64,000 nucleotides of DNA from Desulforamulus hydrothermalis Lam5 = DSM 18033 (GTDB lineage Bacteria > Bacillota > Desulfotomaculia > Desulfotomaculales > Desulfotomaculaceae): the NCBI RefSeq assembly GCF_000315365.1, contig NZ_CAOS01000013.1, positions 186,001 to 250,000 on the forward strand, written 5' to 3'. A program made the translations under genes and the position numbers. Below are positions 1 through 64,000 of this stretch, piece after piece. The stretch's first letter is position 1. Every line of letters starts with the position of its first letter. Below the pieces are notes generated by a model. That model worked only from the letters and a program-made list of their open reading frames with translations. It had not been told where the DNA came from and did no database searches.

Positions 1-801
1 CCCGGTTACCCCCATGGTTTTGTGACCCACCTTTCTCTAGGCTTCATTGCAGCGGCTCTGGGGGCCATCGCTGTGCCGGCGCTGTTAAAACCGGATTACG
101 CGGCGTTTACCTTTCTGGCCCTGGCAGCCCAGCAATTCCGAGAAATTCGCAGCATGGAAAGGCAAACCTTGGAAAGCCTTGAAGAAAGCGAATTGGTGCA
201 ACGGGGGAAAGATTACATTGAAGGAATTGCCCGTACCTTTGAAGCGCGCAACTATCTGGTGATGGCCACTGCCTTTCTTACCTCCCTGATAACTCAGTTT
301 TTAGGCTGGCTGCCCGGTGCGGCCGGCGGTTTGGTGCTGGTTTTACTTAGTTTGCTTTTTAAATCAGGCCAAACCATCGGTGATATTTGCGACGTGGTGC
401 CGGCTAAATTGCACTTTAAGGATACCATTTTGCATGTGGACCATATTAATATTATGTCGGTAGGATTAAAAGACAGCCGTCGCAAGATTTTACAGGAGGG
501 CCTGGGGGTGATTATTAAGCCCAAAAATGATGATGCCCGGGCCACCATCCATGATATAGGGCAGCGGTTAGCCATTGCTCACACAGCCGCCACCATTATG
601 GGTACAAAAAAAGATGTGGATTTGCCCGAGTTTACTCCTATGCTCCGCAAAGATCCGGATACCGGACAGGTCGGTTTTTATATTGTTCCCAACGAACCTG
701 ACATGAAGGCGCTTATTGAAGCGGTAAAAAAAGCCCCGGTACTGGAAAGTGCATCCACCCGGCCGTTGAAAGCCAAAGCAGGACGGTACGCTGCCGATTA
801 A
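1..801 (+). CDS. YIEGIA domain protein (5' end outside window)
   Basis: The frame is open from the first base, so the gene very likely starts upstream; a GTG at 22 is the first possible internal start but has no ribosome binding site. The protein has two hydrophobic stretches (about residues 8-30 and 75-120 of the visible part) and the family signature DYIEGIA between them, which gives the family its name. Families of this type occur in endospore formers and are usually encoded next to a short partner, as here (824-1006). I know no biochemical activity; membrane location and a sporulation link are inferred from the hydrophobic segments and the family distribution. The spacing to the partner is 22 bases, so the two are probably co-translated. 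Confidence 0.85.
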   Translation, partial: PGYPHGFVTHLSLGFIAAALGAIAVPALLKPDYAAFTFLALAAQQFREIRSMERQTLESLEESELVQRGKDYIEGIARTFEARNYLVMATAFLTSLITQFLGWLPGAAGGLVLVLLSLLFKSGQTIGDICDVVPAKLHFKDTILHVDHINIMSVGLKDSRRKILQEGLGVIIKPKNDDARATIHDIGQRLAIAHTAATIMGTKKDVDLPEFTPMLRKDPDTGQVGFYIVPNEPDMKALIEAVKKAPVLESASTRPLKAKAGRYAAD

Positions 802-823
802 TTGCCGGGAGGGAGGTGATGGT

Positions 824-1006
824 ATGTCCAAGGGAACCATTATGGCAGCTGTTACTGTCAACCCGGATAACATCACGGGGGATTTGCCGATTGTGATTGC
901 CAGGGATGAAGAAGAACGGGAAAAGCTGGCCCGTCATTTGGCCAATGTGTTGCAAAGCACCGTACATGACCTGGGAAACGGGACATACCTGATTGTCCAG
1001 CACTAA
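824..1006 (+). CDS. small partner of the YIEGIA protein
   Basis: A 60-residue soluble protein starting at ATG 824 behind a strong GGGAGGTGAT site. It lies directly after the YIEGIA gene. From memory, NCBI names this family 'capping complex subunit for YIEGIA'; the assignment here rests on position and size plus the sequence flavour (ITGDLPIVIARDEEEREKLA). Function is not established. It is followed by a 63-base gap and the DUF512 gene in the same direction. Confidence 0.75.
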   Translation: MSKGTIMAAVTVNPDNITGDLPIVIARDEEEREKLARHLANVLQSTVHDLGNGTYLIVQH

Positions 1007-1069
1007 AAACTTGACTATGACTGGCAGATGGTGGATAATTGATGCAGTACGTCCACAGGGAGATTTTAT

Positions 1070-2398
1070 ATGAACAACAAAGGATTATTAATTACAGGTG
1101 TCGATAAAGACAGCATTGCCGATCAACTAGGTATTCAGCCGGGGGACAGGTTGCTGTCTGTCAACGGTCGGCCGGTGCGGGACATATTGGATTATCGTTT
1201 CCTTTGTGCCGCGGAAGAACTGGTGGCCAGGGTGGTAACCGGGGCAGGCGAAGAATGGGAAATTGATATTGAAAAGGATTATGAAGAAGATTTGGGGTTG
1301 GATTTTGGTGAGCATTCCTTTGGGCCCATCAGGCGCTGCCGAAATCGCTGCCTCTTTTGCTTTGTAGACCAGATGGCGCCGGGGATGCGTGAAACCCTTT
1401 ATATTAAAGACGATGATTATCGTCTTTCTTTTTGGCAGGGCAATTTTGTCACCCTGACCAATGTGGCTGAAACAGAACTGCAAAGAATCATTGAGCAAAG
1501 GCTGGGGCCGTTATATATCTCGGTTCATACCACCAACCCGGACTTGCGCCGGCGTATGTTAAACAACCGTCACGCCGGCAAAATTATGGATCAACTGCGC
1601 AGGTTGGCGGCTGCCGGTATAGAAATGCAGACCCAGGTGGTGCTTTGTCCGGGCATCAATGATGGCCCTGAACTGGAGAGAACCATTCAAGATTTGGCCG
1701 GGCTGTGGCCGGAAGTACACTCGCTGGCGGTAGTGCCGGTGGGGATTACCCGGTACCGGGAGGGGCTTTATGAATTAAGGCCCTTTAGCCAGGAGGAAGC
1801 TGCAGCTGTGGTGGCACTGATAGAAAACTACCAGCGCAGCTTTTTAGCCCGTTGGGATTATCCCTTTGTTTTTGCCTCGGACGAATTTTATGTAATAGCA
1901 GGAAAACCAATCCCTCCCACCGAAAATTATGGTGATTTTCCCCAAACCGAAAACGGCGTCGGACTGGCTCGGCTGTTTTTAGACCAGTGGGAACAGGTGC
2001 GGCAGGAGCTGCCGGAGCGCCTTGCGCATCAGCGCACCGTTACTTTGGTGACCGGCGTGTCAGGCGAGACCTTTTTGCGTCAGGTGGCGGAACGGTTGAA
2101 CCAAGTGGTTAACCTGCAGGTAAATCTTGCGGTTATTAAAAATAAATTTTTTGGCGAAACGGTTACCGTAACCGGGCTGCTAACCGCCCGCGATATTATA
2201 AACAGCTTGCGCGGCAAACAACTGGGCGATCTTCTGATTTTGCCCTCGGTTATGCTGCGCAGGGGTGAAGATGTTTTTTTGGACAACCTGCGGGTTGCTG
2301 ATGTTGGCCAACAACTGCAGACAGCGGTGGCAGTGGTGGAAGATCCCCGGGAACTGGCGGAGGCGGCCCTGGGGATTAAACAAGATGCCATCTGGTGA
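1070..2398 (+). CDS. DUF512 radical SAM-like Fe-S protein with PDZ domain
   Basis: 442 residues. An N-terminal PDZ-like segment (residues 1-60, with [17 protein letters not shown]) is followed by a CxxxCxxC cluster motif (CRNRCLFC, about residue 90), then a TIM-barrel-like region with [15 protein letters not shown] and a C-terminal DUF512 domain. This order is typical of the DUF512 Fe-S oxidoreductase family, a widespread group in anaerobic Firmicutes related to radical SAM enzymes. The substrate is unknown. It starts at ATG 1070 after a modest purine-rich site (agggag). It stands in a run with der, plsY and gpsA, all in one direction. Confidence 0.88.
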
Positions 2399-2445
2399 GA
2401 CTTATTTATATAAGAAAATCTAACAAAGAAAAGGGGGAAAACCCT

Positions 2446-3762
2446 TTGGCAAAGCCTGTTGTAGCCATTGTCGGACGCCCTAATGTGGGAAAGTCCACTT
2501 TATTTAACAGGATTGTGGGTGCCCGGATAGCCATAGTGGAAGATATGCCCGGAGTCACAAGAGACCGGCTTTACCAGGATGCTGAATGGCGGGGGCAGGA
2601 GTTTACTTTGGTTGATACCGGTGGTTTGGATTTTGCTGAGGATGTTATTACTTCACAAATCAGAAAACAAGCTGAACTGGCCATTAAAGAAGCCGATGCA
2701 GTGCTGTTTGTGGTGGATGCCAGGGAAGGGGTAACCGCCCTGGATGAGGAGGTGGCCAGAAGCCTGCGCAAGACCGACAAACCGGTTTTGCTGGTGGCTA
2801 ATAAAGTGGAACAGTTTGACAAAATCCCTTATTATGAGTTCTATCAGTTGGGGCTGGGGGAACCTATTCCGGTGTCTGCAGCCGAAGGTTTGAATACAGG
2901 TGATTTGTTGGATGAGCTGGTTGCTTTGCTGCCGCCCCAGGAGGAGGATCCTTACCCGCCGGACACAGTTCGCATTGCTGTTATCGGCAGGCCCAACGTT
3001 GGCAAATCCTCCCTGGTTAATGCCATTTTAGGGGAAGAACGGGTTATTGTAAGTAATATACCGGGTACCACCCGGGATGCCATTGATACGCCCTTTGAGC
3101 GGAACGGTAAAAATTACGTGATCATTGATACCGCCGGCATGAGAAGACGCAACCGCATTGATTTGCCTGCCGAACGTTACAGTGTGGTACGGGCTTTACG
3201 GGCCATAGACCGCTGTGATGTGGTTTTAATGGTTATTGATGCCACAGAAGGAGTGGCTGAACAGGACAAAAAAATTGTCGGTTATGCGCATGAAAAAGGC
3301 AAAGCCATTGTCCTGACAGTTAACAAGTGGGATCTCATTGAAAAAGATGATAAAACCATGAATAAATTTGACAAAAAAATAAGAGAAGAACTGAGTTTTT
3401 TAGATTACGCACCGACATTGTATATTTCTGCTTTAACCAAACAGCGCTTACCCAAGGTGCTGGAAACGGTGGATTATGCAGTGGATGAAGCCAGCAAGCG
3501 TGTGGCCACAGCCGACCTTAACAACTTGATCCGAGAAGCCACACAGACTACCCCGCCGCCGGGCGACAAACATAAAAAGTTAAAAATTTTTTATGCCACC
3601 CAGGGTGGCGTTAAGCCGCCAACCTTTATTTTATTTGTTAACGAACCGGAATTAATGCATTTTTCTTACCGGCGCTACCTGGAAAATAAAATCAGAGAGG
3701 CTTACGGTTTTACCGGCACCCCTATTCGCTTCTTCCTGCGTAAAAGGGAAGCCCAAAATTAA
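2446..3762 (+). CDS. der: ribosome-associated GTPase Der (EngA)
   Basis: Tandem GTPase needed for 50S ribosome assembly. Two G domains are visible, each with its own P-loop (GRPNVGKST near the N-terminus and GRPNVGKSS near residue 180), DTAG-type G3 motifs (DTGG and DTAG) and NKxD-type G4 motifs (ANKVEQ and NKWD), followed by the KH-like C-terminal domain. The frame is open from 2395, but the start is best placed at TTG 2446, which follows AAGGGGGA with good spacing and gives the usual N-terminus [14 protein letters not shown]. The first G4 motif reads NKVE, slightly off consensus. Part of the plus-strand housekeeping run. Confidence 0.97.
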
Positions 3763-3808
3763 TATTCAACAGTGACACTAGTTTTCCTAAGATTCGGGGG
3801 AATGTATT

Positions 3809-4405
3809 TTGGTTACGGTAACCGCTATTTTAGTTACAGTAGGGGCCTATTTGGTGGGGTCAATTCCTTTTGGCTTTTTGCTGGCGCGTTTTTGGAAAGG
3901 CATTGATATACGCCAATACGGCAGCGGCAATATCGGGGCCACCAACGTATGGCGTACCTTGGGTAAAGGGCCTGGTTTAATCGTGTTGGTTCTGGATATG
4001 CTGAAAGGAATGGCGGCAGTTTTGCTGGCTAAACAGCTGGCCAACAGCGACCCGGCCGTTTTGGCGGCTGCCTTGGCAGTTATGGCCGGACACAGTTGGC
4101 CCCTTTGGCTTGGCTTTAAAGGCGGCAAAATTATTGCCACCGGTGCCGGGGCGGTGCTGGCTATAGCGCCGCTGCCCTTGCTGCTGGCTTTTTTGGTCTG
4201 GCTGGGCACAGTGGCGTTATCCCGTTATGTTTCGCTTGGTTCTATTCTGGCAGCTGTATCTTTGCCCCTCTGGATGATGCTGTTTAAATATAATCAACCA
4301 ACTTTAATTTTTTCTGTGCTGGTGGCTGCCTTTGCAGTTTGGAAACATTCGTCCAACATCAAGCGGCTTCTCAACGGCACTGAATTTAAGATTGGCCGGA
4401 AGTAG
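3809..4405 (+). CDS. plsY: glycerol-3-phosphate acyltransferase PlsY
   Basis: Integral membrane enzyme that transfers the acyl group of acyl-phosphate to glycerol-3-phosphate, the first step of phospholipid synthesis. 198 residues, normal family length, five or so membrane segments, with the motif GSGNIGATNVWRTLG near residue 36 and a GHSWPLWLGFKGGK motif near residue 92. The glycine-rich motif normally continues KGVAT; here it reads KIIAT, a small deviation worth noting. TTG start after GGGGGA. Directly upstream of gpsA, which makes its substrate. Confidence 0.96.
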   Translation: MVTVTAILVTVGAYLVGSIPFGFLLARFWKGIDIRQYGSGNIGATNVWRTLGKGPGLIVLVLDMLKGMAAVLLAKQLANSDPAVLAAALAVMAGHSWPLWLGFKGGKIIATGAGAVLAIAPLPLLLAFLVWLGTVALSRYVSLGSILAAVSLPLWMMLFKYNQPTLIFSVLVAAFAVWKHSSNIKRLLNGTEFKIGRK

Positions 4406-4426
4406 TCATAAGAAGGGAGGCCTGGC

Positions 4427-5461
4427 ATGACCAATATTGCCATAATTGGTGCCGGCAGTTGGGCCACCGCCCTGGCCCAGGTGCTGGCCCGGAATAACCA
4501 TCGGGTGCTGCTCTGGGCACGCCGACGTGAGTTGGCTGACGCAATTAATAACGGGGAAAATCAAAGGTACCTGCCGGGAGTAACATTGCATCCTCAGATC
4601 AGTGCCGATACCGACCTGGCTCGCGTCCTGGCAGGGGCAACAGCAGTGGTTTTTGGTGTTCCTTCCCATTGTTTTCGCCGGTTGTTACAGCAATCTTTGC
4701 CATTCATAAAACCTGAGGCAGTGATTATTAATGTAGCCAAGGGTCTGGAAGAAAGCTCCCGGCAGAGATTATCCGAGGTGTTTGCCGCCGAGGCAGGAGC
4801 GGACGCTCTTGGTCGGTATGCGGTACTGTCAGGTCCCAGCCACGCCGAAGAAGTGGGCTGTCATATTCCTACTGCTGTAGTGGCCGCCTCACAAGATATA
4901 GCAACAGCCGGTTATGTGCAGGATTTATTTATGACCCGTGATTTTCGTGTTTACACCAACCCGGACCTGGTTGGTGTGGAGCTGGGCGGTGCTTTAAAAA
5001 ACATTATCGCCCTGGGTACCGGTATTGCTGACGGGTTGGGCTACGGGGATAACACCAAAGCTGCCATGATGACGCGGGGATTGGCTGAAATTACTCGTCT
5101 GGGCCTGAGTATGGGGGCAAACCTGTCTACCTTTGCCGGTCTGGCCGGCGTAGGTGATTTAATTGTCACCTGCACCAGCATGCACAGCCGCAATCGCCGC
5201 TGCGGTATTGCCATCGGTCAAGGGAAAACCTTGGATGAAGCTGTGGCCGGCATCAACATGGTGGTTGAGGGAGTCAGAACCACCCGGGTGGCCTGGGAAC
5301 TGGCCAGAGAGCAAGGGGTAGAAATGCCTATCACCGAACAAATTTATAAAGTATTATTTGAAAATCTTTCGCCCCGGGAAGCGGTATTAAATTTAATGGG
5401 CAGGGGTAAAAAGTTAGAAGTTGAAGAAACTGTTCTTAGCAGTTTAAACTGGACAATGTAG
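4427..5461 (+). CDS. gpsA: NAD(P)H-dependent glycerol-3-phosphate dehydrogenase
   Basis: Reduces dihydroxyacetone phosphate to sn-glycerol-3-phosphate for PlsY. 344 residues. Rossmann motif [17 protein letters not shown] at residues 6-22, and the catalytic lysine region [16 protein letters not shown] near residue 184, then [13 protein letters not shown]. Starts at ATG 4427 after AGAAGGGAGG. It ends the plus-strand run and is followed at once by a strong terminator hairpin. Confidence 0.97.
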
Positions 5462-5462
5462 C

Positions 5463-5495
5463 AAACGGCGCCCACAGGACGTGGGCGCCGTTTTT
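5463..5495 (+). terminator. gpsA terminator sharing its hairpin with the 264-bp repeat
   Basis: Arms 5463-5475 and 5481-5493 around the loop AGGAC, followed by a T run. The inner 23 bases (5467-5489) are identical to the central hairpin of the mobile repeat at 42955-42977 and 45695-45717, including the loop. The convergent small gene ends inside the T run, so the structure may serve both strands. Confidence 0.93.
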
Positions 5496-5694
5496 ACTTA
5501 GGTTGTTTGCCGCCAAAGAAGTCGTTAATATCAAAAGGGAAATGGGGTTTTTTGACAGGCGGTTTATTGGGACCTGCGGGTTTTTCATGCACCGGTGATT
5601 TGCCGGGCGGTTTATCATGAACTGGTTTTTTGGCAGGTTTTTTTCCAGGCTGCTGGCCAGGTTTGTGCCACCCGGGGCCAAATCCGTAACCCAT
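5494..5694 (-). CDS. small Pro/Lys/Gly-rich protein
   Basis: 66 residues from ATG 5694, which lies 6 bases behind AAAAAGGAGGA; a TTG at 5700 is too close to that site. Composition is extreme: repeated PGKKPAKKP / KPPGKSP-like units, ending in a PFDINDFFGG segment. No known domain, no membrane segment, basic. Such low-complexity cationic proteins occur among spore and surface proteins, but nothing here decides the role. The excellent ribosome binding site argues it is translated. Confidence 0.6.
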   Translation of the reverse strand: MGYGFGPGWHKPGQQPGKKPAKKPVHDKPPGKSPVHEKPAGPNKPPVKKPHFPFDINDFFGGKQPK

Positions 5695-5784
5695 GAGCAA
5701 TCCTCCTTTTTAAGATGTTATATAGTCAATATATGGAAGGTAAAGCCGGTTGGTGACATTACACGTTGAAATTATAAAAATAAA

Positions 5785-5814
5785 ACAGCCTTTTCCGTTG
5801 CAGGAAAAGGCTGT
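5785..5814 (-). terminator. terminator of the tnaA-transporter unit
   Basis: Perfect 12-bp stem (5785-5796 with 5803-5814). Read on the minus strand it is followed by TTTTATTTTT, a good U tract, and lies 135 bases after the transporter stop. The remnant mobile repeat abuts its other side. Confidence 0.85.
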
Positions 5815-5900
5815 AGATTGTTGATAAAAGAAAGTCAAGGCGGTTTTATGATTCCCCTGCCGGCGACTTGTTAAAGCGCCGGTCACAGCATTTGAATTAT
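5811..5900. mobile_element. remnant of the 264-bp terminator-associated repeat
   Basis: The stretch around 5838-5885 (GGCGGTTTTATGATTCCCC, then CTGCCGGCGACTTGT and CCGGTCACAGCA) matches the left end of the copies at 42844 and 45584 with scattered changes. Its outer end, CTGTAGATTG at 5811, resembles the terminal CTGTAGACAAAGG. The other half is missing. It abuts a terminator hairpin, as the full copies do. Confidence 0.7.
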
Positions 5901-5948
5901 TGACAAATGCGAAAAGTTATAAACCTTGCCGTGATTTATAACAGTCAG

Positions 5949-7259
5949 TTAAAAACCACCCACTACAATACCTAAAATAAGCACTGCCACAGAAGTTAGC
6001 ACAAAGACATACTTAGCATGAAACTCCCACCATTTGCCCAGAGGCCTGGCAGCGCCCCGGTTGATTTCCTGCCGGGCCCGGTCAACGCCGTAAATCCAGA
6101 AGAAGACAAAGGCGGCGATAACAGCCCCGAAGGGTACCAGATAAACAGTAACAAAATCAGCAAACATGCCAAACAGGTTCATATTAATATCCAGCGGCAG
6201 GCCAACTAAAAATCCCAGCAGGGCCACTATAATTACACTTTTATTGCGGCTTAATTTAAATCTGTCCATTACCGCTTCCACCGGTACTTCCATCAAATTG
6301 ATTGCCGAAGAAATGGCTGCGAAGGTTACACACAAGAAGAACAGTACACCAAACAGGTAACCGCCGGGCATGGCTTGAAAAATTTGCGGTACAGTAATAA
6401 AAAGCAGCGGCGGTCCGGCCTGGGGATCCATGTTGAAGGCAAAGGCAGCCGGAATGGTAACAAAGGCAGAAATTAATGAAGCAATGGTAGTCCAAAAGGC
6501 GGTGTTAATGGCTGAAGAAGGAATATCTTCGTCCTTTTTCAAATAGCTGCCATAAACCACCATGGCTGCACCGCCCAGGCAGACCGTGAAGAAAGCCATC
6601 CCAAGGGCAATAACCCAGGTCATGGGATCGGCCAGGTGGGACCAATCGGGTACCAGCAAAAATTTGATACCTTTGCCGGCGCCGGGTAAAGTTAAAGAGC
6701 GAATCATTAAAATAAATAATATTATGAATAAGGCCGGCATCATAATTTTGTTGGATTTTTCAATACCGCCCTGCACGCCTTTAATTACAATGGACAGGGT
6801 GACGATCATGGCCAGCAGGTGCCAGACAATACTTTCGGGCTGACCGGCAAAAGCGCCGAAATAAGCAGGCAAATCAAGGCTGCCAAAGGCATTGGTTACG
6901 GCTAAGACGAAATACTTAAGGATCCAACCGCAAACAATTATATAAAAGATAAATACACCGGTAACTCCCAGAACCGGGATAATTCCCAGGGATGCCCCGT
7001 AGCCCTTGCCTTTTTCCCGCAACACATTTTCAAAGGCCCCCATGGCACCCCTTTGCTGGCTGCGGCCGAAGCCAAATTCGCCCATCAAACCGGTTACTCC
7101 CAGCACAAAGGTAAAGAGCAAATAGGGCACCAGAAAAGCCGCACCGCCGTAGGTGCCCAGCCGCCAGGGAAACATCCAAATACTGCCCAGTCCCATGGCT
7201 GCTCCTACGCAGGCCAAAATAAATCCTATTTTCCCGGAGAATGTTTCACGTCCTGACAT
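5949..7259 (-). CDS. sodium:neurotransmitter symporter family, probable tryptophan transporter
   Basis: 436 residues from ATG 7259 (MSGRETFSGKIGF), behind AAAGGGG. The longer open frame would start inside the upstream terminator hairpin and is not credible. About 11-12 membrane segments; the first holds the NSS sodium-site signature GAAMGLGSIWMFPWRLG. The family moves amino acids with sodium. Direct position after tryptophanase suggests tryptophan uptake, as in the TnaT transporter of Symbiobacterium, a known NSS member; the substrate is inferred from context. Ends at the hairpin 5785-5814. Confidence 0.88.
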   Translation of the reverse strand: MSGRETFSGKIGFILACVGAAMGLGSIWMFPWRLGTYGGAAFLVPYLLFTFVLGVTGLMGEFGFGRSQQRGAMGAFENVLREKGKGYGASLGIIPVLGVTGVFIFYIIVCGWILKYFVLAVTNAFGSLDLPAYFGAFAGQPESIVWHLLAMIVTLSIVIKGVQGGIEKSNKIMMPALFIILFILMIRSLTLPGAGKGIKFLLVPDWSHLADPMTWVIALGMAFFTVCLGGAAMVVYGSYLKKDEDIPSSAINTAFWTTIASLISAFVTIPAAFAFNMDPQAGPPLLFITVPQIFQAMPGGYLFGVLFFLCVTFAAISSAINLMEVPVEAVMDRFKLSRNKSVIIVALLGFLVGLPLDINMNLFGMFADFVTVYLVPFGAVIAAFVFFWIYGVDRARQEINRGAARPLGKWWEFHAKYVFVLTSVAVLILGIVVGGF

Positions 7260-7299
7260 TAACAGCAAGCCCCTTTCGAAATGTTCAATAAATTTTGTT

Positions 7300-7335
7300 G
7301 GCAAAGGCCGGCTCCCTAAGCGGGAGCCGGTTGCC
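7300..7335 (-). terminator. hairpin between tnaA and the transporter gene
   Basis: Nine-bp GC-rich stem (7308-7316 with 7322-7330) extended by GGCAA/TTGCC. The T run on the minus strand is short (CCTTTG), so it may give partial termination or protect the tnaA message rather than stop all transcription. Confidence 0.6.
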
Positions 7336-7356
7336 GTTATTAATTATGATGGGCTG

Positions 7357-8742
7357 TTATTTAACAGGTTTCAGACGGGCGGTGAAATGTCTTAAAATTT
7401 TAGGTTCGTAAGTAAACTCCAGTCCCACCAGTTTATCAGCCTTCTCCATAATGCCAATCAACCCATCCGCAACCACATCCATATGGTTGTTGGTATAAGT
7501 GCGGCGGGGAATGGTCAGGCGCAACAATTCCATGGGAGATTCCAGGTTTTCACCGGTATCCGGGTCACGACCCAGCAGGAAGGAACCGATTTCCACACCG
7601 CGTACGCCGGCATCCAGGTATAATTCATTGGCCAGGGCTTGCGCCGGGAATTGATAGTAGGGAATATGCGGCAGGATTTTTTTAGCGTCCACAAATACCG
7701 CATGTCCGCCGGTAGGATACTGGATAGGAACACCGCCTTCCCGCAGCCGGTTGCCCAGATATTCTACCTGGCCGATACGATAAGCAAGGTAATGCTCATC
7801 CAGTCCTTCATACAAACCACGGGCCAGGGCTTCCATATCACGGCCGGCCAGACCGCCGTATGTAATAAATCCTTCCATGGGTACTGTGCGGGCGCAGCAC
7901 TGTTGATACAGTTCGGCATCTTCTTTAATGCACAGCAGACCGCCGATGTTAACAATGGCGTCTTTTTTAGCGCTCATGGTGAAGCCTTCTGCATAGCTGA
8001 ACATTTCTTTTACAATTTCTTTGACGGACTTATCAGCATAGCCAGGTTCCCGCTGTTTGATAAAATAAGCGTTTTCGGCAAAACGGGCAGCGTCAATAAA
8101 CACCCTGATGCCGTATTTTTTGCCCATCTCAGAAACCGCCCGGATGTTGGCCATGGAAACAGGCTGGCCGCCGCAGCTGTTGCAGGTTACAGTAATTAAA
8201 ATAAAGGAAATATTTTCGCTGCCTTCCTTTTGAATAAAGGCTTCCATTTTTTCAAGGTCAAAGTTGCCCTTAAAAGGATGATAGGTACCGGTATCAAAGG
8301 CTTCTTCAATAACAAAGTTAACTGCCCGGCCGCCGGCCAGCTCCACATGGGCTTTGGTGGTATCAAAGTGCATATTGCTTAAAGCGTAGGCACCCGGATG
8401 CTTAGTCAGGAGAGAAAACAATACCTGTTCAGCACCCCGGCCCTGGTGGGTAGGAATGGTGTATTGGTAACCAAAGATATCTTCAACGGCATTTTTTAAA
8501 TTGTAATAGTTTTTGCTGCCGGCATAGGCTTCATCGCCCAGCATAAGACCGGCCCACTGATTGTCACTCATAGCACCGGTACCGCTGTCGGTCAGCAAGT
8601 CAATAAACACTTCTTCACCTTTTAAAAGGAACAGGTTATAGCCGGCCCGTTCCAGAGCGGCCTGCCTTTCTTCCCGGGAAATCATTTTGATGGGTTCTAC
8701 CATCTTAATTCTAAAAGGCTCCGCTTTGCTGAAATCAATCAT
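7357..8742 (-). CDS. tnaA: tryptophanase
   Basis: PLP enzyme that splits tryptophan into indole, pyruvate and ammonia. 461 residues, family length. The PLP lysine lies in [13 protein letters not shown] near residue 255; [11 protein letters not shown] near residue 95 binds phosphate. Choice between tryptophanase and tyrosine phenol-lyase: FDTTKAH has the Asp typical of tryptophanase, and [12 protein letters not shown] has no Arg where tyrosine phenol-lyases carry one, so tryptophanase is favoured. Starts at ATG 8742 after GGAGGG. Second gene of the regulator - tnaA - transporter unit. Confidence 0.95.
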
Positions 8743-8758
8743 GTCAATCCCTCCATAA

Positions 8759-9399
8759 TTAGCTGTTTATATTGCCAGCGTTTATTTCATCAAGGTAATT
8801 GTATATTGTATACCTTGAAACGCCCAGCTCTCTGGCAACTACATCTACTGCACCCTTAATGCTGAAAACTTTGTTTTTATCCAAACAATCTTTACTTTTT
8901 CTTCTTTACTAAGCAAAGCAGTGGGCTTGTCTACCAGATCCAGGGCCTTTTGCACCATTACATTCAAAAAATCGCCTACGTTTTCCGGAAAACTTTCCGG
9001 CGATTGGTCGGTTTCTACATAAGATAATTCTTCTAACAGCTTTTTGGTTACATCCAAATGGGTTAAATCAATGTTTAGACAAAGGGCCCCGATGACCCGG
9101 TTATTTTCGTCCCGGATCAGCATGGTGGAAGATTTCAGTTTTCTGCCGTCTCTGGTGGTGGTTAAATAGTTAATAATGCTGTCAACCTGTTGATCACTGT
9201 GGAGATACTCCATCAATAGGTCAGTGGCCGGCGAGCCGACGCTCCGGCCGGTAACGTGCCCGTTGGCAATGGCAATGATGCTGGCTTCTGCATGGGATAC
9301 ATCGTGCAAAACCACCTCGCAATGGCGTCCCAAACTGCGTCCCAGTCCCTCCACCACCGGCAAGTAGCTTTTAATAATGGGATGGAAATCTTGTTGCAA
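8759..9399 (-). pseudogene. PAS/HTH (YheO-like) regulator upstream of tnaA, frameshifted
   Basis: The open frame runs to 8845 and encodes a YheO-like PAS region (residues 1-115) but stops just as the C-terminal helix-turn-helix begins (after EEKVKIVW). In another frame the missing part continues: DKNKVFSIKGAVDVVAREL, then GVSRYTIYNYLDEI, ending at TAA 8759. Fitting the family spacing suggests that 7 bases are missing near 8875-8885, between KIV and DKNKVF. The protein would keep the sensor and lose DNA binding. The start is TTG 9399; a CTG at 9408 has better spacing to GGGAGGG. Could be a sequencing error, but a 7-base loss is an unusual one. Confidence 0.8.
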
Positions 9400-9451
9400 C
9401 TTTTTCAGTTTTATTCCCTCCCCCCTGTAAAAAATCCCTTACTTGTTAATG

Positions 9452-9480
9452 ATATTACAAATACTCTTAAAAAAAGTCAA
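9452..9480 (-). promoter_or_regulatory. sigma-A type promoter of the tna unit
   Basis: On the minus strand TTGACT (9480-9475), 17-base spacer, TAATAT (9457-9452), about 45 bases before the regulator start. No second promoter is obvious in the 16 bases between the regulator and tnaA. Confidence 0.65.
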
Positions 9481-9861
9481 TAATACTTAAAAAATTTTAA
9501 TAAAAATTTTTAAAGATGCTGCAATGTGTCGAAAAGATGTGGGTGGAAAATAATTTTCCAAATTGCCACAAACAGTCATAAATGGACAAATATCAAATAT
9601 CTTTAAAACAACAAGCAAAATGAACTGTTAACGGATTAGGCAGGCATTAAATTTTCTGTCATAAAGCGCCCTGACAGTCATATATATATAATGTTAATGT
9701 ATGCCAATGGAAAAAAATTCAGGGAGGAAGGGACTACCTTCCTTCTGCAAAGTAATTGGTTTTTCCTGTCTCTACGGTCCATCATCGCGGAGGAGGGATG
9801 CAGTATTTCAAGATAAATTTCCCTATCATTTTAGGAACTTTGAAGGAGGGGATAATCATTT
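9481..9861. other. non-coding region between tna unit and spoIVA
   Basis: 380 bases, AT-rich, no credible gene. It holds divergent promoter signals. A 23-codon frame from 9798 that overlaps the spoIVA start has its ATG only one base from the AGGAGG and is not supported. Confidence 0.5.
9658..9687 (+). promoter_or_regulatory. possible sigma-E type promoter of spoIVA
   Basis: GTCATAAA at 9659-9666 and CATATATA at 9679-9686, 12-14 bases apart, resemble the mother-cell sigma-E boxes (ATA-rich -35, CATAnnnT -10). spoIVA is transcribed by sigma-E in Bacillus. The match is partial. Confidence 0.35.
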
Positions 9862-11340
9862 ATGGATAAGCTGGATATCTTCCGCGATATAGCGGAGCGG
9901 ACCGGGGGAGATATCTACCTCGGTGTGGTGGGGGGCGTGCGAACCGGCAAATCCACTTTTATTAAAAGATTTATGGAACTGGTTGTCATCCCTAATATTA
10001 AAAATGTTTATGATAAAGAACGGGCCAAGGATGAGCTGCCGCAAAGCGGTGCCGGCAGAACCATTATGACTACCGAACCTAAATTTGTGCCAAATGAAGC
10101 AGTGGAAATTGCTGTTAATCCCAATCTTAAAATCAGGGTAAGACTGGTGGATTGCGTGGGTTACCGTGTACTGGGGGCGCTGGGTTATGAAGAAGAAGAC
10201 GGTCCCCGGATGGTAACCACCCCCTGGTATGAAGAACCCATTCCTTTTCAAGAAGCGGCAGAAATCGGTACCCGTAAAGTGATCTCCGAACATTCTACCA
10301 TCGGGGTAGTGGTTACCACCGACGGCAGTATTACAGATATTCCCAGGGAAAACTATGTTGATGCGGAAGAACGGGTGGTGGAAGAACTTAAGGATATTAA
10401 CAAGCCCTTTGTGATTCTGTTAAACTCCATTAAACCCCAGGCAAATGATACCCTGCAGTTGGCCGCCGAGTTGGAAGAAAAGTATGATGTACCGGTACTG
10501 CCTATTGACTGCGCGGAATTAAAACAACAGGATATACTTAAAATTCTTGAGCAAGTGCTGTTTGAATTTCCGGTTAATGAAGTCAATATCAGCCTGCCTC
10601 TTTGGATTGAGGAACTGGAAAGCAAACACTGGCTCAGGCAGAGCTTTGAAGATGCGGTCAGAGATACCGTACGCCATGTACGCCGCTTGAGAGATATTGA
10701 AACAGCGGTAAACAGTCTGGATAGTTATGATTTTGTGCATCAGGTAAATCTCAAGCAGATGGATATGGGAACCGGATCTGCTTCCATTGAAATGGTTGCA
10801 AAACCGGAGCTGTTTTATCGGGTTCTGGCGGAAGAAACCGGTTTTGCAATTGAAGGTGATCACCACCTGTTCCGGTTGATGAAAGATTTGGCCGTGGCCA
10901 AACGGGAATACGACAAAGTAGCAACTGCCTTGCAGGAAGTACGGGATACCGGTTATGGTGTTGTTACACCCAGGTTGGATGAAATGAACCTGGAGGAACC
11001 GGAATTAATTCGTCAGGGAAATCGTTTTGGTGTTAAGCTGAAAGCCAGCGCACCTTCGTTGCACATTATTAAGGCAGATATTACCACTGAGATTACCCCC
11101 ATTATCGGCACAGAGAAACAATGTGAGGAATTAGTTCAGTATATGCTGGCAGGTTTTGACGAAAATCCACAGAAAATCTGGGAATCCGAGATCTTCGGTA
11201 AAAGCCTGCATGATCTGGTTCGGGAAGGCATTCAGAATAAGCTGCACCGGATGCCGGAAAATGCTCAGGTTAAATTGCAGGAGACTTTACAAAGGATTGT
11301 TAATGAAGGCAGCGGCGGTCTAATTTGCATTATCATTTAA
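9862..11340 (+). CDS. spoIVA: stage IV sporulation protein A, coat basement ATPase
   Basis: Mother-cell ATPase that polymerises on the forespore and anchors the spore coat. 492 residues, the usual length. Walker A GVVGGVRTGKST at residues 21-32, and the conserved C-terminus GGLICIII, which matches the membrane-docking tail of the family. Start ATG 9862 after GAAGGAGGGG. Firm marker of an endospore former. In relatives it follows der-gpsA directly; here the tna unit lies between. Confidence 0.98.
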   Translation: MDKLDIFRDIAERTGGDIYLGVVGGVRTGKSTFIKRFMELVVIPNIKNVYDKERAKDELPQSGAGRTIMTTEPKFVPNEAVEIAVNPNLKIRVRLVDCVGYRVLGALGYEEEDGPRMVTTPWYEEPIPFQEAAEIGTRKVISEHSTIGVVVTTDGSITDIPRENYVDAEERVVEELKDINKPFVILLNSIKPQANDTLQLAAELEEKYDVPVLPIDCAELKQQDILKILEQVLFEFPVNEVNISLPLWIEELESKHWLRQSFEDAVRDTVRHVRRLRDIETAVNSLDSYDFVHQVNLKQMDMGTGSASIEMVAKPELFYRVLAEETGFAIEGDHHLFRLMKDLAVAKREYDKVATALQEVRDTGYGVVTPRLDEMNLEEPELIRQGNRFGVKLKASAPSLHIIKADITTEITPIIGTEKQCEELVQYMLAGFDENPQKIWESEIFGKSLHDLVREGIQNKLHRMPENAQVKLQETLQRIVNEGSGGLICIII

Positions 11341-11354
11341 TTTAATTAGTCAGG

Positions 11355-11396
11355 CAAAACTCCGCAGACGGGCAAGGGTCTGTGGAGTTTTGTTTT
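11355..11396 (+). terminator. spoIVA terminator
   Basis: Fifteen-bp stem with one mismatch (11355-11369 with 11378-11392) around GGGCAAGG, followed by TGTTTTGG. Confidence 0.88.
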
Positions 11397-11716
11397 GGCA
11401 ATCTTATTTTACATACAATTTTTAAGCAAGAAAGAGAAATACTAATATCAGAGTGCGGCAAAGTTCATAAAGGCTGCCCAAACACATCATGCGGGAATAT
11501 TTAAAAACTGCAGCTAAAATCTGAATTTTGTAAAAATGTGTAAATTATTTATTTGATTAAGAAATATAAAGTAAAATAAAGATTGCAGTGGATATTTTAA
11601 GAAAAAAGATATAATTTTAGGCATAATCAATTTGAAGGGTTATTCTTGTAGTGTTATAATGTCTACTGTGAAAGGATAAATATCCACTGAAAACGGACTG
11701 AGGGGTAGGGCGTGCC
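11397..11716. other. AT-rich intergenic region with the hom operon promoter
   Basis: No gene seen. Apart from the promoter at 11632-11660 I see no T-box or other leader motif in front of the ACT-hom-thrB-lysC unit. Confidence 0.5.
11632..11660 (+). promoter_or_regulatory. sigma-A promoter of the ACT-hom-thrB-lysC operon
   Basis: TTGAAG (11632-11637), 17-base spacer, TATAAT (11655-11660), 56 bases before the start codon of the first gene. Confidence 0.8.
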
Positions 11717-12163
11717 GTGTCAAAAAAAGAGTTGCGATACTTCCTGGTACAAGAGGATATTCTCCCGGAAGCCATTTTAAAAACCGTTATGGCCAAAGAA
11801 TTGTTGTTAAGGGGTGAAGCGCACACCGTAAATGAAGCGGTAGAAAAGGTGGATTTAAGCCGCAGCGCTTTTTATAAATATAAGGATAAAGTATTTCCCT
11901 TTCACCAGTGGAGCAAAGGGAAAATTGTCACCCTGGCCTTGATTATGGAACACCGTCCCGGTGTTCTCTCCACGGTATTAAATATCATTGCTTCTGTCAA
12001 GGGCAGTATATTAACCATTAACCAAAACCTGCCCTTACAGGGGCTGGCCAATGCCACTCTGTCAATTGAAACAGCAGAAATGAACCAGGATTTGGAGGAA
12101 TTGCTGCGCATAATCGGTGAGGTGGCAGGAGTGCGCAATGTGCGCCTGTTAGGCCAGAATTAA
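11717..12163 (+). CDS. ACT domain protein, PheB-like
   Basis: 148 residues. N-terminal helical part with an HTH-like segment ([22 protein letters not shown], residues ~38-60) and a C-terminal ACT domain ([21 protein letters not shown]). ACT domains bind amino acids; this family is usually encoded upstream of hom or pheA in Firmicutes and is thought to act as a sensor or regulator. GTG start 11717 behind AGGGGTAGGG. It heads the threonine/lysine unit, 23 bases before hom. Confidence 0.85.
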
Positions 12164-12186
12164 CCGGTGTGGGAAAGGAGAAACCT

Positions 12187-13479
12187 ATGGAACAAGTTAT
12201 AAAAATAGGTCTGTTGGGTCTTGGTACCGTTGGCCGCGGTGTATACCGCATCCTGGCCGAAAACCGGGAAAATATCAGGCAAAGGGTCGGTATCGGGCTG
12301 GAAATTAAAAAAATTATGGTGCGCAATTTAGATAAAGACCGGGGACTTTCTTTACCGGAGGGTATTCTGACCACCAATATTCAGGATATTACCAATGATC
12401 CGGAAATTAAAATTGTGGTGGAAGTGTTGGGAGGTATTCAACCGGCACTGGACTATGTTTTAGAGGCCCTGAACCGTGGCAAAAGTGTCGTGACAGCCAA
12501 TAAAGATATGGTGGCAGAGCACGGCCAGAGACTTTTTAAAGCAGCCCAGACCAACCAGTGCGATTTATTGTTTGAGGCCAGCGTGGCGGGAGGTATCCCG
12601 ATTATTCGCACCTTAAAACAAAGTCTGGCCGGAAATCGCATTGATGAAGTTTTTGGCATTATTAACGGTACCACCAACTATATGCTGACTAAAATGACTC
12701 AGGAAGGCTGCGATTTTAAAGATGTTTTGCAGGAAGCCCAGGCCAAGGGTTATGCGGAAGCTGATCCCACGGCTGATGTGGGAGGCTTTGACGCGGCGAG
12801 AAAAATTGCTATTTTAGCCTCTATTGCCTTTAATACCAGGATACCGCTGCAGCAGGTCTATACAGAAGGCATTACCCATATTACCCCGCAGGATATTTTA
12901 TACGCTAACGAACTAGGATATATCATTAAATTACTGGGTATTGCCAAAAATCGACCGGAAGGCGTTGAAGTAAGAGTTCACCCCACGTTTATTCCGAAAG
13001 ACCATCCCCTGGCTGCGGTGGGCGATGCTTTTAACGCTGTTTTTGTCCGGGGTAATGCGGTGGGAGATACCATGTTTTATGGCCGGGGCGCCGGCGAACT
13101 GCCCACTGCCAGTGCGGTGGTGGCAGATATTATGGATGCGGCCCGGGATATTATACGCAACGTGCCGGGTATTATAGGTTGCACCTGCTTTAAGCAATTG
13201 CCGGTGCTGCCTGTCGGTGAAACACTCAGCAAGTATTATATCAGGTTGCGGGTAGCCGATAAACCCGGCGTACTGGCTTCCATTGCGCTGGTTTTCGGCA
13301 ACAAAGAAGTTAGTCTTAAATCCGTAATCCAGAAAGAAGCTACCGGCAAAACAGCCGAGCTGGTACTGGTAACCCACCGGGTACAAGAACAAAATGTGCA
13401 GGATGCTTTGATGGATATCAAGCAGCTTTCTTCCGTAATGGAAGTGGCTAATGTAATCAGGGTGGAAGGAGAAGAATAA
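12187..13479 (+). CDS. hom: homoserine dehydrogenase
   Basis: Reduces aspartate semialdehyde to homoserine. 430 residues. NAD(P)-binding GLLGLGTVGRGV at residues 7-18, catalytic-domain motifs EVLGGIQPALDYVLEALN and the NGTTNYMLTKM loop, and a C-terminal ACT domain (LRVADKPGVLASIALVFG) for feedback. The start is ATG 12187 after GGAAAGGAG; the open frame extends six codons upstream but that GTG lacks a site. Eight bases separate it from thrB. Confidence 0.97.
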   Translation: MEQVIKIGLLGLGTVGRGVYRILAENRENIRQRVGIGLEIKKIMVRNLDKDRGLSLPEGILTTNIQDITNDPEIKIVVEVLGGIQPALDYVLEALNRGKSVVTANKDMVAEHGQRLFKAAQTNQCDLLFEASVAGGIPIIRTLKQSLAGNRIDEVFGIINGTTNYMLTKMTQEGCDFKDVLQEAQAKGYAEADPTADVGGFDAARKIAILASIAFNTRIPLQQVYTEGITHITPQDILYANELGYIIKLLGIAKNRPEGVEVRVHPTFIPKDHPLAAVGDAFNAVFVRGNAVGDTMFYGRGAGELPTASAVVADIMDAARDIIRNVPGIIGCTCFKQLPVLPVGETLSKYYIRLRVADKPGVLASIALVFGNKEVSLKSVIQKEATGKTAELVLVTHRVQEQNVQDALMDIKQLSSVMEVANVIRVEGEE

Positions 13480-13487
13480 CTGTCTTT

Positions 13488-14387
13488 ATGAATAACATTC
13501 GCGTTTTGGTACCGGCTACCACAGCCAATATGGGACCGGGTTTTGATTGCCTGGGAATGGCGCTGGGGCTTTATAATGAAGTGCATATGGCCCTGTCACC
13601 CGGCAGGCTGTCTATAGATGTGGAAGGGGAAGGGGCAGCTGATATTGAGAAGGATGATAAAAATATTGTCTGGCAGGCTGCCCGGCGGGTTTTTCAGGAG
13701 ATTGGCCAGGCCAATCCCGGCCTTTCTATTAAACTAATTAATAAAATACCCACCGCCCGTGGCCTGGGCAGCAGTGCGGCGGCCATTGTCGGGGGCCTGG
13801 TGGCGGCCAACCGCTTAACCGGGGATACCCTGTCCCGGGACAGGCTGTTAGCCTTGGCCACAGAGCTGGAAGGCCACCCGGATAATGTAGCGCCGGCTTT
13901 GTTAGGGGGAGCAGTGGTATCGGTAATGGCCGAGGGAAAGGTACATTACCTGAAAATTAATCCCCCTGAAGAATTAACTGCGGTGGTGGCTGTCCCGGAT
14001 TTTCCGCTGTCCACCCAGGCAGCCCGGGCTGTGCTGCCGGCGCAGGTAAGCCTGCGGGATGCGGTTTATAACCTGAGCCGTACCGCATTACTGGTAGGCG
14101 CCCTCTGCGCAAAACGGCTGGATTTGCTTTACATAGCCTCCCAGGATGCGTTGCACCAACCTTACCGGACCCCCTTGATTCCGGGCCTTAATCAGGTTAT
14201 CCAGGCGGCCAATGGGGCGGGTGCTTTAAGTGTTACCCTGAGTGGTGCCGGCCCCACTGTAATTGCGCTTACTGACGGTAAAAGTAAAGGAATTGCCGAC
14301 GCAATGCAAAAAGCTTTTGAACAAGCCGGTGTCAGCTGTCGTATCAGTGTGCTGAAGCCGGCAGTTGAAGGAACCAAAATTTTATGA
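13488..14387 (+). CDS. thrB: homoserine kinase
   Basis: GHMP-family kinase that phosphorylates homoserine. 299 residues. Substrate loop PATTANMGPGFDCLGMAL near the N-terminus, ATP loop PTARGLGSSAAAIVGGLVAA near residue 90, and a C-terminal GHMP motif LSVTLSGAGPTVIAL. The ribosome binding site GGAAGGAGAAGAA lies inside the end of hom, so the two are coupled. Confidence 0.97.
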   Translation: MNNIRVLVPATTANMGPGFDCLGMALGLYNEVHMALSPGRLSIDVEGEGAADIEKDDKNIVWQAARRVFQEIGQANPGLSIKLINKIPTARGLGSSAAAIVGGLVAANRLTGDTLSRDRLLALATELEGHPDNVAPALLGGAVVSVMAEGKVHYLKINPPEELTAVVAVPDFPLSTQAARAVLPAQVSLRDAVYNLSRTALLVGALCAKRLDLLYIASQDALHQPYRTPLIPGLNQVIQAANGAGALSVTLSGAGPTVIALTDGKSKGIADAMQKAFEQAGVSCRISVLKPAVEGTKIL

Positions 14388-14440
14388 TTAAATAACTTTA
14401 TGCAAGTAAAGAATTAAATCACCAGAGAGGCGGTAGCAAA

Positions 14441-15679
14441 ATGCTGGTTGTCAAAAAATTTGGCGGCAGTTCAGTGGCCAACCCCGAACGCATAAAAAGA
14501 GTCGCCAAACGGGTTGTGGAAGAACACCAAAAGGGAAATCAGGTGGTGGTGACGGTTTCCGCCATGGGGGATACCACAGATGATTTGATTGCTTTAATGA
14601 AACAGGTCACCAACAACCCTTCCGAGCGGGAAGTAGATATGTTGCTCTCTACCGGAGAGCAGGTTTCCATTGCCCTGTTATCCATGGCTATCCGAGATTT
14701 GGGTTCGGATGTTATTTCTCTTACGGGTGGGCAGGTAGGTATTTATACCGATGATGTGCACACCAAAGCAAAAATACTTAAGATTGAAACCGGTCGTGTA
14801 ATGCAGGAGCTGAACCGGGGCCGGGTGGTGGTGGTGGCCGGCTTCCAGGGTATTAATCCGAACAATGATATTACAACGCTGGGTCGTGGTGGCTCAGATA
14901 CCACCGCCGTAGCCCTGGCAGCCGCTTTGCAGGCAGATGTGTGTGAAATCTTTACCGATGTGGATGGGGTTTATACGGCGGATCCCAGAGTGGTGCCGGA
15001 TGCCAGTAAACTTCCCCGTATTTCTTATGATGAAATGCTGGAGCTGGCCAGCCTGGGAGCCCAGGTATTGCACCCGCGTTCTGTGGAACTGGCCAAACAA
15101 TACGGTATTCCCATTCATGTACGTACAAGTTTTGACTATAGCGAAGGAACTATTGTGGAGGAGGCCCCGAATATGGAAAATGCACCGGTGGTCAGCGGCG
15201 TGGCCCATGATTATAATGTCGCAAAAATTGGTTTGTTTGATGTGCCGGACAGACCCGGCATAGCCATGAAAATATTTAAGGCTTTGTCTGCCCAGAACAT
15301 TAACGTGGATATGATTATTCAGAGCGCCATGCGCAACAACATGAATGATATAGGTTTTACTGTCACCCAGGACGATTTAAGAAAAACCTTGTTAACCATC
15401 GAAGCCATCCAAGAAGAAGTTGGCTTTAAAGGCTATACCCACGACGAAGATGTGGCAAAGGTTTCTATTGTGGGTGCCGGCATGATTTCCCACCCGGGCG
15501 TGGCTGCCGACATGTTTGAGGCATTGGCTGAAGAAGGCATTAACTTAGAAATGATTACCACTTCGGAAATTAAGGTTTCCTGTGTTATTAAAAGATCTGA
15601 AACCCAAAAGGCCGTCCGGGCCCTGCACAAAAAATTTAAGCTGGACAACCTGGAAGAAGCCATTAAGTACGGCAAATAA
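14441..15679 (+). CDS. lysC: aspartate kinase
   Basis: First enzyme of the aspartate family. 412 residues: kinase domain starting [17 protein letters not shown], with [19 protein letters not shown] near residue 145, and two C-terminal ACT domains ([14 protein letters not shown] and [18 protein letters not shown]), the lysine/threonine-sensitive type. ATG start after AGAGAGGCGG. Last gene of the operon that starts at the 11632 promoter; the thrC, dapA and asd genes are not here. Confidence 0.97.
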
Positions 15680-15731
15680 GACTGGCTTGAACGGAACAAA
15701 AGTATAAAATTTTATTCCCAAATGAAAGTAT

Positions 15732-15785
15732 GCTCCCTTGATGGCAAACGTTGAAAATCCGTTTACCATCAAGGGAGCTTTTTTG
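15732..15785 (+). terminator. lysC terminator
   Basis: Long stem 15732-15749 with 15761-15778 (GCTCCCTTGATGG with its complement) and CTTTTTTG after it. Separates the convergent lysC and proC transcripts. Confidence 0.9.
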
Positions 15786-15818
15786 AAAAAAATCCGGTTT
15801 GCCAAAATACTTGGTTGA

Positions 15819-16664
15819 CTATTGTTGAGCGCATTGTTTTTCCACGATAATGCGGCCCAACTCCCGGGAACGCTGGGTAGCCCGCAAAACCGCCCGGCGA
15901 ATGACGCCTTGAAAATTCCCCTTGTTTAATTCATTAATACCGGCCATGGTGGTCCCGTTGGGGGAGGTTACCTGTTGCCGTAATACTTCGGGTGGTTCGC
16001 CTGTTTCCAAAAGCATTTTGGCAGCTCCCACCAATGTTTTTAAGACCAGGGGTCTGGCTAATTCTCTGGGTATGCCGGCATTTTCCCCGGCTTTTTCCAG
16101 GGCTTCCACCAGGTAATAAATATAAGCCGGACCGCTGCCGGACAAGCCTGTTACTGCGTCCAGCAGAGTTTCCTCCAAGATGACCACTTCGCCCATTTTG
16201 CGAAAAATTTCTGCCGCCAGCCCCAACTGATCCTGATTGGTATAACGACCGGCACACAGACCGGTGGCTGATTCCAATACGGCACAGGAAGTATTGGGCA
16301 TGGCCCGCACCACAGGTACGGCCAGGCCCAGTCCGTCCTCAATCAGTGAGGTGGGAATACCGGCCAGCACAGAAATAATCAGTTGATTTTCCTTGACCGC
16401 CCCTGTCAGTTCTTGCAGAGCAGAATAGATATCCTGGGGTTTCATGGCCAGAATAATGACATCTGCCTCACCGGCAGCAGATTTTTTATTATCAACCGGG
16501 ACAATGCCGTAATAGTTGCGCAAGAAGTTTAATCGTTCCTGGTTGCTGCGGTTAGACACCCGGATATCCCCCGGACGCACGGTACCGGTAGACAGCAGGC
16601 CTTTAACCATAGATTCACAGATATTGCCGGCGCCTACAAAAAAGAAAGTCTTTCCTTCCAGCAT
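15819..16664 (-). CDS. proC: pyrroline-5-carboxylate reductase
   Basis: Last step of proline synthesis, NAD(P)H reduction of pyrroline-5-carboxylate. 281 residues. N-terminal Rossmann motif FFVGAGNICESMVKGL and the C-terminal signature AVTGLSGSGPAYIYYLVEAL. The start is ATG 16664, 7-8 bases behind AAAGGGGGA; the frame runs 18 codons further upstream into the proA end without a site. Third gene of proBAC, 19 bases after proA. Confidence 0.97.
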   Translation of the reverse strand: MLEGKTFFFVGAGNICESMVKGLLSTGTVRPGDIRVSNRSNQERLNFLRNYYGIVPVDNKKSAAGEADVIILAMKPQDIYSALQELTGAVKENQLIISVLAGIPTSLIEDGLGLAVPVVRAMPNTSCAVLESATGLCAGRYTNQDQLGLAAEIFRKMGEVVILEETLLDAVTGLSGSGPAYIYYLVEALEKAGENAGIPRELARPLVLKTLVGAAKMLLETGEPPEVLRQQVTSPNGTTMAGINELNKGNFQGVIRRAVLRATQRSRELGRIIVEKQCAQQ

Positions 16665-16683
16665 GTGCAATCCCCCTTTAATT

Positions 16684-17931
16684 TTATGAACGAACTTGGC
16701 CGGTTCCCCTGACCACATATTTATAGCTGGTCAGTTCCCTGAGCCCCATGGGGCCGCGGGCATGCAGTTTCTGGGTGCTGATGCCGATTTCGGCGCCAAA
16801 ACCATATTGGAAGCCGTCCGTAAAACGGGTGGAGGCGTTGTGGTAAACTGCCGCCGCGTCCACCAGCTTTAAAAACCGGGAGGCAGTTTCCTGATTATTG
16901 GTAACAATACTTTCTGAATGACCTGTGCCGTAGGTTTGAATATGCGCCAGTGCTTCTTCCAAGGTTGCCACGATTTTAACAGCCAGTACGGGTGCCAGAA
17001 ACTCGGTGGACCAATCATCCCGGTCTGCCAATTTGACGTCCGGCTGAAGTTCCAGCACAGCCGGGCAGCCGCGAATTTCCACGCCCCTTTGGCGTAGGGC
17101 TTGCAGGGCTTCCGGCAGCCAGGCAGCGGCAATGTTCCGGTGCACCAGGAGAGTTTCGGCGGCATTGCAAACACCATAGCGCTGGCACTTGGCATTCAGA
17201 ATAATTTCCAGAGCCATAGCAGGATCGGCATCTTTATCCACATAGACATGGCAATTTCCGACGCCGGTTTCAATCACCGGTACGGTGGCGGTTTCCACCA
17301 CCCGTTTAATCAGGCCGGCGCCACCCCGGGGAATAACCAGATCTAATAAACCGTTGAGGCGCAGCATTTCATCCACCGCAGACCGGTCTTCGGTATCGAT
17401 AAACTGTACTGCAGCTACCGGCACAGCAGTGCCTGCCAGCCCCTTTTTAATCGAGTTTACCAGTGCCCGGTTGCTGTTCAAGGCGCTGGAGCTGCCCCTT
17501 AACAGCACTGCGCTGCCCGCTTTTAAACACAGGGCGCAGGTATCCACCGTTACATTGGGGCGGGCTTCATAAACCATGCCGATTACACCCATAGGAACCC
17601 GTACTTTATCAATAAGTAAACCATTGGGGCGTTGCCATGACTCTGTTATTTCCCCTACCGGGTCAGGCAATGCGGCTACCTGCTTAACACCTTCTACCAT
17701 ATCATCAATGCGGGCGGCGTTCAGGGCCAGACGGTCCAGCAGAGCAGGACTGAGGCCAGCCTGTTTGCCCCTGGCCAGATCCTCCTGGTTAGCGTACAGG
17801 ATGCTGTCTTTGTCTGCCAGCAGTTGTTGGGCAACTTTCAGCAAAGCAGAATTTTTATCTGCGGTTGTCAGGGTGGCCAGCTGTCTGGAGGCTTCTTTGG
17901 CTTGACGTGCCAACTCTCTTACGATTGACAT
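16684..17931 (-). CDS. proA: glutamate-5-semialdehyde dehydrogenase (gamma-glutamyl phosphate reductase)
   Basis: Reduces glutamyl-5-phosphate. 415 residues. Aldehyde dehydrogenase fold with the catalytic Cys in RYGVCNAAETLLVH near residue 255 and the motif GMVYEARPNVTVD near residue 110. Start ATG 17931 after AAAGGAG. It overlaps the end of proB by 13 bases, so translation is coupled. Confidence 0.97.
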   Translation of the reverse strand: MSIVRELARQAKEASRQLATLTTADKNSALLKVAQQLLADKDSILYANQEDLARGKQAGLSPALLDRLALNAARIDDMVEGVKQVAALPDPVGEITESWQRPNGLLIDKVRVPMGVIGMVYEARPNVTVDTCALCLKAGSAVLLRGSSSALNSNRALVNSIKKGLAGTAVPVAAVQFIDTEDRSAVDEMLRLNGLLDLVIPRGGAGLIKRVVETATVPVIETGVGNCHVYVDKDADPAMALEIILNAKCQRYGVCNAAETLLVHRNIAAAWLPEALQALRQRGVEIRGCPAVLELQPDVKLADRDDWSTEFLAPVLAVKIVATLEEALAHIQTYGTGHSESIVTNNQETASRFLKLVDAAAVYHNASTRFTDGFQYGFGAEIGISTQKLHARGPMGLRELTSYKYVVRGTGQVRS

Positions 17932-19019
17932 AATGAAAAACTCCTTTCGCAAACTAACCAATCTCGATGAATAACTTCCAAGCCACGTTGGGGATTTTTT
18001 ATAACCAGTTTCAGGTCATCGGATGACAGGTTGGAAATGCCGCGGGCCAATTCAATCCCCCGGTCGTCCTCTACCGCCACCACACTGCCGGCGGGAAAGG
18101 TTCCTTTTACTGCGGTGACACCTACTGCCAAAAGGCTTTTATTGTCTTCAGTCAATGCTTTGACAGCCCCCCGGTCAATGGTCAGGGTGCCTCTGGCCAC
18201 ACTGCCAAAGGCAATCCATTGTTTGCGGCTGCGCAAACAGCGGGGTGACGGTTCAAAGCAGGTGCCTGGCCGTTCGCCCGCTGCCACCGCGAGAATGACC
18301 GAAGGATCTTTGCCGCAGGTAACCACCGTACGCACACCGCTGCGGGCAGCAATGCGGGCGGCAGCCAGCTTGGTGCGCATGCCGCCGGTACCTACCGGGC
18401 TACCGCTGCCGCCGGCTGCCTGCATAATGTTTTCATCTACCTGGCGAACCACCGGGATTAACCTGGCCTGCGGGTCTTTACGGGGATCACCGCTGTACAG
18501 ACCGTCTATATCTGTCAGGATAACCAGCAGTGCGGCTTCCACCAATCCTGCCACCAAAGCACTCAGGGTATCGTTATCGCCAAAACGTATTTCAGCAAAA
18601 GCTACCGTGTCGTTTTCATTAACAATCGGCAGCACTTGACGATTCAGCAACACGTTAAATGTGTTGCGGGCATTTAGATAGCGACGGCGGTGCGCCAGAT
18701 CTTCTTTTGTTAATAACACCTGGCCTACCTGAATACCCCTGGCCTGAAACAAGTCGTTATATTTTTCCATCAACAGGCCCTGCCCGACAGCGGCAGCAGC
18801 CTGCCTTTCCGGCATGGTTAAGTTGGAGCGGTGCCAACCCAGTTGCCCCAGACCGGCAGCCACTGCTCCGGAAGAAACCAGGACCGGCTGCCAGCCCCGG
18901 CGCAAAAGCTCAGTTATGGCATCAGCCAGGGCAGCCATACGGGAGTCATCCAGTAATCCTTTGCTATCAGTCAGGCTGCTGCTGCCGATTTTTATGACAA
19001 TTCGTTGACAGTGATCCAT
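17919..19019 (-). CDS. proB: glutamate 5-kinase
   Basis: First step of proline synthesis. 366 residues: amino acid kinase domain beginning RIVIKIGSSSLTDSKG, with SSGAVAAGLGQL near residue 55 and GTGGMRTKLAAARIA near residue 215, and a C-terminal PUA domain. Start ATG 19019, after a weak GGGGGTG site. The open frame reaches 41 codons further into the T-box leader but that is non-coding RNA. Expression is controlled by the T-box at 19045-19316. Confidence 0.97.
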   Translation of the reverse strand: MDHCQRIVIKIGSSSLTDSKGLLDDSRMAALADAITELLRRGWQPVLVSSGAVAAGLGQLGWHRSNLTMPERQAAAAVGQGLLMEKYNDLFQARGIQVGQVLLTKEDLAHRRRYLNARNTFNVLLNRQVLPIVNENDTVAFAEIRFGDNDTLSALVAGLVEAALLVILTDIDGLYSGDPRKDPQARLIPVVRQVDENIMQAAGGSGSPVGTGGMRTKLAAARIAARSGVRTVVTCGKDPSVILAVAAGERPGTCFEPSPRCLRSRKQWIAFGSVARGTLTIDRGAVKALTEDNKSLLAVGVTAVKGTFPAGSVVAVEDDRGIELARGISNLSSDDLKLVIKNPQRGLEVIHRDWLVCERSFSLCQS

Positions 19020-19044
19020 ACTTGCACCCCCTGCAGTTTCCAAA

Positions 19045-19080
19045 ACAAAAACCCTTCCGTCCCAAAAGGACGAAAGGGTT
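19045..19080 (-). terminator. T-box regulated terminator before proB
   Basis: On the minus strand ACCCTTTCGTCC - TTTT - GGGACGGAAGGG followed by TTTTTGTTTT. It overlaps the region the antiterminator would use. Confidence 0.9.
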
Positions 19081-19316
19081 AACTTTCGCGGTACCACCTT
19101 TATTAATGCATAGCATGTAAAAGGCAAAGCAAAGCTATGCATTCACTCACTGCCCTTTATCGGAGGCAAAACCGGTTCGGTTAATTCCCGAACAACTCCG
19201 GAGCGGGTTTCAAAACCTTGGCCTGAGGAACCTTCCAGCCGCTGAGTTCCACTCTCTGTCAGACATGGGGTTTTTACTGTTCTCCATCATGGTCTGGATA
19301 TTATGATGTTGCCACA
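19045..19316 (-). promoter_or_regulatory. T-box leader, proline specifier CCC
   Basis: The T-box sequence AAAGGTGGTACCGCG lies at 19101-19087 on the minus strand, just before the terminator. Upstream are a stem with arms ATGCATAGC/GCTATGCAT (about 19103-19145) and a Stem I region with AGAGAG and GCTGGAAGG. The best specifier candidate is CCC at 19207-19205 in GAAACCCGCTCC, followed by G as expected of a purine. CCC encodes proline, which fits proBAC. Uncharged tRNA-Pro(GGG) should let transcription through; such a tRNA is encoded at 33128. Confidence 0.9.
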
Positions 19317-19346
19317 ATTATAACGATTTTAAAATGCCTCTGTCAA
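19317..19346 (-). promoter_or_regulatory. proBAC promoter
   Basis: TTGACA (19346-19341), 18-base spacer, TATAAT (19322-19317) on the minus strand, directly before the T-box leader. Confidence 0.85.
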
Positions 19347-19458
19347 GTAAAGCGTTATATTACTTTAATAATCTAAAATTTTGGCACCGTTTAATTTTTG
19401 GCACCATGCGGAAAGAAGCTACATAAAATGCATTAGCAAGAAGATGGAGGAATTAATT

Positions 19459-20568
19459 TTGTTAGAAATAATAAAAGTATGTGAGCGGCGTCATTGGCAA
19501 AAATTTATGGAGGTACCTTGGCAAATTTATGCCAGGGATCCGCTTTGGACACCGGCTCCCTGGGATTCCCGGCTGCAACTGTTTAACCCGCAAGCCAATC
19601 CTTTATTAAGTCATGTGCACCTGGAATGTTTTTTAGCCTTTGCTGATAATGTACCGGTTGGCCGTATTGCTGCCATTACCGATGACCTGCTGAATGATCA
19701 AAGAATTGGTTTGTTTGGCTGTTTTGAAACTGTTAACCACCCTGAGGTGGCACGGGAACTTATTAAAGCGGCTTGCCGGAGTCTGGCCGGGCAAGGAAAA
19801 ACTCTGGTACAAGGACCGGTTACTTTGAATACCAGCCAGCAGGTGGGCTTGTTGGTGGAAGGATACAACATACCACCGCAACCGATGATGCCCTATAACC
19901 CGCCCTATTATGCAGAATTGCTTGAACAAAACGGTTTTGGCAGGTTGCTGGACTTATACTCTTACCTCTGGAGGGCGGAATTTTTCAGAGAAAATAATAA
20001 GCTGGCCCGGGTGGCGGCCAGGGCAGCCGGTATTCCCGGCCTGCAAATACGCAGTTTTAAGTATTATGATCTTTATGGAGAAGCTAAAAAGTTAGCAGAT
20101 ATTCACAACCGGTCTATGACCAACCAGTGGGGTTTTGTGCCTATGGACCAGTCAGAGGCGGCTCAGTTTCTGGCTGGATTAAAAGATTACACCGATCCGG
20201 AAATGTTAATTATGTGTGAAGTAAAAAAACAACCGGTGGGCATCTGCCTGATGATGCCGGATATAGGCCCGCAGCTGCGGGCGGCCCGGCGGGCAGGTTT
20301 ATTTGGCAGCCTGTCGGCCTTCAGCCGATCCAGGTCTTTGCGGGTAGGCGTGCTGGCAGTCATACCGGACTACCGGCGTAGAGGAGTGGTGGCCCTGTTA
20401 ATAAAAAAAGCCATGGAAACAGCAATAAAAAAAGGATACCGACAAGCTGAGCTTTCCCTGATTATGGACACCAACCAGGATATGAACAGCATTGTTGCTT
20501 CTCTGGCGGGCAGTCAGGTGTATAAGAAATATCGCGTTTATGAAAAAGCTATTTTAACTGACCGCTGA
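19459..20568 (+). CDS. GNAT-fold acyltransferase-like protein, YghO type
   Basis: 369 residues from TTG 19459, eight bases behind GGAGG; an ATG at 19444 overlaps that site. The C-terminal half contains a GNAT-like core (LRVGVLAVIPDYRRRGVVALLIKKAME), where Q/RxxGxG/A is present as RRRGVV, so acyl-CoA binding is likely. The N-terminal half (VPWQIYARDPLWTPAPWD) is typical of a family of uncharacterised GNAT proteins. Substrate unknown. Stands alone between the T-box promoter and a hypothetical gene. Confidence 0.75.
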   Translation: MLEIIKVCERRHWQKFMEVPWQIYARDPLWTPAPWDSRLQLFNPQANPLLSHVHLECFLAFADNVPVGRIAAITDDLLNDQRIGLFGCFETVNHPEVARELIKAACRSLAGQGKTLVQGPVTLNTSQQVGLLVEGYNIPPQPMMPYNPPYYAELLEQNGFGRLLDLYSYLWRAEFFRENNKLARVAARAAGIPGLQIRSFKYYDLYGEAKKLADIHNRSMTNQWGFVPMDQSEAAQFLAGLKDYTDPEMLIMCEVKKQPVGICLMMPDIGPQLRAARRAGLFGSLSAFSRSRSLRVGVLAVIPDYRRRGVVALLIKKAMETAIKKGYRQAELSLIMDTNQDMNSIVASLAGSQVYKKYRVYEKAILTDR

Positions 20569-20629
20569 CAAGCAATTACTCTGTCAAACATATAACAGGC
20601 AGAAAAATATGGATGAGAGGAGTTAAAAT

Positions 20630-21094
20630 ATGTTTCGCTTACCGCCTTTCGGGGATCCGCGTATTGCACTGTTTGGTCTGACTATGTTTACACAGGCTAA
20701 TCCGGGCTTGGAAAAACAGCTGGAGGTTTTTGCCAACATCCTGGCAGCTACCCGCAATTCACTTTCTGCTATTCGCAGCGAAATGCATAATTTTGAAGCA
20801 TCCATGCTTTCTCTGGCAACACCGAAAACCGCTTATACCACGCAACCGGTTCATGAAACCGCTGGCCCAAATGATGCAGCTGCCGGCCACAGCTCTGCCA
20901 ACTATAGCCAGACCAACTTTCAACAACCAACCGTCCAACCGGAACAGACCTATACCAATATGCAAACAATGGAGGTTAATACAGAACAACAAACTCGGTT
21001 AAGAGAAACATTGGAAAACATGATTAAACAAAATCCGGATAAATTAACGGAGTTTTTAGATGATCTGGAGCGATTGATCAAGAAATACCGATAA
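20630..21094 (+). CDS. hypothetical protein, Gln/Thr-rich
   Basis: 154 residues from ATG 20630 behind GAGAGGAG. The N-terminal third is mixed helical, the middle (residues 60-115) is rich in Thr, Asn and Gln and probably disordered, and the end (LRETLENMIKQNPDKLTEFLDDLERLIKKYR region) is a charged helix. No family recognised. The 61-base gap to the preceding gene gives no operon proof. Confidence 0.6.
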   Translation: MFRLPPFGDPRIALFGLTMFTQANPGLEKQLEVFANILAATRNSLSAIRSEMHNFEASMLSLATPKTAYTTQPVHETAGPNDAAAGHSSANYSQTNFQQPTVQPEQTYTNMQTMEVNTEQQTRLRETLENMIKQNPDKLTEFLDDLERLIKKYR

Positions 21095-21132
21095 CTTGTT
21101 TTACCGCTTTGGCAGACGGGAAATCAACTTGC

Positions 21133-21384
21133 TATAAGGTTGACAAAAATTATCGGTGGTTTATGATCCCCTTTGGCTCCGGTCTACGCACTGACAGCAC
21201 TGTGATTTGCTCCGGTCGCCCTTGGGGTCGCCGGGCCGGGAGCGCACCTCCAGGTGTCGCCCACATCCTGTGGGCGCTAAGGGCTCCTTTCGCTTATCAA
21301 GTGCTGTTACCGTGCTTGGACAAGTCGCCGACAGGGGAACATAAAACCACCTCACCTTGTTTGACAATCTTTGTCTACAGCTTG
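21133..21384 (+). mobile_element. degraded copy (252 bp) of the terminator-targeting repeat, copy 1
   Basis: Matches copy 2 over its whole length, including GGTGGTTTATGATCCCC at the left and CTTTGTCTACAG at the right, but with many substitutions and small deletions. A terminator hairpin (21388-21412) follows its right end; no matching hairpin is found on the left, so any duplicated target has been lost. Same orientation as copy 2. Confidence 0.8.
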
Positions 21385-21387
21385 AAG

Positions 21388-21417
21388 TTTCTATGGTTAT
21401 GTGACCATAGATTTTTG
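21388..21417 (+). terminator. terminator hairpin right of repeat copy 1
   Basis: TCTATGGT - TATGTG - ACCATAGA followed by TTTTTG. Probably the original terminator of the gene at 20630-21094, now displaced by the insertion. Confidence 0.75.
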
Positions 21418-21506
21418 TTTTTTAAGAAGGAGTTTTGCAAATAATGTCGAATAAGCACAGACTGGAAACTTTGCTTGCAAAACTTACGATAGAGGTGGTG
21501 AGATCA

Positions 21507-21731
21507 ATGCCAATCTTTGAATTTTCCTGCAAAGTTTGTGGTAAAGAATTTGAAAAACTCCAACTGGCAGGTCGGGAGGAAAAAGTAACCTGTCCCCAGT
21601 GTGCCAGTGAGTCTGTTGAGAAAAAAATCTCAGCGCCTTTTTTACCCAGTTCGGTTGGCAGACCGGCAGACAGTGGTTCCTGTAATCTTGCCAAAGCACC
21701 CAAGTCAGACGGATGTGGAGCCGGCGGTTGA
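21507..21731 (+). CDS. FmdB-family zinc ribbon protein
   Basis: 74 residues from ATG 21507 behind GAGGTGGTGAG; the longer frame from 21435 lacks a site. N-terminal zinc ribbon MPIFEFSCKVCGKEFE ... CPQCAS, four Cys in two CxxC pairs, then a flexible tail with GCGAGG at the end. The family was named after a putative regulator of formamidase, but the function of these short proteins is not known. It sits between repeat copies 1 and 2. Confidence 0.88.
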   Translation: MPIFEFSCKVCGKEFEKLQLAGREEKVTCPQCASESVEKKISAPFLPSSVGRPADSGSCNLAKAPKSDGCGAGG

Positions 21732-21769
21732 GGCATTTAAAACCGTTACGGTTCGTAACGAATAAGTTA

Positions 21770-21788
21770 AACCGGGCAAAGCCCGGTT
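21770..21788 (+). repeat. left duplicate of terminator hairpin flanking copy 2
   Basis: AACCGGGCAAAGCCCGGTT, repeated at 22053-22071 with one loop change (C to T). The left one lacks a T run; the right one has it. Confidence 0.9.
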
Positions 21789-22052
21789 CAGAGTGTTGAC
21801 AAACATCAGCGGTGGTTTATGATCCCCTTTGGCTCCGGTCTACGCACCGACAGCACTATGATTCGCTCCGGTCGCCCTTGGGGTCGCCTCAAACGGCCCC
21901 TCCTGGCCCGGTTCGGCTGGCGCCCACGTCCTGTGGGCGCCACCCCAATGGCTCCTTTCGCTCATCAAGTGCTGTGACCGGTGCTTCGACAAGTCGCCGA
22001 CCGGGGATCATAAAACCACCTCACTTTGTTTACAACCTTTGTCTACAGTCTG
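21789..22052 (+). mobile_element. 264-bp MITE-like terminator-targeting repeat, copy 2
   Basis: Non-coding, GC-rich, ends CAGAGTGTTGACAAAC... and ...TTTGTCTACAGTCTG, which are imperfect inverted repeats; inside them GGTGGTTTATGATCCCC faces GGGGATCATAAAACCACC. The central hairpin GGCGCCCAC-loop-GTGGGCGCC is at 21919-21941. Flanked by a duplicated terminator hairpin. No transposase inside. Opposite orientation to copies 3 and 4. Confidence 0.9.
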
Positions 22053-22076
22053 AACCGGGTAAAGCCCGGTTTTTGT
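22053..22076 (+). terminator. right duplicate of the hairpin, functional terminator
   Basis: AACCGGGTAAAGCCCGGTT followed by TTTGTTTTG. This copy keeps the T run and should still end transcripts from the FmdB gene that read through the element. Confidence 0.85.
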
Positions 22077-22155
22077 TTTGCCCTGTGTTTTGCAATTCTA
22101 ACCAAACTCTCAACCGGAATATAGTAAGAAAAACGGGCAGAGAGGGTGTACGAGG

Positions 22156-23031
22156 TTGCTTGAAGTATTGCATGGGTTGACCGCGTTGCTTGTTTTGTTA
22201 GGCACCTTAATACTTTTAATACACTCATCAACCCCATTGACACAATGGCCCCAAAAAAGGCTTTTGCTGCTGGGGCGGGCAACCGGTATGATTAAATATT
22301 CGCTGCTGTTTATCGCCCGCTTGCCCCTGGCGTTACTTCTGTTTCTGATTATTTACGGTCTGTTGCTGTCTTTTTACTATTGGTCGCAGAGAGTACAAGC
22401 GGATCTGGTGGTCATTCTTGGTTTAAGTATTATAACGGCCATGCTGTCTCTGGCTATGTTGGCCCTGTTAATGGCACCCATTATTTTTATTACTCAAAAA
22501 TTGCTTTTTGACAGCGAGATTGAATTGCGTGTTTTTCGAATAGCGGTTTATTCTATTTTGGTACCCTTTCTATACATTTTTTTGATTAATGATCTGCCTG
22601 CGTCTGTTTCTTTGCTGCAAGGGGTTATGCTGGCCGGACTTATCTTAAATTTTTATCACATATTTAAAGGGATTTTAATTTGCCTGCAGGCGCCGGGTGC
22701 TATGTTTACTTATTTAGATAAACGTTTTGTTCCTGTGTTGATGATAATTTCTTGGTTGCTGGTAATCATTTTTAATCTTTTTGTAATGGTATTTTTAGTT
22801 GCCCGAACCAATCCGCCGGCTTTTGTTGACAGCTGCGGACCGGTAAATCAGCCTTTGCGCCTGCTGTATTTTACCGTAATAACCTTCACCGGCGTGGGCT
22901 ATGGCGATATTACCCCCCGGGGGAATACGGCAGAATTTATTGTAATGCTGGTTTCAATTACCGGTTTTCTGTACGCTGCCTTATTTATCGGCGGTATATT
23001 GGCTGTTTTTTCCGGCAGCAGAAAAGAGTAG
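22156..23031 (+). CDS. potassium channel-like membrane protein with one pore loop
   Basis: 291 residues, about seven hydrophobic segments, with a pore helix and selectivity filter TFTGVGYGDITP near residue 250 between the last two. The filter reads TGVGYGD, close to the K+ channel TVGYGD. Most two-TM channels are shorter; the five extra segments upstream are not a typical voltage sensor (no Arg ladder seen). No cytosolic RCK domain follows. TTG start behind AGAGGG. Confidence 0.78.
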   Translation: MLEVLHGLTALLVLLGTLILLIHSSTPLTQWPQKRLLLLGRATGMIKYSLLFIARLPLALLLFLIIYGLLLSFYYWSQRVQADLVVILGLSIITAMLSLAMLALLMAPIIFITQKLLFDSEIELRVFRIAVYSILVPFLYIFLINDLPASVSLLQGVMLAGLILNFYHIFKGILICLQAPGAMFTYLDKRFVPVLMIISWLLVIIFNLFVMVFLVARTNPPAFVDSCGPVNQPLRLLYFTVITFTGVGYGDITPRGNTAEFIVMLVSITGFLYAALFIGGILAVFSGSRKE

Positions 23032-23108
23032 TTCTGATACCGGCAGCCGATTATAATTATCGGTATAGATACCGGGCATTAATTTGCCTGTGGTGGAGGT
23101 TATGAACT

Positions 23109-24737
23109 TTGCGAATTGAGACACTTGACGTTTTTTTTCCACAGCCTTTAGCTCAGGTTTACATAAGCAATTTTTTAAAGGTCAGCCGTTTTTTTACTTA
23201 CGATCCGGGGCAACTGTCACAGCTCGCCAAACGACTTAGTTATTTGTCTGCCCGCCGGCAGAAAAACCATAATTATAAAACGTTGGCGGCTGTTCTACGG
23301 CAGGATAATTTACAGTTAGGGTGCAGTGAGCAAACCTTACACCATATCAGCCTGTTAGAAACAGGCCGGGCGGTGGCTTTGGTGACCGGCCAGCAACCCG
23401 GCCTGCTGACCGGACCGCTTTACACGGTTTATAAAGCCATGGGAACCATTGTATTGGCCCGGCAACTTTCTGCCCAGTTAAAAATTCCGGTGGTACCGGT
23501 ATTTTGGATTGGTGCGGACGATCATGATTTTGCAGAGGTAAATCATATTTTTGTGCCTAACGCCCGGGGACCGCAAAAAATTGCCTTAGCATATAAGCCT
23601 GCCGGACGCTGTTCGCTGGGGCATCTGCCGGTCCCGCCGGAGATATTTGAGTTCCTGCAGCAGCTGGAGCAACTGACACCGCCCATTGGCTGGCAGCAGG
23701 AAGGTCTTGCTTTGCTAAGGGAGACCGCCCGGCAGTCGGCTGATCTTGCTCAGTGGTTTGGCAGGTTAATGACTTTTCTTTTTAAAGATGACGGTTTAAT
23801 TCTTGTAAACCCGGTGTTACCGCCTCTGCGCGAACTATCGGCAGGTGTATTTTACCGAGCGGTAAACACGGCACCGGCTGTCAACTGCCTGCTGCAATTA
23901 GCCTGTGACCGGGTTGCAGCGGCGGGCTTTACACCCCAGGTTGCGAGCGAGGCAAATAAGCTGCACTTGTTTATGTATATAAACGGGCAGAGAACCGCTT
24001 TGTATTTAAAAAATGACAGGATCAGCGACCGCCAGGGTAACCATACCTGGCTGCCGGAGCAACTGGCTGAGCTAACCTTAAGCCGGCCGGAAAGTTTCAG
24101 CCCGGACGTTGTTTTGCGGCCGGTGGTTCAGGAAGCATTGTTGCCGGTGCTGGGCTATGTGGCAGGTCCTGGGGAGATTGCTTATTGGGCTCTGCTGAAA
24201 AATATTTTTCAACATTTCGGGCTGGAAATGCCTCCGGTATTCCCGCGTCCCAGCTTCATTTTGGTAGAGCCGCCGGTGGGAAAAATCCTGGGCAAGTATC
24301 AAGTTTCCCTGAACCTGTTGCCGGAAGGTTTGGAGGGATTTATGGCAGATTATATTAAACAGGCAGACCCGGTGGGTATTGATGAATTGTTTAATAATTT
24401 GCGCTCTGTCATTAAAGAAGAACAAACAAATCTTGTGCAAAAAGTAACCCAAATAGATCCGACACTTAAGGGAGCGGGTAAAGAAAATTTGCGGCGTTTA
24501 ATGCGGGTGGTTAATTCCTTTGCCGATAAGGTAAAACAGCGTCATCGCAAAAACAACGAGACAGCTTTGCGCCAGCTTAAAAAAGCAAATGAGATGCTTT
24601 GTCCCATGGGACAACAGCAGGAGCGGGTATATAACATATTTCCGTACTTAATGAAATACAGTCCGGGCTTACTTCAAGCAATCTACCCTGCCGTCCGTTT
24701 GTATGATGGGCGACAAAAAATTATATTTTTTAATTGA
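23109..24737 (+). CDS. bshC: bacillithiol biosynthesis cysteine-adding enzyme BshC
   Basis: 542 residues, family length. Adds cysteine to GlcN-malate in bacillithiol synthesis. Motifs: VTGQQPGLLTGPLYTVYKAM near residue 95, VFWIGADDHDFAEVNHIF near residue 135, and FPRPSFILVEP in the C-terminal half. Start TTG 23109 behind GGTGGAGGTT; the nearby ATG at 23102 is out of frame. bshA and bshB are not in the window. C-terminal part contains a coiled-coil-like lysine-rich segment as in other BshC. Confidence 0.92.
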   Translation: MRIETLDVFFPQPLAQVYISNFLKVSRFFTYDPGQLSQLAKRLSYLSARRQKNHNYKTLAAVLRQDNLQLGCSEQTLHHISLLETGRAVALVTGQQPGLLTGPLYTVYKAMGTIVLARQLSAQLKIPVVPVFWIGADDHDFAEVNHIFVPNARGPQKIALAYKPAGRCSLGHLPVPPEIFEFLQQLEQLTPPIGWQQEGLALLRETARQSADLAQWFGRLMTFLFKDDGLILVNPVLPPLRELSAGVFYRAVNTAPAVNCLLQLACDRVAAAGFTPQVASEANKLHLFMYINGQRTALYLKNDRISDRQGNHTWLPEQLAELTLSRPESFSPDVVLRPVVQEALLPVLGYVAGPGEIAYWALLKNIFQHFGLEMPPVFPRPSFILVEPPVGKILGKYQVSLNLLPEGLEGFMADYIKQADPVGIDELFNNLRSVIKEEQTNLVQKVTQIDPTLKGAGKENLRRLMRVVNSFADKVKQRHRKNNETALRQLKKANEMLCPMGQQQERVYNIFPYLMKYSPGLLQAIYPAVRLYDGRQKIIFFN

Positions 24738-24804
24738 GAAAGTATTCACTTTCTCACAAAAATGGAATAAAATATTGCAAAGGGGAAAAAGGAGGTAGGC
24801 AGGG

Positions 24805-25020
24805 ATGAAGTACCGGCTCAACGTGATAGAAGCAATTAATCGGTTTCGGGAATTTAATTTATCGGTTGCCCCGGTGCCGGGTACCAGTAAATATTGCATT
24901 TCTTTTCCAGAGGGGCGCTCCACCTTGTTAAAAGAAAAGATGCTTATAGAAATAGCAGGCAAACTGAAAGGTGAGCAAGCAAGCGAAATATTCCAGCACC
25001 TGCAAGCCTCCGCACGCTAG
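24805..25020 (+). CDS. hypothetical protein, 71 aa
   Basis: Short protein starting at ATG 24805 behind AAAAAGGAGGTAGG, a very strong site. Contains VIEAINRFREFNLSVAPVPG and a C-terminal amphipathic helix. No family recognised. Followed by a clear terminator, which supports a real transcription unit end, possibly shared with bshC. Confidence 0.65.
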   Translation: MKYRLNVIEAINRFREFNLSVAPVPGTSKYCISFPEGRSTLLKEKMLIEIAGKLKGEQASEIFQHLQASAR

Positions 25021-25037
25021 CAAAAATTAAAATCAAT

Positions 25038-25084
25038 GAGGGTGTTGTTCCCTAAGACCGGCTTTAGGGTAACACCCTCTTTAT
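25038..25084 (+). terminator. terminator after the 71-aa gene
   Basis: GAGGGTGTT-GTTCCCTAA, loop GACCGGC, then TTTAGGGTAACACCCTC and TTTATATT. Long, nearly perfect stem. Confidence 0.9.
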
Positions 25085-25248
25085 ATTAATATTAATAACA
25101 AGACCGCCCGCTTATTGTTGATGCGGGTTACTTATTGCGCTTGGTTTGCGGTGCCTGCGGGCATACGACAATTGAGACAGCGCCTTTTAATAAAATATAT
25201 GGTATAATTCCCGTAAAATAATGTTAAAAGCAGCCGGGAGGCAGTAAA

Positions 25249-25425
25249 ATGTTGGCAGTTAGTTTTTTCTTCGCACTGGCAGGGTGCATAATGTTTGTGA
25301 CGGGAGTTGTAGCTCTTTTAATTAATCGTTTAACCGGTCAGAATTGGCCCCCAAAGAAGTGGTTTATTTTATCCGGCAGCGGTTTTCTGGCCATTATTTT
25401 AAGTATGTTAATGGCCATGACCTGA
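25249..25425 (+). CDS. small two-span membrane protein, 58 aa
   Basis: ATG 25249 stands 6 bases behind GGGAGG. The protein has two hydrophobic helices (residues 3-25 and 39-57) joined by a basic loop (LTGQNWPPKKW), and ends at TGA 25425. No family recognised. Size, the strong ribosome binding site and clean membrane pattern support a gene. Confidence 0.6.
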   Translation: MLAVSFFFALAGCIMFVTGVVALLINRLTGQNWPPKKWFILSGSGFLAIILSMLMAMT

Positions 25426-25468
25426 TACAAGGAACCCGGCAAGGCAACATTTAATAAGACCGGTAAAG

Positions 25469-26185
25469 CTAGGCACTTAACTCGCTGATAATATTTTGCC
25501 AGGTTTGGGGTTTCACATAGCGGTACCGGTGTCCGTTATGATAATAATCATGCCCCTGCAAGGCCCTTTTTGTCAGGGTGGCGGGTCCGTCGCGCCTAAC
25601 CACTTGATAAATGGCCAGCATTAGTTCGGGATGAATATTGCTGTCTACCTGGGTGGTGAACAACCACAACAAACCAGGTACTTTTTTTATGCCTACCGGC
25701 GAGATAATGCCGGCAGCCAGAGCCCGGATTACTTCCTGATCGTCTTTACGCCTTTCTAAACGGGTTTCTTCAAAAGCCTGCAGTAAGGTAGTAGGCTGAC
25801 CATGAATATTAATATTGCCCACCAGGTTACTGGCTTTTTCAATCACAGGTTGATCAAAGGTAATATGTCCGTCAATCTTAATGTGCAGGGCGTGCTCCAG
25901 TTTTTCTTGTAAGCCCTTTCTTCCTTCGCAAGACCACACATTTGCTACCGTACTTGGCTTGTCAACCAATTCCAGCCGGGCAAAAACAGGTACGCTGAGG
26001 ATGCCTATACGGCCGTTATAGGGGTTAAAAATTAATAAAGTAACAGCTTTTAAATTGTGCCGGTCTGTCCAAATGCATAATATGTTTGCGTTATTATGCT
26101 GTTGGCGGGCTGCCGCAGGCAACGGACATGCGGCAAATAAAAGCATAACGGCTAAAAGCATGGTTATTAGCAGTTTTTTCTTCAT
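25469..26185 (-). CDS. secreted LCP-like (LytR-CpsA-Psr) protein, divergent
   Basis: 238 residues with an N-terminal signal peptide (MKKKLLITMLLAVMLLFAAC...AAA). The middle (RIGILSVPVFARLELVD, LEHALHIKIDGHITFDQPVIEKASNLVG, EETRLERRKDDQEVIRALAAGI) follows the LCP fold: the first strand with Pro in place of Arg, the GHI-type helix and the RxxxxDxxRxxR-like segment. LCP proteins attach glycopolymers to peptidoglycan. Key basic residues of the pyrophosphate site are only partly kept, so catalytic activity is doubtful. No good ribosome binding site. Confidence 0.6.
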   Translation of the reverse strand: MKKKLLITMLLAVMLLFAACPLPAAARQQHNNANILCIWTDRHNLKAVTLLIFNPYNGRIGILSVPVFARLELVDKPSTVANVWSCEGRKGLQEKLEHALHIKIDGHITFDQPVIEKASNLVGNINIHGQPTTLLQAFEETRLERRKDDQEVIRALAAGIISPVGIKKVPGLLWLFTTQVDSNIHPELMLAIYQVVRRDGPATLTKRALQGHDYYHNGHRYRYVKPQTWQNIISELSA

Positions 26186-26275
26186 AACCCATAGTATGCC
26201 GGGTTAATAATCGGTTTATTACCGTTTAAAAAATAATTATATATAATTCCTTATGGATCAGTTAACCTCCCTGGT

Positions 26276-27124
26276 CTAACTGGCAAACTCCGCCAGTTTG
26301 CCGGCAAAGTCTTTCATTTCATCAGCCATTTTGCCCAGCTGTAAGACAGCTTGCCCCACTTGTTCGGTGGTGGTTGTTTGCATTTGAGCGATGCTGCTGG
26401 TTTCTTCGATGCCGGCGATAATGGTTTTCATAGATTCCTCAATATTTCCTAAGATGGTACTGATTTTTTTGGCGGAAACAACACTGTCCTCGGCCAGTTT
26501 GCGTACCTCATTGGCTACCACCCCAAAACCGCGGCCATGGTTACCGGCCCTGGCGGCTTCAATGGCAGCATTGAGACCCAGTAATTTTGTTTGATCAGCC
26601 ACTTTTTTAATAAACTCAATGACTTCATCGGTATCCTTAATATGTTTTTCGGCCTGGGATACCGCACTGTTCAGTTTTTCACAATGGCTGCCCAGGGCTC
26701 GGGTAACCGCATCGATGGCGGCCGGGACGCTTTGTACGGTGGTGTTTAAACCTTCTGCCATGCCTGCCAGCTGCTGGGCCTGGGCCCTTAATTCCTGAGC
26801 CGCTTCTTCCTGGCTTTTGGCCACGGTATACATTAACTTGCTGATCATGGCATCAGCCAGGTGAGTGGTTTCCTGCTTGTGTTCCATGATGGCCTGGTTA
26901 ACTGCAGCATTGCCGGTTACATCCAATACCACATCCAGATTCGGCAGTTGCAGGAGCTGCTTAAAATCTGTAAAGACAGGGATACCTGATTCCCTGGCGG
27001 CCACAAGGGCAGGTGCGTTTTCGTTAATATCTGCAATGCCGACTACACTAATTTCTGATAAGGAGGACATTAGCCGCAGCATAGCTAATCCGCCTCGGCC
27101 GCCACCTACAATGCCTACTCGCAT
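26276..27124 (-). CDS. soluble chemoreceptor with N-terminal Rossmann domain
   Basis: Two parts: residues 1-95 are a dinucleotide-binding Rossmann fold ([18 protein letters not shown], then [19 protein letters not shown] and [15 protein letters not shown]), like the N-terminal half of a semialdehyde or homoserine dehydrogenase; residues 100-282 are a methyl-accepting signalling domain with the conserved tip [24 protein letters not shown]. No membrane segment, so a cytosolic receptor. The domain order suggests that NAD(P)(H) or a related nucleotide is the signal; this is inference. Start ATG 27124 (or TTG 27127) behind AAGAGGAGGTT. Confidence 0.85.
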
Positions 27125-27297
27125 CAATCTTATTAACCTCCTCTTAAGTGGTTAAAGAATGTATTCTCGACAGACTTTTGTTTTCCTACCATACAGTTCA
27201 AATATTTTCAAATATTGCATAAATTTATACACAAAACTTGTATCCCGGGCGAGGGTTTGCTATGGTAATGGGGAGAAAATATCACAAGGAGTGATAA

Positions 27298-27858
27298 ATG
27301 ATGGTTTATTGGGCTAAAGAAGGCCGGGAGAATACCGAGGCCACTATCCGGGCAGCCCTCAAATATGCGGCGGAAAAAGGCATTGATTATCTTGTGGTGG
27401 CTTCCAGTACCGGCAGTACTGCCGAAAAGTTAATCAACTGCGGTAAACAAGTGGTTTGTGTAACTTACCAGGCCGGCTTTAAAGAAGCGGGGCAGTTAAC
27501 CATGCAGCCGGCAGTGCGGCAGAGGTTGCAGCAGGCGGGCATTCCGGTATTGGCCACCACCCATCTGATGGCTGGCTTGGATCGGGCCCTGCGTTTTAAA
27601 TTTCAGGGAGTTTATCCTTCAGAAATTATAGCTTATACGTTGCGCATGTTTGGTCAGGGTGTTAAAGTGTGTGTGGAGGTGGCTGTGATGGCTCTGGATG
27701 CAGGATTGATACCCTTTGGCCAAGAAGTGGTGGTGGTGGCGGGAAGCGGCCGCGGTGCGGATACGGCAGTTGCTATGGTACCGGCCCATTCCCAATATAT
27801 TTTTGACAGTAAAATAACTGAAATTATTTGCAAACCACGTGATTTTTCTCATCACTAA
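27298..27858 (+). CDS. stand-alone pyruvate kinase C-terminal domain protein
   Basis: 186 residues matching the PK alpha/beta (C-terminal, regulatory) domain without the catalytic barrel: TEATIRAALKYAAEKGIDYLVVASSTGSTAEKL at the start and VVVVAGSGRGADTAVAM near the end. Such single-domain proteins are common in Clostridia and have no proven role. Tandem ATGs at 27298 and 27301 behind AAGGAGTG. A possible promoter, TTGTAT - 17 - TATGGT, lies at 27239-27268. Confidence 0.85.
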   Translation: MMVYWAKEGRENTEATIRAALKYAAEKGIDYLVVASSTGSTAEKLINCGKQVVCVTYQAGFKEAGQLTMQPAVRQRLQQAGIPVLATTHLMAGLDRALRFKFQGVYPSEIIAYTLRMFGQGVKVCVEVAVMALDAGLIPFGQEVVVVAGSGRGADTAVAMVPAHSQYIFDSKITEIICKPRDFSHH

Positions 27859-28023
27859 GGTTGCTAGTCCTCTGAAACCGGCTTTGTGCCGGTTTATTTG
27901 TTTTATGACAAAAAATAAAACATAATACTTTAACTTTATACTTTGAAATTTCTAAAAAATATTGTCGGGTATTGTAGGGTGAAATATAATAAAAAATATT
28001 GTAAGAATTGGAGTGATAAGCAT

Positions 28024-29697
28024 ATGTTGCCAAGGTGGCGTGAAAAGTTTTTTACCATTCGCTCTAAATTGATGTTGGGATTTGGTGTGATATTGTTTCT
28101 TAATTTATTAATGGGTTTTGCTCTTTTGTACATGTTTGGGCAGGTAAATGCCTCATACAACAGGTTAATTTCCAGAGAAGTCAAAGTAATGAACGAAACC
28201 CAGGCTGCCCTGGTTAAATTTGAGCAGGCTGCTCTGGATTTGCGGGGATATATGCTTTCGGGGGATCCCAACTATATTATGCGGTATCAGGAGGAAATGG
28301 AAACTGCTCAAAAAGCTATTGATCAATTAGGTAAATCAATAACTTTTCCGGAAGGGAAAAATTATTTTAACACCTTATTAAAAGCGGTGGCAGATTTTAA
28401 GGTTTACGGAGACGGTGCGATTGTCTTAAAAAGACAATCCTTACTGGAAGCAGACCAACTGGCGGGTTACCGGCAAATTGAGGACTATCTTAACCAGGGC
28501 AAAGGGACCGTAGAACGTGTGGTGCAGGCAGGTAATGCCATCGTTTTATATATGGAGGATCAATTAAATAAAGGAAAACAGCATAATAACGAAATTTCCT
28601 TACAGGTAAAGCGTTGGGTTATAGGTGGGATGGCAGCTTCTGTACTCCTGGGCTTGGTTATCGCGGTACTCATTGTTAACATGATCAGCACGCCGGTGCG
28701 TGACTTAACACGGCAAGCCGGGCGAATTGCCGAGGGGGACTTAACGACCGATAAGGTGTGGGTAAAGAGCAAAGATGAGCTACAGATTTTGGCAAAAGCA
28801 TTTAATAAAATGACCGGCAACTTAAGTAATATTTTATCGGAACTGAGGGAGAAGTCCTCTCAGGTGGCGTCGAGAGCCCAGCAGCTTACTGCCATTATCC
28901 AGCAAACATCATCCGGCATAACCGGATCAACAGCTGTCATGCACCAAATGGCCGCCACAGTGTCCCAAGTGGCAGACAATACTCAGAATGTTTCCCGCAT
29001 GGCAGAGTCAGCCGGTGGACAGGCCAGAGAAGGGCAAACAGCTTTGGATAATATTCGTCTACAAATGGAACAAATTATTTTTGCCACCCGGCAGGTGGGC
29101 CAAGCCATTAATAACTTAAACCAAACCTCTCGGGCAGTATTTCAAATTGTTGATTTAATTACTGAAATTGCCGAGCAAACCAATTTGCTGGCACTCAATG
29201 CAGCAATTGAGGCAGCCAGAGCAGGCCAAGAGGGAATGGGTTTTGCGGTAGTGGCAGAAGAAGTAAGAAAACTGGCCGAAAGGTCAGCTAAAGCGGCCGG
29301 CGAAATCAGAGTGCTGATCACCGCCGTGCAAGAAGAGTCCGGCAAAGCGGTAAGTGCGATGGATAAGGGTGTCCGGGAAGTTGAGACAGGCAACCGGGTT
29401 CTTGCGCAGGTTGGGGTGGTGCTCGAATCCATTATTCAGTCAGTGCAGGATGTAGAGACCCAAATTCGGGAGGTTGCAGCAGCTTCTTAGCAGATGTCCG
29501 GCAGCGTTAGCGGTGCAGTAGCTGCTTTTGAGGAACAATCAGCCATTATGGAGGAACTTTCATCTATGGCAGATAGTTTCTCTGTCCTGGCCGGCCAACT
29601 GGCACAAATGTCCGGAACCTTCCGTTTAACCGACAGCGGGGAGAATTTGCACCAACAGCTTGAGGCAGGTTTAGAGCAGACAAAAAATATTACTTAA
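28024..29697 (+). pseudogene. methyl-accepting chemotaxis protein interrupted by in-frame TAG
   Basis: From ATG 28024 (site TTGGAGTGAT) to TAA 29697, 557 codons. First membrane helix residues ~15-40, a four-helix-bundle sensor, second helix ~200-222, HAMP, then a signalling domain with [21 protein letters not shown]. At 29488-29490 a TAG sits in the conserved REVAAAS-x-QMSG segment, where Glu is usual, so a GAG to TAG change would explain it. The frame continues cleanly for 69 codons (QMSGSVSGAVAAFEEQSAIM...). The truncated product keeps the tip and loses the last descending helix. Confidence 0.85.
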
Positions 29698-29886
29698 GAA
29701 CAAAACCCATCAGGCACCTGGAAGATACGGGGGGCAGGTTGTAGAGTACATGACAAACCTGCCCCATTGTATTGTTATTTAAAAATTGTTACCTTAGGTA
29801 ATATAATCCTTGCCTGACTGCCGAAACTTTTTATTTGTTTTTACGTCTTATTGCTATGACCGTTGTAAAGAAAGAAGGTTTTAATT

Positions 29887-31290
29887 TTGACTAAGCAAAG
29901 TAAAGGTGCCGGATTGCCCTTTTTGATAGGTTTACTGGGTTTGGTTGCCTTGGTGGCAGGCGTTGTATCAGGTTTTTGGATTTTTCAGCTGAACCATGCC
30001 GAGGCACAGTGCATCCCTCCCGGAATTTTTGTAGAAGGAATTGATCTGTCAAACCTGGACAGACGGCAGGCTGCCGCCAAATTGCAGCAATATGAGCAAA
30101 CTTTGTTAAGCAAACAGATTCAGCTAAGCTATCAGGACCAAGCCTGGCACATGACACTACAAGAACTTGGCTTTATGGCGAAATCCGATGAAGTGCTGAA
30201 TCTGGCTTTGCAGAATAATTTCAGTCTTTTACAGCAGCGGCTGCAGGCATACTTCCGGCCGGTAAGAAGAGACTATCATGTCACAATAGAAATTAATAAG
30301 GAACAAATGACTAAAGCGCTGGAATCGGTTGTGCGATCTATCGAACGTCCTGCCAGGAATGCCGAGCTGGTTATTTCAGATCACGGCAGGGTAATGATCC
30401 AGCCTGATCAAAAAGGTTATCAGGTTAACCTGGAGCAGGTTTACAAACAACTATTAAATACTGATATCAGACAGGCCAGTATACAAGTTAATCTTGCAGT
30501 TAACGAGTTAATAGCCGACAAAACCACCGCAGATATTGAAAAGTTGCGTATAAACGGTAAAATAGCGGAGTTTACCACTAAATTTGATGCCAACAATGTC
30601 AACCGGACTGTCAATATTCGTACTGCCGCTGCCCGTATCAACGGTGTGATGCTGGCACCCGGCCAAGAATTCTCTTTTAATAAAGTGGTTGGCGAACGCA
30701 CCGGCAAAGCCGGTTACCGCCCGGCAGCAGTGATTGTTGCCAATAAATTTGAGGAAGCCCTGGGTGGCGGCATTTGCCAGGTTTCCACCACCTTGTATAA
30801 TGCCATCCTGCTGGCCGGCTTAACTCCGGTGGAGCGTCATAACCACTCCCTGGCCATTGGCTATGTGCCTCTGGGGCGGGATGCGGCAGTGGCCTGGCAA
30901 CAGCTGGATTTTAAATTTAAAAATACCCTGCCCGGACATCTGTACTTGCGTACTGTCGTGACAAGTGATGCCATTACTGTACAGGTATTTGGCGATACAG
31001 CCGCCAAAAAGGATATTGTTGTGCGCAGCTGGGTTACTGAGACCATTATGCCGGATCAGGTTATTAAAGAATATGATCCAGCCCTGCCGCCCGGAGAGGA
31101 AGTGACGGTTGCGCCGGCCTATGCCGGTTTTCGGGCTAAGGCAGAAAGAATTTTTAAGGAAAACGGTACTGTCGTTAAGCGAGAAGCATTACCGGACAGT
31201 TATTATCAGCCTCGTCCCAAAATAGTAAAAGTAGGGCAAAAAACTGAGCAAACTGACCCGAATTTACAGGCGGTTGAAACAGAGTTTTAG
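29887..31290 (+). CDS. VanW family cell-wall protein with G5-like end
   Basis: 467 residues, one N-terminal membrane helix (residues 11-33). Then a putative peptidoglycan-binding region (about 45-210), the VanW domain (FSFNKVVGERTGKAGYRPA, GGGICQVSTTLYNAILLAGL, about 225-360), and a G5-like stretch (about 375-445). Likely an extracytoplasmic, membrane-anchored wall protein. VanW is linked by name to vancomycin clusters but its function is unknown and no other van gene is here. TTG start behind AAGAAGG. Confidence 0.9.
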   Translation: MTKQSKGAGLPFLIGLLGLVALVAGVVSGFWIFQLNHAEAQCIPPGIFVEGIDLSNLDRRQAAAKLQQYEQTLLSKQIQLSYQDQAWHMTLQELGFMAKSDEVLNLALQNNFSLLQQRLQAYFRPVRRDYHVTIEINKEQMTKALESVVRSIERPARNAELVISDHGRVMIQPDQKGYQVNLEQVYKQLLNTDIRQASIQVNLAVNELIADKTTADIEKLRINGKIAEFTTKFDANNVNRTVNIRTAAARINGVMLAPGQEFSFNKVVGERTGKAGYRPAAVIVANKFEEALGGGICQVSTTLYNAILLAGLTPVERHNHSLAIGYVPLGRDAAVAWQQLDFKFKNTLPGHLYLRTVVTSDAITVQVFGDTAAKKDIVVRSWVTETIMPDQVIKEYDPALPPGEEVTVAPAYAGFRAKAERIFKENGTVVKREALPDSYYQPRPKIVKVGQKTEQTDPNLQAVETEF

Positions 31291-31421
31291 TTTTACGAAC
31301 AGAATTTGCTCAGCTAAGTCTAAATTGGCCGGTGGCACCTGCCCACAGAATCTGTTAGAATAAGTATTAACCTTTAATCAGATGTAAAGGTTTAATCTTT
31401 GACTTAGCACGGGAGGTTAAC

Positions 31422-32936
31422 ATGCCAAACCTTGGAATTATAGATTTAGGTTCCAACTCCATAAGGCTTATATTAATGAAGATAGATGAAAACGGTTCTT
31501 ATAAATTGTTGGATGAGATTAAAGAAACCGCCCGTATAGGTGAGAACATGGGGCCTGAAAGAGTAATCAAAGGACCGGCTGTTGAGCGGGCTGTGCAAAC
31601 CATTAAGCTGTTGCAAAAGTTCTGTCGGGCTAACCGGGCTGACAACGTGCATGGAGTTGCCACAGCAGCCATCCGTTATGCGGTTAACGGCGGTGAAGTA
31701 TTGGAAACCATCATGAAGGAAACCGGGGTATACTTCCGGATTTTATCAGATGAAGAAGAAGCTCGTTACGAATACCTGGGTGTCGTTAACAGTATGGAGT
31801 TCAAAGATGCTTTGCTGGTTGATATTGGCGGCGGCAGTACGGAACTGATTTTATGCCGGGACAAAAAAATTCTTCACTGGGCCAGCTTGCCCTTTGGTGC
31901 CGTTAATCTTACTGAAAATTACCTGTCCGGTGTGGTTCCCCAACCTGCGGAAATAAGAAGGTTGGAGGATTTTTTAAAGAACCAGTTTACTGCCATTCCT
32001 TGGTTGGAGTCTGCCCGCGGTTGGGAAGTTATTGGCATTGGCGGAACCGTACGAAACCTGGGACGCATAGACCGCAAACGTACTCGCTACAGCCTTAATT
32101 TGCTGCATAACTACCGACTGCATGCTGAACGGGTGAAAGAGATTTATCAGTATCTGCAAACGACAACCGTGGAAGAACGCAAGGCCGTGCCGGGTCTGTC
32201 CAAAGAAAGGGCAGACATTATTTTGGCCGGGGTAGCTGCCATTGCCAAACTGTTGGATTGCACCGGTGCTCCGGGAATCCGTGTTAGCGGTGAAGGTCTG
32301 CGGGAGGGGATTTTTTACGAATACTTGTTTCGGGATTGGCCCCAGCCGGTGGTAGAAAATGTTACGGAGCACAGCGTGCAAAACTTTATGGATCTCTATC
32401 AGGTGCGGCGTTACCATGCCGAACATGTGGCCAAACTTTCTCTTTCCTTGTTCGATCAGTTGCAGCCTTTACACGGATATGGTCTCTGGGAACGAAAAAT
32501 TCTTCGCATTGCCGCTCTGCTGCACGACGTAGGGAATGTAGTAAGTTATTACAACCACCACAAGCATACCATGTATGTTTTGTTAAACGCCCGGCTTAAC
32601 GGGCTTTCCCATCGGGAGTTGGTGCTGGTTGCCCTGGTTGCCGCCTGCCATGATAAGATGGATTTAAAATTTAAACTCCAACAGCATGCGGATGTATTAT
32701 TTCCCCAGGATGGCAATCTGGTGCGCCGGTTGGGCGTTTTGCTCCGCATGGCGGAAAATTTAGATCGTACTGAGGCCGGTGTGGTGCAGGATGTCGTTTG
32801 TACCATCAAGGAAAACGAAGTACAGATAGATTGCATTGCTTTGGAAAATGCGGATTTGGAAATACGTGAACTTTATAAAAAAGTAACTAATTTTAATAAA
32901 GTCTTTGGCAAAAAATTTAAGTTTCCGAAAGACTAA
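31422..32936 (+). CDS. Ppx/GppA phosphatase with HD domain
   Basis: 504 residues. N-terminal sugar kinase/Hsp70-like fold with IIDLGSNSIRLILMKI (residues 5-20), EEEARYEYLGV and the phosphate loop LLVDIGGGSTELI; C-terminal HD-type domain (ALLHDVGNVVSYYNHHKHTMYVL near residue 365). Acts on exopolyphosphate or pppGpp; the two activities cannot be told apart by eye. Start ATG 31422 behind GGGAGG. Single gene. Confidence 0.92.
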   Translation: MPNLGIIDLGSNSIRLILMKIDENGSYKLLDEIKETARIGENMGPERVIKGPAVERAVQTIKLLQKFCRANRADNVHGVATAAIRYAVNGGEVLETIMKETGVYFRILSDEEEARYEYLGVVNSMEFKDALLVDIGGGSTELILCRDKKILHWASLPFGAVNLTENYLSGVVPQPAEIRRLEDFLKNQFTAIPWLESARGWEVIGIGGTVRNLGRIDRKRTRYSLNLLHNYRLHAERVKEIYQYLQTTTVEERKAVPGLSKERADIILAGVAAIAKLLDCTGAPGIRVSGEGLREGIFYEYLFRDWPQPVVENVTEHSVQNFMDLYQVRRYHAEHVAKLSLSLFDQLQPLHGYGLWERKILRIAALLHDVGNVVSYYNHHKHTMYVLLNARLNGLSHRELVLVALVAACHDKMDLKFKLQQHADVLFPQDGNLVRRLGVLLRMAENLDRTEAGVVQDVVCTIKENEVQIDCIALENADLEIRELYKKVTNFNKVFGKKFKFPKD

Positions 32937-33051
32937 CTTAATTTTCAACCCGGGAGTTCTTAATTTATATGGGGCTGTTTGGTACATTTTGCTGCCCCCA
33001 AGTAAACCTTTACGCCGGATGAATTCAAATTTAAAATATGCAATTTATCTG

Positions 33052-33080
33052 TTGACTTTTAATATGGCTTTGGCTATAAT
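33052..33080 (+). promoter_or_regulatory. tRNA-Pro promoter
   Basis: TTGACT (33052-33057), 17-base spacer, TATAAT (33075-33080), 48 bases before the tRNA. Confidence 0.85.
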
Positions 33081-33127
33081 AACACTTGTCGGCAGGGCAA
33101 GGTGCTCTGTATGACAAGTAAACAGAT

Positions 33128-33204
33128 CGGGGCGTAGCTCAGTTTGGGAGAGCGCTACCTTGGGGTGGTAGAGGTCGCAGGTTCAACTCCTGTCGCTCCG
33201 ACCA
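33128..33204 (+). tRNA. tRNA-Pro (anticodon GGG)
   Basis: Full cloverleaf: acceptor CGGGGCG with CGCTCCG (one G-T pair), D arm TAGCTCAGTTTGGGAGAGC, anticodon stem CTACC/GGTAG around TTGGGGT giving anticodon GGG, T arm with GTTCAACTC, and an encoded CCA end. It reads CCC and CCT and matches the CCC specifier of the proBAC T-box. Confidence 0.97.
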
Positions 33205-33220
33205 GTGGAATACCCCCACA

Positions 33221-33263
33221 AAAACCCGTGAATCCTTGAAATACAAGGCTTCACGGGTTTTTG
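33221..33263 (+). terminator. tRNA-Pro terminator
   Basis: AAAACCCGTGAA ... TTCACGGGTTTTT with an inner TCCTTG/CAAGG stem. Symmetric enough to serve the convergent glycosyltransferase gene too. Confidence 0.9.
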
Positions 33264-33286
33264 ATTGTTTGGCTGGCTCTGTGTCA

Positions 33287-34537
33287 CTACTCCTCCCACC
33301 GGAGTAAGCGAGGTTCGGTATCAAGAATAGATTTATACTGCTCCATGACACCATATTTGCCTTCGGGATCCAGCTGCATATAGCGACGGTACTTTAACAG
33401 GCGGTCGGCAGGTTTCATCCAGCCTAAATGCTTTATTCTTAACGGGTTGGCACAACCTTTAAAAATTTTTATGTTAACCGGAAAACGACCACAGTGCTGG
33501 GGGGTAGTTAACCATTTATAAGGAAACCCAGGCTTATAACGTAACATAAAAGGGCGGTAGGTAAGATGTGCCTGCCAGTAAGTATCTTCGCGGTAGTGCT
33601 GTTCATCCCACATATCATATAGACGAAAATAGTAAACATCTATATCGGGGTCTAAAGTTAAAAGCGGTATTTCTTTAACAGCTTTATCCTCAAATTTTTC
33701 ATCAGCATCTAAAATTAATATCCATTCAGCACCAGCCTTAACAGCCATATTCCATAATTGTTGGCGCAAAACAATTTCGTTGTTGAAGGAGGGCTGCTCG
33801 TTTGAAACAATAGTGCAGGGTATATTTGCCAGTGCTTTTTGACATACCTCCACTGTATTGTCTTCACTGGCATCGTCCAGAATAACAGCCTGGTCAATAT
33901 ACTGAGCAGCGTGTTCCAGAACTTCCTTGAGATATCTGTCTGCTTCGTTTCTTACCAGCATAGCCAGCGTGATGCCGGCTTTTTTCTGTTTATTGACGGC
34001 ATGTTGGTGTGTAATTAATTGAGCCTCTGAGGCCAATATTTTTTCTTTGTACTTTGCCACTCCTGCCAGATCTGATTCACGATAAATATGATACGGTTCA
34101 TAATGTGTATCGGCAAATAATTCAAATCCCAGGGCCGCTGCCCGGATACTAAAGTGGCGGTCTTCTCCCCAGAAACCTACATTATATATTTCGCTGAAGG
34201 ATACTCCTTTGGCTATGGCGTGCCGGCTTATCAAAGTACAGGCTCCGACTCCTCCCACTTTGTAGGTGCCGGGAGCGGCCAGCATCTGAAAAAACTGCAT
34301 TTGACGCCGGTTTACTTCCGTTTCATCCAATAGCTCTTGGCGGTTTTTCTGGTACAAACGGTAAGCATCACCCAGCCAGACTTGGGGTTGCAGGGGTAAA
34401 TTGGGTTGCCAACGGGTCCAAAAAACCTCAGCCACAATATCTTTTTGCAGACTAATGAGATGCACAAGGGTTTTGGGGTGTAATATCAGGTCGGCATCCA
34501 CCAGAAAAACATAATCATATTCTTGTTCCAGTGCCAT
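33287..34537 (-). CDS. glycosyltransferase family 2 protein, 5'-truncated
   Basis: 416 residues from ATG 34537. Two glycosyltransferase-like parts: an N-terminal GT-A portion with YDYVFLVDADLILHP (DxD), and a second one beginning GITLAMLVRNEADRYLKEVL with ILDADEKFED. No ribosome binding site precedes the ATG, and the frame upstream to 34627 reads as further family sequence (DEFTHHWQESLIWQVASYKN), with no start codon before a TAG. The first 60 or so residues of the usual protein are missing. Probably a remnant of a fused or deleted gene pair, perhaps not expressed. Confidence 0.7.
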   Translation of the reverse strand: MALEQEYDYVFLVDADLILHPKTLVHLISLQKDIVAEVFWTRWQPNLPLQPQVWLGDAYRLYQKNRQELLDETEVNRRQMQFFQMLAAPGTYKVGGVGACTLISRHAIAKGVSFSEIYNVGFWGEDRHFSIRAAALGFELFADTHYEPYHIYRESDLAGVAKYKEKILASEAQLITHQHAVNKQKKAGITLAMLVRNEADRYLKEVLEHAAQYIDQAVILDDASEDNTVEVCQKALANIPCTIVSNEQPSFNNEIVLRQQLWNMAVKAGAEWILILDADEKFEDKAVKEIPLLTLDPDIDVYYFRLYDMWDEQHYREDTYWQAHLTYRPFMLRYKPGFPYKWLTTPQHCGRFPVNIKIFKGCANPLRIKHLGWMKPADRLLKYRRYMQLDPEGKYGVMEQYKSILDTEPRLLRWEE

Positions 34538-34607
34538 GCGTAAAAATGTATTTTTGTAACTGGCAACTTGCCAAATTAAAGATTCCTGCCAGTGGTGGGT
34601 AAATTCA

Positions 34608-35609
34608 TCACAACGATAAATAAGTTCCTATACCATAGGGAAAGGTGTAGCGGTGCCAGGGCGGGTCGCCCATATCAAGGGTCTGCTGCCAAATGCGTGC
34701 AGCTTGTTGATAGTTTCCTTGACGGAATTCTAGCATTCCCTGTAAGTACCAGAGGCCGGTAAAGTCAGGAAAAATATTTTGACCTTGTTTTAGAATTTTC
34801 AGGCCCTGTTGATATTGGGCAAGTTCTAAGCAGCAGACAGCCATTTTAAAATATACGTCTGCTGTCACGTTGCTGCCTGCCGATAGTGACAGAGTTTGTC
34901 GGAATTGTGTGAGAGCATCTTCATAATTGCCCTGTTGAAACAGTTCTGTGCCCATGGCATAAAGATTATAGGCATCGGTAGGGTTGTTGGCTGCTTCTAA
35001 GTCCAGAATGTTGATATTTCTGGCGCTTTTTTGTTTTAGCAGGGATTGATTTAAATATCCCCGGTGGTCAATGTGTACTTCAACCGGTCTGATGCAAGAG
35101 TTACCCTGATAATTTATGATTGAAGGGGCGATGCTTTCATGAACAGATCCGCTAAACCTATATTGAGGTTTATTTTTAAACAAGCGGCATACGGCATCAA
35201 TGGTGTAATCATCCGGATAATTGCTAAAGTAATTGACCAGTTTTAAATAAAAGCCTTCACATGGTAGGTTACCGGATATTAGTTCTTTAATAAGACTGTG
35301 TTCATGGGAACGTAGTGTTTCATCGGCATCTAATACCAGGATCCAGGTTTTGGTAGCCTGAACCAGAGAAAAGTTTCTGGCTCTGGCAAAATCACCTGTC
35401 CAAGGTAATGAGAAAACCTTGGCACCCAGGTTGCGCCCAATCTCTATGGTGCGATCACGCGAACCGGTGTCAACCAAAATTATCTCATCTACCAGGTTTT
35501 TTACGCTGTGTATACATTTAGGCAAGTTTTTTTCTTCATTACGAACAATCATACACAGACTGAGTCCGTCTGCCAAACTGTCCGCAGAGTTAACCGGATG
35601 CTTTTGCAT
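34608..35609 (-). CDS. glycosyltransferase family 2 with TPR, 3'-truncated
   Basis: 333 residues from ATG 35609, which overlaps the TGA of the upstream gene (TGATG), so translation is coupled. GT2 domain (LSLCMIVRNEEKNLPKCIHSV, VDTGSRDRT, VLDADETL, residues 15-230) followed by TPR-like repeats. Compared with the neighbour at 35609-37597, similarity stops at YGIGTYLSL, where the neighbour goes on for 300 more residues. The end coincides with the broken start of the next gene, which points to a deletion joining two genes. Confidence 0.8.
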   Translation of the reverse strand: MQKHPVNSADSLADGLSLCMIVRNEEKNLPKCIHSVKNLVDEIILVDTGSRDRTIEIGRNLGAKVFSLPWTGDFARARNFSLVQATKTWILVLDADETLRSHEHSLIKELISGNLPCEGFYLKLVNYFSNYPDDYTIDAVCRLFKNKPQYRFSGSVHESIAPSIINYQGNSCIRPVEVHIDHRGYLNQSLLKQKSARNINILDLEAANNPTDAYNLYAMGTELFQQGNYEDALTQFRQTLSLSAGSNVTADVYFKMAVCCLELAQYQQGLKILKQGQNIFPDFTGLWYLQGMLEFRQGNYQQAARIWQQTLDMGDPPWHRYTFPYGIGTYLSL

Positions 35610-37597
35610 CAATCTAAACACCCCGCAGCATTCAATTGTTGTTGACACTCATTAACAATGTCGAGCATATATTTAAATACTTGCCGGTGGGGGAATTTTG
35701 TTATGGCTTCCGCCAGAGTAACACCGGTTTGGCTAAGCAGTATTTCCACTAATTTTTCATGATATGTTTGTTTGGCAGGGGCCATGGCAATAGCTTGTTG
35801 CACCAGTTGTTCGGCCTCCCATAGAATATTGCGCTGCTGACAAATACAGCCCAACATAAAATATAATTCGTCATTTGAGAACCCCGCTTGCATGGCCTGC
35901 AGCAGTTGATCGGCAGCTTCAAGAATTTTATTATGCTGAAAAAGTATTTTGCCCAAATTAAAGTGAATTTCCCCGGTGTTTAAACGACCGGACCAATTTA
36001 CTGCTTCCTGGGCCAGCCGGGTATTGCCATGTTCCACCAACTTTAAAATCAGCTTGCTTAAACTCGCGGGATGGACATGGGTAAAGGTGTTAAGCCCCTT
36101 AACTAGTTTGTTGTTAAAATTAAGCAGAGTTAAATATAGATACCGGTCAATATCTGTCAACTTTTCAATAAAAATTTGTGCATCAACCGGGTTATCCTTA
36201 GACCAGTTGCAAATACAAATATCCAAAACAGCTTCACAAAAAACAGAGCCGGCGTGATTAATTTCTAATATTAAGTTTTTTGCTTTATCCCAGTTTCCCA
36301 GTTTAATTAAGTTATTGCACTTAAGCAAAACCATCTGATCAGACAACCGGTTGCATTTTTCCAAGAAGGCCAGGCTACCCGCAAAATCTCCCAGCTGATG
36401 AAGGATAGTGGCTATTTGTAATAAATGATCATCATTTAAGGATGGCAAGTTATTTTCAATATATGAACGAATTTCTGCCGGGTCATTGTAAACATGAGAC
36501 AGGTTGCGCAACAGGTGAGTCAAAAATTCTTGCTGCGCCGGCTGACATTTAAAGGCCTGGCAGTAATACATAACTGCTTCTTCGTACCGCTGGCAGGTTT
36601 CCATGAGATTAGCAAGCCGGCCTAATGGAAAATAACTGCCCAGACCAATGGTGGAAACATAGTGAGAGGGAGCTTCGCCCAGGACAAGGCAGTGTTTATA
36701 AGCTTCCTCAGCAAGAAGAAACTCTTTTGATTTTTCTAAAGCCTGACCTTTAAGATAGTACAAGTCTGTATAATCATGATATAGACGGATGGCTTTTTCT
36801 GCCGTTTGCAGAGCTTTCTTATGCTGCATGGTTAATATTAAACAAATAATATAGTTGCGCAGCAAATTAGGTGCATAGCCGGCTGTGTAGTCCAGGGTTT
36901 CTATAACTTTCTGCCATTCCGTTAGAGCACCCTTTAAATCATTGATTTGATACAGAGCAACTCCCAGATTGTATCGATAAAAGTTATTGCCAGGGTATTG
37001 CTCCACCTGTTGCCTGGCTATCTCCAGATTACGCATACATTTATTTTTATTCTCTATATTGGTGTTTTTATAGCCGTGGTGTAAAATGGCGATGTCTGTC
37101 TTAACCAGCTTAGCATCTGGCTTATGAGCCAAGATGGCAGGAATAATTTGTTCGTGTATGGCCCCCTGAAAACGGTATAAAGGGTGATTTCTAAAAAGCC
37201 TTAAACTGCTGCTGCGCAACTGTTGACTGGCCGGATTATCGTCAGTGGGGCTGATAATAACAAAATAATAACCGTCTGTTGCGGTCTGGTTTATTAAGTT
37301 GTGCAGGGTTGATTTTTCATTCAGCAACAATTCTTCATCGGCATCCAGGTAGATAATCCAATCCCCGCTGGCCTGGTCAAGGGAATAGTTTCTGGCTTTG
37401 CTAAAATCTCCTGCCCAATCATAACTAAAAATCTTAGCATGGTAATTACGGGCAATTTTTATCGTATCGTCTGAGGAGCCGGTATCGACAACAATAATTT
37501 CATCTACCAGATCTTTTACCCTGGATAAACAATCGTCTAAGTAATTTGCTTCGTTTTTTACTATCATGCATAAACTAATTGTACAGGAAGTGCTCAC
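35609..37597 (-). CDS. glycosyltransferase family 2 with long TPR region
   Basis: 662 residues. GT2 domain at residues 1-230 (ISLCMIVKNEANYLDDCL, VDTGSSDDTIKIARNYHAK, YLDADEELLLNEK), then about ten TPR-like repeats to the C-terminus. Such SunS-like glycosyltransferases act on proteins or surface glycans. GTG start 37597, with a weak AAGGA site 12 bases before. First gene of the glycosyltransferase block, downstream of a DUF6385 gene whose terminator lies in the 88-base gap. Confidence 0.85.
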   Translation of the reverse strand: MSTSCTISLCMIVKNEANYLDDCLSRVKDLVDEIIVVDTGSSDDTIKIARNYHAKIFSYDWAGDFSKARNYSLDQASGDWIIYLDADEELLLNEKSTLHNLINQTATDGYYFVIISPTDDNPASQQLRSSSLRLFRNHPLYRFQGAIHEQIIPAILAHKPDAKLVKTDIAILHHGYKNTNIENKNKCMRNLEIARQQVEQYPGNNFYRYNLGVALYQINDLKGALTEWQKVIETLDYTAGYAPNLLRNYIICLILTMQHKKALQTAEKAIRLYHDYTDLYYLKGQALEKSKEFLLAEEAYKHCLVLGEAPSHYVSTIGLGSYFPLGRLANLMETCQRYEEAVMYYCQAFKCQPAQQEFLTHLLRNLSHVYNDPAEIRSYIENNLPSLNDDHLLQIATILHQLGDFAGSLAFLEKCNRLSDQMVLLKCNNLIKLGNWDKAKNLILEINHAGSVFCEAVLDICICNWSKDNPVDAQIFIEKLTDIDRYLYLTLLNFNNKLVKGLNTFTHVHPASLSKLILKLVEHGNTRLAQEAVNWSGRLNTGEIHFNLGKILFQHNKILEAADQLLQAMQAGFSNDELYFMLGCICQQRNILWEAEQLVQQAIAMAPAKQTYHEKLVEILLSQTGVTLAEAITKFPHRQVFKYMLDIVNECQQQLNAAGCLD

Positions 37598-37628
37598 CTT
37601 TAATTCACATCCTTTACTAAGAAAAAAA

Positions 37629-37651
37629 CCCGAAGTTTTACCCTCAGGTTA
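37629..37651 (-). terminator. terminator of the DUF6385 gene
   Basis: On the minus strand ACCTGA - GGGTAAAAC - TTCGGGT followed by TTTTTTC. Short stem with one G-U pair but a strong U tract. Confidence 0.65.
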
Positions 37652-37685
37652 TTTTATGTTGAGTTGTATCTATAAGTTAATTATG

Positions 37686-38309
37686 CTAAATAGCTTGCGT
37701 TTGGAAGAAGACATCAATAGTAGTAGAATTACCCGGTAAAGTTGATTTATAGGCAATTCTGGTATATCTTAGGAAAGTTTTAGCAACAAAGGTGTCGGTG
37801 GTACCCGAAGTAAGGGTGCGAGCGGCAACGTCAGTAAAATAAGTTACCTGATCCGGGCTGATATCCAGTCTTATATCTACAGGATTATCTCCTTTGTTGT
37901 ATACATAAAAGGTATACATGTTCTGAGTCGATGTATCTACATAGTCGAGGCCGGTGAAGGAATCATCGGTATCCACATCGATATAGTTGATTTCTGTAAA
38001 TGTAGGTGTTATTTGAATACTCCCTGTTACGGTGACCGGGTCGGAGATGTTTCTGATTTCCAGGCGGCCGTCGGCGTCGGTGCGCACCGGTTGAACATCT
38101 GCACCGTCAAAGCCGAAGGCCAGCAAGTTATCCTGGTTGGCGGAGAGGTCGCGTATATCCAGGTTGGTGGCTGTTACGGTGACCGGGTCGGAGATGTTTC
38201 TGATTTCCAGGCGGCCGTCGGCGTCGGTGCGTATAGCGGTATTCTCTGAACCAAAAATTTTGGTCCTAAGGACGTCTGCATCTAAATTAAACACTGAAAA
38301 ATTAGGCAT
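37686..38309 (-). CDS. DUF6385-type protein with internal repeat
   Basis: 207 residues. Contains the unit AIRTDADGRLEIRNISDPVT (residues ~25-45) and again VRTDADGRLEIRNISDPVTVT (~74-94), then a beta-rich C-terminal domain (FTEINYIDVDTDDSFTGL, RLDISPDQVTYFTD, FLRYTRIAYKS) of the DUF6385 kind. No signal peptide. It lies with DNRLRE and glycosyltransferase genes, so a surface or spore-surface structural role is possible. The DNA of the repeat is identical over 61 bases. Confidence 0.72.
   Translation of the reverse strand: MPNFSVFNLDADVLRTKIFGSENTAIRTDADGRLEIRNISDPVTVTATNLDIRDLSANQDNLLAFGFDGADVQPVRTDADGRLEIRNISDPVTVTGSIQITPTFTEINYIDVDTDDSFTGLDYVDTSTQNMYTFYVYNKGDNPVDIRLDISPDQVTYFTDVAARTLTSGTTDTFVAKTFLRYTRIAYKSTLPGNSTTIDVFFQTQAI
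38024..38084 (-). repeat. 61-bp direct repeat, unit 1
   Basis: Identical to 38171-38231, offset 147 bases (49 codons), inside the DUF6385 gene. It encodes the TDADGRLEIRNISDPVTVT unit. Confidence 0.95.
38171..38231 (-). repeat. 61-bp direct repeat, unit 2
   Basis: Second copy, no mismatch to unit 1, which indicates recent duplication or gene conversion rather than an old protein repeat. Confidence 0.95.
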
Positions 38310-38366
38310 TACCTACCACCTCTTTTTAATTAACATATGTTGCCAAATAGTCTTATGTTACAACTG

Positions 38367-39206
38367 TTAAATTCTTCCCTGCAAAAAGACACTTACTTTA
38401 ACCGGGTTCTTTTGTTCTGATGCTAAGGTGAATTTCAGGCGAGTAAATCTGGTAAAAAAACGGTTTACCAGTATCTTGGTTTGTTGGGGCTGCAAAGTGC
38501 AGGTAGGGCCCTCGTCAATAAAGTCAATGCCGTCTGCACTGTCCTGAAGGGTTATCATAACCGGTGAAAAGCCCATGTTCTTAACAATCAGGCTGAAAAC
38601 AGAATAACACCAAACTTCCCTGGTAGTGCTGAAGGTTTCCGACGGAAGAACTTTGACAATTTCTTCTATATTTTCAACTTGGCAGCCTTTAGGCCTGTCA
38701 ATTTTTAAAGTTAAGAGAGGGCGCCGTTGCAGATGGGGACTGTTGCTGCTGTTAATGGCCAAAATTTTCCGGCCCCATAGGCAACTGGATGAAATTATCA
38801 GACCATTATTTGCCAGCTGACCTGTCAACCAAGAGGCTGCCATCTTCTTGATGTCAATATTTATAACCCGGGTAGCGTGGTTTATTGTCCAGTGTATGCC
38901 GGGTTCTTGCAGGCTGATGGGCCTGTTTTTATAATTTGTTACACAATCCTCAAAGGTCTCGGCTAACGGTTTTATGATAAGTGTATCAAAACCGGTCGGT
39001 TGAGGAGCCACCGGGAATAAGGACAATACAGCCGACTTGATGCGTGCGTTTGGCGGTATGTGGGAAAGATCAAAAAACAGGTAAGCAAATAGCTTTCCGG
39101 CATATCTGGTGCCAACCAGCAATACGGGTGATGAACAGGGAGTTAACCAGGGCTGCCGGCTGTAAACAAACGTGTCTTTTTGGGCGGTTAAGGTGACTAT
39201 GCTCAT
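38367..39206 (-). CDS. DNRLRE domain protein with C-terminal DUF6385-like domain
   Basis: 279 residues from ATG 39206 behind AAGAGGTG. N-terminal DNRLRE-like beta domain (TAQKDTFVYSRQPW, AYLFFDLSHIPPNARIKSAVLSLF, and WTINHATRVINIDIKKMAASWL), then a second domain (VWCYSVFSLIVKNMGFSPVMITLQDSADG, FFTRFTRLKFTLA) like the end of the neighbouring DUF6385 protein. Such proteins bind or build cell-surface structures. No signal peptide seen. Confidence 0.75.
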   Translation of the reverse strand: MSIVTLTAQKDTFVYSRQPWLTPCSSPVLLVGTRYAGKLFAYLFFDLSHIPPNARIKSAVLSLFPVAPQPTGFDTLIIKPLAETFEDCVTNYKNRPISLQEPGIHWTINHATRVINIDIKKMAASWLTGQLANNGLIISSSCLWGRKILAINSSNSPHLQRRPLLTLKIDRPKGCQVENIEEIVKVLPSETFSTTREVWCYSVFSLIVKNMGFSPVMITLQDSADGIDFIDEGPTCTLQPQQTKILVNRFFTRFTRLKFTLASEQKNPVKVSVFLQGRI

Positions 39207-39352
39207 TATTGCACCTCTTAACGGGTATATATATAGAATATAAACAAATGGCAATAACTGTTACTAACTAAACTAAACATTCTGGATTATACCTAGCTCC
39301 CCGGGGAGCAGGCTGAAAGAAATTTTACCAAGTTAAACTATAGAAAATGCCC

Positions 39353-39380
39353 TTGTCACCAAACATATGTTTGATATAAT
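39353..39380 (+). promoter_or_regulatory. dinB-type promoter with palindromic operator
   Basis: TTGTCA (39353-39358), 16-base spacer, TATAAT (39375-39380). A perfect palindrome CAAACATATGTTTG fills 39360-39373, between the two boxes. It resembles the Firmicute LexA box (CGAACnnnnGTTCG) with G to A changes. The gene downstream is a Y-family polymerase, a usual SOS target. Confidence 0.65.
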
Positions 39381-39416
39381 AATTATTGCAGACAGAATAA
39401 ATGTTTGGTGGTAATT

Positions 39417-40607
39417 ATGTCCAGGACTATTTTATTATGTGACATGAATAGCTTTTATGCTTCGGTGCATCAGGCCATGGATGCCGGTTTACGGGGGCGG
39501 CCTGTCATTGTGGCGGGAGATCCGGCTAACAGAACCGGTATTGTTTTGGCAGCCAGCTATGAAGCCAAACAACCATATGGCATTAAAACAGGCATGCTGG
39601 TTACCGAAGCCAAGGCGCTTTGTCCCCGTGCGGTATTTGTGGCACCGGCCCATCGCCATTATGTTGCTTTTGCCAGCCGCATTAATAATATTCTGCGGGA
39701 TTTTAGCGATCTGGTAGAACCTTTTTCCATAGACGAAAGTTTTCTGGATGTTACCGGTTGTCTAAAACTGTTTGGCAGCCCCCAGGAGATTGCCCGGCAA
39801 ATTCAGCGCCGCATTAATCAAGAAGTGGGGGTGGGAGTCAATATTGGTATCGGGCCTTCCAAACTGGTGGCCAAAATGGCGGCAGAAATGGAAAAACCCA
39901 ATAAAATTATCACCCTTACCAGGGAGGACTGGCCCCATAAAGTGTGGCCGCTGCCCGTTAAAGAACTGTTCGGGGTAGGCACCCGCATTGGCAAGTGGTT
40001 AAATCAGATCGGGGTTCAGACCATCGGTCAGCTGGCAGCCCTTCCGGTGGCATTGTTGAAAAAAAGATACGGACTGGTGGGGGAAGTTCTCCATTACGCC
40101 GCACATGGGATTGACCACAGTCCGGTGGATCCCGGGTCAATGGAGGTTATAAAGAGTGTGGGCAACCAGATTACCCTGCCCAGGGATTACCGGGGTTACG
40201 ATCAGATCAAGGTAGTTATCATGGAACTGGCGGAAGAAGTAACCTGGCGGGCCCGTAAAGCAGGGTATTTAGGTAACCGGGTAAGTCTTACCATTCGCAC
40301 CCCTGATTTTTATACCGAAACACATGCCAGAGTATTACCCGCCTATACTGATATAACCGGGGAGGTTTACGAAATGGCAGTGTTTCTATTAAAAAAACAC
40401 TGGTCTGAAGATGTTAAGGCCCGGCTGGTGGGATTAACGCTGGCAGGCCTGGTCAGCCGGCAGGAGAAACAACTGGATTTGCTGTGCCGGCGGGAGAAGC
40501 AGGAGAAAATTGACCGGGCTGCGGATTTAATTCGCTCCCGGTGGGGACAGCACAGCATTAAAAGGGCGGTGTCCCTGACAGACAGCGGGGTATACTATGG
40601 ACGATAA
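39417..40607 (+). CDS. Y-family DNA polymerase (Pol IV/UmuC type)
   Basis: 396 residues from ATG 39417 behind TTTGGTGG. Translesion polymerase: LLCDMNSFYASV with the first catalytic Asp, YEAKQPYGIKTGM, and SIDESFLDVTG with the second Asp and Glu; then helix-hairpin-helix (FGVGTRIGKWLNQIG) and the little-finger domain. No C-terminal beta-clamp motif obvious by eye. Likely SOS-controlled through the palindrome at 39360. Confidence 0.92.
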   Translation: MSRTILLCDMNSFYASVHQAMDAGLRGRPVIVAGDPANRTGIVLAASYEAKQPYGIKTGMLVTEAKALCPRAVFVAPAHRHYVAFASRINNILRDFSDLVEPFSIDESFLDVTGCLKLFGSPQEIARQIQRRINQEVGVGVNIGIGPSKLVAKMAAEMEKPNKIITLTREDWPHKVWPLPVKELFGVGTRIGKWLNQIGVQTIGQLAALPVALLKKRYGLVGEVLHYAAHGIDHSPVDPGSMEVIKSVGNQITLPRDYRGYDQIKVVIMELAEEVTWRARKAGYLGNRVSLTIRTPDFYTETHARVLPAYTDITGEVYEMAVFLLKKHWSEDVKARLVGLTLAGLVSRQEKQLDLLCRREKQEKIDRAADLIRSRWGQHSIKRAVSLTDSGVYYGR

Positions 40608-40917
40608 AGTAAGGAGTTATTATAAAAATAATTTTCTTTTTACCGGTCACCGTATGATGATGCCCCAAACCGGGGAGATATTTAAACATTCCTGCAGCCA
40701 GTGCCAATATTTTGTAAAGGTTATCGGGCGGCAAGAAAGCCGCAGGGTTTGTCTGGCCGGGGTAAAGGCTTATCAAAATAAAAGCAAAAGAGTGCCGGAT
40801 AGCATTGAAATTATTGAATTAATGCTGCAGCTGGGGAAAGAAGCATTGGAGGAGCTGTTAAAAGAAGGCCGCCCGCACCAAACGGCATGCGGTAATTTTG
40901 AGAAGAAAGTTAAATAA
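40597..40917 (+). CDS. hypothetical protein overlapping the polymerase gene
   Basis: 106 residues from ATG 40597, 11 bases inside the end of the polymerase gene, so translation is probably coupled. Contains four Cys (CSQCQYF, RVC, ACGNF), which could form a small metal site, and a C-terminal helix. No family recognised. Cotranscription suggests a part in the damage response. Confidence 0.65.
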   Translation: MDDKVRSYYKNNFLFTGHRMMMPQTGEIFKHSCSQCQYFVKVIGRQESRRVCLAGVKAYQNKSKRVPDSIEIIELMLQLGKEALEELLKEGRPHQTACGNFEKKVK

Positions 40918-41041
40918 AGCGGCTTAGCAAATAAATTTAAAATAGGATTAACATATGTCGGGCAATCATTAATGGCTTTTTAGTTTATCATATGATAAAA
41001 TATGCAGGAATTTAAAATATACCATCTCAAGGTGAAAAATT

Positions 41042-41392
41042 ATGAGCGATTTTGTCGAATCGACCAGGAAGGCAGAAATCACCATGCGTGTTTCTGAGTT
41101 TGAAGTTCCCCCCATGCAAGACGTTTTGCTGGTGGGCAGGAAGGCACCCATAGGACCGGAAGCTGCCAGGCGAATGGTAGATATTTTGTCTCCGGAACAA
41201 TACGAAATAATTGAGGTGGACCACCCGGTTATTGAAGCCATTGTTATTAGAAAGTCATTAACCCATATGCTGACCAGGGATCGGCTTATCCCGTTAATTT
41301 TAGAAGAAGGGGGGAAAGTTGCTAACGAGTCTAACATAATTAAAGCACAAATTAATATCGTGCTGCATGTTAGCAAGTCTATCGACCTATGA
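41042..41392 (+). CDS. hypothetical protein upstream of the CBS-GGDEF gene
   Basis: 116 residues from ATG 41042 behind AAGGTG. Mixed alpha/beta: VPPMQDVLLVGRKAPIGPEAARRMVDIL and LIPLILEEGGKVANESNIIKAQ. No family recognised. Its TGA overlaps the ATG of the next gene by four bases, so the two are translated together and may form one signalling unit. Confidence 0.62.
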   Translation: MSDFVESTRKAEITMRVSEFEVPPMQDVLLVGRKAPIGPEAARRMVDILSPEQYEIIEVDHPVIEAIVIRKSLTHMLTRDRLIPLILEEGGKVANESNIIKAQINIVLHVSKSIDL

Positions 41393-42261
41393 TGTACTGT
41401 GTTTCCAATATTATGAGAAAAGCGGTTACTACCGTTGATGCTTATGATGGCGTACGCAAAGCGCAAAGAACGATGGATGAAAATAACGTTAGCTGCCTGC
41501 CCGTCTTGCACAATGGTAAACTGGTGGGGGTATTGACCTGCGGGGATATAAGAAAAACCCATCCTAACAGAATTGTAGCAGATGCCATGACCAAAAGGGT
41601 TATTTCGGTTGCCCCTGAGACATCTCTGTGGCAAGCTAAGCGGTTGTTTGAACAATATGAAATTAAAACACTGCTGGTTCAAGAAAACGATAGGCTGGTG
41701 GGGTTGGTTAACAAGAGCCGTCTTTATGCTGAACTGGGTAAACACTACGACCTTCTTACCGGACTCTACCGTAGTGAATATATCTATCAAATGGGTGTAG
41801 AGCTATTGGAAAAGGGCAGTGCAATATCTGTCATTTTCATTGATCTCAATGAGTTCGGACAAATAGACAAGGCCTACGGGCACACCCAAGGGGATTTAAT
41901 TTTAAAAGAAGTAGCTGTGCTTTTGCAAACCTACGCACCGGCAGATGCTTATCTTTGCCGGTTCGGGGGAGATGAATTTACCCTGCTGACCGGCTACGAC
42001 CCGGCTAAATGTGAAGCTCTGGCAGAAGTGCTGTTAAAAGCAATCGCTAACCATAAATTTAGTAATAATATTAAAATTACTGCCGCAGCGGGACTTGCCG
42101 CAAGCCGGCAGCAAAACCTGATCACGTCAAATCCCAGAAGCATGGTAATAAATCTTGTGAATTCAGCCAGCCTGGCATCAACCAGGGCTAAGCAAGAGAA
42201 ACTGCCGCTGGTAATAGCAGAGAGGTATTTAGCTTCTGAAACGGCCTGGGAAAGTGCGTAG
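41389..42261 (+). CDS. CBS pair - GGDEF signalling protein
   Basis: 290 residues. Two CBS domains (IMRKAVTTVDAYDGVRKAQ; AMTKRVISVAPETSLWQAKR; residues 1-120), which commonly bind adenine nucleotides, and a GGDEF domain with intact RFGGDEF near residue 195 and LTGLYRSEYIY at its start. Probable diguanylate cyclase controlled by a nucleotide. The C-terminal end is short for a GGDEF, so activity is likely but not certain. No membrane segment. Confidence 0.87.
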   Translation: MMYCVSNIMRKAVTTVDAYDGVRKAQRTMDENNVSCLPVLHNGKLVGVLTCGDIRKTHPNRIVADAMTKRVISVAPETSLWQAKRLFEQYEIKTLLVQENDRLVGLVNKSRLYAELGKHYDLLTGLYRSEYIYQMGVELLEKGSAISVIFIDLNEFGQIDKAYGHTQGDLILKEVAVLLQTYAPADAYLCRFGGDEFTLLTGYDPAKCEALAEVLLKAIANHKFSNNIKITAAAGLAASRQQNLITSNPRSMVINLVNSASLASTRAKQEKLPLVIAERYLASETAWESA

Positions 42262-42375
42262 TATATATTATGTCAACTAGTGATTTTAATAGCGATGTGC
42301 TTAAAATGTACTTTATATAAATAGATAACATGGATAGATAACTTATTGCTTAAATCCAGAGGGGGCTTAAACGTA

Positions 42376-42816
42376 GTGACAGCGCAACCTAATATTAAAA
42401 TAATTGAGCCCGTTAGCGGCAGTATCGGCACTATTAAACCAAGGAAAGCCAAAGAAACGGTGGGGATTATTTTAGAACACCCTGATTTTGTTGTTCCCTA
42501 TCAAACAATTCATCCCAATAACCGTATTGCTGCGGCACATACCGGTAAATTTGAGTACCGCTGGCAATACAACCGGGATGAAGATGCCTATTTGCTTTAT
42601 CTGGCCTTTACGGATGGTGTTGGCTTTGCTATTAAATTTGCCCGTCACAAAGCCGGTCAGATTTTGCAGAAAATGCAAGAACTCAACCAAAAGTCTCCTA
42701 TGTTTGGCCTGATTTTGCGTTTTAAGGAACACCGCAGCCCGGACATTTTTGATGATTCCATTTCTTTAATCGGGCTGGAATTTGATAAAGATCCTGCTGC
42801 AGGCTGGCCGCAATAA
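42376..42816 (+). CDS. hypothetical protein, 146 aa
   Basis: Best start GTG 42376, 10 bases behind AGAGGGGG; a TTG at 42346 lacks a site. Beta-rich: TVGIILEHPDFVVPYQTIHP, YLLYLAFTDGVGFAIKFARHK, then helix and FGLILRFKEHRSPDIFDDS. No signal peptide and no family recognised. It ends two bases before a terminator hairpin into which repeat copy 3 has inserted. Confidence 0.62.
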   Translation: MTAQPNIKIIEPVSGSIGTIKPRKAKETVGIILEHPDFVVPYQTIHPNNRIAAAHTGKFEYRWQYNRDEDAYLLYLAFTDGVGFAIKFARHKAGQILQKMQELNQKSPMFGLILRFKEHRSPDIFDDSISLIGLEFDKDPAAGWPQ

Positions 42817-42818
42817 AC

Positions 42819-42843
42819 TAACCGGGGCGTTTAACCCCGGTTT
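42819..42843 (+). repeat. left duplicate of terminator hairpin flanking copy 3
   Basis: TAACCGGGGCGTT-AACCCCGGTTT type hairpin, 25 bases, repeated at 43108-43132 with one loop change. Confidence 0.9.
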
Positions 42844-43107
42844 CAGACTGTAGACAAAGGTGTAAAACAAAGTGAGGTGGTTTTATGATCCCCTGTCGGC
42901 GACTTGTCGAAGCACCGGTCACAGCACTTGATGAGCGAAAGGAGCCATTGGGGTGGCGCCCACAGGACGTGGGCGCCAGCCGAACCGGGCCAGGATGGCC
43001 CGTTTGAGGCGACCCCAAGGGCGACCGGAGCGAATCATAGTGCTGTCGGTGCGTAGACCGGAGCCAAAGGGGATCATAAGCCACCGCTAATGCATGTCGA
43101 CACTCTG
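42844..43107 (-). mobile_element. 264-bp MITE-like terminator-targeting repeat, copy 3
   Basis: Left end CAGACTGTAGACAAAGG, right end ...GTCGACACTCTG. Central hairpin at 42955-42977. Between GAGGTGG and GCTAAT it differs from copy 4 at only three positions, so both moved recently. A frame running through it on the minus strand is shared by the copies and is treated as a shadow of repeat conservation. Confidence 0.92.
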
Positions 43108-43135
43108 TAACCGGGGCGTTAAACCCCGGTTTAAT
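43108..43135. terminator. right duplicate of the hairpin, convergent terminator
   Basis: AACCGGGGCGTTAAACCCCGGTTT; serves the plus gene ending 42816 and abuts the minus gene ending 43131, whose stop codon lies in its last bases. Confidence 0.8.
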
Positions 43136-43292
43136 TATTTTTCTTATTGATATAAGGAGCTAAAACAATGAACACAATAGCCGTTAAAATGCTGTAAGCC
43201 CAGTCAATGTGACGGTACAGAAGATATTGAGTAACAGAACTGCCCACCAGTACAACCGTGCTGATGATAACACTTTGCTTATCAATCTTCAT
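43131..43292 (-). CDS. small membrane protein, 53 aa
   Basis: ATG 43292, seven bases behind AGAAGG, and five bases after the stop of the wHTH gene. Two hydrophobic helices (residues 8-20 and 31-47) with a short hinge (LLYRHIDW) and a basic end. Too short for common gene finders. Probably in one operon with the wHTH gene. Confidence 0.65.
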   Translation of the reverse strand: MKIDKQSVIISTVVLVGSSVTQYLLYRHIDWAYSILTAIVFIVLAPYINKKNN

Positions 43293-43297
43293 GGCAG

Positions 43298-43822
43298 TTA
43301 CCTTCTGGTTTCTTCAATAAATAAGTTATTTAAACGAGTTTTCGAGATAATATGGTACACGCCGTCCTGAGCTTCAATCTGCCTGACCACGCCGCTTTTA
43401 AAAGCCTGGAATTCCTGGACTTCTTTATTTTGTTGTTCAAGGATATTAATTATTTCATTAACTTGTTGTTTTAATTGTTGAAATTGGGGATGCTCGCCCA
43501 GTGTTGCTGCCAGCTCGTGGGTTAGCAGCATGGTGCTGGACATCAGCTTGCTTATTTCATCATCACCGATATAAACAAAAGTAGTAAGATCCGTTAGCTC
43601 CCGACCCCGTTCTTTAATTTGAATGGTGCCGTTTTGTTCCAGCTTATCCAGTGCCTCCACCAGGATGGAGGGCAGCAGTAAGCCCATTTCATCAGCTATT
43701 TCGGCAATACTTTTAACGCATACACCGTCCACAGATTTGTCACGGATAAAATTAGCAACTCTGGTCAGCAATCCTTTTGAAATTCTGCGGGGTTTGCAAC
43801 CGCAGGCATTGTTTTCGGGCAT
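43298..43822 (-). CDS. winged-helix regulator-like protein
   Basis: 174 residues from ATG 43822, seven bases behind AGGAGG (an ATG at 43828 is too close). N-terminal Cys-rich start MPENNACGCKPRR, then a winged-helix-like domain (LLTRVANFIRDKSVDGVCVKSIAEIADEMGLLLPSILVEALDKLE) and a coiled-coil C-terminus. No exact family known to me. It is divergent to the peroxiredoxin gene, so it may control it; the three Cys near the N-terminus could sense redox state. That is inference. Confidence 0.7.
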   Translation of the reverse strand: MPENNACGCKPRRISKGLLTRVANFIRDKSVDGVCVKSIAEIADEMGLLLPSILVEALDKLEQNGTIQIKERGRELTDLTTFVYIGDDEISKLMSSTMLLTHELAATLGEHPQFQQLKQQVNEIINILEQQNKEVQEFQAFKSGVVRQIEAQDGVYHIISKTRLNNLFIEETRR

Positions 43823-43883
43823 AGCCATACCTCCTACTTTAACGTCTTTCATAATTAAATCAGACAAACTTAACACTGTAAAT

Positions 43884-43912
43884 ATATAACCATGAGTTTT
43901 ATTTCGTGTCAA
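43884..43912 (-). promoter_or_regulatory. promoter of the wHTH gene
   Basis: TTGACA (43912-43907), 17-base spacer, TTATAT (43889-43884) on the minus strand. Confidence 0.65.
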
Positions 43913-43970
43913 ATTTTGGTTTAAACTCATAAATTAAAATAAAGAGAAGCAGGATTTGGAGGTGTTGCCT

Positions 43971-44588
43971 GTGAACGGTCAAACGCAGCCGGAAGTTTAT
44001 TTAAAACCATGCCAATATCCTAATATTTTGCTTAAACCTGAGCAAATGGCGCCTGATTTTACTGCCGATGCTTATTACCGGGGCAATCGGGTGACTGTTA
44101 AGTTAAAAGATTTCAAAAATCAATGGGTGGTTCTTTTTTTCTATGCCAGTGACTTTACATTTGTTTGACCTACAGAACTGGCAGCCGTGGCTGCCCGCCA
44201 TGAAGAATTTAAAAAGCTGGGGGTTCAGGTATTAGCCGTCAGTACGGACAGTGTCTTTTCCCACAAAGTATTTGCAGAAGTTTCTCCCTCAGCCCGCACT
44301 ATCCAATATCCCTTATTATCTGATCGCTCACATGAAATTTCACGTAAATACGGCGTGCTGAGGGAAGAACTGGGTTTTACCTATCGGGCCACTTTTATTA
44401 TCTCTCCCGAGGGAATTATAAAATATGTTTCGCTGTATCCTCCTGAAGTAGGACGCGGGGTAGAAGAAATCATCCGGGTTATCCAGGGATTGCAGTATGA
44501 AGCTGCTACCGGGCTGGGCGTCCCGGCCGGCTGGCAACCAGGCATGCCAGGTATTAAAAGAGAATTTAGCATGGTAGGAAGAATATAA
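43971..44588 (+). CDS. selenocysteine-containing peroxiredoxin (PrxU type)
   Basis: Thioredoxin-fold peroxidase. The frame continues through TGA 44166-44168, which stands exactly where peroxiredoxins have the peroxidatic Cys: SDFTFV-U-PTELAAVA. Both sides are one normal AhpC/Prx protein, and a hairpin follows the TGA, so it is read as selenocysteine. GTG start 43971, eight bases behind GGAGG. The only Cys left is near the N-terminus (LKPCQYP); the usual resolving Cys before PAGW is absent (GVPAGW). selD is encoded 2.7 kb away. Close to sodA. Confidence 0.93.
44166..44196 (+). promoter_or_regulatory. UGA and putative bacterial SECIS of the peroxiredoxin
   Basis: TGA 44166-44168; hairpin GGCAG (44180-44184) - CCGTGG - CTGCC (44191-44195), 11 bases after it, with a G in the apical loop as SelB needs. 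Confidence 0.75.
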
Positions 44589-44674
44589 TTTCAAAAAATT
44601 TAATTTTACAATAACAACCGGTTAATTTAAATGTCATGTTTTATTGTTAAACTGCTGCCGGGAGGTTGATCAAA

Positions 44675-44854
44675 ATGACTATTTCTTCCATAGAACAGTT
44701 TATTAACACATTTGGCAGGCACCCGGTGGCTGTTTTTCTGGAAAACCCCGTTTTTTTTACCGGCCACGACTTTATCTTTTCCGCCGAATTTATTGACCAT
44801 GTAATGCTGCTGGCGGAGACCTTTTGCCAGACCTTTCGGGAAGATTGCATTTAA
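44675..44854 (+). CDS. hypothetical protein, 59 aa
   Basis: ATG 44675 eight bases behind GGGAGG. Sequence MTISSIEQFINTFGRHPVAV, then FLENPVFFTGHDFIFSAEF and a helix with FCQTF. No family recognised. It stands between the peroxiredoxin and SOD genes in the same direction; the strong ribosome binding site supports translation. Confidence 0.6.
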   Translation: MTISSIEQFINTFGRHPVAVFLENPVFFTGHDFIFSAEFIDHVMLLAETFCQTFREDCI

Positions 44855-44950
44855 GTAATTCTTATGTAAGGAACGGGTAATAAACAATTAGTTAAAGTGC
44901 ATTATAATATTGGTATATCAACCATAAAAGTAAGAAACGGAGGAGTTAAA

Positions 44951-45547
44951 ATGAAACATGAATTGCCGCCATTACCCTATGATTATAATGCACTGGAACC
45001 TTATTATGATGAGCAGACCGTAAGATTGCACCATGATGCCCACCATAAAGCCTATGTGGACGGGTTGAACAATGCTGAAGCCAAACTGGCAGAAGCCAGA
45101 GAAAAAGGAGATTATGCCCTGATTAAACATTGGGAAAGAGAACTGGCTTTTCACGGCTCAGGCCATATTCTGCACACCATGTTCTGGGAGAATATGTCAC
45201 CAAACGGCGGGGGACCCGCCGGCGGCCTGGTGGCTGCGGAAATTGATAAATCCTTTGGCAGTTTTGAAGCTTTTAAAAAGCAAATGTCTGCTGCTGCTGT
45301 AGCTGTGGAAGGTTCCGGTTGGGCTCTGTTATGTTACAACCCTGTATTTAAAAAGCTGGAAATATTAACGGCAGAAAAGCACCAGAATCTCACCCAGTGG
45401 GGTGTTATCCCACTGCTGGCGCTGGATGTCTGGGAACATGCCTACTATTTGAAATATCAAAATAAACGGGCTGCCTTTGTAGAAGCCTGGTGGAACCTGG
45501 TTAACTGGGAGGATGTTAACCGCCGTTTAGCTGCCTGTTTGAAATAA
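44951..45547 (+). CDS. superoxide dismutase, Fe/Mn type
   Basis: 198 residues from ATG 44951 behind CGGAGGAG. Metal ligands are visible: His in VRLHHDAHHKAYVDGLN, His in GHILHTMFW, and DVWEHAYYLKYQNKRAAF. Fe versus Mn cannot be decided by eye. In an anaerobe this serves oxygen tolerance together with the peroxiredoxin. Followed by a terminator hairpin that carries repeat copy 4. Confidence 0.95.
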   Translation: MKHELPPLPYDYNALEPYYDEQTVRLHHDAHHKAYVDGLNNAEAKLAEAREKGDYALIKHWERELAFHGSGHILHTMFWENMSPNGGGPAGGLVAAEIDKSFGSFEAFKKQMSAAAVAVEGSGWALLCYNPVFKKLEILTAEKHQNLTQWGVIPLLALDVWEHAYYLKYQNKRAAFVEAWWNLVNWEDVNRRLAACLK

Positions 45548-45557
45548 AATAACGATA

Positions 45558-45583
45558 AAATGCGGCATTGTTCTGCCGCATTT
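45558..45583 (+). repeat. left duplicate of terminator hairpin flanking copy 4
   Basis: AAATGCGGCATTGTTCTGCC and on to CATTT, 26 bases, identical to 45848-45873. Confidence 0.93.
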
Positions 45584-45847
45584 AGACTGTAAACAAAGGT
45601 TGTAAAACAAAGTGAGGTGGTTTTATGATCCCCTGCCGGCGACTTGTCGAAGCACCGGTCACAGCACTTGATGAGCGAAAGGAGCCCTTGGGGTGGCGCC
45701 CACAGGACGTGGGCGCCAGCCGAACCGGGCCAGGAAGGCCCGTTTGAGGCGACCCCAAGGGCGACCGGAGCGAATCATAGTGCTGTCGGTGCGTAGACCG
45801 GAGCCAAAGGGGATCATAAGCCACCGCTAATTTTTGTTGATGCTCTG
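45584..45847 (-). mobile_element. 264-bp MITE-like terminator-targeting repeat, copy 4
   Basis: Left end AGACTGTAAACAAAGG, right end ...GTTGATGCTCTG. Central hairpin 45695-45717. Same orientation as copy 3, three core differences. Flanked by a perfect 26-bp duplication that is the sodA/murI terminator. Confidence 0.93.
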
Positions 45848-45878
45848 AAATGCGGCATTGTTCTGCCGCATTTTTTTA
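45848..45878. terminator. right duplicate, convergent sodA/murI terminator
   Basis: AATGCGGCA-TTGTTC-TGCCGCATT followed by TTTTTATT on the plus strand; the murI stop codon lies next to it on the minus strand. Confidence 0.88.
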
Positions 45879-46685
45879 TTCGGTGGTTTTTAGGGGCAGG
45901 CTTTGTACCTGCAGGTTATCATGCAGCCAGAGAGTGCGCATCACCTTTGCCACTTCTTGCGGATTACCGCTGGTAAAGAATTGTTCACTGCCCGGGGGGC
46001 CTTCCGGCACGGCCAGGTTATGTTCAAAAAGTACCTTTTGAACCTGTTTGGCTACAGCAGCACCGGTGTCAATGACAGCAATGTCCGAGCCGGCCAACCG
46101 CTCAATCAGGGGACGCAAAAATGGATAGTGGGTGCAGCCCAGCACGATGGTATCCGCCCCCTGTTCCAGCATGGGCCGCAGAAAACCTTGGAGAACTTTT
46201 TCTGTTTCCGGATCTGCCAGTTTACCGCTTTCTATTAACTCCACCAGTCCCGGGCAAGGTTGGGTGATCACCCGGGTATGTTCGGCATAACGCTTCACCA
46301 GAGCGGCAAAGCGGTCGCCGGCTATGGTTACGCCGGTGGCCAGCACGCCAATGGTGCCGTTGCGGCTGGCTGCCACAGCAGGCTTAACACCTGGTTCCAT
46401 GCCCACAATGGGTACCGCAAAAAGATTGCGCAATTCTTCCAGTCCGGCGGAAGATGCAGTATTGCATGCCACTACAATTAACTTGGCACCCCTGGACAGT
46501 AAAAATTTAACAATATTTTTTTCCCGCTGCCGGATAACGGCCGGGTCTTTTTCACCGTATGGACAGTAAGCCGTGTCTGCATAATAAAGCAGGTCTTCGC
46601 AAGGAAGCAGCTTGCGAATTTCCTTGGCTACGGATAAGCCGCCCACGCCGGAGTCAAATATGCCTATAGGTTGCCGCTGGGTCAA
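45876..46685 (-). CDS. murI: glutamate racemase
   Basis: Makes D-glutamate for peptidoglycan. 269 residues from TTG 46685, eight bases behind GAGG (a GTG at 46694 overlaps that site). Motifs IGIFDSGVGGLSVAKEI with the first catalytic region, VVACNTASSAGLEEL with the first catalytic Cys, and IVLGCTHYPFLRPLIE with the second. Ends next to the terminator of sodA. Confidence 0.96.
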   Translation of the reverse strand: MTQRQPIGIFDSGVGGLSVAKEIRKLLPCEDLLYYADTAYCPYGEKDPAVIRQREKNIVKFLLSRGAKLIVVACNTASSAGLEELRNLFAVPIVGMEPGVKPAVAASRNGTIGVLATGVTIAGDRFAALVKRYAEHTRVITQPCPGLVELIESGKLADPETEKVLQGFLRPMLEQGADTIVLGCTHYPFLRPLIERLAGSDIAVIDTGAAVAKQVQKVLFEHNLAVPEGPPGSEQFFTSGNPQEVAKVMRTLWLHDNLQVQSLPLKTTE

Positions 46686-46910
46686 AAAAATCACCTCGGA
46701 GTTGGTAAATGCTGTAATTCATTATACCCCCCTGTTTAGTAGGAAGCAAGTTTATCGTTTATTTTTGCAGCAAAATCTAAAGTATAAGAAAAAGAAATAA
46801 ATGACCCAAGCACTTGTTTATATAATAAAAAGTTATATTTTGTCTAAAGGAAAGTACATAAATCTTGGCGAAGGGCTAATAATGTTCTGTGAAAAGGGGG
46901 GTGGCGCACA

Positions 46911-47978
46911 GTGGATAAAGTTAGACTGACACAAATGACCAAGGCTGCCGGGTGAGCGGCTAAAGTGGGACCGGAGGTCCTGGCAGAGGTGCTGTGCCGG
47001 CTGCCCAAGTATACCGATCCCAACCTGCTGGTTGGTTTGGATACATCAGATGATGCAGCGGTATATCGGCTGCATGATGAGCTGGCAGTTATTCAAACGG
47101 TGGACTTTTTTACTCCGATGGTGGATGATCCTTACTTGTTTGGGCAAATTGCGGCCGCCAATGCCCTGAGTGATGTTTATGCCATGGGCGGCACACCGGT
47201 GCTGGCGCTTAACATAGTATGTTTTCCGGCCTGCCTGTCGCCGGATATTTTGCAAGAAATTTTAAGGGGTGGGGCAGACAAGGTCAGGGAAGCCGGGGCG
47301 GTCATTGCCGGCGGGCACAGTGTGCAGGATGATGAGCCTAAATACGGCCTGGCGGTTACCGGCGTGATCCATCCGGCTAGGATTTACAGTAATGCCACTG
47401 CCCGGGCCGGGGATTTTTTGGTGTTAACCAAGCCATTAGGTACCGGCATTATCAACACAGGCATTAAAGCAGATCTGGCAGCGCCAGCGGTTATCAGGCA
47501 AGCGGTGGCCACCATGGCTGCTTTGAATCAACCGGCGGCGGCAGCAATGGTGGAACTGGGAGCGTCCGCTTGTACCGATATTACCGGTTTCGGTTTGCTG
47601 GGGCATGCGGCCGAGATGGCTAGGGCCAGCGGCTTAAGTATAACATTTTATGCCGACGCGATACCGGTGTTGCCGGGCGCCAGGGAACTGGCCCGCATGG
47701 GCATTATTCCGGCCGGGGCTTATAATAACCGCAACCACCTGGGCGATCAGGTGGAAGTTGAGGAAGGAGTTAGGCGGGAAGATGTGGATATTTTATTTGA
47801 TCCTCAAACTTCCGGCGGTTTGCTGATCGCTGTATCTCCCACCAGGGCAGACAGCCTGCTGAGGGAATTACACAGGCGAGGCGTTACAGATGCCTGTATA
47901 GTGGGCAGGCTTGCGGCCCAAAGCGACCGTTTAATTACTATTCGGAGGGGGCAACTGCATGATCCGAGAGATAAATAA
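46911..47978 (+). CDS. selD: selenide, water dikinase, itself a selenoprotein
   Basis: Makes selenophosphate, the selenium donor for Sec-tRNA. 355 codons from GTG 46911 (site AAAAGGGGGG) with TGA 46953-46955 at codon 15: MTKAAG-U-AAKVGPEVL. This is the catalytic Cys/Sec position of SelD, followed by the glycine-rich and Lys motif. The ATP-grasp-like AIR synthase fold shows as GLDTSDDAAVYRLHDE and DITGFGLLGHAAEMA. Overlaps yedF by 20 bases. Confidence 0.96.
46953..46980 (+). promoter_or_regulatory. UGA and putative bacterial SECIS of selD
   Basis: TGA 46953-46955; hairpin GGACC (46968-46972) - GGA - GGTCC (46976-46980), 12 bases downstream, with G residues in the loop. Confidence 0.72.
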
Positions 47979-48552
47979 CCGCGGGCTGGCATGCCCGCAG
48001 CCGGTCATTAACACCAAGCGGGCCTTAGACGAAATACAACAGGGCACTGTGATATCGGTTGTAGACAACCGGGTGGCGCTGGAAAATGTTACTCGTTTTG
48101 CCGAAAATGCCGGCTGTCAGGTCAATGTGGAAGAAAAGAACGGAGAGTTTTACATCACAATTACCAAAGGTGAGGCGGCGGCAGGCACCGTATTGACGAT
48201 GCCGGACCGGTGCCGGACCGGATCGGTTGTTTATTTGATCACCGGTAATACCTTTGGCAGCGGGGCTGAAGATTTGGGAGAAGTTTTAATGGTGAGTTTT
48301 TTTAACAGTTTGCTGGAGAAGCCGGCTCCCCGCTTGATCATGCTGGTAAACTCTGGGGTTCGTTTGGCCGTTCAGCACTCCCGGGTACTGGATCAAATTA
48401 CCAGACTGGCCGAGCGGGGAACCGAAGTGCTGGCTTGCGGTACCTGCCTGGATTACTATAAATTAAAGGATCAACTGGCGGTAGGGCGGGTTACCAATAT
48501 GCTGGAGATTTTGGAAAACCTGACTGGCGGCGACCAGGTCATTACTTTGTAA
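47959..48552 (+). CDS. yedF: selenium metabolism protein YedF
   Basis: 197 residues. N-terminal SirA/TusA-like domain with NRGLACPQPVINTKRAL (Cys-Pro motif, residues 7-23) and a C-terminal DsrE-like domain with VLACGTCLDYYKL. This pairing is the YedF family, found with selD in selenium-using bacteria. Exact role unknown, likely selenium or sulfur delivery. ATG 47959 overlaps the end of selD, so translation is coupled. Confidence 0.92.
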   Translation: MIREINNRGLACPQPVINTKRALDEIQQGTVISVVDNRVALENVTRFAENAGCQVNVEEKNGEFYITITKGEAAAGTVLTMPDRCRTGSVVYLITGNTFGSGAEDLGEVLMVSFFNSLLEKPAPRLIMLVNSGVRLAVQHSRVLDQITRLAERGTEVLACGTCLDYYKLKDQLAVGRVTNMLEILENLTGGDQVITL

Positions 48553-48614
48553 CCTTTTTTGGCAAAAAACAGATGACAGGTAAGATTTTGTGTGTTAAAC
48601 TAATTGTCAAGGTT

Positions 48615-48706
48615 GAGTTAGTTTTGAGTTGAGTTGCCACAATTTAATATATGAGAGGTGAGTTGAGATGAGCTGAGGTGAGCTGAGGGAGTACCGGTGA
48701 GCTGAG
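48615..48706 (+). promoter_or_regulatory. GAG-repeat leader, probable TRAP binding site
   Basis: GAG triplets start at 48615, 48626, 48631, 48653, 48660, 48665, 48670, 48675, 48680, 48685, 48689, 48699 and 48704, plus a TAG at 48619. Six in a row (48660-48685) have exact 5-base spacing, i.e. GAG plus two bases. This is the pattern TRAP (MtrB, 11-mer) binds in trp leaders, (G/U)AG with 2-3 base spacers. AGGTGAG units can pair with CTCGCCT in the terminator (48734-48740), giving an antiterminator that TRAP would block. Confidence 0.78.
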
Positions 48707-48721
48707 TTTTACCGTGTCTGC

Positions 48722-48753
48722 AACCAGGCTGTTCTCGCCTGGTTTTTTATTTT
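48722..48753 (+). terminator. attenuator terminator before trpP-ecf operon
   Basis: AACCAGGC - TGTTCTC - GCCTGGTT followed by TTTTATTTTATTT, 24 bases before the start codon. Confidence 0.9.
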
Positions 48754-48757
48754 ATTT

Positions 48758-48770
48758 GAGATGAGGAGAG
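48758..48770 (+). promoter_or_regulatory. GAG triplets over the trpP ribosome binding site
   Basis: GAGATGAGGAGAG: GAG at 48758, 48763, 48766/48768, overlapping the Shine-Dalgarno GAGGAG. This could allow translational block by the same protein, as known for trpP of B. subtilis. Confidence 0.55.
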
Positions 48771-48776
48771 ATGAAG

Positions 48777-49325
48777 ATGAGTAAGCCCGTAGCTGAACAA
48801 GTTATTATCGGCAAAATGAGCCGGACTAAAGAAATTTCCGTGGTGGCCTTTTTAATTGCCATCGGTGCCGTATTACGCATGTTTTCCCCGGCTATTTTAG
48901 GCATTACGCCCAACTTTGTTATTGCCATGTACTGCCTGTCAATTCTACTGCTGCGCCCTAAAATGAGCATGGCCTTAGGTATCGGTATTGTGGCCGGTGC
49001 GGTAAGTATGATCTTTTCTAAATCCCCTATTCCTTATCTGAACCTGGTAACTGAACCGGCCGGTGCGCTGGCTTGTGCCCTGGTAGCCGGTTATTTGCCT
49101 GAATTATCCCTGCGCAACTACTCCTTTAAACCCTCTGTAGCCACCCTTATTGGCACCCTGGTCAGCGGTACTTTGTATGTAGTGCTGAATTTCCGGTTGG
49201 CCTTAAACCTACCGGTGTCTGCCATGCAGGCTGCCTTTGTGGGCGTGGTAATACCTGTGTCTGTAATCAACATGGTGATTGCCCAGGCCCTGTATGCGCC
49301 GGTGAAAAAGTTTCTTTATCGCTAA
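48777..49325 (+). CDS. ECF transporter S component, TrpP-like (tryptophan)
   Basis: 182 residues, about six membrane helices. Start ATG 48777, eight bases after GGAG; an ATG at 48771 is too close. Sequence follows B. subtilis TrpP along its length: AIGAVLRMFSPAILG, then SILLLRPKMSMALGIGIVAG, NLVTEPAGALACALVAG and LIGTLVSGTLY. The GAG-repeat leader supports tryptophan as substrate. The genes for both ATPases and the T component follow directly. Confidence 0.85.
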   Translation: MSKPVAEQVIIGKMSRTKEISVVAFLIAIGAVLRMFSPAILGITPNFVIAMYCLSILLLRPKMSMALGIGIVAGAVSMIFSKSPIPYLNLVTEPAGALACALVAGYLPELSLRNYSFKPSVATLIGTLVSGTLYVVLNFRLALNLPVSAMQAAFVGVVIPVSVINMVIAQALYAPVKKFLYR

Positions 49326-49346
49326 GCGTAACAAGGGGGAACCGTC

Positions 49347-50231
49347 ATGACTAAAGGGGCAGCACCGGTAGTTTGTTTCCAACAATTCAGCTACCGCTAT
49401 CCTAACAGCGACTTTTACGCTCTAAAAAACATCAATTTGCAGCTTCATAAGGGCTCTATAGTTGGTTTAATCGGCCCCACCGGGGCAGGCAAAACCACCC
49501 TGATAAAATCAGTTAACGGTATTATCCCTCACACCGAAGGCGGCACCTGCAGCGGTCAGGTGTTGCTCAACGGCTGTCCGACCGTTAACTTGTCTACAGC
49601 ATCCATCGGCCGCCTGGTTGGCACCGTTATGGATGACCCGGAATCTCAGATTATCTGCCTGGATGTCGAACAAGAATTGGTGTTTGGCATGGAAAATTAC
49701 GGCGTACCGCCGGAACAGATGGAACAACGCCTAACTGCCGCTCTGGCCGGAGCAGGTATCAGTCATCTAAGATATCGGTCTACCGGCTCACTGTCCGGCG
49801 GTCAAAAACAGCGGTTGGCCATTGCTGCTGCCCTGGCGTTGCTACCTGAGATTCTGGTGCTGGATGAACCAACTTCTGAGCTGGATCCCCTGGGTACCGA
49901 AGAAATTTTTGCGGTATTAAAAGAAATAAACAGGCAGCAGGGTATCACAGTGTTGGTGGCAGAACAAAAAACCGAATTGCTGGCTCGCTATTGTGATCAG
50001 TTAGTTATTTTATCCGACGGGGAGATAGCTCTCGCCGGTACGCCCCGGGAAGTATTTGGAAACCCTAAAGTTTACCAACTGGGCGTAACGCTGCCCCAGG
50101 TTACTGAATTAGCCTGGCAGCTTAACAGGGACAGTTGTTTGTTTCCTGTTACCCTGGAGGAAGGTGTTGATTTTTGCCGGACATGGTTATCCGGTGGCGG
50201 AGGTAAAAAATGCAAGGTCTCATTGACATAA
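49347..50231 (+). CDS. ECF transporter ATPase (EcfA1-like)
   Basis: 294 residues. Walker A GPTGAGKTT at residues 43-51, signature LSGGQKQR near 150, Walker B LVLDEPTSELD. One of two ATPases that drive the TrpP-like S component. ATG 49347 behind AAGGGGGA. The C-terminal extension (about residues 235-294) is longer than the ABC core. Overlaps the next gene by 22 bases. Confidence 0.94.
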   Translation: MTKGAAPVVCFQQFSYRYPNSDFYALKNINLQLHKGSIVGLIGPTGAGKTTLIKSVNGIIPHTEGGTCSGQVLLNGCPTVNLSTASIGRLVGTVMDDPESQIICLDVEQELVFGMENYGVPPEQMEQRLTAALAGAGISHLRYRSTGSLSGGQKQRLAIAAALALLPEILVLDEPTSELDPLGTEEIFAVLKEINRQQGITVLVAEQKTELLARYCDQLVILSDGEIALAGTPREVFGNPKVYQLGVTLPQVTELAWQLNRDSCLFPVTLEEGVDFCRTWLSGGGGKKCKVSLT

Positions 50232-51061
50232 AAGGCTTGTCATACAGTTATGAACAGGGCCAACCGGCCCTGCAGGATATTAACTTAACAATTTATCCGG
50301 GCGAGCTGGTTGCCCTGGTGGGACAGAACGGTGCCGGCAAAACAACACTGGTTAAGCATTGTATCGGGTTGCTGCGTCCCCGGCCGGGCCAGGTCATGGT
50401 GTGCGGGCAGGATGTTGCCACAGCCCGCATCTCTCATTTGGCCCAGCAGGTGGGGTTCGTGTTTCAAAACCCGGACCACCAAATTTTTCATGACACAGTT
50501 CAAAAGGAAGTAGCCTTTGGTTTGGAAAATCTTGGTTTGCCACGGCGTGAAATTGAACAAAGAGTAGCCGCAGCATTACAGGATGTAGGTTTGCAGCAGT
50601 GGGCCCAGGTTTATCCCCACCGGTTAAGCCGGGGTCAGCGCCAGCGGGTGGCCCTGGCCGCTGTATTAGCCATGCAAACTAAAGTAATTATTTTAGATGA
50701 ACCTACCACCGGGCAGGATGCCAGGGAAAGCCTGCAGATCATGGATCTGATCAGCTGCCTGAACCGGCGGGGACATACCGTTTTGTTTATTACCCATGAT
50801 ATGAACCTGGTGGCCCGGTATGCCCGGCGGGTGGTTGTTCTTTGCCAGGGCAGGGTGATTGCGGACGGGTTGACCAGAGAGGTTTTCAGCCAACCCCGGT
50901 TGCTGGCCCAAACACTGTTGGAGCCACCCCAAATAACTCAACTGGCAAACCGGTTAAAAGAAACGCTAAATCTTGGTTCACAAATTGTCTTGACGGTGGA
51001 AGAAATGGTTGCGCATTTACACAAGGCGAACGGAGGCAGCAGCGATGGCCAGGGTAATTGA
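50210..51061 (+). CDS. ECF transporter ATPase (EcfA2-like)
   Basis: 283 residues. Walker A GQNGAGKTT at about residues 38-46, signature LSRGQRQR (third position Arg instead of Gly), Walker B IILDEPTTGQD. The partner of the preceding ATPase. ATG 50210 behind GGCGGAGG inside the previous gene. Confidence 0.94.
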   Translation: MQGLIDIKGLSYSYEQGQPALQDINLTIYPGELVALVGQNGAGKTTLVKHCIGLLRPRPGQVMVCGQDVATARISHLAQQVGFVFQNPDHQIFHDTVQKEVAFGLENLGLPRREIEQRVAAALQDVGLQQWAQVYPHRLSRGQRQRVALAAVLAMQTKVIILDEPTTGQDARESLQIMDLISCLNRRGHTVLFITHDMNLVARYARRVVVLCQGRVIADGLTREVFSQPRLLAQTLLEPPQITQLANRLKETLNLGSQIVLTVEEMVAHLHKANGGSSDGQGN

Positions 51062-51839
51062 ATATGTTTACCGCGAATCAGTGGTGCATAGTTTAAATCC
51101 TCTCAGCAAGCTGGCCTGGGCCCTGGGGGTAATGTTACTGGCACTGACTTTTAACAATGTGTACTACTTGTTAACGCTGTTATCTTCTGTGGTGGCGGTG
51201 GCTATAGCAGGCAAAGTGCTTAAAGACTTGCGGACGGTTGTAAAAGGACTGGCTTTTTTTGCCGGCATTTTAATCATACTACAAATTATTTTTTTTCAAG
51301 GCCAGGAAATTCTGTTTTATCTGTTGCCTGGCCAAAGGCTGCCGGTTACCTGCGAAGCACTGTATATGGGGGTGGCTATGGCAGTCAGGATGATGACGGT
51401 AATATTGAGTTTTCTCATCTTTTTGGCCACTACCCAGTATAAAGATATTATTCTGGCGCTGACTGAAAAACTTAAATTGCCTTATGATTATGTATTTATG
51501 TTTATGACAGCCTTACGTTTTGTGCCTGCTTTTATGGCTGAAGCAGTGCAGGTTCGCTATGCCCAGCAGGTCAGGTGTTGTCCGGTGGACAGCGGTAATC
51601 CCTGGCATAAAATAAAAGCCTATAGCGCCGTGGCATTGCCGCTGGTTTTAATTTCACTGAAGAAAGCAGAACGCCTGGCCATTGCCATGGAAACCCGGGG
51701 CTACGGCAGCGGGGTACGCACCTATTATAAAGAACCGGCCATAACCAAGCTGGATATAATGATCATCTTATTAACCCTGATATCAGTCATGCTGGCATTT
51801 ATCTTAAGATGGCAGGGATTCGGGGTTGTTCAACTATAA
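51045..51839 (+). CDS. ECF transporter T component
   Basis: 264 residues from ATG 51045 behind CGGAGG, overlapping the ATPase gene by 17 bases. Five or so membrane helices, with the coupling-helix motif AIAMETRGYG near residue 220 that contacts the ATPases. Completes a self-contained ECF transporter with its own S component, which is less common than a shared module. Confidence 0.92.
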   Translation: MARVIEYVYRESVVHSLNPLSKLAWALGVMLLALTFNNVYYLLTLLSSVVAVAIAGKVLKDLRTVVKGLAFFAGILIILQIIFFQGQEILFYLLPGQRLPVTCEALYMGVAMAVRMMTVILSFLIFLATTQYKDIILALTEKLKLPYDYVFMFMTALRFVPAFMAEAVQVRYAQQVRCCPVDSGNPWHKIKAYSAVALPLVLISLKKAERLAIAMETRGYGSGVRTYYKEPAITKLDIMIILLTLISVMLAFILRWQGFGVVQL

Positions 51840-51856
51840 AGCGGAGGTTTGTTGTG

Positions 51857-53659
51857 ATGAGGAAACTGTTAATGGGAAATGAGGCCATTGCCTACGGGGC
51901 GGCGGAGGCCGGCGTGCAAGTGGTTACCGGCTACCCGGGAACGCCCTCATCCGAGATTTTAACGACCCTGGCTGAACTGGCTAAAGAACGGGGCTTCTAT
52001 GTTGAATGGTCAGTTAACGAAAAAGCTGCTCTGGAGGTGGCGGCAGGAGCTTGTTATGCGGGAGCCAGAGCCATGGTCACCATGAAACAAGTGGGTTTAA
52101 ATGTGGCTGCCGACCCCCTGATGACCCTGGCTTATATTGGGGTCAAGGGCGGTCTGGTGTTGGCGGTGGCTGATGACCCAGGACCGCACAGTTCGCAAAA
52201 CGAACAGGATACCCGCAAATTTGCCCAGTTTGCTAAGCTGCCGGTGTTGGACCCGGCTGATCCCCAGGAAGCTAAAGATATGGCCCGGGAAGCCTTCCGG
52301 CTGTCCGAAGAGCTGGGACTGCCGGTAATTCTGCGGCCCACCACCCGTACCTGCCATGTTTGCCAGGATGTGGAAGTGGCCGGTGAATATATAACCGAAC
52401 AGGCTGACACAGGTTTTCAAAAGGACCCCCGGTGGGTTATTTTTCCCAGCCTGGCTGCCCAGCGGCATATCTGGCTCAACCGGCAACAGGAAAAGGCACG
52501 GGATATATTTGAAAACAGCCCCTTTAATACCGTTCTGCCCGGTGACGGTCGCTTAGGCATTATCGCCGGCGGCGTTGCCTACCATTACGTCAAAGAAGCT
52601 CTGGCCCAGTTAAAGCTTAACCTGCCGGTGCTAAAAATCGGCACCCCCTACCCGCTGCCCCATAATTTGGTATTAAAGTTTATCCAACAACTTGATCAAG
52701 TGCTGGTGGTGGAGGAACAGGAACCGGTGCTGGAAGACCAACTTGTAGGGTTAATTTATCGGCACGGCATATCCCTGACAGTCAGCGGCAAACATAATCA
52801 CTTGGTACCCCGGGAGGGAGAACTGGACACTGACAAGATTAAAGGAATTTTAGCCAATTTTTTACATTTAGAGCTGCCTGCCCCGGAAAATATCAGCCTG
52901 CCTCCTCTGCCTGTGCGCCCGCCGGTTTTGTGTGCCGGCTGCCCGCACCGGGCGTCCTTCTATATATTTAAACAAGCGGCCGCCGGCAGCAAGGCTGTTT
53001 TTACCGGGGATATCGGCTGCTATACCCTGGGTAACATGGCTCCCCTGCATGCAGTGGATACCTGCCTGTGCATGGGTGCCAGTATTACGATAGGCTCCGG
53101 TCTCCAACTGGTGGTGAAAGACAGCAAGGTGGTTGCTTTTCTGGGGGATTCTACCTTTTTCCATACCGGTTTGCCGGGTTTGATAAACGCTGTGCACAAC
53201 CGGGCTAACTTAACGGTGGTGGTATTAGATAACCGGACTACCGCCATGACCGGCCACCAGAGCCACCCTGGCCTTAACCGGAATGTCAGCGGCGAAAACG
53301 TACAGCCGCTGGATATTGCAAAACTGGCAGCAGCCTGCGGGGTACCGCTGATTAAGGTGGCAGATCCCTTTGCTTACCGGGAGGCACTGGCGGCAGCCAA
53401 GGAGGCGCTGGCTTTCAACGGTGTTTCCCTGGTTGTTATGAGGCGGGAATGTGTGGCGGTGGCAAAGGAACGCAAAGCACCCAGGAAAATTGATCCGGCA
53501 AAGTGTCTTAATTGCCGGCTGTGTATTGAAGAATTGGGTTGTCCGGCCATTGCCGGCGGGGAACAGGCACCGGTCATCAGCGCCGCCTGTACAGGTTGTG
53601 ATTTGTGCCGGCAAATTTGCCCCAGCGAAGCCATTACAGAGGGGAGTGACGTAGAATGA
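51857..53659 (+). CDS. iorA: indolepyruvate:ferredoxin oxidoreductase alpha subunit
   Basis: Oxidatively decarboxylates aryl pyruvates to aryl-acetyl-CoA with ferredoxin. 600 residues from ATG 51857 behind GCGGAGG. Pyrimidine-binding domain at the start (GNEAIAYGAAEAGVQVVTGYPGTP), TPP-binding part (CPHRASFYIF, GDIGCYTLG, FLGDSTFFHTG), and a C-terminal ferredoxin domain CLNCRLCIEELGCPA ... CTGCDLCRQICP for two 4Fe-4S clusters. The first cluster has CxxCxxC-6-C spacing, slightly extended. Four bases overlap with iorB. Confidence 0.96.
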   Translation: MRKLLMGNEAIAYGAAEAGVQVVTGYPGTPSSEILTTLAELAKERGFYVEWSVNEKAALEVAAGACYAGARAMVTMKQVGLNVAADPLMTLAYIGVKGGLVLAVADDPGPHSSQNEQDTRKFAQFAKLPVLDPADPQEAKDMAREAFRLSEELGLPVILRPTTRTCHVCQDVEVAGEYITEQADTGFQKDPRWVIFPSLAAQRHIWLNRQQEKARDIFENSPFNTVLPGDGRLGIIAGGVAYHYVKEALAQLKLNLPVLKIGTPYPLPHNLVLKFIQQLDQVLVVEEQEPVLEDQLVGLIYRHGISLTVSGKHNHLVPREGELDTDKIKGILANFLHLELPAPENISLPPLPVRPPVLCAGCPHRASFYIFKQAAAGSKAVFTGDIGCYTLGNMAPLHAVDTCLCMGASITIGSGLQLVVKDSKVVAFLGDSTFFHTGLPGLINAVHNRANLTVVVLDNRTTAMTGHQSHPGLNRNVSGENVQPLDIAKLAAACGVPLIKVADPFAYREALAAAKEALAFNGVSLVVMRRECVAVAKERKAPRKIDPAKCLNCRLCIEELGCPAIAGGEQAPVISAACTGCDLCRQICPSEAITEGSDVE

Positions 53660-54246
53660 GGCTGGATATCTTGATTGCCGGTGTGGGTGGACAGGGAAAC
53701 GTGCTGGCTTCCCGTATCTTAGCCCGGGCAGCAATGGAGGCCGGGCTGCCTGTACGGACTTCCGAGGTTATCGGCATGGCGCAAAGGGAAGGCGTAGTCA
53801 TGAGCCAGGTACGCATGGGGCAGGGAGATTACAGTGCCTTAATCCCCACCGGTCAGGCGGACGTATTGCTGGGGTTGGAACTGGCGGAAACTGTACGGGC
53901 GATTAATAAGGTAAAAAAAGGAGCGGTAGTGCTGGCCAACACCGCCACCATTCAGCCGGTATCAGTTTCCCTGGGCCTGGCCACCTATGATACCAGGCAG
54001 TTAACTGCTTTTCTCCAAGAAAGAACAGCCACTCTACATTTATTTGATGCTACGGCCTTAGCCAGCCAGGCAGGCACCTTTAAAGCAACCAACATGGTCT
54101 TGCTGGGAGCGCTGTCTGCCCTGGACTTGCTGCCCTTCAGTGCGGATCACTTGCAGTCCGTGGTAGAAAAAATGATGCCGCCGCGGTTGTTGCCTATAAA
54201 TCAAAGAGCCTTTGCCTTGGGTCGGCAAGCAATAGGAGGTGCTTAA
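53656..54246 (+). CDS. iorB: indolepyruvate:ferredoxin oxidoreductase beta subunit
   Basis: 196 residues, gamma-type pyruvate oxidoreductase domain starting ILIAGVGGQGNVLASRILA, with MAQREGVVMSQVRMG. Pairs with IorA. ATG 53656 overlaps the iorA stop. Normal length for the family. Confidence 0.96.
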   Translation: MRLDILIAGVGGQGNVLASRILARAAMEAGLPVRTSEVIGMAQREGVVMSQVRMGQGDYSALIPTGQADVLLGLELAETVRAINKVKKGAVVLANTATIQPVSVSLGLATYDTRQLTAFLQERTATLHLFDATALASQAGTFKATNMVLLGALSALDLLPFSADHLQSVVEKMMPPRLLPINQRAFALGRQAIGGA

Positions 54247-54247
54247 G

Positions 54248-55534
54248 TTGTCAATGCTGTTGCAGCAGAGGGAATGCCAATTTGATTACCGGCAACTTTT
54301 TGCCCGGCAAGAAAAACAGCTTGCCCGGTTAATCCAGCGTGTTTATGAAAAATCACCCTTTTACCGGCGCAAGCTGGATGAAGCAGGCATTAAGCCTGAA
54401 CAAATACAAACAATACAAGATTTTGCCCGGGTACCCTTTACCACCAAATCAGAACTGCGGGCGGGCTATCCCCTGGGGTTGCAGGCAGTGCCGGATGAAG
54501 AGGTGGTTCGCATACATTCTTCCTCCGGCACCACCGGCAAACCTATCATTGTACCTTACACAGCCGGTGATGTTAACATTTGGGCAGATATGATGGCCCG
54601 TTGTCTGGCTGCGGCGGGAGTAACCCGTCGGGATCGGGTACAGGTCACACCGGGCTACGGCTTGTGGACCGCCGGTATTGGTTTTCAGGCAGGTGTCGAG
54701 CGTTTGGGGGCCATGGCCATACCAACCGGCCCAGGTAACACAGATAAGCAACTGGAAATGATGGAAGATTTGCAAACCACCGTACTTATCGGCACCTCTT
54801 CTTACGGGCTGCTGCTGGCGGAAGAAATTCATCGGCGGGGTATTAAAGAGCGGCTGGCTCTGCGCAAGGGGATTTTTGGCAGTGAGCGCTGGGGTGACCA
54901 AATGCGGCAGCGTATTGAAGAATTATTAAACATTGAAACCTACGACATTTACGGTCTTACCGAAATCTACGGCCCCGGTATTGCTATTGATTGTTCGCGG
55001 CATAACGGCCTGCATTTTTGGGCTGATCACCTGTTATTCGAAATAATTGAACCGACCACCGGTGAACAACTGCCTCCCGGCCGGCAGGGAGAACTGGTGA
55101 TCACTACCTTAACCAAGGAAGGCATGCCTTTACTGCGCTATCGCACCCACGATATTACCCGGCTGCGCTTGGAAAGTTGCGATTGCGGATCCCCCTTTCC
55201 CATGATTGACCGGGTGCTGGGCAGAACGGATGACATGGTTAAAATAAAAGGAGTAAATATTTACCCGGGGCAAATTGATCATGTACTGAAATTATCACCG
55301 GGTGCCGGCAGTGAATACCAGATGATTCTTACCAGGTCGGCAGGTAAAGACCATTTGCTAATTAAAGTTGAGGTGCGGGACGGTTTTGACCATCTGCAAG
55401 TGAGCGAAGAATGCCGCAGAAATATTAAATCTCGCATTGGTATCCAATGCGAAGTGGCACCGGTGGCCTACGGCAGTTTGCCCAGGTCAGAAAAGAAAAG
55501 CAAACGTGTTTTCGATTTAAGAGAAACTGTTTAA
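54248..55534 (+). CDS. phenylacetate-CoA ligase family protein
   Basis: 428 residues from TTG 54248, seven bases behind AGGAGGT. Adenylate-forming enzyme: HSSSGTTGKPIIVPYT (ATP loop, about residue 90), ETYDIYGLTEIYGPGI, and C-terminal TKEGMPLLRYRTHDITRL and GRTDDMVKIKGVNIYPGQI. With iorAB it joins aryl acids and CoA; run in reverse it could yield ATP from the aryl-acetyl-CoA made by IorAB. Last gene of the tryptophan-linked unit. Confidence 0.93.
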   Translation: MSMLLQQRECQFDYRQLFARQEKQLARLIQRVYEKSPFYRRKLDEAGIKPEQIQTIQDFARVPFTTKSELRAGYPLGLQAVPDEEVVRIHSSSGTTGKPIIVPYTAGDVNIWADMMARCLAAAGVTRRDRVQVTPGYGLWTAGIGFQAGVERLGAMAIPTGPGNTDKQLEMMEDLQTTVLIGTSSYGLLLAEEIHRRGIKERLALRKGIFGSERWGDQMRQRIEELLNIETYDIYGLTEIYGPGIAIDCSRHNGLHFWADHLLFEIIEPTTGEQLPPGRQGELVITTLTKEGMPLLRYRTHDITRLRLESCDCGSPFPMIDRVLGRTDDMVKIKGVNIYPGQIDHVLKLSPGAGSEYQMILTRSAGKDHLLIKVEVRDGFDHLQVSEECRRNIKSRIGIQCEVAPVAYGSLPRSEKKSKRVFDLRETV

Positions 55535-55560
55535 TAACCGCACTTACCCGTCTTGTATGA

Positions 55561-55587
55561 ACCCGTTCTGAAACGGGTATTTCTTTT
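55561..55587 (+). terminator. terminator of the trpP-ecf-ior unit
   Basis: ACCCGTT - CTG(A) - AACGGGT followed by ATTTCTTTT. Seven-bp stem, moderate U tract. Confidence 0.7.
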
Positions 55588-55681
55588 GGTGAGACAGTTG
55601 TTTGCCCTTAACCGGGAAGGGAAATAACAGCTGTTGGAGAATTATTGTTTATGGTCATGGTGTGATTTTAGTATCAGGAAG

Positions 55682-56185
55682 ATGGGAGTGTCAACGTTGC
55701 TCAGCTTGTTTAAAGGGTTGCCGCAGGAGATACTGGTGGTTGTTATTGCTGCTTTGCCGATTGTGGAGCTGCGCGGCGCCATTCCTTACGCCATGACGGT
55801 GCTTCACATGAGCTCCTGGCAAGCACTGTTTTGGTCAATCCTGGGCAATGCTCTTCCGGCGCTGGTGATTTTGTATTTGCTTGGCCCGTTGCAGCGATTA
55901 TTGCAACGGCGGTTGCCGGCCAGCCGGAAATGGTTTAACTGGCTGTACAGCCGCTCTCATCAAAGGGGGCAGCTTATTTCACGCTATGGAGCCCTGGGTT
56001 TGTTTCTGTTTGTAGCTGTTCCTGCCCCGGGAACAGGTGCCTGGACGGGCTGTATAGTGGCTTTTTTGCTGGGTTTGTGCCCCCGGCAGGCGCTGCTGGC
56101 GGTGCTGGGCGGCATTGTGCTGGCCGGGGTTGTTGTTACACTGGCTGTATCCGGAACTTTGACGGTCTTTCGAAATCTTATCTAA
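55682..56185 (+). CDS. small multidrug export family (COG2426) membrane protein
   Basis: About 167 residues from ATG 55682 (TTG at 55634 or 55697 cannot be excluded). Four to five membrane helices; motif ALPIVELRGAIPYAM and FVAVPAPGTGAWTGCIVAFLLG are family hallmarks. Annotated 'small multi-drug export protein' but transport has not been shown for most members. Confidence 0.8.
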   Translation: MGVSTLLSLFKGLPQEILVVVIAALPIVELRGAIPYAMTVLHMSSWQALFWSILGNALPALVILYLLGPLQRLLQRRLPASRKWFNWLYSRSHQRGQLISRYGALGLFLFVAVPAPGTGAWTGCIVAFLLGLCPRQALLAVLGGIVLAGVVVTLAVSGTLTVFRNLI

Positions 56186-57320
56186 CAGCATCAGCAGTTA
56201 GGTCAGGTTCCTGAGTAAATTCGCAAACCAGGCTGAGACCGGCTTTTAATGGCATTTTTAACCGGAACCGTTTGGCTGACCGCTTATCCAGAACCATAGC
56301 CGGCACATAAACTGCCCCGGCCAGATCTTGAATGGCCGGGGGAACATTATCCTGCTCGGCCCGGAAGCACAGCCTGTGTACCTGGTTGGCTGCCATCATT
56401 GTAGTTGCATTAATCCTTAGATGAATCACATCCAGTGGTTTATAGGTGGTGGCCGGGGCCACTGATTTAATGGTTTTTATTTTTCTTTCGTATACAGTTA
56501 AAGCAGCATCCAGCAAAGCTTTGTACCCCACATTATATTCCATCACCACCGGATAACCGTTAATGGTGGCAATGGCGGTTCGCTGTAAACCGCGGGCCAG
56601 GGTAGACAGCTCGGCAGTTCGCAGCAGTTCGTTAAAAATGGTAAAAAGATCATGGCTGTGCTCAGGCAGCAGTTCCTCCCGCTGAGGTTGCTGCAGTAAC
56701 AACAAAATGTCCCGGAAGTCCGGGATTTTTTTGGTTTTTTTAGCCAGCCCCGGCAGGGTCAGCTTGCCATCCCGGCTCAAAACTTGCGCTAACAGGTTGC
56801 GGATTTGCCGGTACCAGTAAAAGATGGTCTGACCGGCCATCAACTCGGGCAGGTGAACCACATAAATACCGTGGGCATTGGCATATTCCCAGGCCGGATA
56901 AGAAAATTCGCCTGCCACAAAAATGCCCCCCACATAATGCACGGTCAGGGCTTCCTTTGCTTTTTTGCCCCCGTAAATGCGGTGAAATAAATCACCCCGG
57001 TTGTTGTCCAACAGATCCCGAATTAGTTCCCGGCGGGATGGTAAAGTTTGCTCCAGGTCCAGCAGAGTTGCTTTTAAATTGCGTACCAGCTGCATGTCAG
57101 TGTTATGGTTAGCCGGTGCCGGCCCTCTGGCTGCTACCAGCAGCACCGTATTAAGGCAAAAGGGGCTGTTGTTTAAGTCTATACCCACTACACCTATTGC
57201 ATGTTGCGTCCCTCGGCCGCCCAGTTTGCGACGGGGAACACCGGCGATATATCCGTTGTTGCGCAAAATGTATGCCACCAGGTACTCAAATAATTTATTG
57301 CCTGATATATAGAGGGACAA
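56178..57320 (-). CDS. hypothetical protein, 380 aa
   Basis: Start TTG 57320, six bases behind GGAGG(TG). No membrane segment. N-terminal LFEYLVAYILRNNGYIAGVP looks like the start of a restriction-endonuclease-like (PDDEXK) fold, followed by VVGIDLNNSPFCLNTVLLVAARG with Asp in a strand, though the full catalytic set is not evident. The middle is helical, the end beta-rich. I do not recognise the family. Overlaps the end of the convergent membrane gene by eight bases. Confidence 0.68.
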   Translation of the reverse strand: MSLYISGNKLFEYLVAYILRNNGYIAGVPRRKLGGRGTQHAIGVVGIDLNNSPFCLNTVLLVAARGPAPANHNTDMQLVRNLKATLLDLEQTLPSRRELIRDLLDNNRGDLFHRIYGGKKAKEALTVHYVGGIFVAGEFSYPAWEYANAHGIYVVHLPELMAGQTIFYWYRQIRNLLAQVLSRDGKLTLPGLAKKTKKIPDFRDILLLLQQPQREELLPEHSHDLFTIFNELLRTAELSTLARGLQRTAIATINGYPVVMEYNVGYKALLDAALTVYERKIKTIKSVAPATTYKPLDVIHLRINATTMMAANQVHRLCFRAEQDNVPPAIQDLAGAVYVPAMVLDKRSAKRFRLKMPLKAGLSLVCEFTQEPDLTADAVR

Positions 57321-57495
57321 GGGACACCTCCGATTGACAAATGTGATCACTGCTTAATATAGCCGGATGAAAAAACTTTATAACAAGTTCCAGCTATTGT
57401 TATAGCCAAGAATAAATAATCTTGAACAAAGTTGAGGATATTATTATCACCGGACTGGTTGTGCAACCAAAGGCGTTCGCCGCCGTCCGTTAAAG

Positions 57496-57556
57496 GAAAC
57501 CCTCCTCCGGGAGGGTTTCTGGATTATAAAGCAAATAAACCCACCTGTGTGGGTTT
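57496..57556 (-). terminator. two adjacent hairpins after the 86-aa gene
   Basis: AAACCCTCC/GGAGGGTTT at 57497-57519 and AAACCCAC/GTGGGTTT at 57536-57555; on the minus strand the second is followed by ATTTGCTTTATAA. Probably a tandem or two-strand terminator. Confidence 0.6.
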
Positions 57557-57572
57557 GCCTGAATATTTGGTT

Positions 57573-57833
57573 TTAAAAACCACCCCATGGTTTGGCTCGG
57601 GTGTAGGCATACTCTCTGGCCCACTTTTCAGCCTCCGAGCAGGCTTTAAATACCCTGCGATCACCGGCACCCCGGACGCAGGATTCCGCCAACCACAGAT
57701 GGCCGTCGTTGTTTACACGCCAATAGGTGTTTAGGTGATTGTTGCTGGTTTCGCCATACCCCTGCTCCTCAAAAAAGGGAGTTGGTTTATAGTAGCGGCG
57801 CTGGCGAGGGTTAATGAGGAACAATTTGTTCAT
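57573..57833 (-). CDS. hypothetical protein, 86 aa
   Basis: ATG 57833, ten bases behind AAAGGAG. Rich in aromatic and charged residues (INPRQRRYYKPTPFFEEQGYG, THLWLAESCVRG-like region, AREYAYTRAKPWGGF). No family recognised and no membrane segment. Single gene with its own terminator. Confidence 0.6.
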   Translation of the reverse strand: MNKLFLINPRQRRYYKPTPFFEEQGYGETSNNHLNTYWRVNNDGHLWLAESCVRGAGDRRVFKACSEAEKWAREYAYTRAKPWGGF

Positions 57834-57949
57834 CAAACAAACCACTCCTTTCTGCCAAGATATTAACCTGATTATATAATATATGTGTTAATTACTTAAT
57901 TTAGTTCTGTTAATTAGCAGTAAATTTTAACATTTTTAAGAAACCTGGT

Positions 57950-59023
57950 TCAATTTAAATGGCAACTGTTTTTTAGCCAGAAAGCGATTAAGTGGTCTGC
58001 TAATTTTGTTACGTTAGGGTTACCATGCCATAGAGGACTTGTAATCGGGTTGCCCAGCAAGGTTATTATGTTGTCTAAGTTATGATTATTCAGGGTATTC
58101 CAAAACATACGGCAACGGGCTTGTCTTTCCATGATTTGCTGCAGAAATGAAACTCTTTTTTCATAATTTTGTCCCAAGGCAATGGCGCGGGCTGTTTCTA
58201 CACCGCTGATGAGACAAGAAAAAACACCGAAACCCAGCCAACCGCTGACAAAGCCGCCGCTGTTACCGGCCAGAAATGTATTACCGATTCGGTGCGGAAA
58301 AACCAAACCGCTTTCAGAACGGGTTTCCCACTTTAGTACTTGATCCGCATGTATTTTTTCTTGCTTAATAAAGTCCTGCCAGTATTTATCTAATTCTTGG
58401 TGATCAATCTGCGGTACGCTCAGGGTTAAAACTGCCCGGTCGATTCCCAATGGCACCATGCAAGCAAAGCCGCTTTTGGCATAGCCGGTATTAAACCAGA
58501 AGCGAACTTCCCGAGGGTTAAACTTGCCTGTAATATTAGCACCGCGTACCCAGGCCCGGTATGTTGATTGCCAGATACCCAGTTCCTGGGCATATTTTTT
58601 GCTGCCATCCGCCACAACAATATAGTCAAAGTCTTTTAGCAGGTCCTTTGGAGCAACCGGCGAAACAAACCGGACAGGGGTTTTCAATCCGCTTGCCAGT
58701 TGGTTTTCAATTGATTCTTGGTTTTGCCCTCTTAGAAGGATATACCCTAAATGCCCCCTGACATTATATGAGGTGCGTGGGCCTTGAAGGCGCAACAAAC
58801 GGATTTCACCGATCGGCTTAAGATTGATGTGGTATTGGTTTCTCAGTTCTTGTAACTGATCTTTAACCGGGTGAAAAATAAAATCTAACAGCATCGCAGC
58901 GAAGGGAAAGGGACTTCCCAAACGATGCCTTTGTTCGAAGACAACCGGTTGGACACCGAGTTTTTCCAGTTCCAGGGCACAAGCCAGACCGGCAAGACCT
59001 GCCCCCACAATGGCCACCTTCAT
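57950..59023 (-). CDS. FAD/NAD(P)-binding oxidoreductase
   Basis: 357 residues from ATG 59023, nine bases behind GGGAGG. N-terminal FAD motif VAIVGAGLAGLACALELEKLG with the Glu of FEQRH at the ribose site; a second flavin motif FPHRIGNTFLAGNSGGFVSG near residue 265. Resembles geranylgeranyl-reductase-like or halogenase-type flavoproteins, but is shorter and the substrate is unknown. Confidence 0.82.
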   Translation of the reverse strand: MKVAIVGAGLAGLACALELEKLGVQPVVFEQRHRLGSPFPFAAMLLDFIFHPVKDQLQELRNQYHINLKPIGEIRLLRLQGPRTSYNVRGHLGYILLRGQNQESIENQLASGLKTPVRFVSPVAPKDLLKDFDYIVVADGSKKYAQELGIWQSTYRAWVRGANITGKFNPREVRFWFNTGYAKSGFACMVPLGIDRAVLTLSVPQIDHQELDKYWQDFIKQEKIHADQVLKWETRSESGLVFPHRIGNTFLAGNSGGFVSGWLGFGVFSCLISGVETARAIALGQNYEKRVSFLQQIMERQARCRMFWNTLNNHNLDNIITLLGNPITSPLWHGNPNVTKLADHLIAFWLKNSCHLN

Positions 59024-59091
59024 AATTTGCATCCTCCCTGATTGTCTTAAAAATCTCTGCCTTAATATTTTGGGTCTTATATGTTAATAAT

Positions 59092-59343
59092 ATGCCTGAA
59101 TTAACGGTGGTAAAATACCGGGAGGTGCAACAGCGAATGGCCAAGTTGGCTCAGAAAGATGTAGAAAATTATTTTTTCAAACAGGCCTATGACCGGGAAA
59201 AACTACGGCAGGCAAAATATACTTTTCTGTATGAAACGGTCAAAGATAAACGTTTAAGAAAGATGTTTAAGGCTCTGGCCATGACGGCTCAGAGCAATCT
59301 GGCTGTATTAAGGCAGGAAATGGAAAAACTGGATATTAATTAG
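59092..59343 (+). CDS. hypothetical helical protein, 83 aa
   Basis: All-helical, highly charged (YREVQQRMAKLAQKDVENYFFKQAYDREKLRQAKYTFL, as two segments). ATG 59092 has no clear site. It lies ten bases before a ferritin-like gene. The two together have the length of a four-helix bundle, so this may be the first half of a split bundle protein, though no iron ligands are evident here. Confidence 0.6.
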   Translation: MPELTVVKYREVQQRMAKLAQKDVENYFFKQAYDREKLRQAKYTFLYETVKDKRLRKMFKALAMTAQSNLAVLRQEMEKLDIN

Positions 59344-59353
59344 GAGGCTGTTT

Positions 59354-59578
59354 ATGGATAGCCTGGAGTTGCTGAGTGATGCTTTAGAGGACAAAATTAA
59401 AAACCAAATGTTTTACAACGATGCTGCCATCAGAGTACGCAATCCTTCGGCCAGACAACTGTTTCTCCGGTTAAGAGATGAAGAAATGAAACATATTGAA
59501 ATATTGCAAAAAGAAGTGGTGGCCATCGAAAATAAACCCTTTACGGTGACCAAAATTTTGGCCCGCCTAAAAAGTTAA
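59354..59578 (+). CDS. short ferritin-like (rubrerythrin-type) protein
   Basis: 74 residues from ATG 59354 behind TAGGAGG. Two helices with an EEMKHIE segment (ExxH, iron ligands of ferritin-like bundles) and an earlier Glu in LEDKIKNQMFYNDAA. Half the length of a full rubrerythrin domain, so it would need to dimerise or pair with the preceding protein. Confidence 0.62.
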   Translation: MDSLELLSDALEDKIKNQMFYNDAAIRVRNPSARQLFLRLRDEEMKHIEILQKEVVAIENKPFTVTKILARLKS

Positions 59579-59590
59579 CGATTAGGTGCG

Positions 59591-59683
59591 TCAACGCCTG
59601 TCCAAGCGGGATAAAAGGATAAACCAGCCGGCTGTGGCCAGGCCGAGCAATGCGGTAAGCAGTGCAAAAACCCAGAGTTTCAT
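59591..59683 (-). CDS. tiny single-span membrane protein, 30 aa
   Basis: ATG 59683 behind GGGAGG, TGA 59591. One hydrophobic helix (MKLWVFALLTALLGLATAGW and on to FILL) followed by SRLDRR. Strong site and clean pattern; too short for gene finders. Not proven. Confidence 0.45.
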   Translation of the reverse strand: MKLWVFALLTALLGLATAGWFILLSRLDRR

Positions 59684-59850
59684 GGCGCCTCCCTCGATAT
59701 TAAAAGATTTCTCCAAAGTAATGTGTCCCGGGGCATAAGTTTCATATACACGGTACCTTTATTAATTTTATGAACTTGTAACACTTAACAAATTTTCTCG
59801 TAATATGTACCAGGGTCAATTTTAGCTTTGGCAGAAAGGGGTTAGAGCAG

Positions 59851-60504
59851 GTGGCAGGTGAGCGGGGATCAAATTACAATGCCTTTACGCTTTTTTTAAT
59901 CTTTATTCTACTTTACTTATCTCAGAAGTCGGTTGTCGGTGTTAACAATGAAAGCGGGGTAAGTAACGGGGATGAGCATTATCAACCGGAACACCTGGCA
60001 GACGCAACCGAAGCCAACGGGGTGTCCGAAAATGAAGCAGCGTCTTTTCAGCCCACTGACAGTGCGATAAATGAAGAAATAGATTTAGATCAACAAGAAA
60101 TTGCTTGGCCGCAGCCGACAATAAACGAACTGTCAGAGGAACAAGCGGTAGAACAAGCGGAGGAACAAGCGGAGGAACAAGCGGAGGCAGCAATCTTGCT
60201 TGATCAGGTAGTAGAGCAAGCACCGGCAATTTCGGTAGCTGCCCCGGCGGAGGAAACACCGTCAGCGGTTGGTGAAATTGCTGATCAGGCAGTTGAAGAT
60301 CTGCCGACCTCAGCCGAGGATGTAGCGGCATACGACACTTCATCTGATGAAACAAAGGAATCAGAGCTTGCAAAAGCCGAGGATACAGAAGAACCTGTAT
60401 TGGGGGGGCAGCAGCATTTATTCTTAAAGCCAACGGTCATGACGGGCTTGCAATCGAAAAAACAACCTGCAAGTCCTAAAATCAACATTAAGTTTGGCTC
60501 TTAA
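59851..60504 (+). CDS. acidic low-complexity protein with N-terminal membrane helix
   Basis: 217 residues, GTG 59851 behind AAAGGGG. Residues 9-26 (YNAFTLFLIFILLYLS) form one hydrophobic helix like short spore coat YjcZ-type helices. The rest is rich in Glu, Ala and Gln with tandem EEQA units (DNA unit GCGGAGGAACAA three times around 60155-60190) and ends in a basic KKQPASPKINIKFG tail. Role unknown. Confidence 0.65.
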   Translation: MAGERGSNYNAFTLFLIFILLYLSQKSVVGVNNESGVSNGDEHYQPEHLADATEANGVSENEAASFQPTDSAINEEIDLDQQEIAWPQPTINELSEEQAVEQAEEQAEEQAEAAILLDQVVEQAPAISVAAPAEETPSAVGEIADQAVEDLPTSAEDVAAYDTSSDETKESELAKAEDTEEPVLGGQQHLFLKPTVMTGLQSKKQPASPKINIKFGS

Positions 60505-60542
60505 AAGCTATCTAATAAGTTTTTTCATTGCATAAACACAGC

Positions 60543-60577
60543 AACCCGTACCACTTATTCCGGTGATACGGGTTACT
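60543..60577. terminator. convergent terminator
   Basis: AACCCGTACCA - CTTATTCC - GGTGATACGGGTT. Near-perfect stem between the acidic-protein gene and phoH; T-rich on both sides. Confidence 0.75.
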
Positions 60578-60595
60578 TATTGAAAATTGCTTAAC

Positions 60596-61909
60596 TTATG
60601 GTAAAAGTTCAACACCCAAGGCGGCCAGGCGGCTGCGCTCGGTGCGGCTGAGGGTAATATGGGCGTAAATATCTTGGTCCTTAAAAGATTCAATTAATGT
60701 AACAAAACCATTGCTGGTGGCAGTAAGACGGTAGTTATCTATTTGCTGTATATCGCCTGTTAAAACAATTTTACTGCCAATGCCCGCCCGTGTAATTATG
60801 GTTTTAATGTTTTCCTTGGTGAGATTTTGTGCTTCATCTATCAATATCCATTGTTTGGGAATTGAACGCCCTCTAATATAAGTAAGGGCTTCCAGCTCGA
60901 TGTAACCTTCCTCCATAAAGCGTTCTACCCTTTCCGAGGGAGAACACCTCTCCTCGTGTTTAGAAGCCACAAAAGTGCGCGTTAGGAATTCCAGGTTATC
61001 ATAAATGGCTGCCATCCAGGGAGTCAGTTTTTCTTTTTTTGTACCGGGTAAAGCACCTATATCACGGCTGTGGGGAATTAAGGCTCTGGTTACCACCAAC
61101 TTGGAATAAAGCCGCTGGTTTACCACTTGCTGCAGTCCTGCTGCCAGTGCCAATAAGGTTTTGCCGGTTCCTGCCGGACCCAGAATACTTACCAGTTCAA
61201 TAGCCGGGTCTAATAAAGCGTCCATCAGGAATGACTGTTCCATATTTCCTTCCGCCGGTCCCAGGCCGAAAGCGTGCAAATCACGGCGCAGGGGATGGAT
61301 CATCCCTTTCTTGTAACGCCCTAAATGGCGGCCGCCCAGGCTGTCTTCCATACAAACATACTGATTTTCTAATAACGGTGCTGTTGTTTCTATCCGTCTT
61401 AATTGATAGAAATCCTGTACTTCTTCATAAGATACACTGATGGTATCCCATCCTTTGTACAAAAAGTCCAAATTAACTTGTTCGGCTGCAAAGTTTTCTG
61501 CAGATATGCCCAGTGTATCCGCCATGACCCGCTGGCAGATATCCTGGGTTACCAATGTAACCGGCGCTTTTTGTTCTTCCTGGAGCCCCTTGGCAATGCC
61601 CAGAATTCTTGTATCAACCTTGTCTTTTGGTAAATATTCAGGCAACAGTACATGGCAATGATTAACCTCCACCTGAATTTGATGCTTGCTAGGAAGAAAA
61701 ACGCCCTGGTGCAGTTGTGGTCGCAGGCTGTCCAAAAAGCGGATTGCCTGTCGGGCACAGTGCCCCCGGGCATCTTCCAATCCTTTAAATCGATCCAGTT
61801 CATTGACAACCGCCAGAGGAATAACAATCTTGCAGGGTTCAAAAGAAGAAATGATTTCCTGGATGGGCCGATCTAGCAAAACGTTAGTATCCAGTATTCT
61901 TATCTGCAC
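60596..61909 (-). CDS. PIN domain - PhoH family ATPase
   Basis: 437 residues. N-terminal PIN nuclease-like domain (ILDTNVLLDRP, residues 5-15, first Asp; NELDRFKG; DTRILGIAKGL), about 1-150, and a C-terminal PhoH ATPase with GPAGTGKTLLALAAGL near residue 245 and WILIDEAQNLT as Walker B. B. subtilis YlaK is the relative. Probable RNA helicase/nuclease. GTG start 61909 behind AGGAGGAG. Confidence 0.94.
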   Translation of the reverse strand: MQIRILDTNVLLDRPIQEIISSFEPCKIVIPLAVVNELDRFKGLEDARGHCARQAIRFLDSLRPQLHQGVFLPSKHQIQVEVNHCHVLLPEYLPKDKVDTRILGIAKGLQEEQKAPVTLVTQDICQRVMADTLGISAENFAAEQVNLDFLYKGWDTISVSYEEVQDFYQLRRIETTAPLLENQYVCMEDSLGGRHLGRYKKGMIHPLRRDLHAFGLGPAEGNMEQSFLMDALLDPAIELVSILGPAGTGKTLLALAAGLQQVVNQRLYSKLVVTRALIPHSRDIGALPGTKKEKLTPWMAAIYDNLEFLTRTFVASKHEERCSPSERVERFMEEGYIELEALTYIRGRSIPKQWILIDEAQNLTKENIKTIITRAGIGSKIVLTGDIQQIDNYRLTATSNGFVTLIESFKDQDIYAHITLSRTERSRLAALGVELLP

Positions 61910-61999
61910 GGCTTCTCCTCCTGGCTAAAGATTTGCACCTTACCGGTGTAATTTTAACTTTTTAGAGTTAAAATTTGATAAAAAACAGGTAAAAAGCAA

Positions 62000-62032
62000 G
62001 ATAAGTTTTATTTGTTCTAAATAAAACTTATC
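62000..62032. repeat. perfect 14-bp AT-rich inverted repeat
   Basis: GATAAGTTTTATTT - GTTCT - AAATAAAACTTATC, between marR and phoH. On the minus strand it is followed by TTGCTTTTT, so it may be a weak terminator; it could also be an operator for phoH. Confidence 0.7.
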
Positions 62033-62090
62033 CTGGTCACTGGTTTTTTAGAACAGCCAAATATAATTACTTTTGAACTTAAAATAAAGA

Positions 62091-62109
62091 CGACCCCTAA
62101 AGGGGTCAC
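62091..62109 (-). terminator. marR terminator
   Basis: GACCCCT-TT-AGGGGTC on the minus strand followed by GTCTTTATTTT, 28 bases after the marR stop. Confidence 0.7.
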
Positions 62110-62136
62110 AAAATATTTAATAACTGATTATTTAAT

Positions 62137-62604
62137 TTACGATTCGGAAGTTTCGAGGCTGCCTGTTTCCTGTATCATCAGTTGATTAATTTTTTCCAGG
62201 CCGGTTAAAAGACCTTGTATTTCTTCCTGGGTCATGGCAGCCAAAAGACTTGCCAGGTAATTGGTGCGCATTAAACAAATGTTTTGACCTAATTCTTTAA
62301 CTTGGGGCGAAAGATCGATGTGTACAACCCTGCGATCATGTTCGTTGCGTTTTCTAACCACTTTGTTTTGTTTTTCTAACCGATCCACAATGCCTGACAC
62401 AGTACTTTTAGCCAGGCCTAAGCGAATGCTTAATTCACCCAGCGTGATGCCCGGGTTTTGAAATAGCTCCTGCATCAGGTGCAACTGAGGTACCGTTAAG
62501 CCACAGCCAACCGTTTGCGCCATCATATATTGACGAAACTTTCGGTTAAGGGTTCTTAATAAATCCTTTAACTGTTCAGCTTGAACAATTAGTTTCTCCT
62601 CCAC
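62137..62604 (-). CDS. MarR family transcriptional regulator
   Basis: 155 residues from GTG 62604 behind GGGGGG. Winged helix with NPGITLGELSIRLGLAKSTVSGIVDRLEKQN and the wing RKRNEHDRRVVHIDLS. MarR proteins repress neighbours until a ligand binds. The divergent neighbour is sdaAB; whether it is the target is unknown. Confidence 0.92.
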   Translation of the reverse strand: MEEKLIVQAEQLKDLLRTLNRKFRQYMMAQTVGCGLTVPQLHLMQELFQNPGITLGELSIRLGLAKSTVSGIVDRLEKQNKVVRKRNEHDRRVVHIDLSPQVKELGQNICLMRTNYLASLLAAMTQEEIQGLLTGLEKINQLMIQETGSLETSES

Positions 62605-62795
62605 AGGATCACCCCCCCTGTTGCCAAAAAAATAAAAATATTCATTGTATTTAGAATATCATTAATTCGAACAATAGTAAATACTGACAGTTAAAACACA
62701 AACCATATTCAAAAAATATCGGCAGATTGTTCAAAAGTTGGAAAAGGCAAATTAGTTCAATAACCAGGCCATAATATATTAACAAACTATTCCTG

Positions 62796-62824
62796 TTGAG
62801 AAAGTTTATAATAAATGTTATTAT
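62796..62824 (+). promoter_or_regulatory. sdaAB promoter
   Basis: TTGAGA (62796-62801), 17-base spacer, TATTAT (62819-62824), 32 bases before the start codon. Confidence 0.65.
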
Positions 62825-62856
62825 CTTTCTGAATTAATCGTGTAAGGAGTATTTTT

Positions 62857-63522
62857 ATGCGATATACATCCGTATTTGACATTATTGGCCCGGTTATGGT
62901 AGGGCCTTCCAGCTCCCATACTGCCGGGGCAGCCAGAATCGGCAAAACGGCCCGGCACATTTTTGGCAGGCAGCCTGCTAAAGCAGAAATCACACTATAT
63001 GGTTCCTTTGCCCAGACTTACCGCGGCCACGGCACGGATCTCGCTTTGGTAGGCGGTATTTTAGACCTTGCGGCAGACGATGAGAACATTATTAATTCTT
63101 TTCAACTGGCCCGCCGGCTTGGTGTAGAAATCGTATTTAAAGTTGTACCGGAGGAATCGGATTACCATCCCAATACTGCCCGAGTGCGGTTAAGCGATTC
63201 TCACGGCTCGCTGGAAGTGGTGGGTATTTCAGTAGGCGGGGGCAAAATTACTGTTACAGAAATTGAGGGGTTTCGGATCTCACTGAGCGGGGATAGCCCA
63301 ACCTTGCTGGTGTTTCATCACGACAGGTATGGCGCTGTAGCCAGGGTGGCACAAGTATTGGCCTGCAATGAAATTAATATCGGTCATATGGAAGTTGCCA
63401 GAAAATCCAAGGGTGATTTGGCTTTAATGGTAATTGAAACAGACCAGGATTTAACTGAGGAAATTATTCGTGACGTTAAGCGTATTGACCATGTATTCAG
63501 TATAGCTCTACTTAAACCATAA
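62857..63522 (+). CDS. sdaAB: L-serine dehydratase, iron-sulfur-dependent, beta subunit
   Basis: Deaminates serine to pyruvate with a 4Fe-4S enzyme. 221 residues: the N-terminal domain with FDIIGPVMVGPSSSHTAGA and a C-terminal ACT domain (LLVFHHDRYGAVARVAQVL). ATG 62857 behind AAGGAG. Its stop overlaps an ATG of the next gene. Confidence 0.96.
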   Translation: MRYTSVFDIIGPVMVGPSSSHTAGAARIGKTARHIFGRQPAKAEITLYGSFAQTYRGHGTDLALVGGILDLAADDENIINSFQLARRLGVEIVFKVVPEESDYHPNTARVRLSDSHGSLEVVGISVGGGKITVTEIEGFRISLSGDSPTLLVFHHDRYGAVARVAQVLACNEINIGHMEVARKSKGDLALMVIETDQDLTEEIIRDVKRIDHVFSIALLKP

Positions 63523-63539
63523 TGAGAGGGGAAGGCGGT

Positions 63540-64000
63540 TTGCAATACCGTACTGTAGCTGAATTGGTTGCCCTTGCCCGGCAGCAAGGTGAAACCATTG
63601 GCAAGACTGTGTTTACCCAAGAAGTACAAGCCGGGGGTCGCACCCAGACAGAGGTTTTTGCTGAAATGGAAAAAAGCCTGCTGGTGATGGAACAGGCTGT
63701 GGAGAAAGGAATCAACGAAGCCCTGACCTCCCGCAGCGGGCTAACCGGAGGAGACGCTAAGCGCTTGCAAGACTACGCCCGTGAAGGCAAAAGTTTATGC
63801 CGCGGCATAGTTTTTGATGCTGTAAACTATGCCTTGGCTGTTTCCGAGGTAAACGCTGCCATGGGGCTGATTGTGGCAACACCCACCGCCGGTTCCAGCG
63901 GCGTTTTGCCCGGCAGTGTGCTGGCTGCCGGACGTCATTTGGGCTGCAGCCGGGAACAAATGGTGTATGCTCTGTTTAACGCCGGCGGTATAGGCTATGT
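63540..64000 (+). CDS. sdaAA: L-serine dehydratase alpha subunit (3' end outside window)
   Basis: Frame open to the window end. TTG 63540 follows GAGAGGGGAAGG with good spacing; an in-frame ATG at 63522 is the alternative. Visible: YRTVAELVALARQQGETIG, then LTGGDAKRLQDYA and ATPTAGSSGVLPGSVLAAG, the start of the catalytic domain of the alpha subunit. The Fe-S cysteines lie mostly beyond the end. Confidence 0.93.
   Translation, partial: MQYRTVAELVALARQQGETIGKTVFTQEVQAGGRTQTEVFAEMEKSLLVMEQAVEKGINEALTSRSGLTGGDAKRLQDYAREGKSLCRGIVFDAVNYALAVSEVNAAMGLIVATPTAGSSGVLPGSVLAAGRHLGCSREQMVYALFNAGGIGY

Follow-up and report, generated by a model that had tools for sequence, protein, structure and literature searches.

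The window, a stretch of 64,000 nucleotides within the 2.69-Mb genome of a member of the genus Desulforamulus (G000), carries three copies of an element that is 264 bp long and whose inverted ends are related, each set between a pair of terminator hairpins. Direct reading confirmed the original prediction on the positions of all three copies and on the differences within the hairpin pairs (one in the 19-bp pair, one in the 25-bp pair and none in the 26-bp pair), and the hairpin sequence differs at each of the three loci. The count of three loci held as far as it went, but a fourth, decayed copy also lies in the window, about 400 bp away from copy C. The element is short, non-coding and multicopy, with terminal inverted repeats and target-site duplications, as expected of a MITE. 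The features are as follows.

21133..21384, minus strand: fourth MITE copy, decayed, 252 bp; hairpin duplication no longer recognisable; D. putei has a single hairpin and no element
21770..21788, no strand: left duplicated hairpin of copy C, AACCGGGCAAAGCCCGGTT; sister species have no element and a single hairpin here
21789..22052, minus strand: MITE copy C, 264 bp; the TwoAYGGAY sense strand is minus
22053..22071, no strand: right duplicated hairpin of copy C, AACCGGGTAAAGCCCGGTT, then a T-run
42819..42843, no strand: left duplicated hairpin of copy A, 25 bp
42844..43107, plus strand: MITE copy A, 264 bp
42905..43059, plus strand: TwoAYGGAY RNA (RF01731), core of copy A; 57.8 bits against a gathering score of 43
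43108..43132, no strand: right duplicated hairpin of copy A, 25 bp, one mismatch; single hairpin with the element absent in 4 sister species
45558..45583, no strand: left duplicated hairpin of copy B, 26 bp
45584..45847, plus strand: MITE copy B, 264 bp
45645..45799, plus strand: TwoAYGGAY RNA (RF01731), core of copy B; 53.7 bits against a gathering score of 43
45848..45873, no strand: right duplicated hairpin of copy B, 26 bp, identical, then a T-run; single hairpin with the element absent in 5 sister species

Genome-wide copies and their flanking hairpins

A DNA search of G000 returned 40 near-full-length matches to the 264-bp element, and at least 57 unique copies have 200 bp or more aligned. 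In 50 of these 57 copies an automatic test detected a direct repeat abutting the two ends, whereas mismatched flank pairs, which served as the null, passed the same test in 76 of 3192 cases. Reading of the seven automatic failures raised the number of copies with hairpin-bearing flanks to 53: three were rescued (L022, L084 and L050, whose repeats are slightly shifted or imperfect in one copy), and each of the four copies left without duplicated flanks (window 21133-21384, L073, L046 and L075) has an end that is lost or decayed beyond recognition on at least one side. Almost all of the flanking repeats are hairpins, unrelated to one another in sequence, with a median of 22 bp and a usual range of 16-33 bp. 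Short, internally deleted derivatives with the same ends kept the duplication in 12 of 18 candidates, the other six including some likely chance pairings of ends. These tens of dispersed copies support the view that the element is mobile and that it inserts at, and duplicates, intrinsic-terminator hairpins. Since a few elements (L048 and L078) are apparently flanked by 7-8-bp repeats that are not hairpins, the targeting is a strong preference rather than an absolute one; at L007, just part of the hairpin seems to have been duplicated. Separately, an apparent tandem insertion at L064 (2983-3171) displays several end sequences around repeats of one hairpin (AAGTGAGAA...TTCTCACTT).

Synteny is maintained across the genus, which allows the occupied sites to be compared with empty ones. 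Between the same genes, the element is absent and one terminator-like hairpin is found, by reading of the sequences, in four sister species at site A, five at site B and five at site C; the second hairpin copy is therefore a target-site duplication, as originally proposed, and none of the sister species compared has two hairpins without the element. That a hairpin adjoins nearly every copy could also be expected if the hairpins belonged to the element itself, as parts of a larger palindromic repeat. Yet the hairpins vary from locus to locus, mismatched flank pairs rarely align, and the single hairpin retained at the empty sites rules this reading out, leaving it virtually no probability. At L071 and L085, one terminator seemingly holds a 57-bp form in G000 and, in D. 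putei, a full copy facing the other way, which seems to reflect either independent insertions or an inversion.

The claim that only the right-hand hairpin keeps the T-run does not generalize: among 50 copies in G000, 13 have a run of at least four on the right alone, 12 on the left alone and 7 on both sides, while 18 have none. The ORFs flanking sites A and B are convergent, and the left copy at both sites keeps an A-run, that is, a T-run for the opposite gene. At a unidirectional terminator the T-run would stay with the distal copy, so that a complete terminator would remain downstream and the element would sit within the transcribed 3' region, and between convergent genes each side would keep its own run. 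Termination would probably survive insertion, since the T-run remains with the distal copy.

Shared ends and IS1182-family transposases

The ends CAGA-TGT-GACAAA, present on both sides of the element, recur in full-length elements of the IS1182 type in sister species. The end pattern CAGANTGTNGACAAA has 85 exact matches in G000, compared with 0 for a reversed control. In a genus-wide search for these ends, two D. putei contigs were found to start within one base of an end and to carry its counterpart 1.6 kb further on. The transposase of the D. putei element is at least 469 aa long, matches the NCBIfam IS1182 model NF033551 (456 bits, cut-off 270) and contains the Pfam domains DUF772, DDE_Tnp_1_6 and DDE_Tnp_1. 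Full copies with the same ends occur five times in a second genome (G008; 76% protein identity), and three full copies with somewhat different ends occur in a third (G004; 54-55% protein identity), both genomes being complete. All five and all three, respectively, lie between two hairpin copies, which are identical or near-identical in each of the eight cases. The transposases of these elements are thus of the NF033551 type or homologous to it; the window copies carry none.

The absence of a transposase from the window, as originally noted, extends for the cognate IS1182 enzyme to the whole of G000, in which no match was obtained at E <= 1e-60. Two DUF772 transposases of G000 were considered as partners and rejected, the ends of the element being absent there. 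A different DUF772 transposase gene (L031) lies inside an apparent CRISPR array with the repeat GTTATTAGCCTACCTATAAGGAATTGAAAC. Given the lack of a cognate match, the MITEs of G000 were presumably mobilised by a partner that has since been lost or has diverged too far for detection, and we infer from the shared ends that an IS1182 transposase would have acted in trans.

The original prediction had instead looked to an IS30-like partner, by analogy with IS1630 of Mycoplasma fermentans, an IS30-family element credited with whole-hairpin duplication (Calcutt et al. 1999). The precedent itself holds, to judge from the title of that paper, and its 16-26-bp duplicated junctions match the behaviour described here; HTH_38 matches are, moreover, present in G000. 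However, no good CAGA-TGT-GACAAA end pair surrounds any HTH_38 locus examined, no HTH_38 transposase was found adjoining the shared ends, and the elements that do have these ends encode IS1182-type DDE transposases with DUF772 and DDE_Tnp_1_6 domains. An IS30-type partner is accordingly very improbable, and IS1630 resembles the element in its hairpin-duplicating behaviour while differing in transposase family.

Hairpin duplication is not confined to Desulforamulus. A scan of named genomes yielded at least 80 loci of related transposases with 52-100% identity, and an automatic test identified a duplicated hairpin near the gene in 42 of the 78 tested among those listed, the genera with passing loci including Bacillus, Sporomusa, Tetragenococcus, Chakrabartyella and Romboutsia. 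Re-reading of 22 loci with an end search (two of which had already passed) brought to light at least one further matched pair, at L300; most of the remaining loci proved to have a hairpin at each end located, but not the same one on both sides. The duplication also accompanies a Providencia plasmid copy with 41% identity. No hairpin duplication was detected in more distant members of the IS1182 family (ISCfr1 and others, 24-28% identity, single examples each), and we therefore do not claim the trait for the whole family. Among named relatives, the nearest seen is ISEfa7 of Enterococcus faecium, with about 52% identity at the protein level; it shares the transposase family and the DUF772 and DDE_Tnp_1_6 domains and has the ends CAGACTGTAGACAAA. 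The window element differs from it in being only 264 bp long and devoid of a transposase, and the single ISEfa7 copy inspected showed no matching hairpins on its two sides.

In another genome, G007 (L218-L237), the hairpin to the left of a related MITE mostly differs from the one to its right, and in some cases the right-hand hairpin is matched by the left-hand one of a different copy. The G007 assembly is 72% complete, and the unlike flanking hairpins, which are also seen in some IS copies, fit recombination between copies or misassembly of contigs joined at repeats.

The TwoAYGGAY interior

The core of the element matches the Rfam family TwoAYGGAY (RF01731) above the gathering score and forms two GGA-loop hairpins, whose loops read AGGAC and AGGAT in the G000 consensus. 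Rfam types this family as a cis-regulatory RNA, whereas here it constitutes the interior of a multicopy transposable element. Across 60 genomes searched, RF01731 is multicopy in G000 (at least 38 matches), G046 (36), G007 (34), G019 (28), G016 (10) and G038 (9). Most of the G000 matches listed coincide with MITE copies, and cores lie between IS1182-like ends in at least five of the eight examined in G016 and in most of the 20 examined in G007. The TwoAYGGAY loci of G046, G038 and G019 (L238-L249 and L258-L277) displayed neither IS1182-like ends nor detectable hairpin duplication, and were rejected as MITEs of the same IS1182 type. The mobile-element claim therefore covers G000, G007 and G016 only. 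An initial inspection of the best direct repeats around divergent cores turned up little duplication.

CsrA binding of TwoAYGGAY has been predicted (Gardner and Eldai 2014, PMC4333381), which raises the question of whether the element serves chiefly as a regulatory RNA of the host, dispersed by transposition and kept by selection, rather than a simply selfish MITE. Beyond the RF01731 matches and that proposal, G000 contains a csrA gene; CsrA is present in 17 of 18 TwoAYGGAY-positive genomes compared with 21 of 42 negative ones (Fisher p ~0.001, or 0.007 without the genus of the window, both values ignoring phylogeny and genome type); and in the 57-copy consensus the interior diverges less than the ends (about 4% at paired positions, about 15% in the last 16 bp). 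On the other hand, the CsrA association is uncorrected for phylogeny, many copies carry internal deletions, G000 shows weak compensation at base pairs (13 double changes versus a shuffled mean of 6.4), and orientation relative to the terminator is unbiased (13 same, 12 opposite), so that selection for RNA orientation was discarded. We consider a chiefly regulatory nature quite unlikely, and regard the RNA interior as cargo of the MITE; a regulatory role for it is putative. A broader scenario, in which IS1182 MITEs landing in terminators would seed the 3' ends of many operons with CsrA-binding TwoAYGGAY RNAs and thereby build a transposon-dispersed network of CsrA decoys, is speculative and on balance unlikely. 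If true, TwoAYGGAY would be a mobile-element RNA and not a cis-regulatory leader.

Mechanism, precedents and significance

The pattern of copies, flanks and ends makes it highly probable that the 264-bp element belongs, as a non-autonomous MITE, to an IS1182 branch that targets hairpins and duplicates them whole. Under the proposed mechanism, the transposase would read the structure of the hairpin and join the element at the 5' feet of the stem, a step corresponding to the hypothetical pathway b drawn by Wan et al. 2017 as an alternative to IS1272 replacement (PMC5678879). Gap repair would then copy the stem-loop, and the duplication would therefore be hairpin-sized and variable in length.

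Recognition of structure has a precedent within the family: IS1272 and TnSha1 of staphylococci target stem-loops, including terminators, without sequence specificity (PMC4923244, PMC5678879), and a review cited in the latter paper is said to note palindrome targeting by some IS1182 members, without data. By contrast, IS1272 removes or replaces the hairpin and leaves no duplication, while here the whole hairpin is duplicated; with a hairpin on both sides in 53 of 57 MITE copies and 8 of 8 IS copies, replacement of the IS1272 type was rejected. The novelty originally suggested for a hairpin-duplicating MITE is thus upheld in part: none is described in the open papers searched, but stem-loop targeting was already known for IS1272. 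More generally, a search of open-access literature turned up no account of IS1182 elements or their MITEs duplicating hairpins, and none, in the titles and passages covered, of TwoAYGGAY within a mobile element. Structure targeting in the IS1182 family (IS1272) and hairpin duplication in the IS30 family (IS1630) are already known; what appears to be new, within the literature covered, is that hairpin duplication is the common outcome across a broad branch of IS1182 elements and that a MITE produces it.

In a broad branch of the IS1182 family, targets are chosen by structure and the common outcome is duplication of the whole hairpin, whereas IS1272 does the opposite. Because both outcomes occur in one family, comparing them could reveal what determines whether a hairpin is duplicated or replaced. 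Every insertion is tagged on either side with a hairpin of its own, so that subsequent recombination between copies can be read. Finally, an uncharacterised Rfam family is placed inside a mobile element in three of the genomes examined, and its proposed link to CsrA becomes directly testable.
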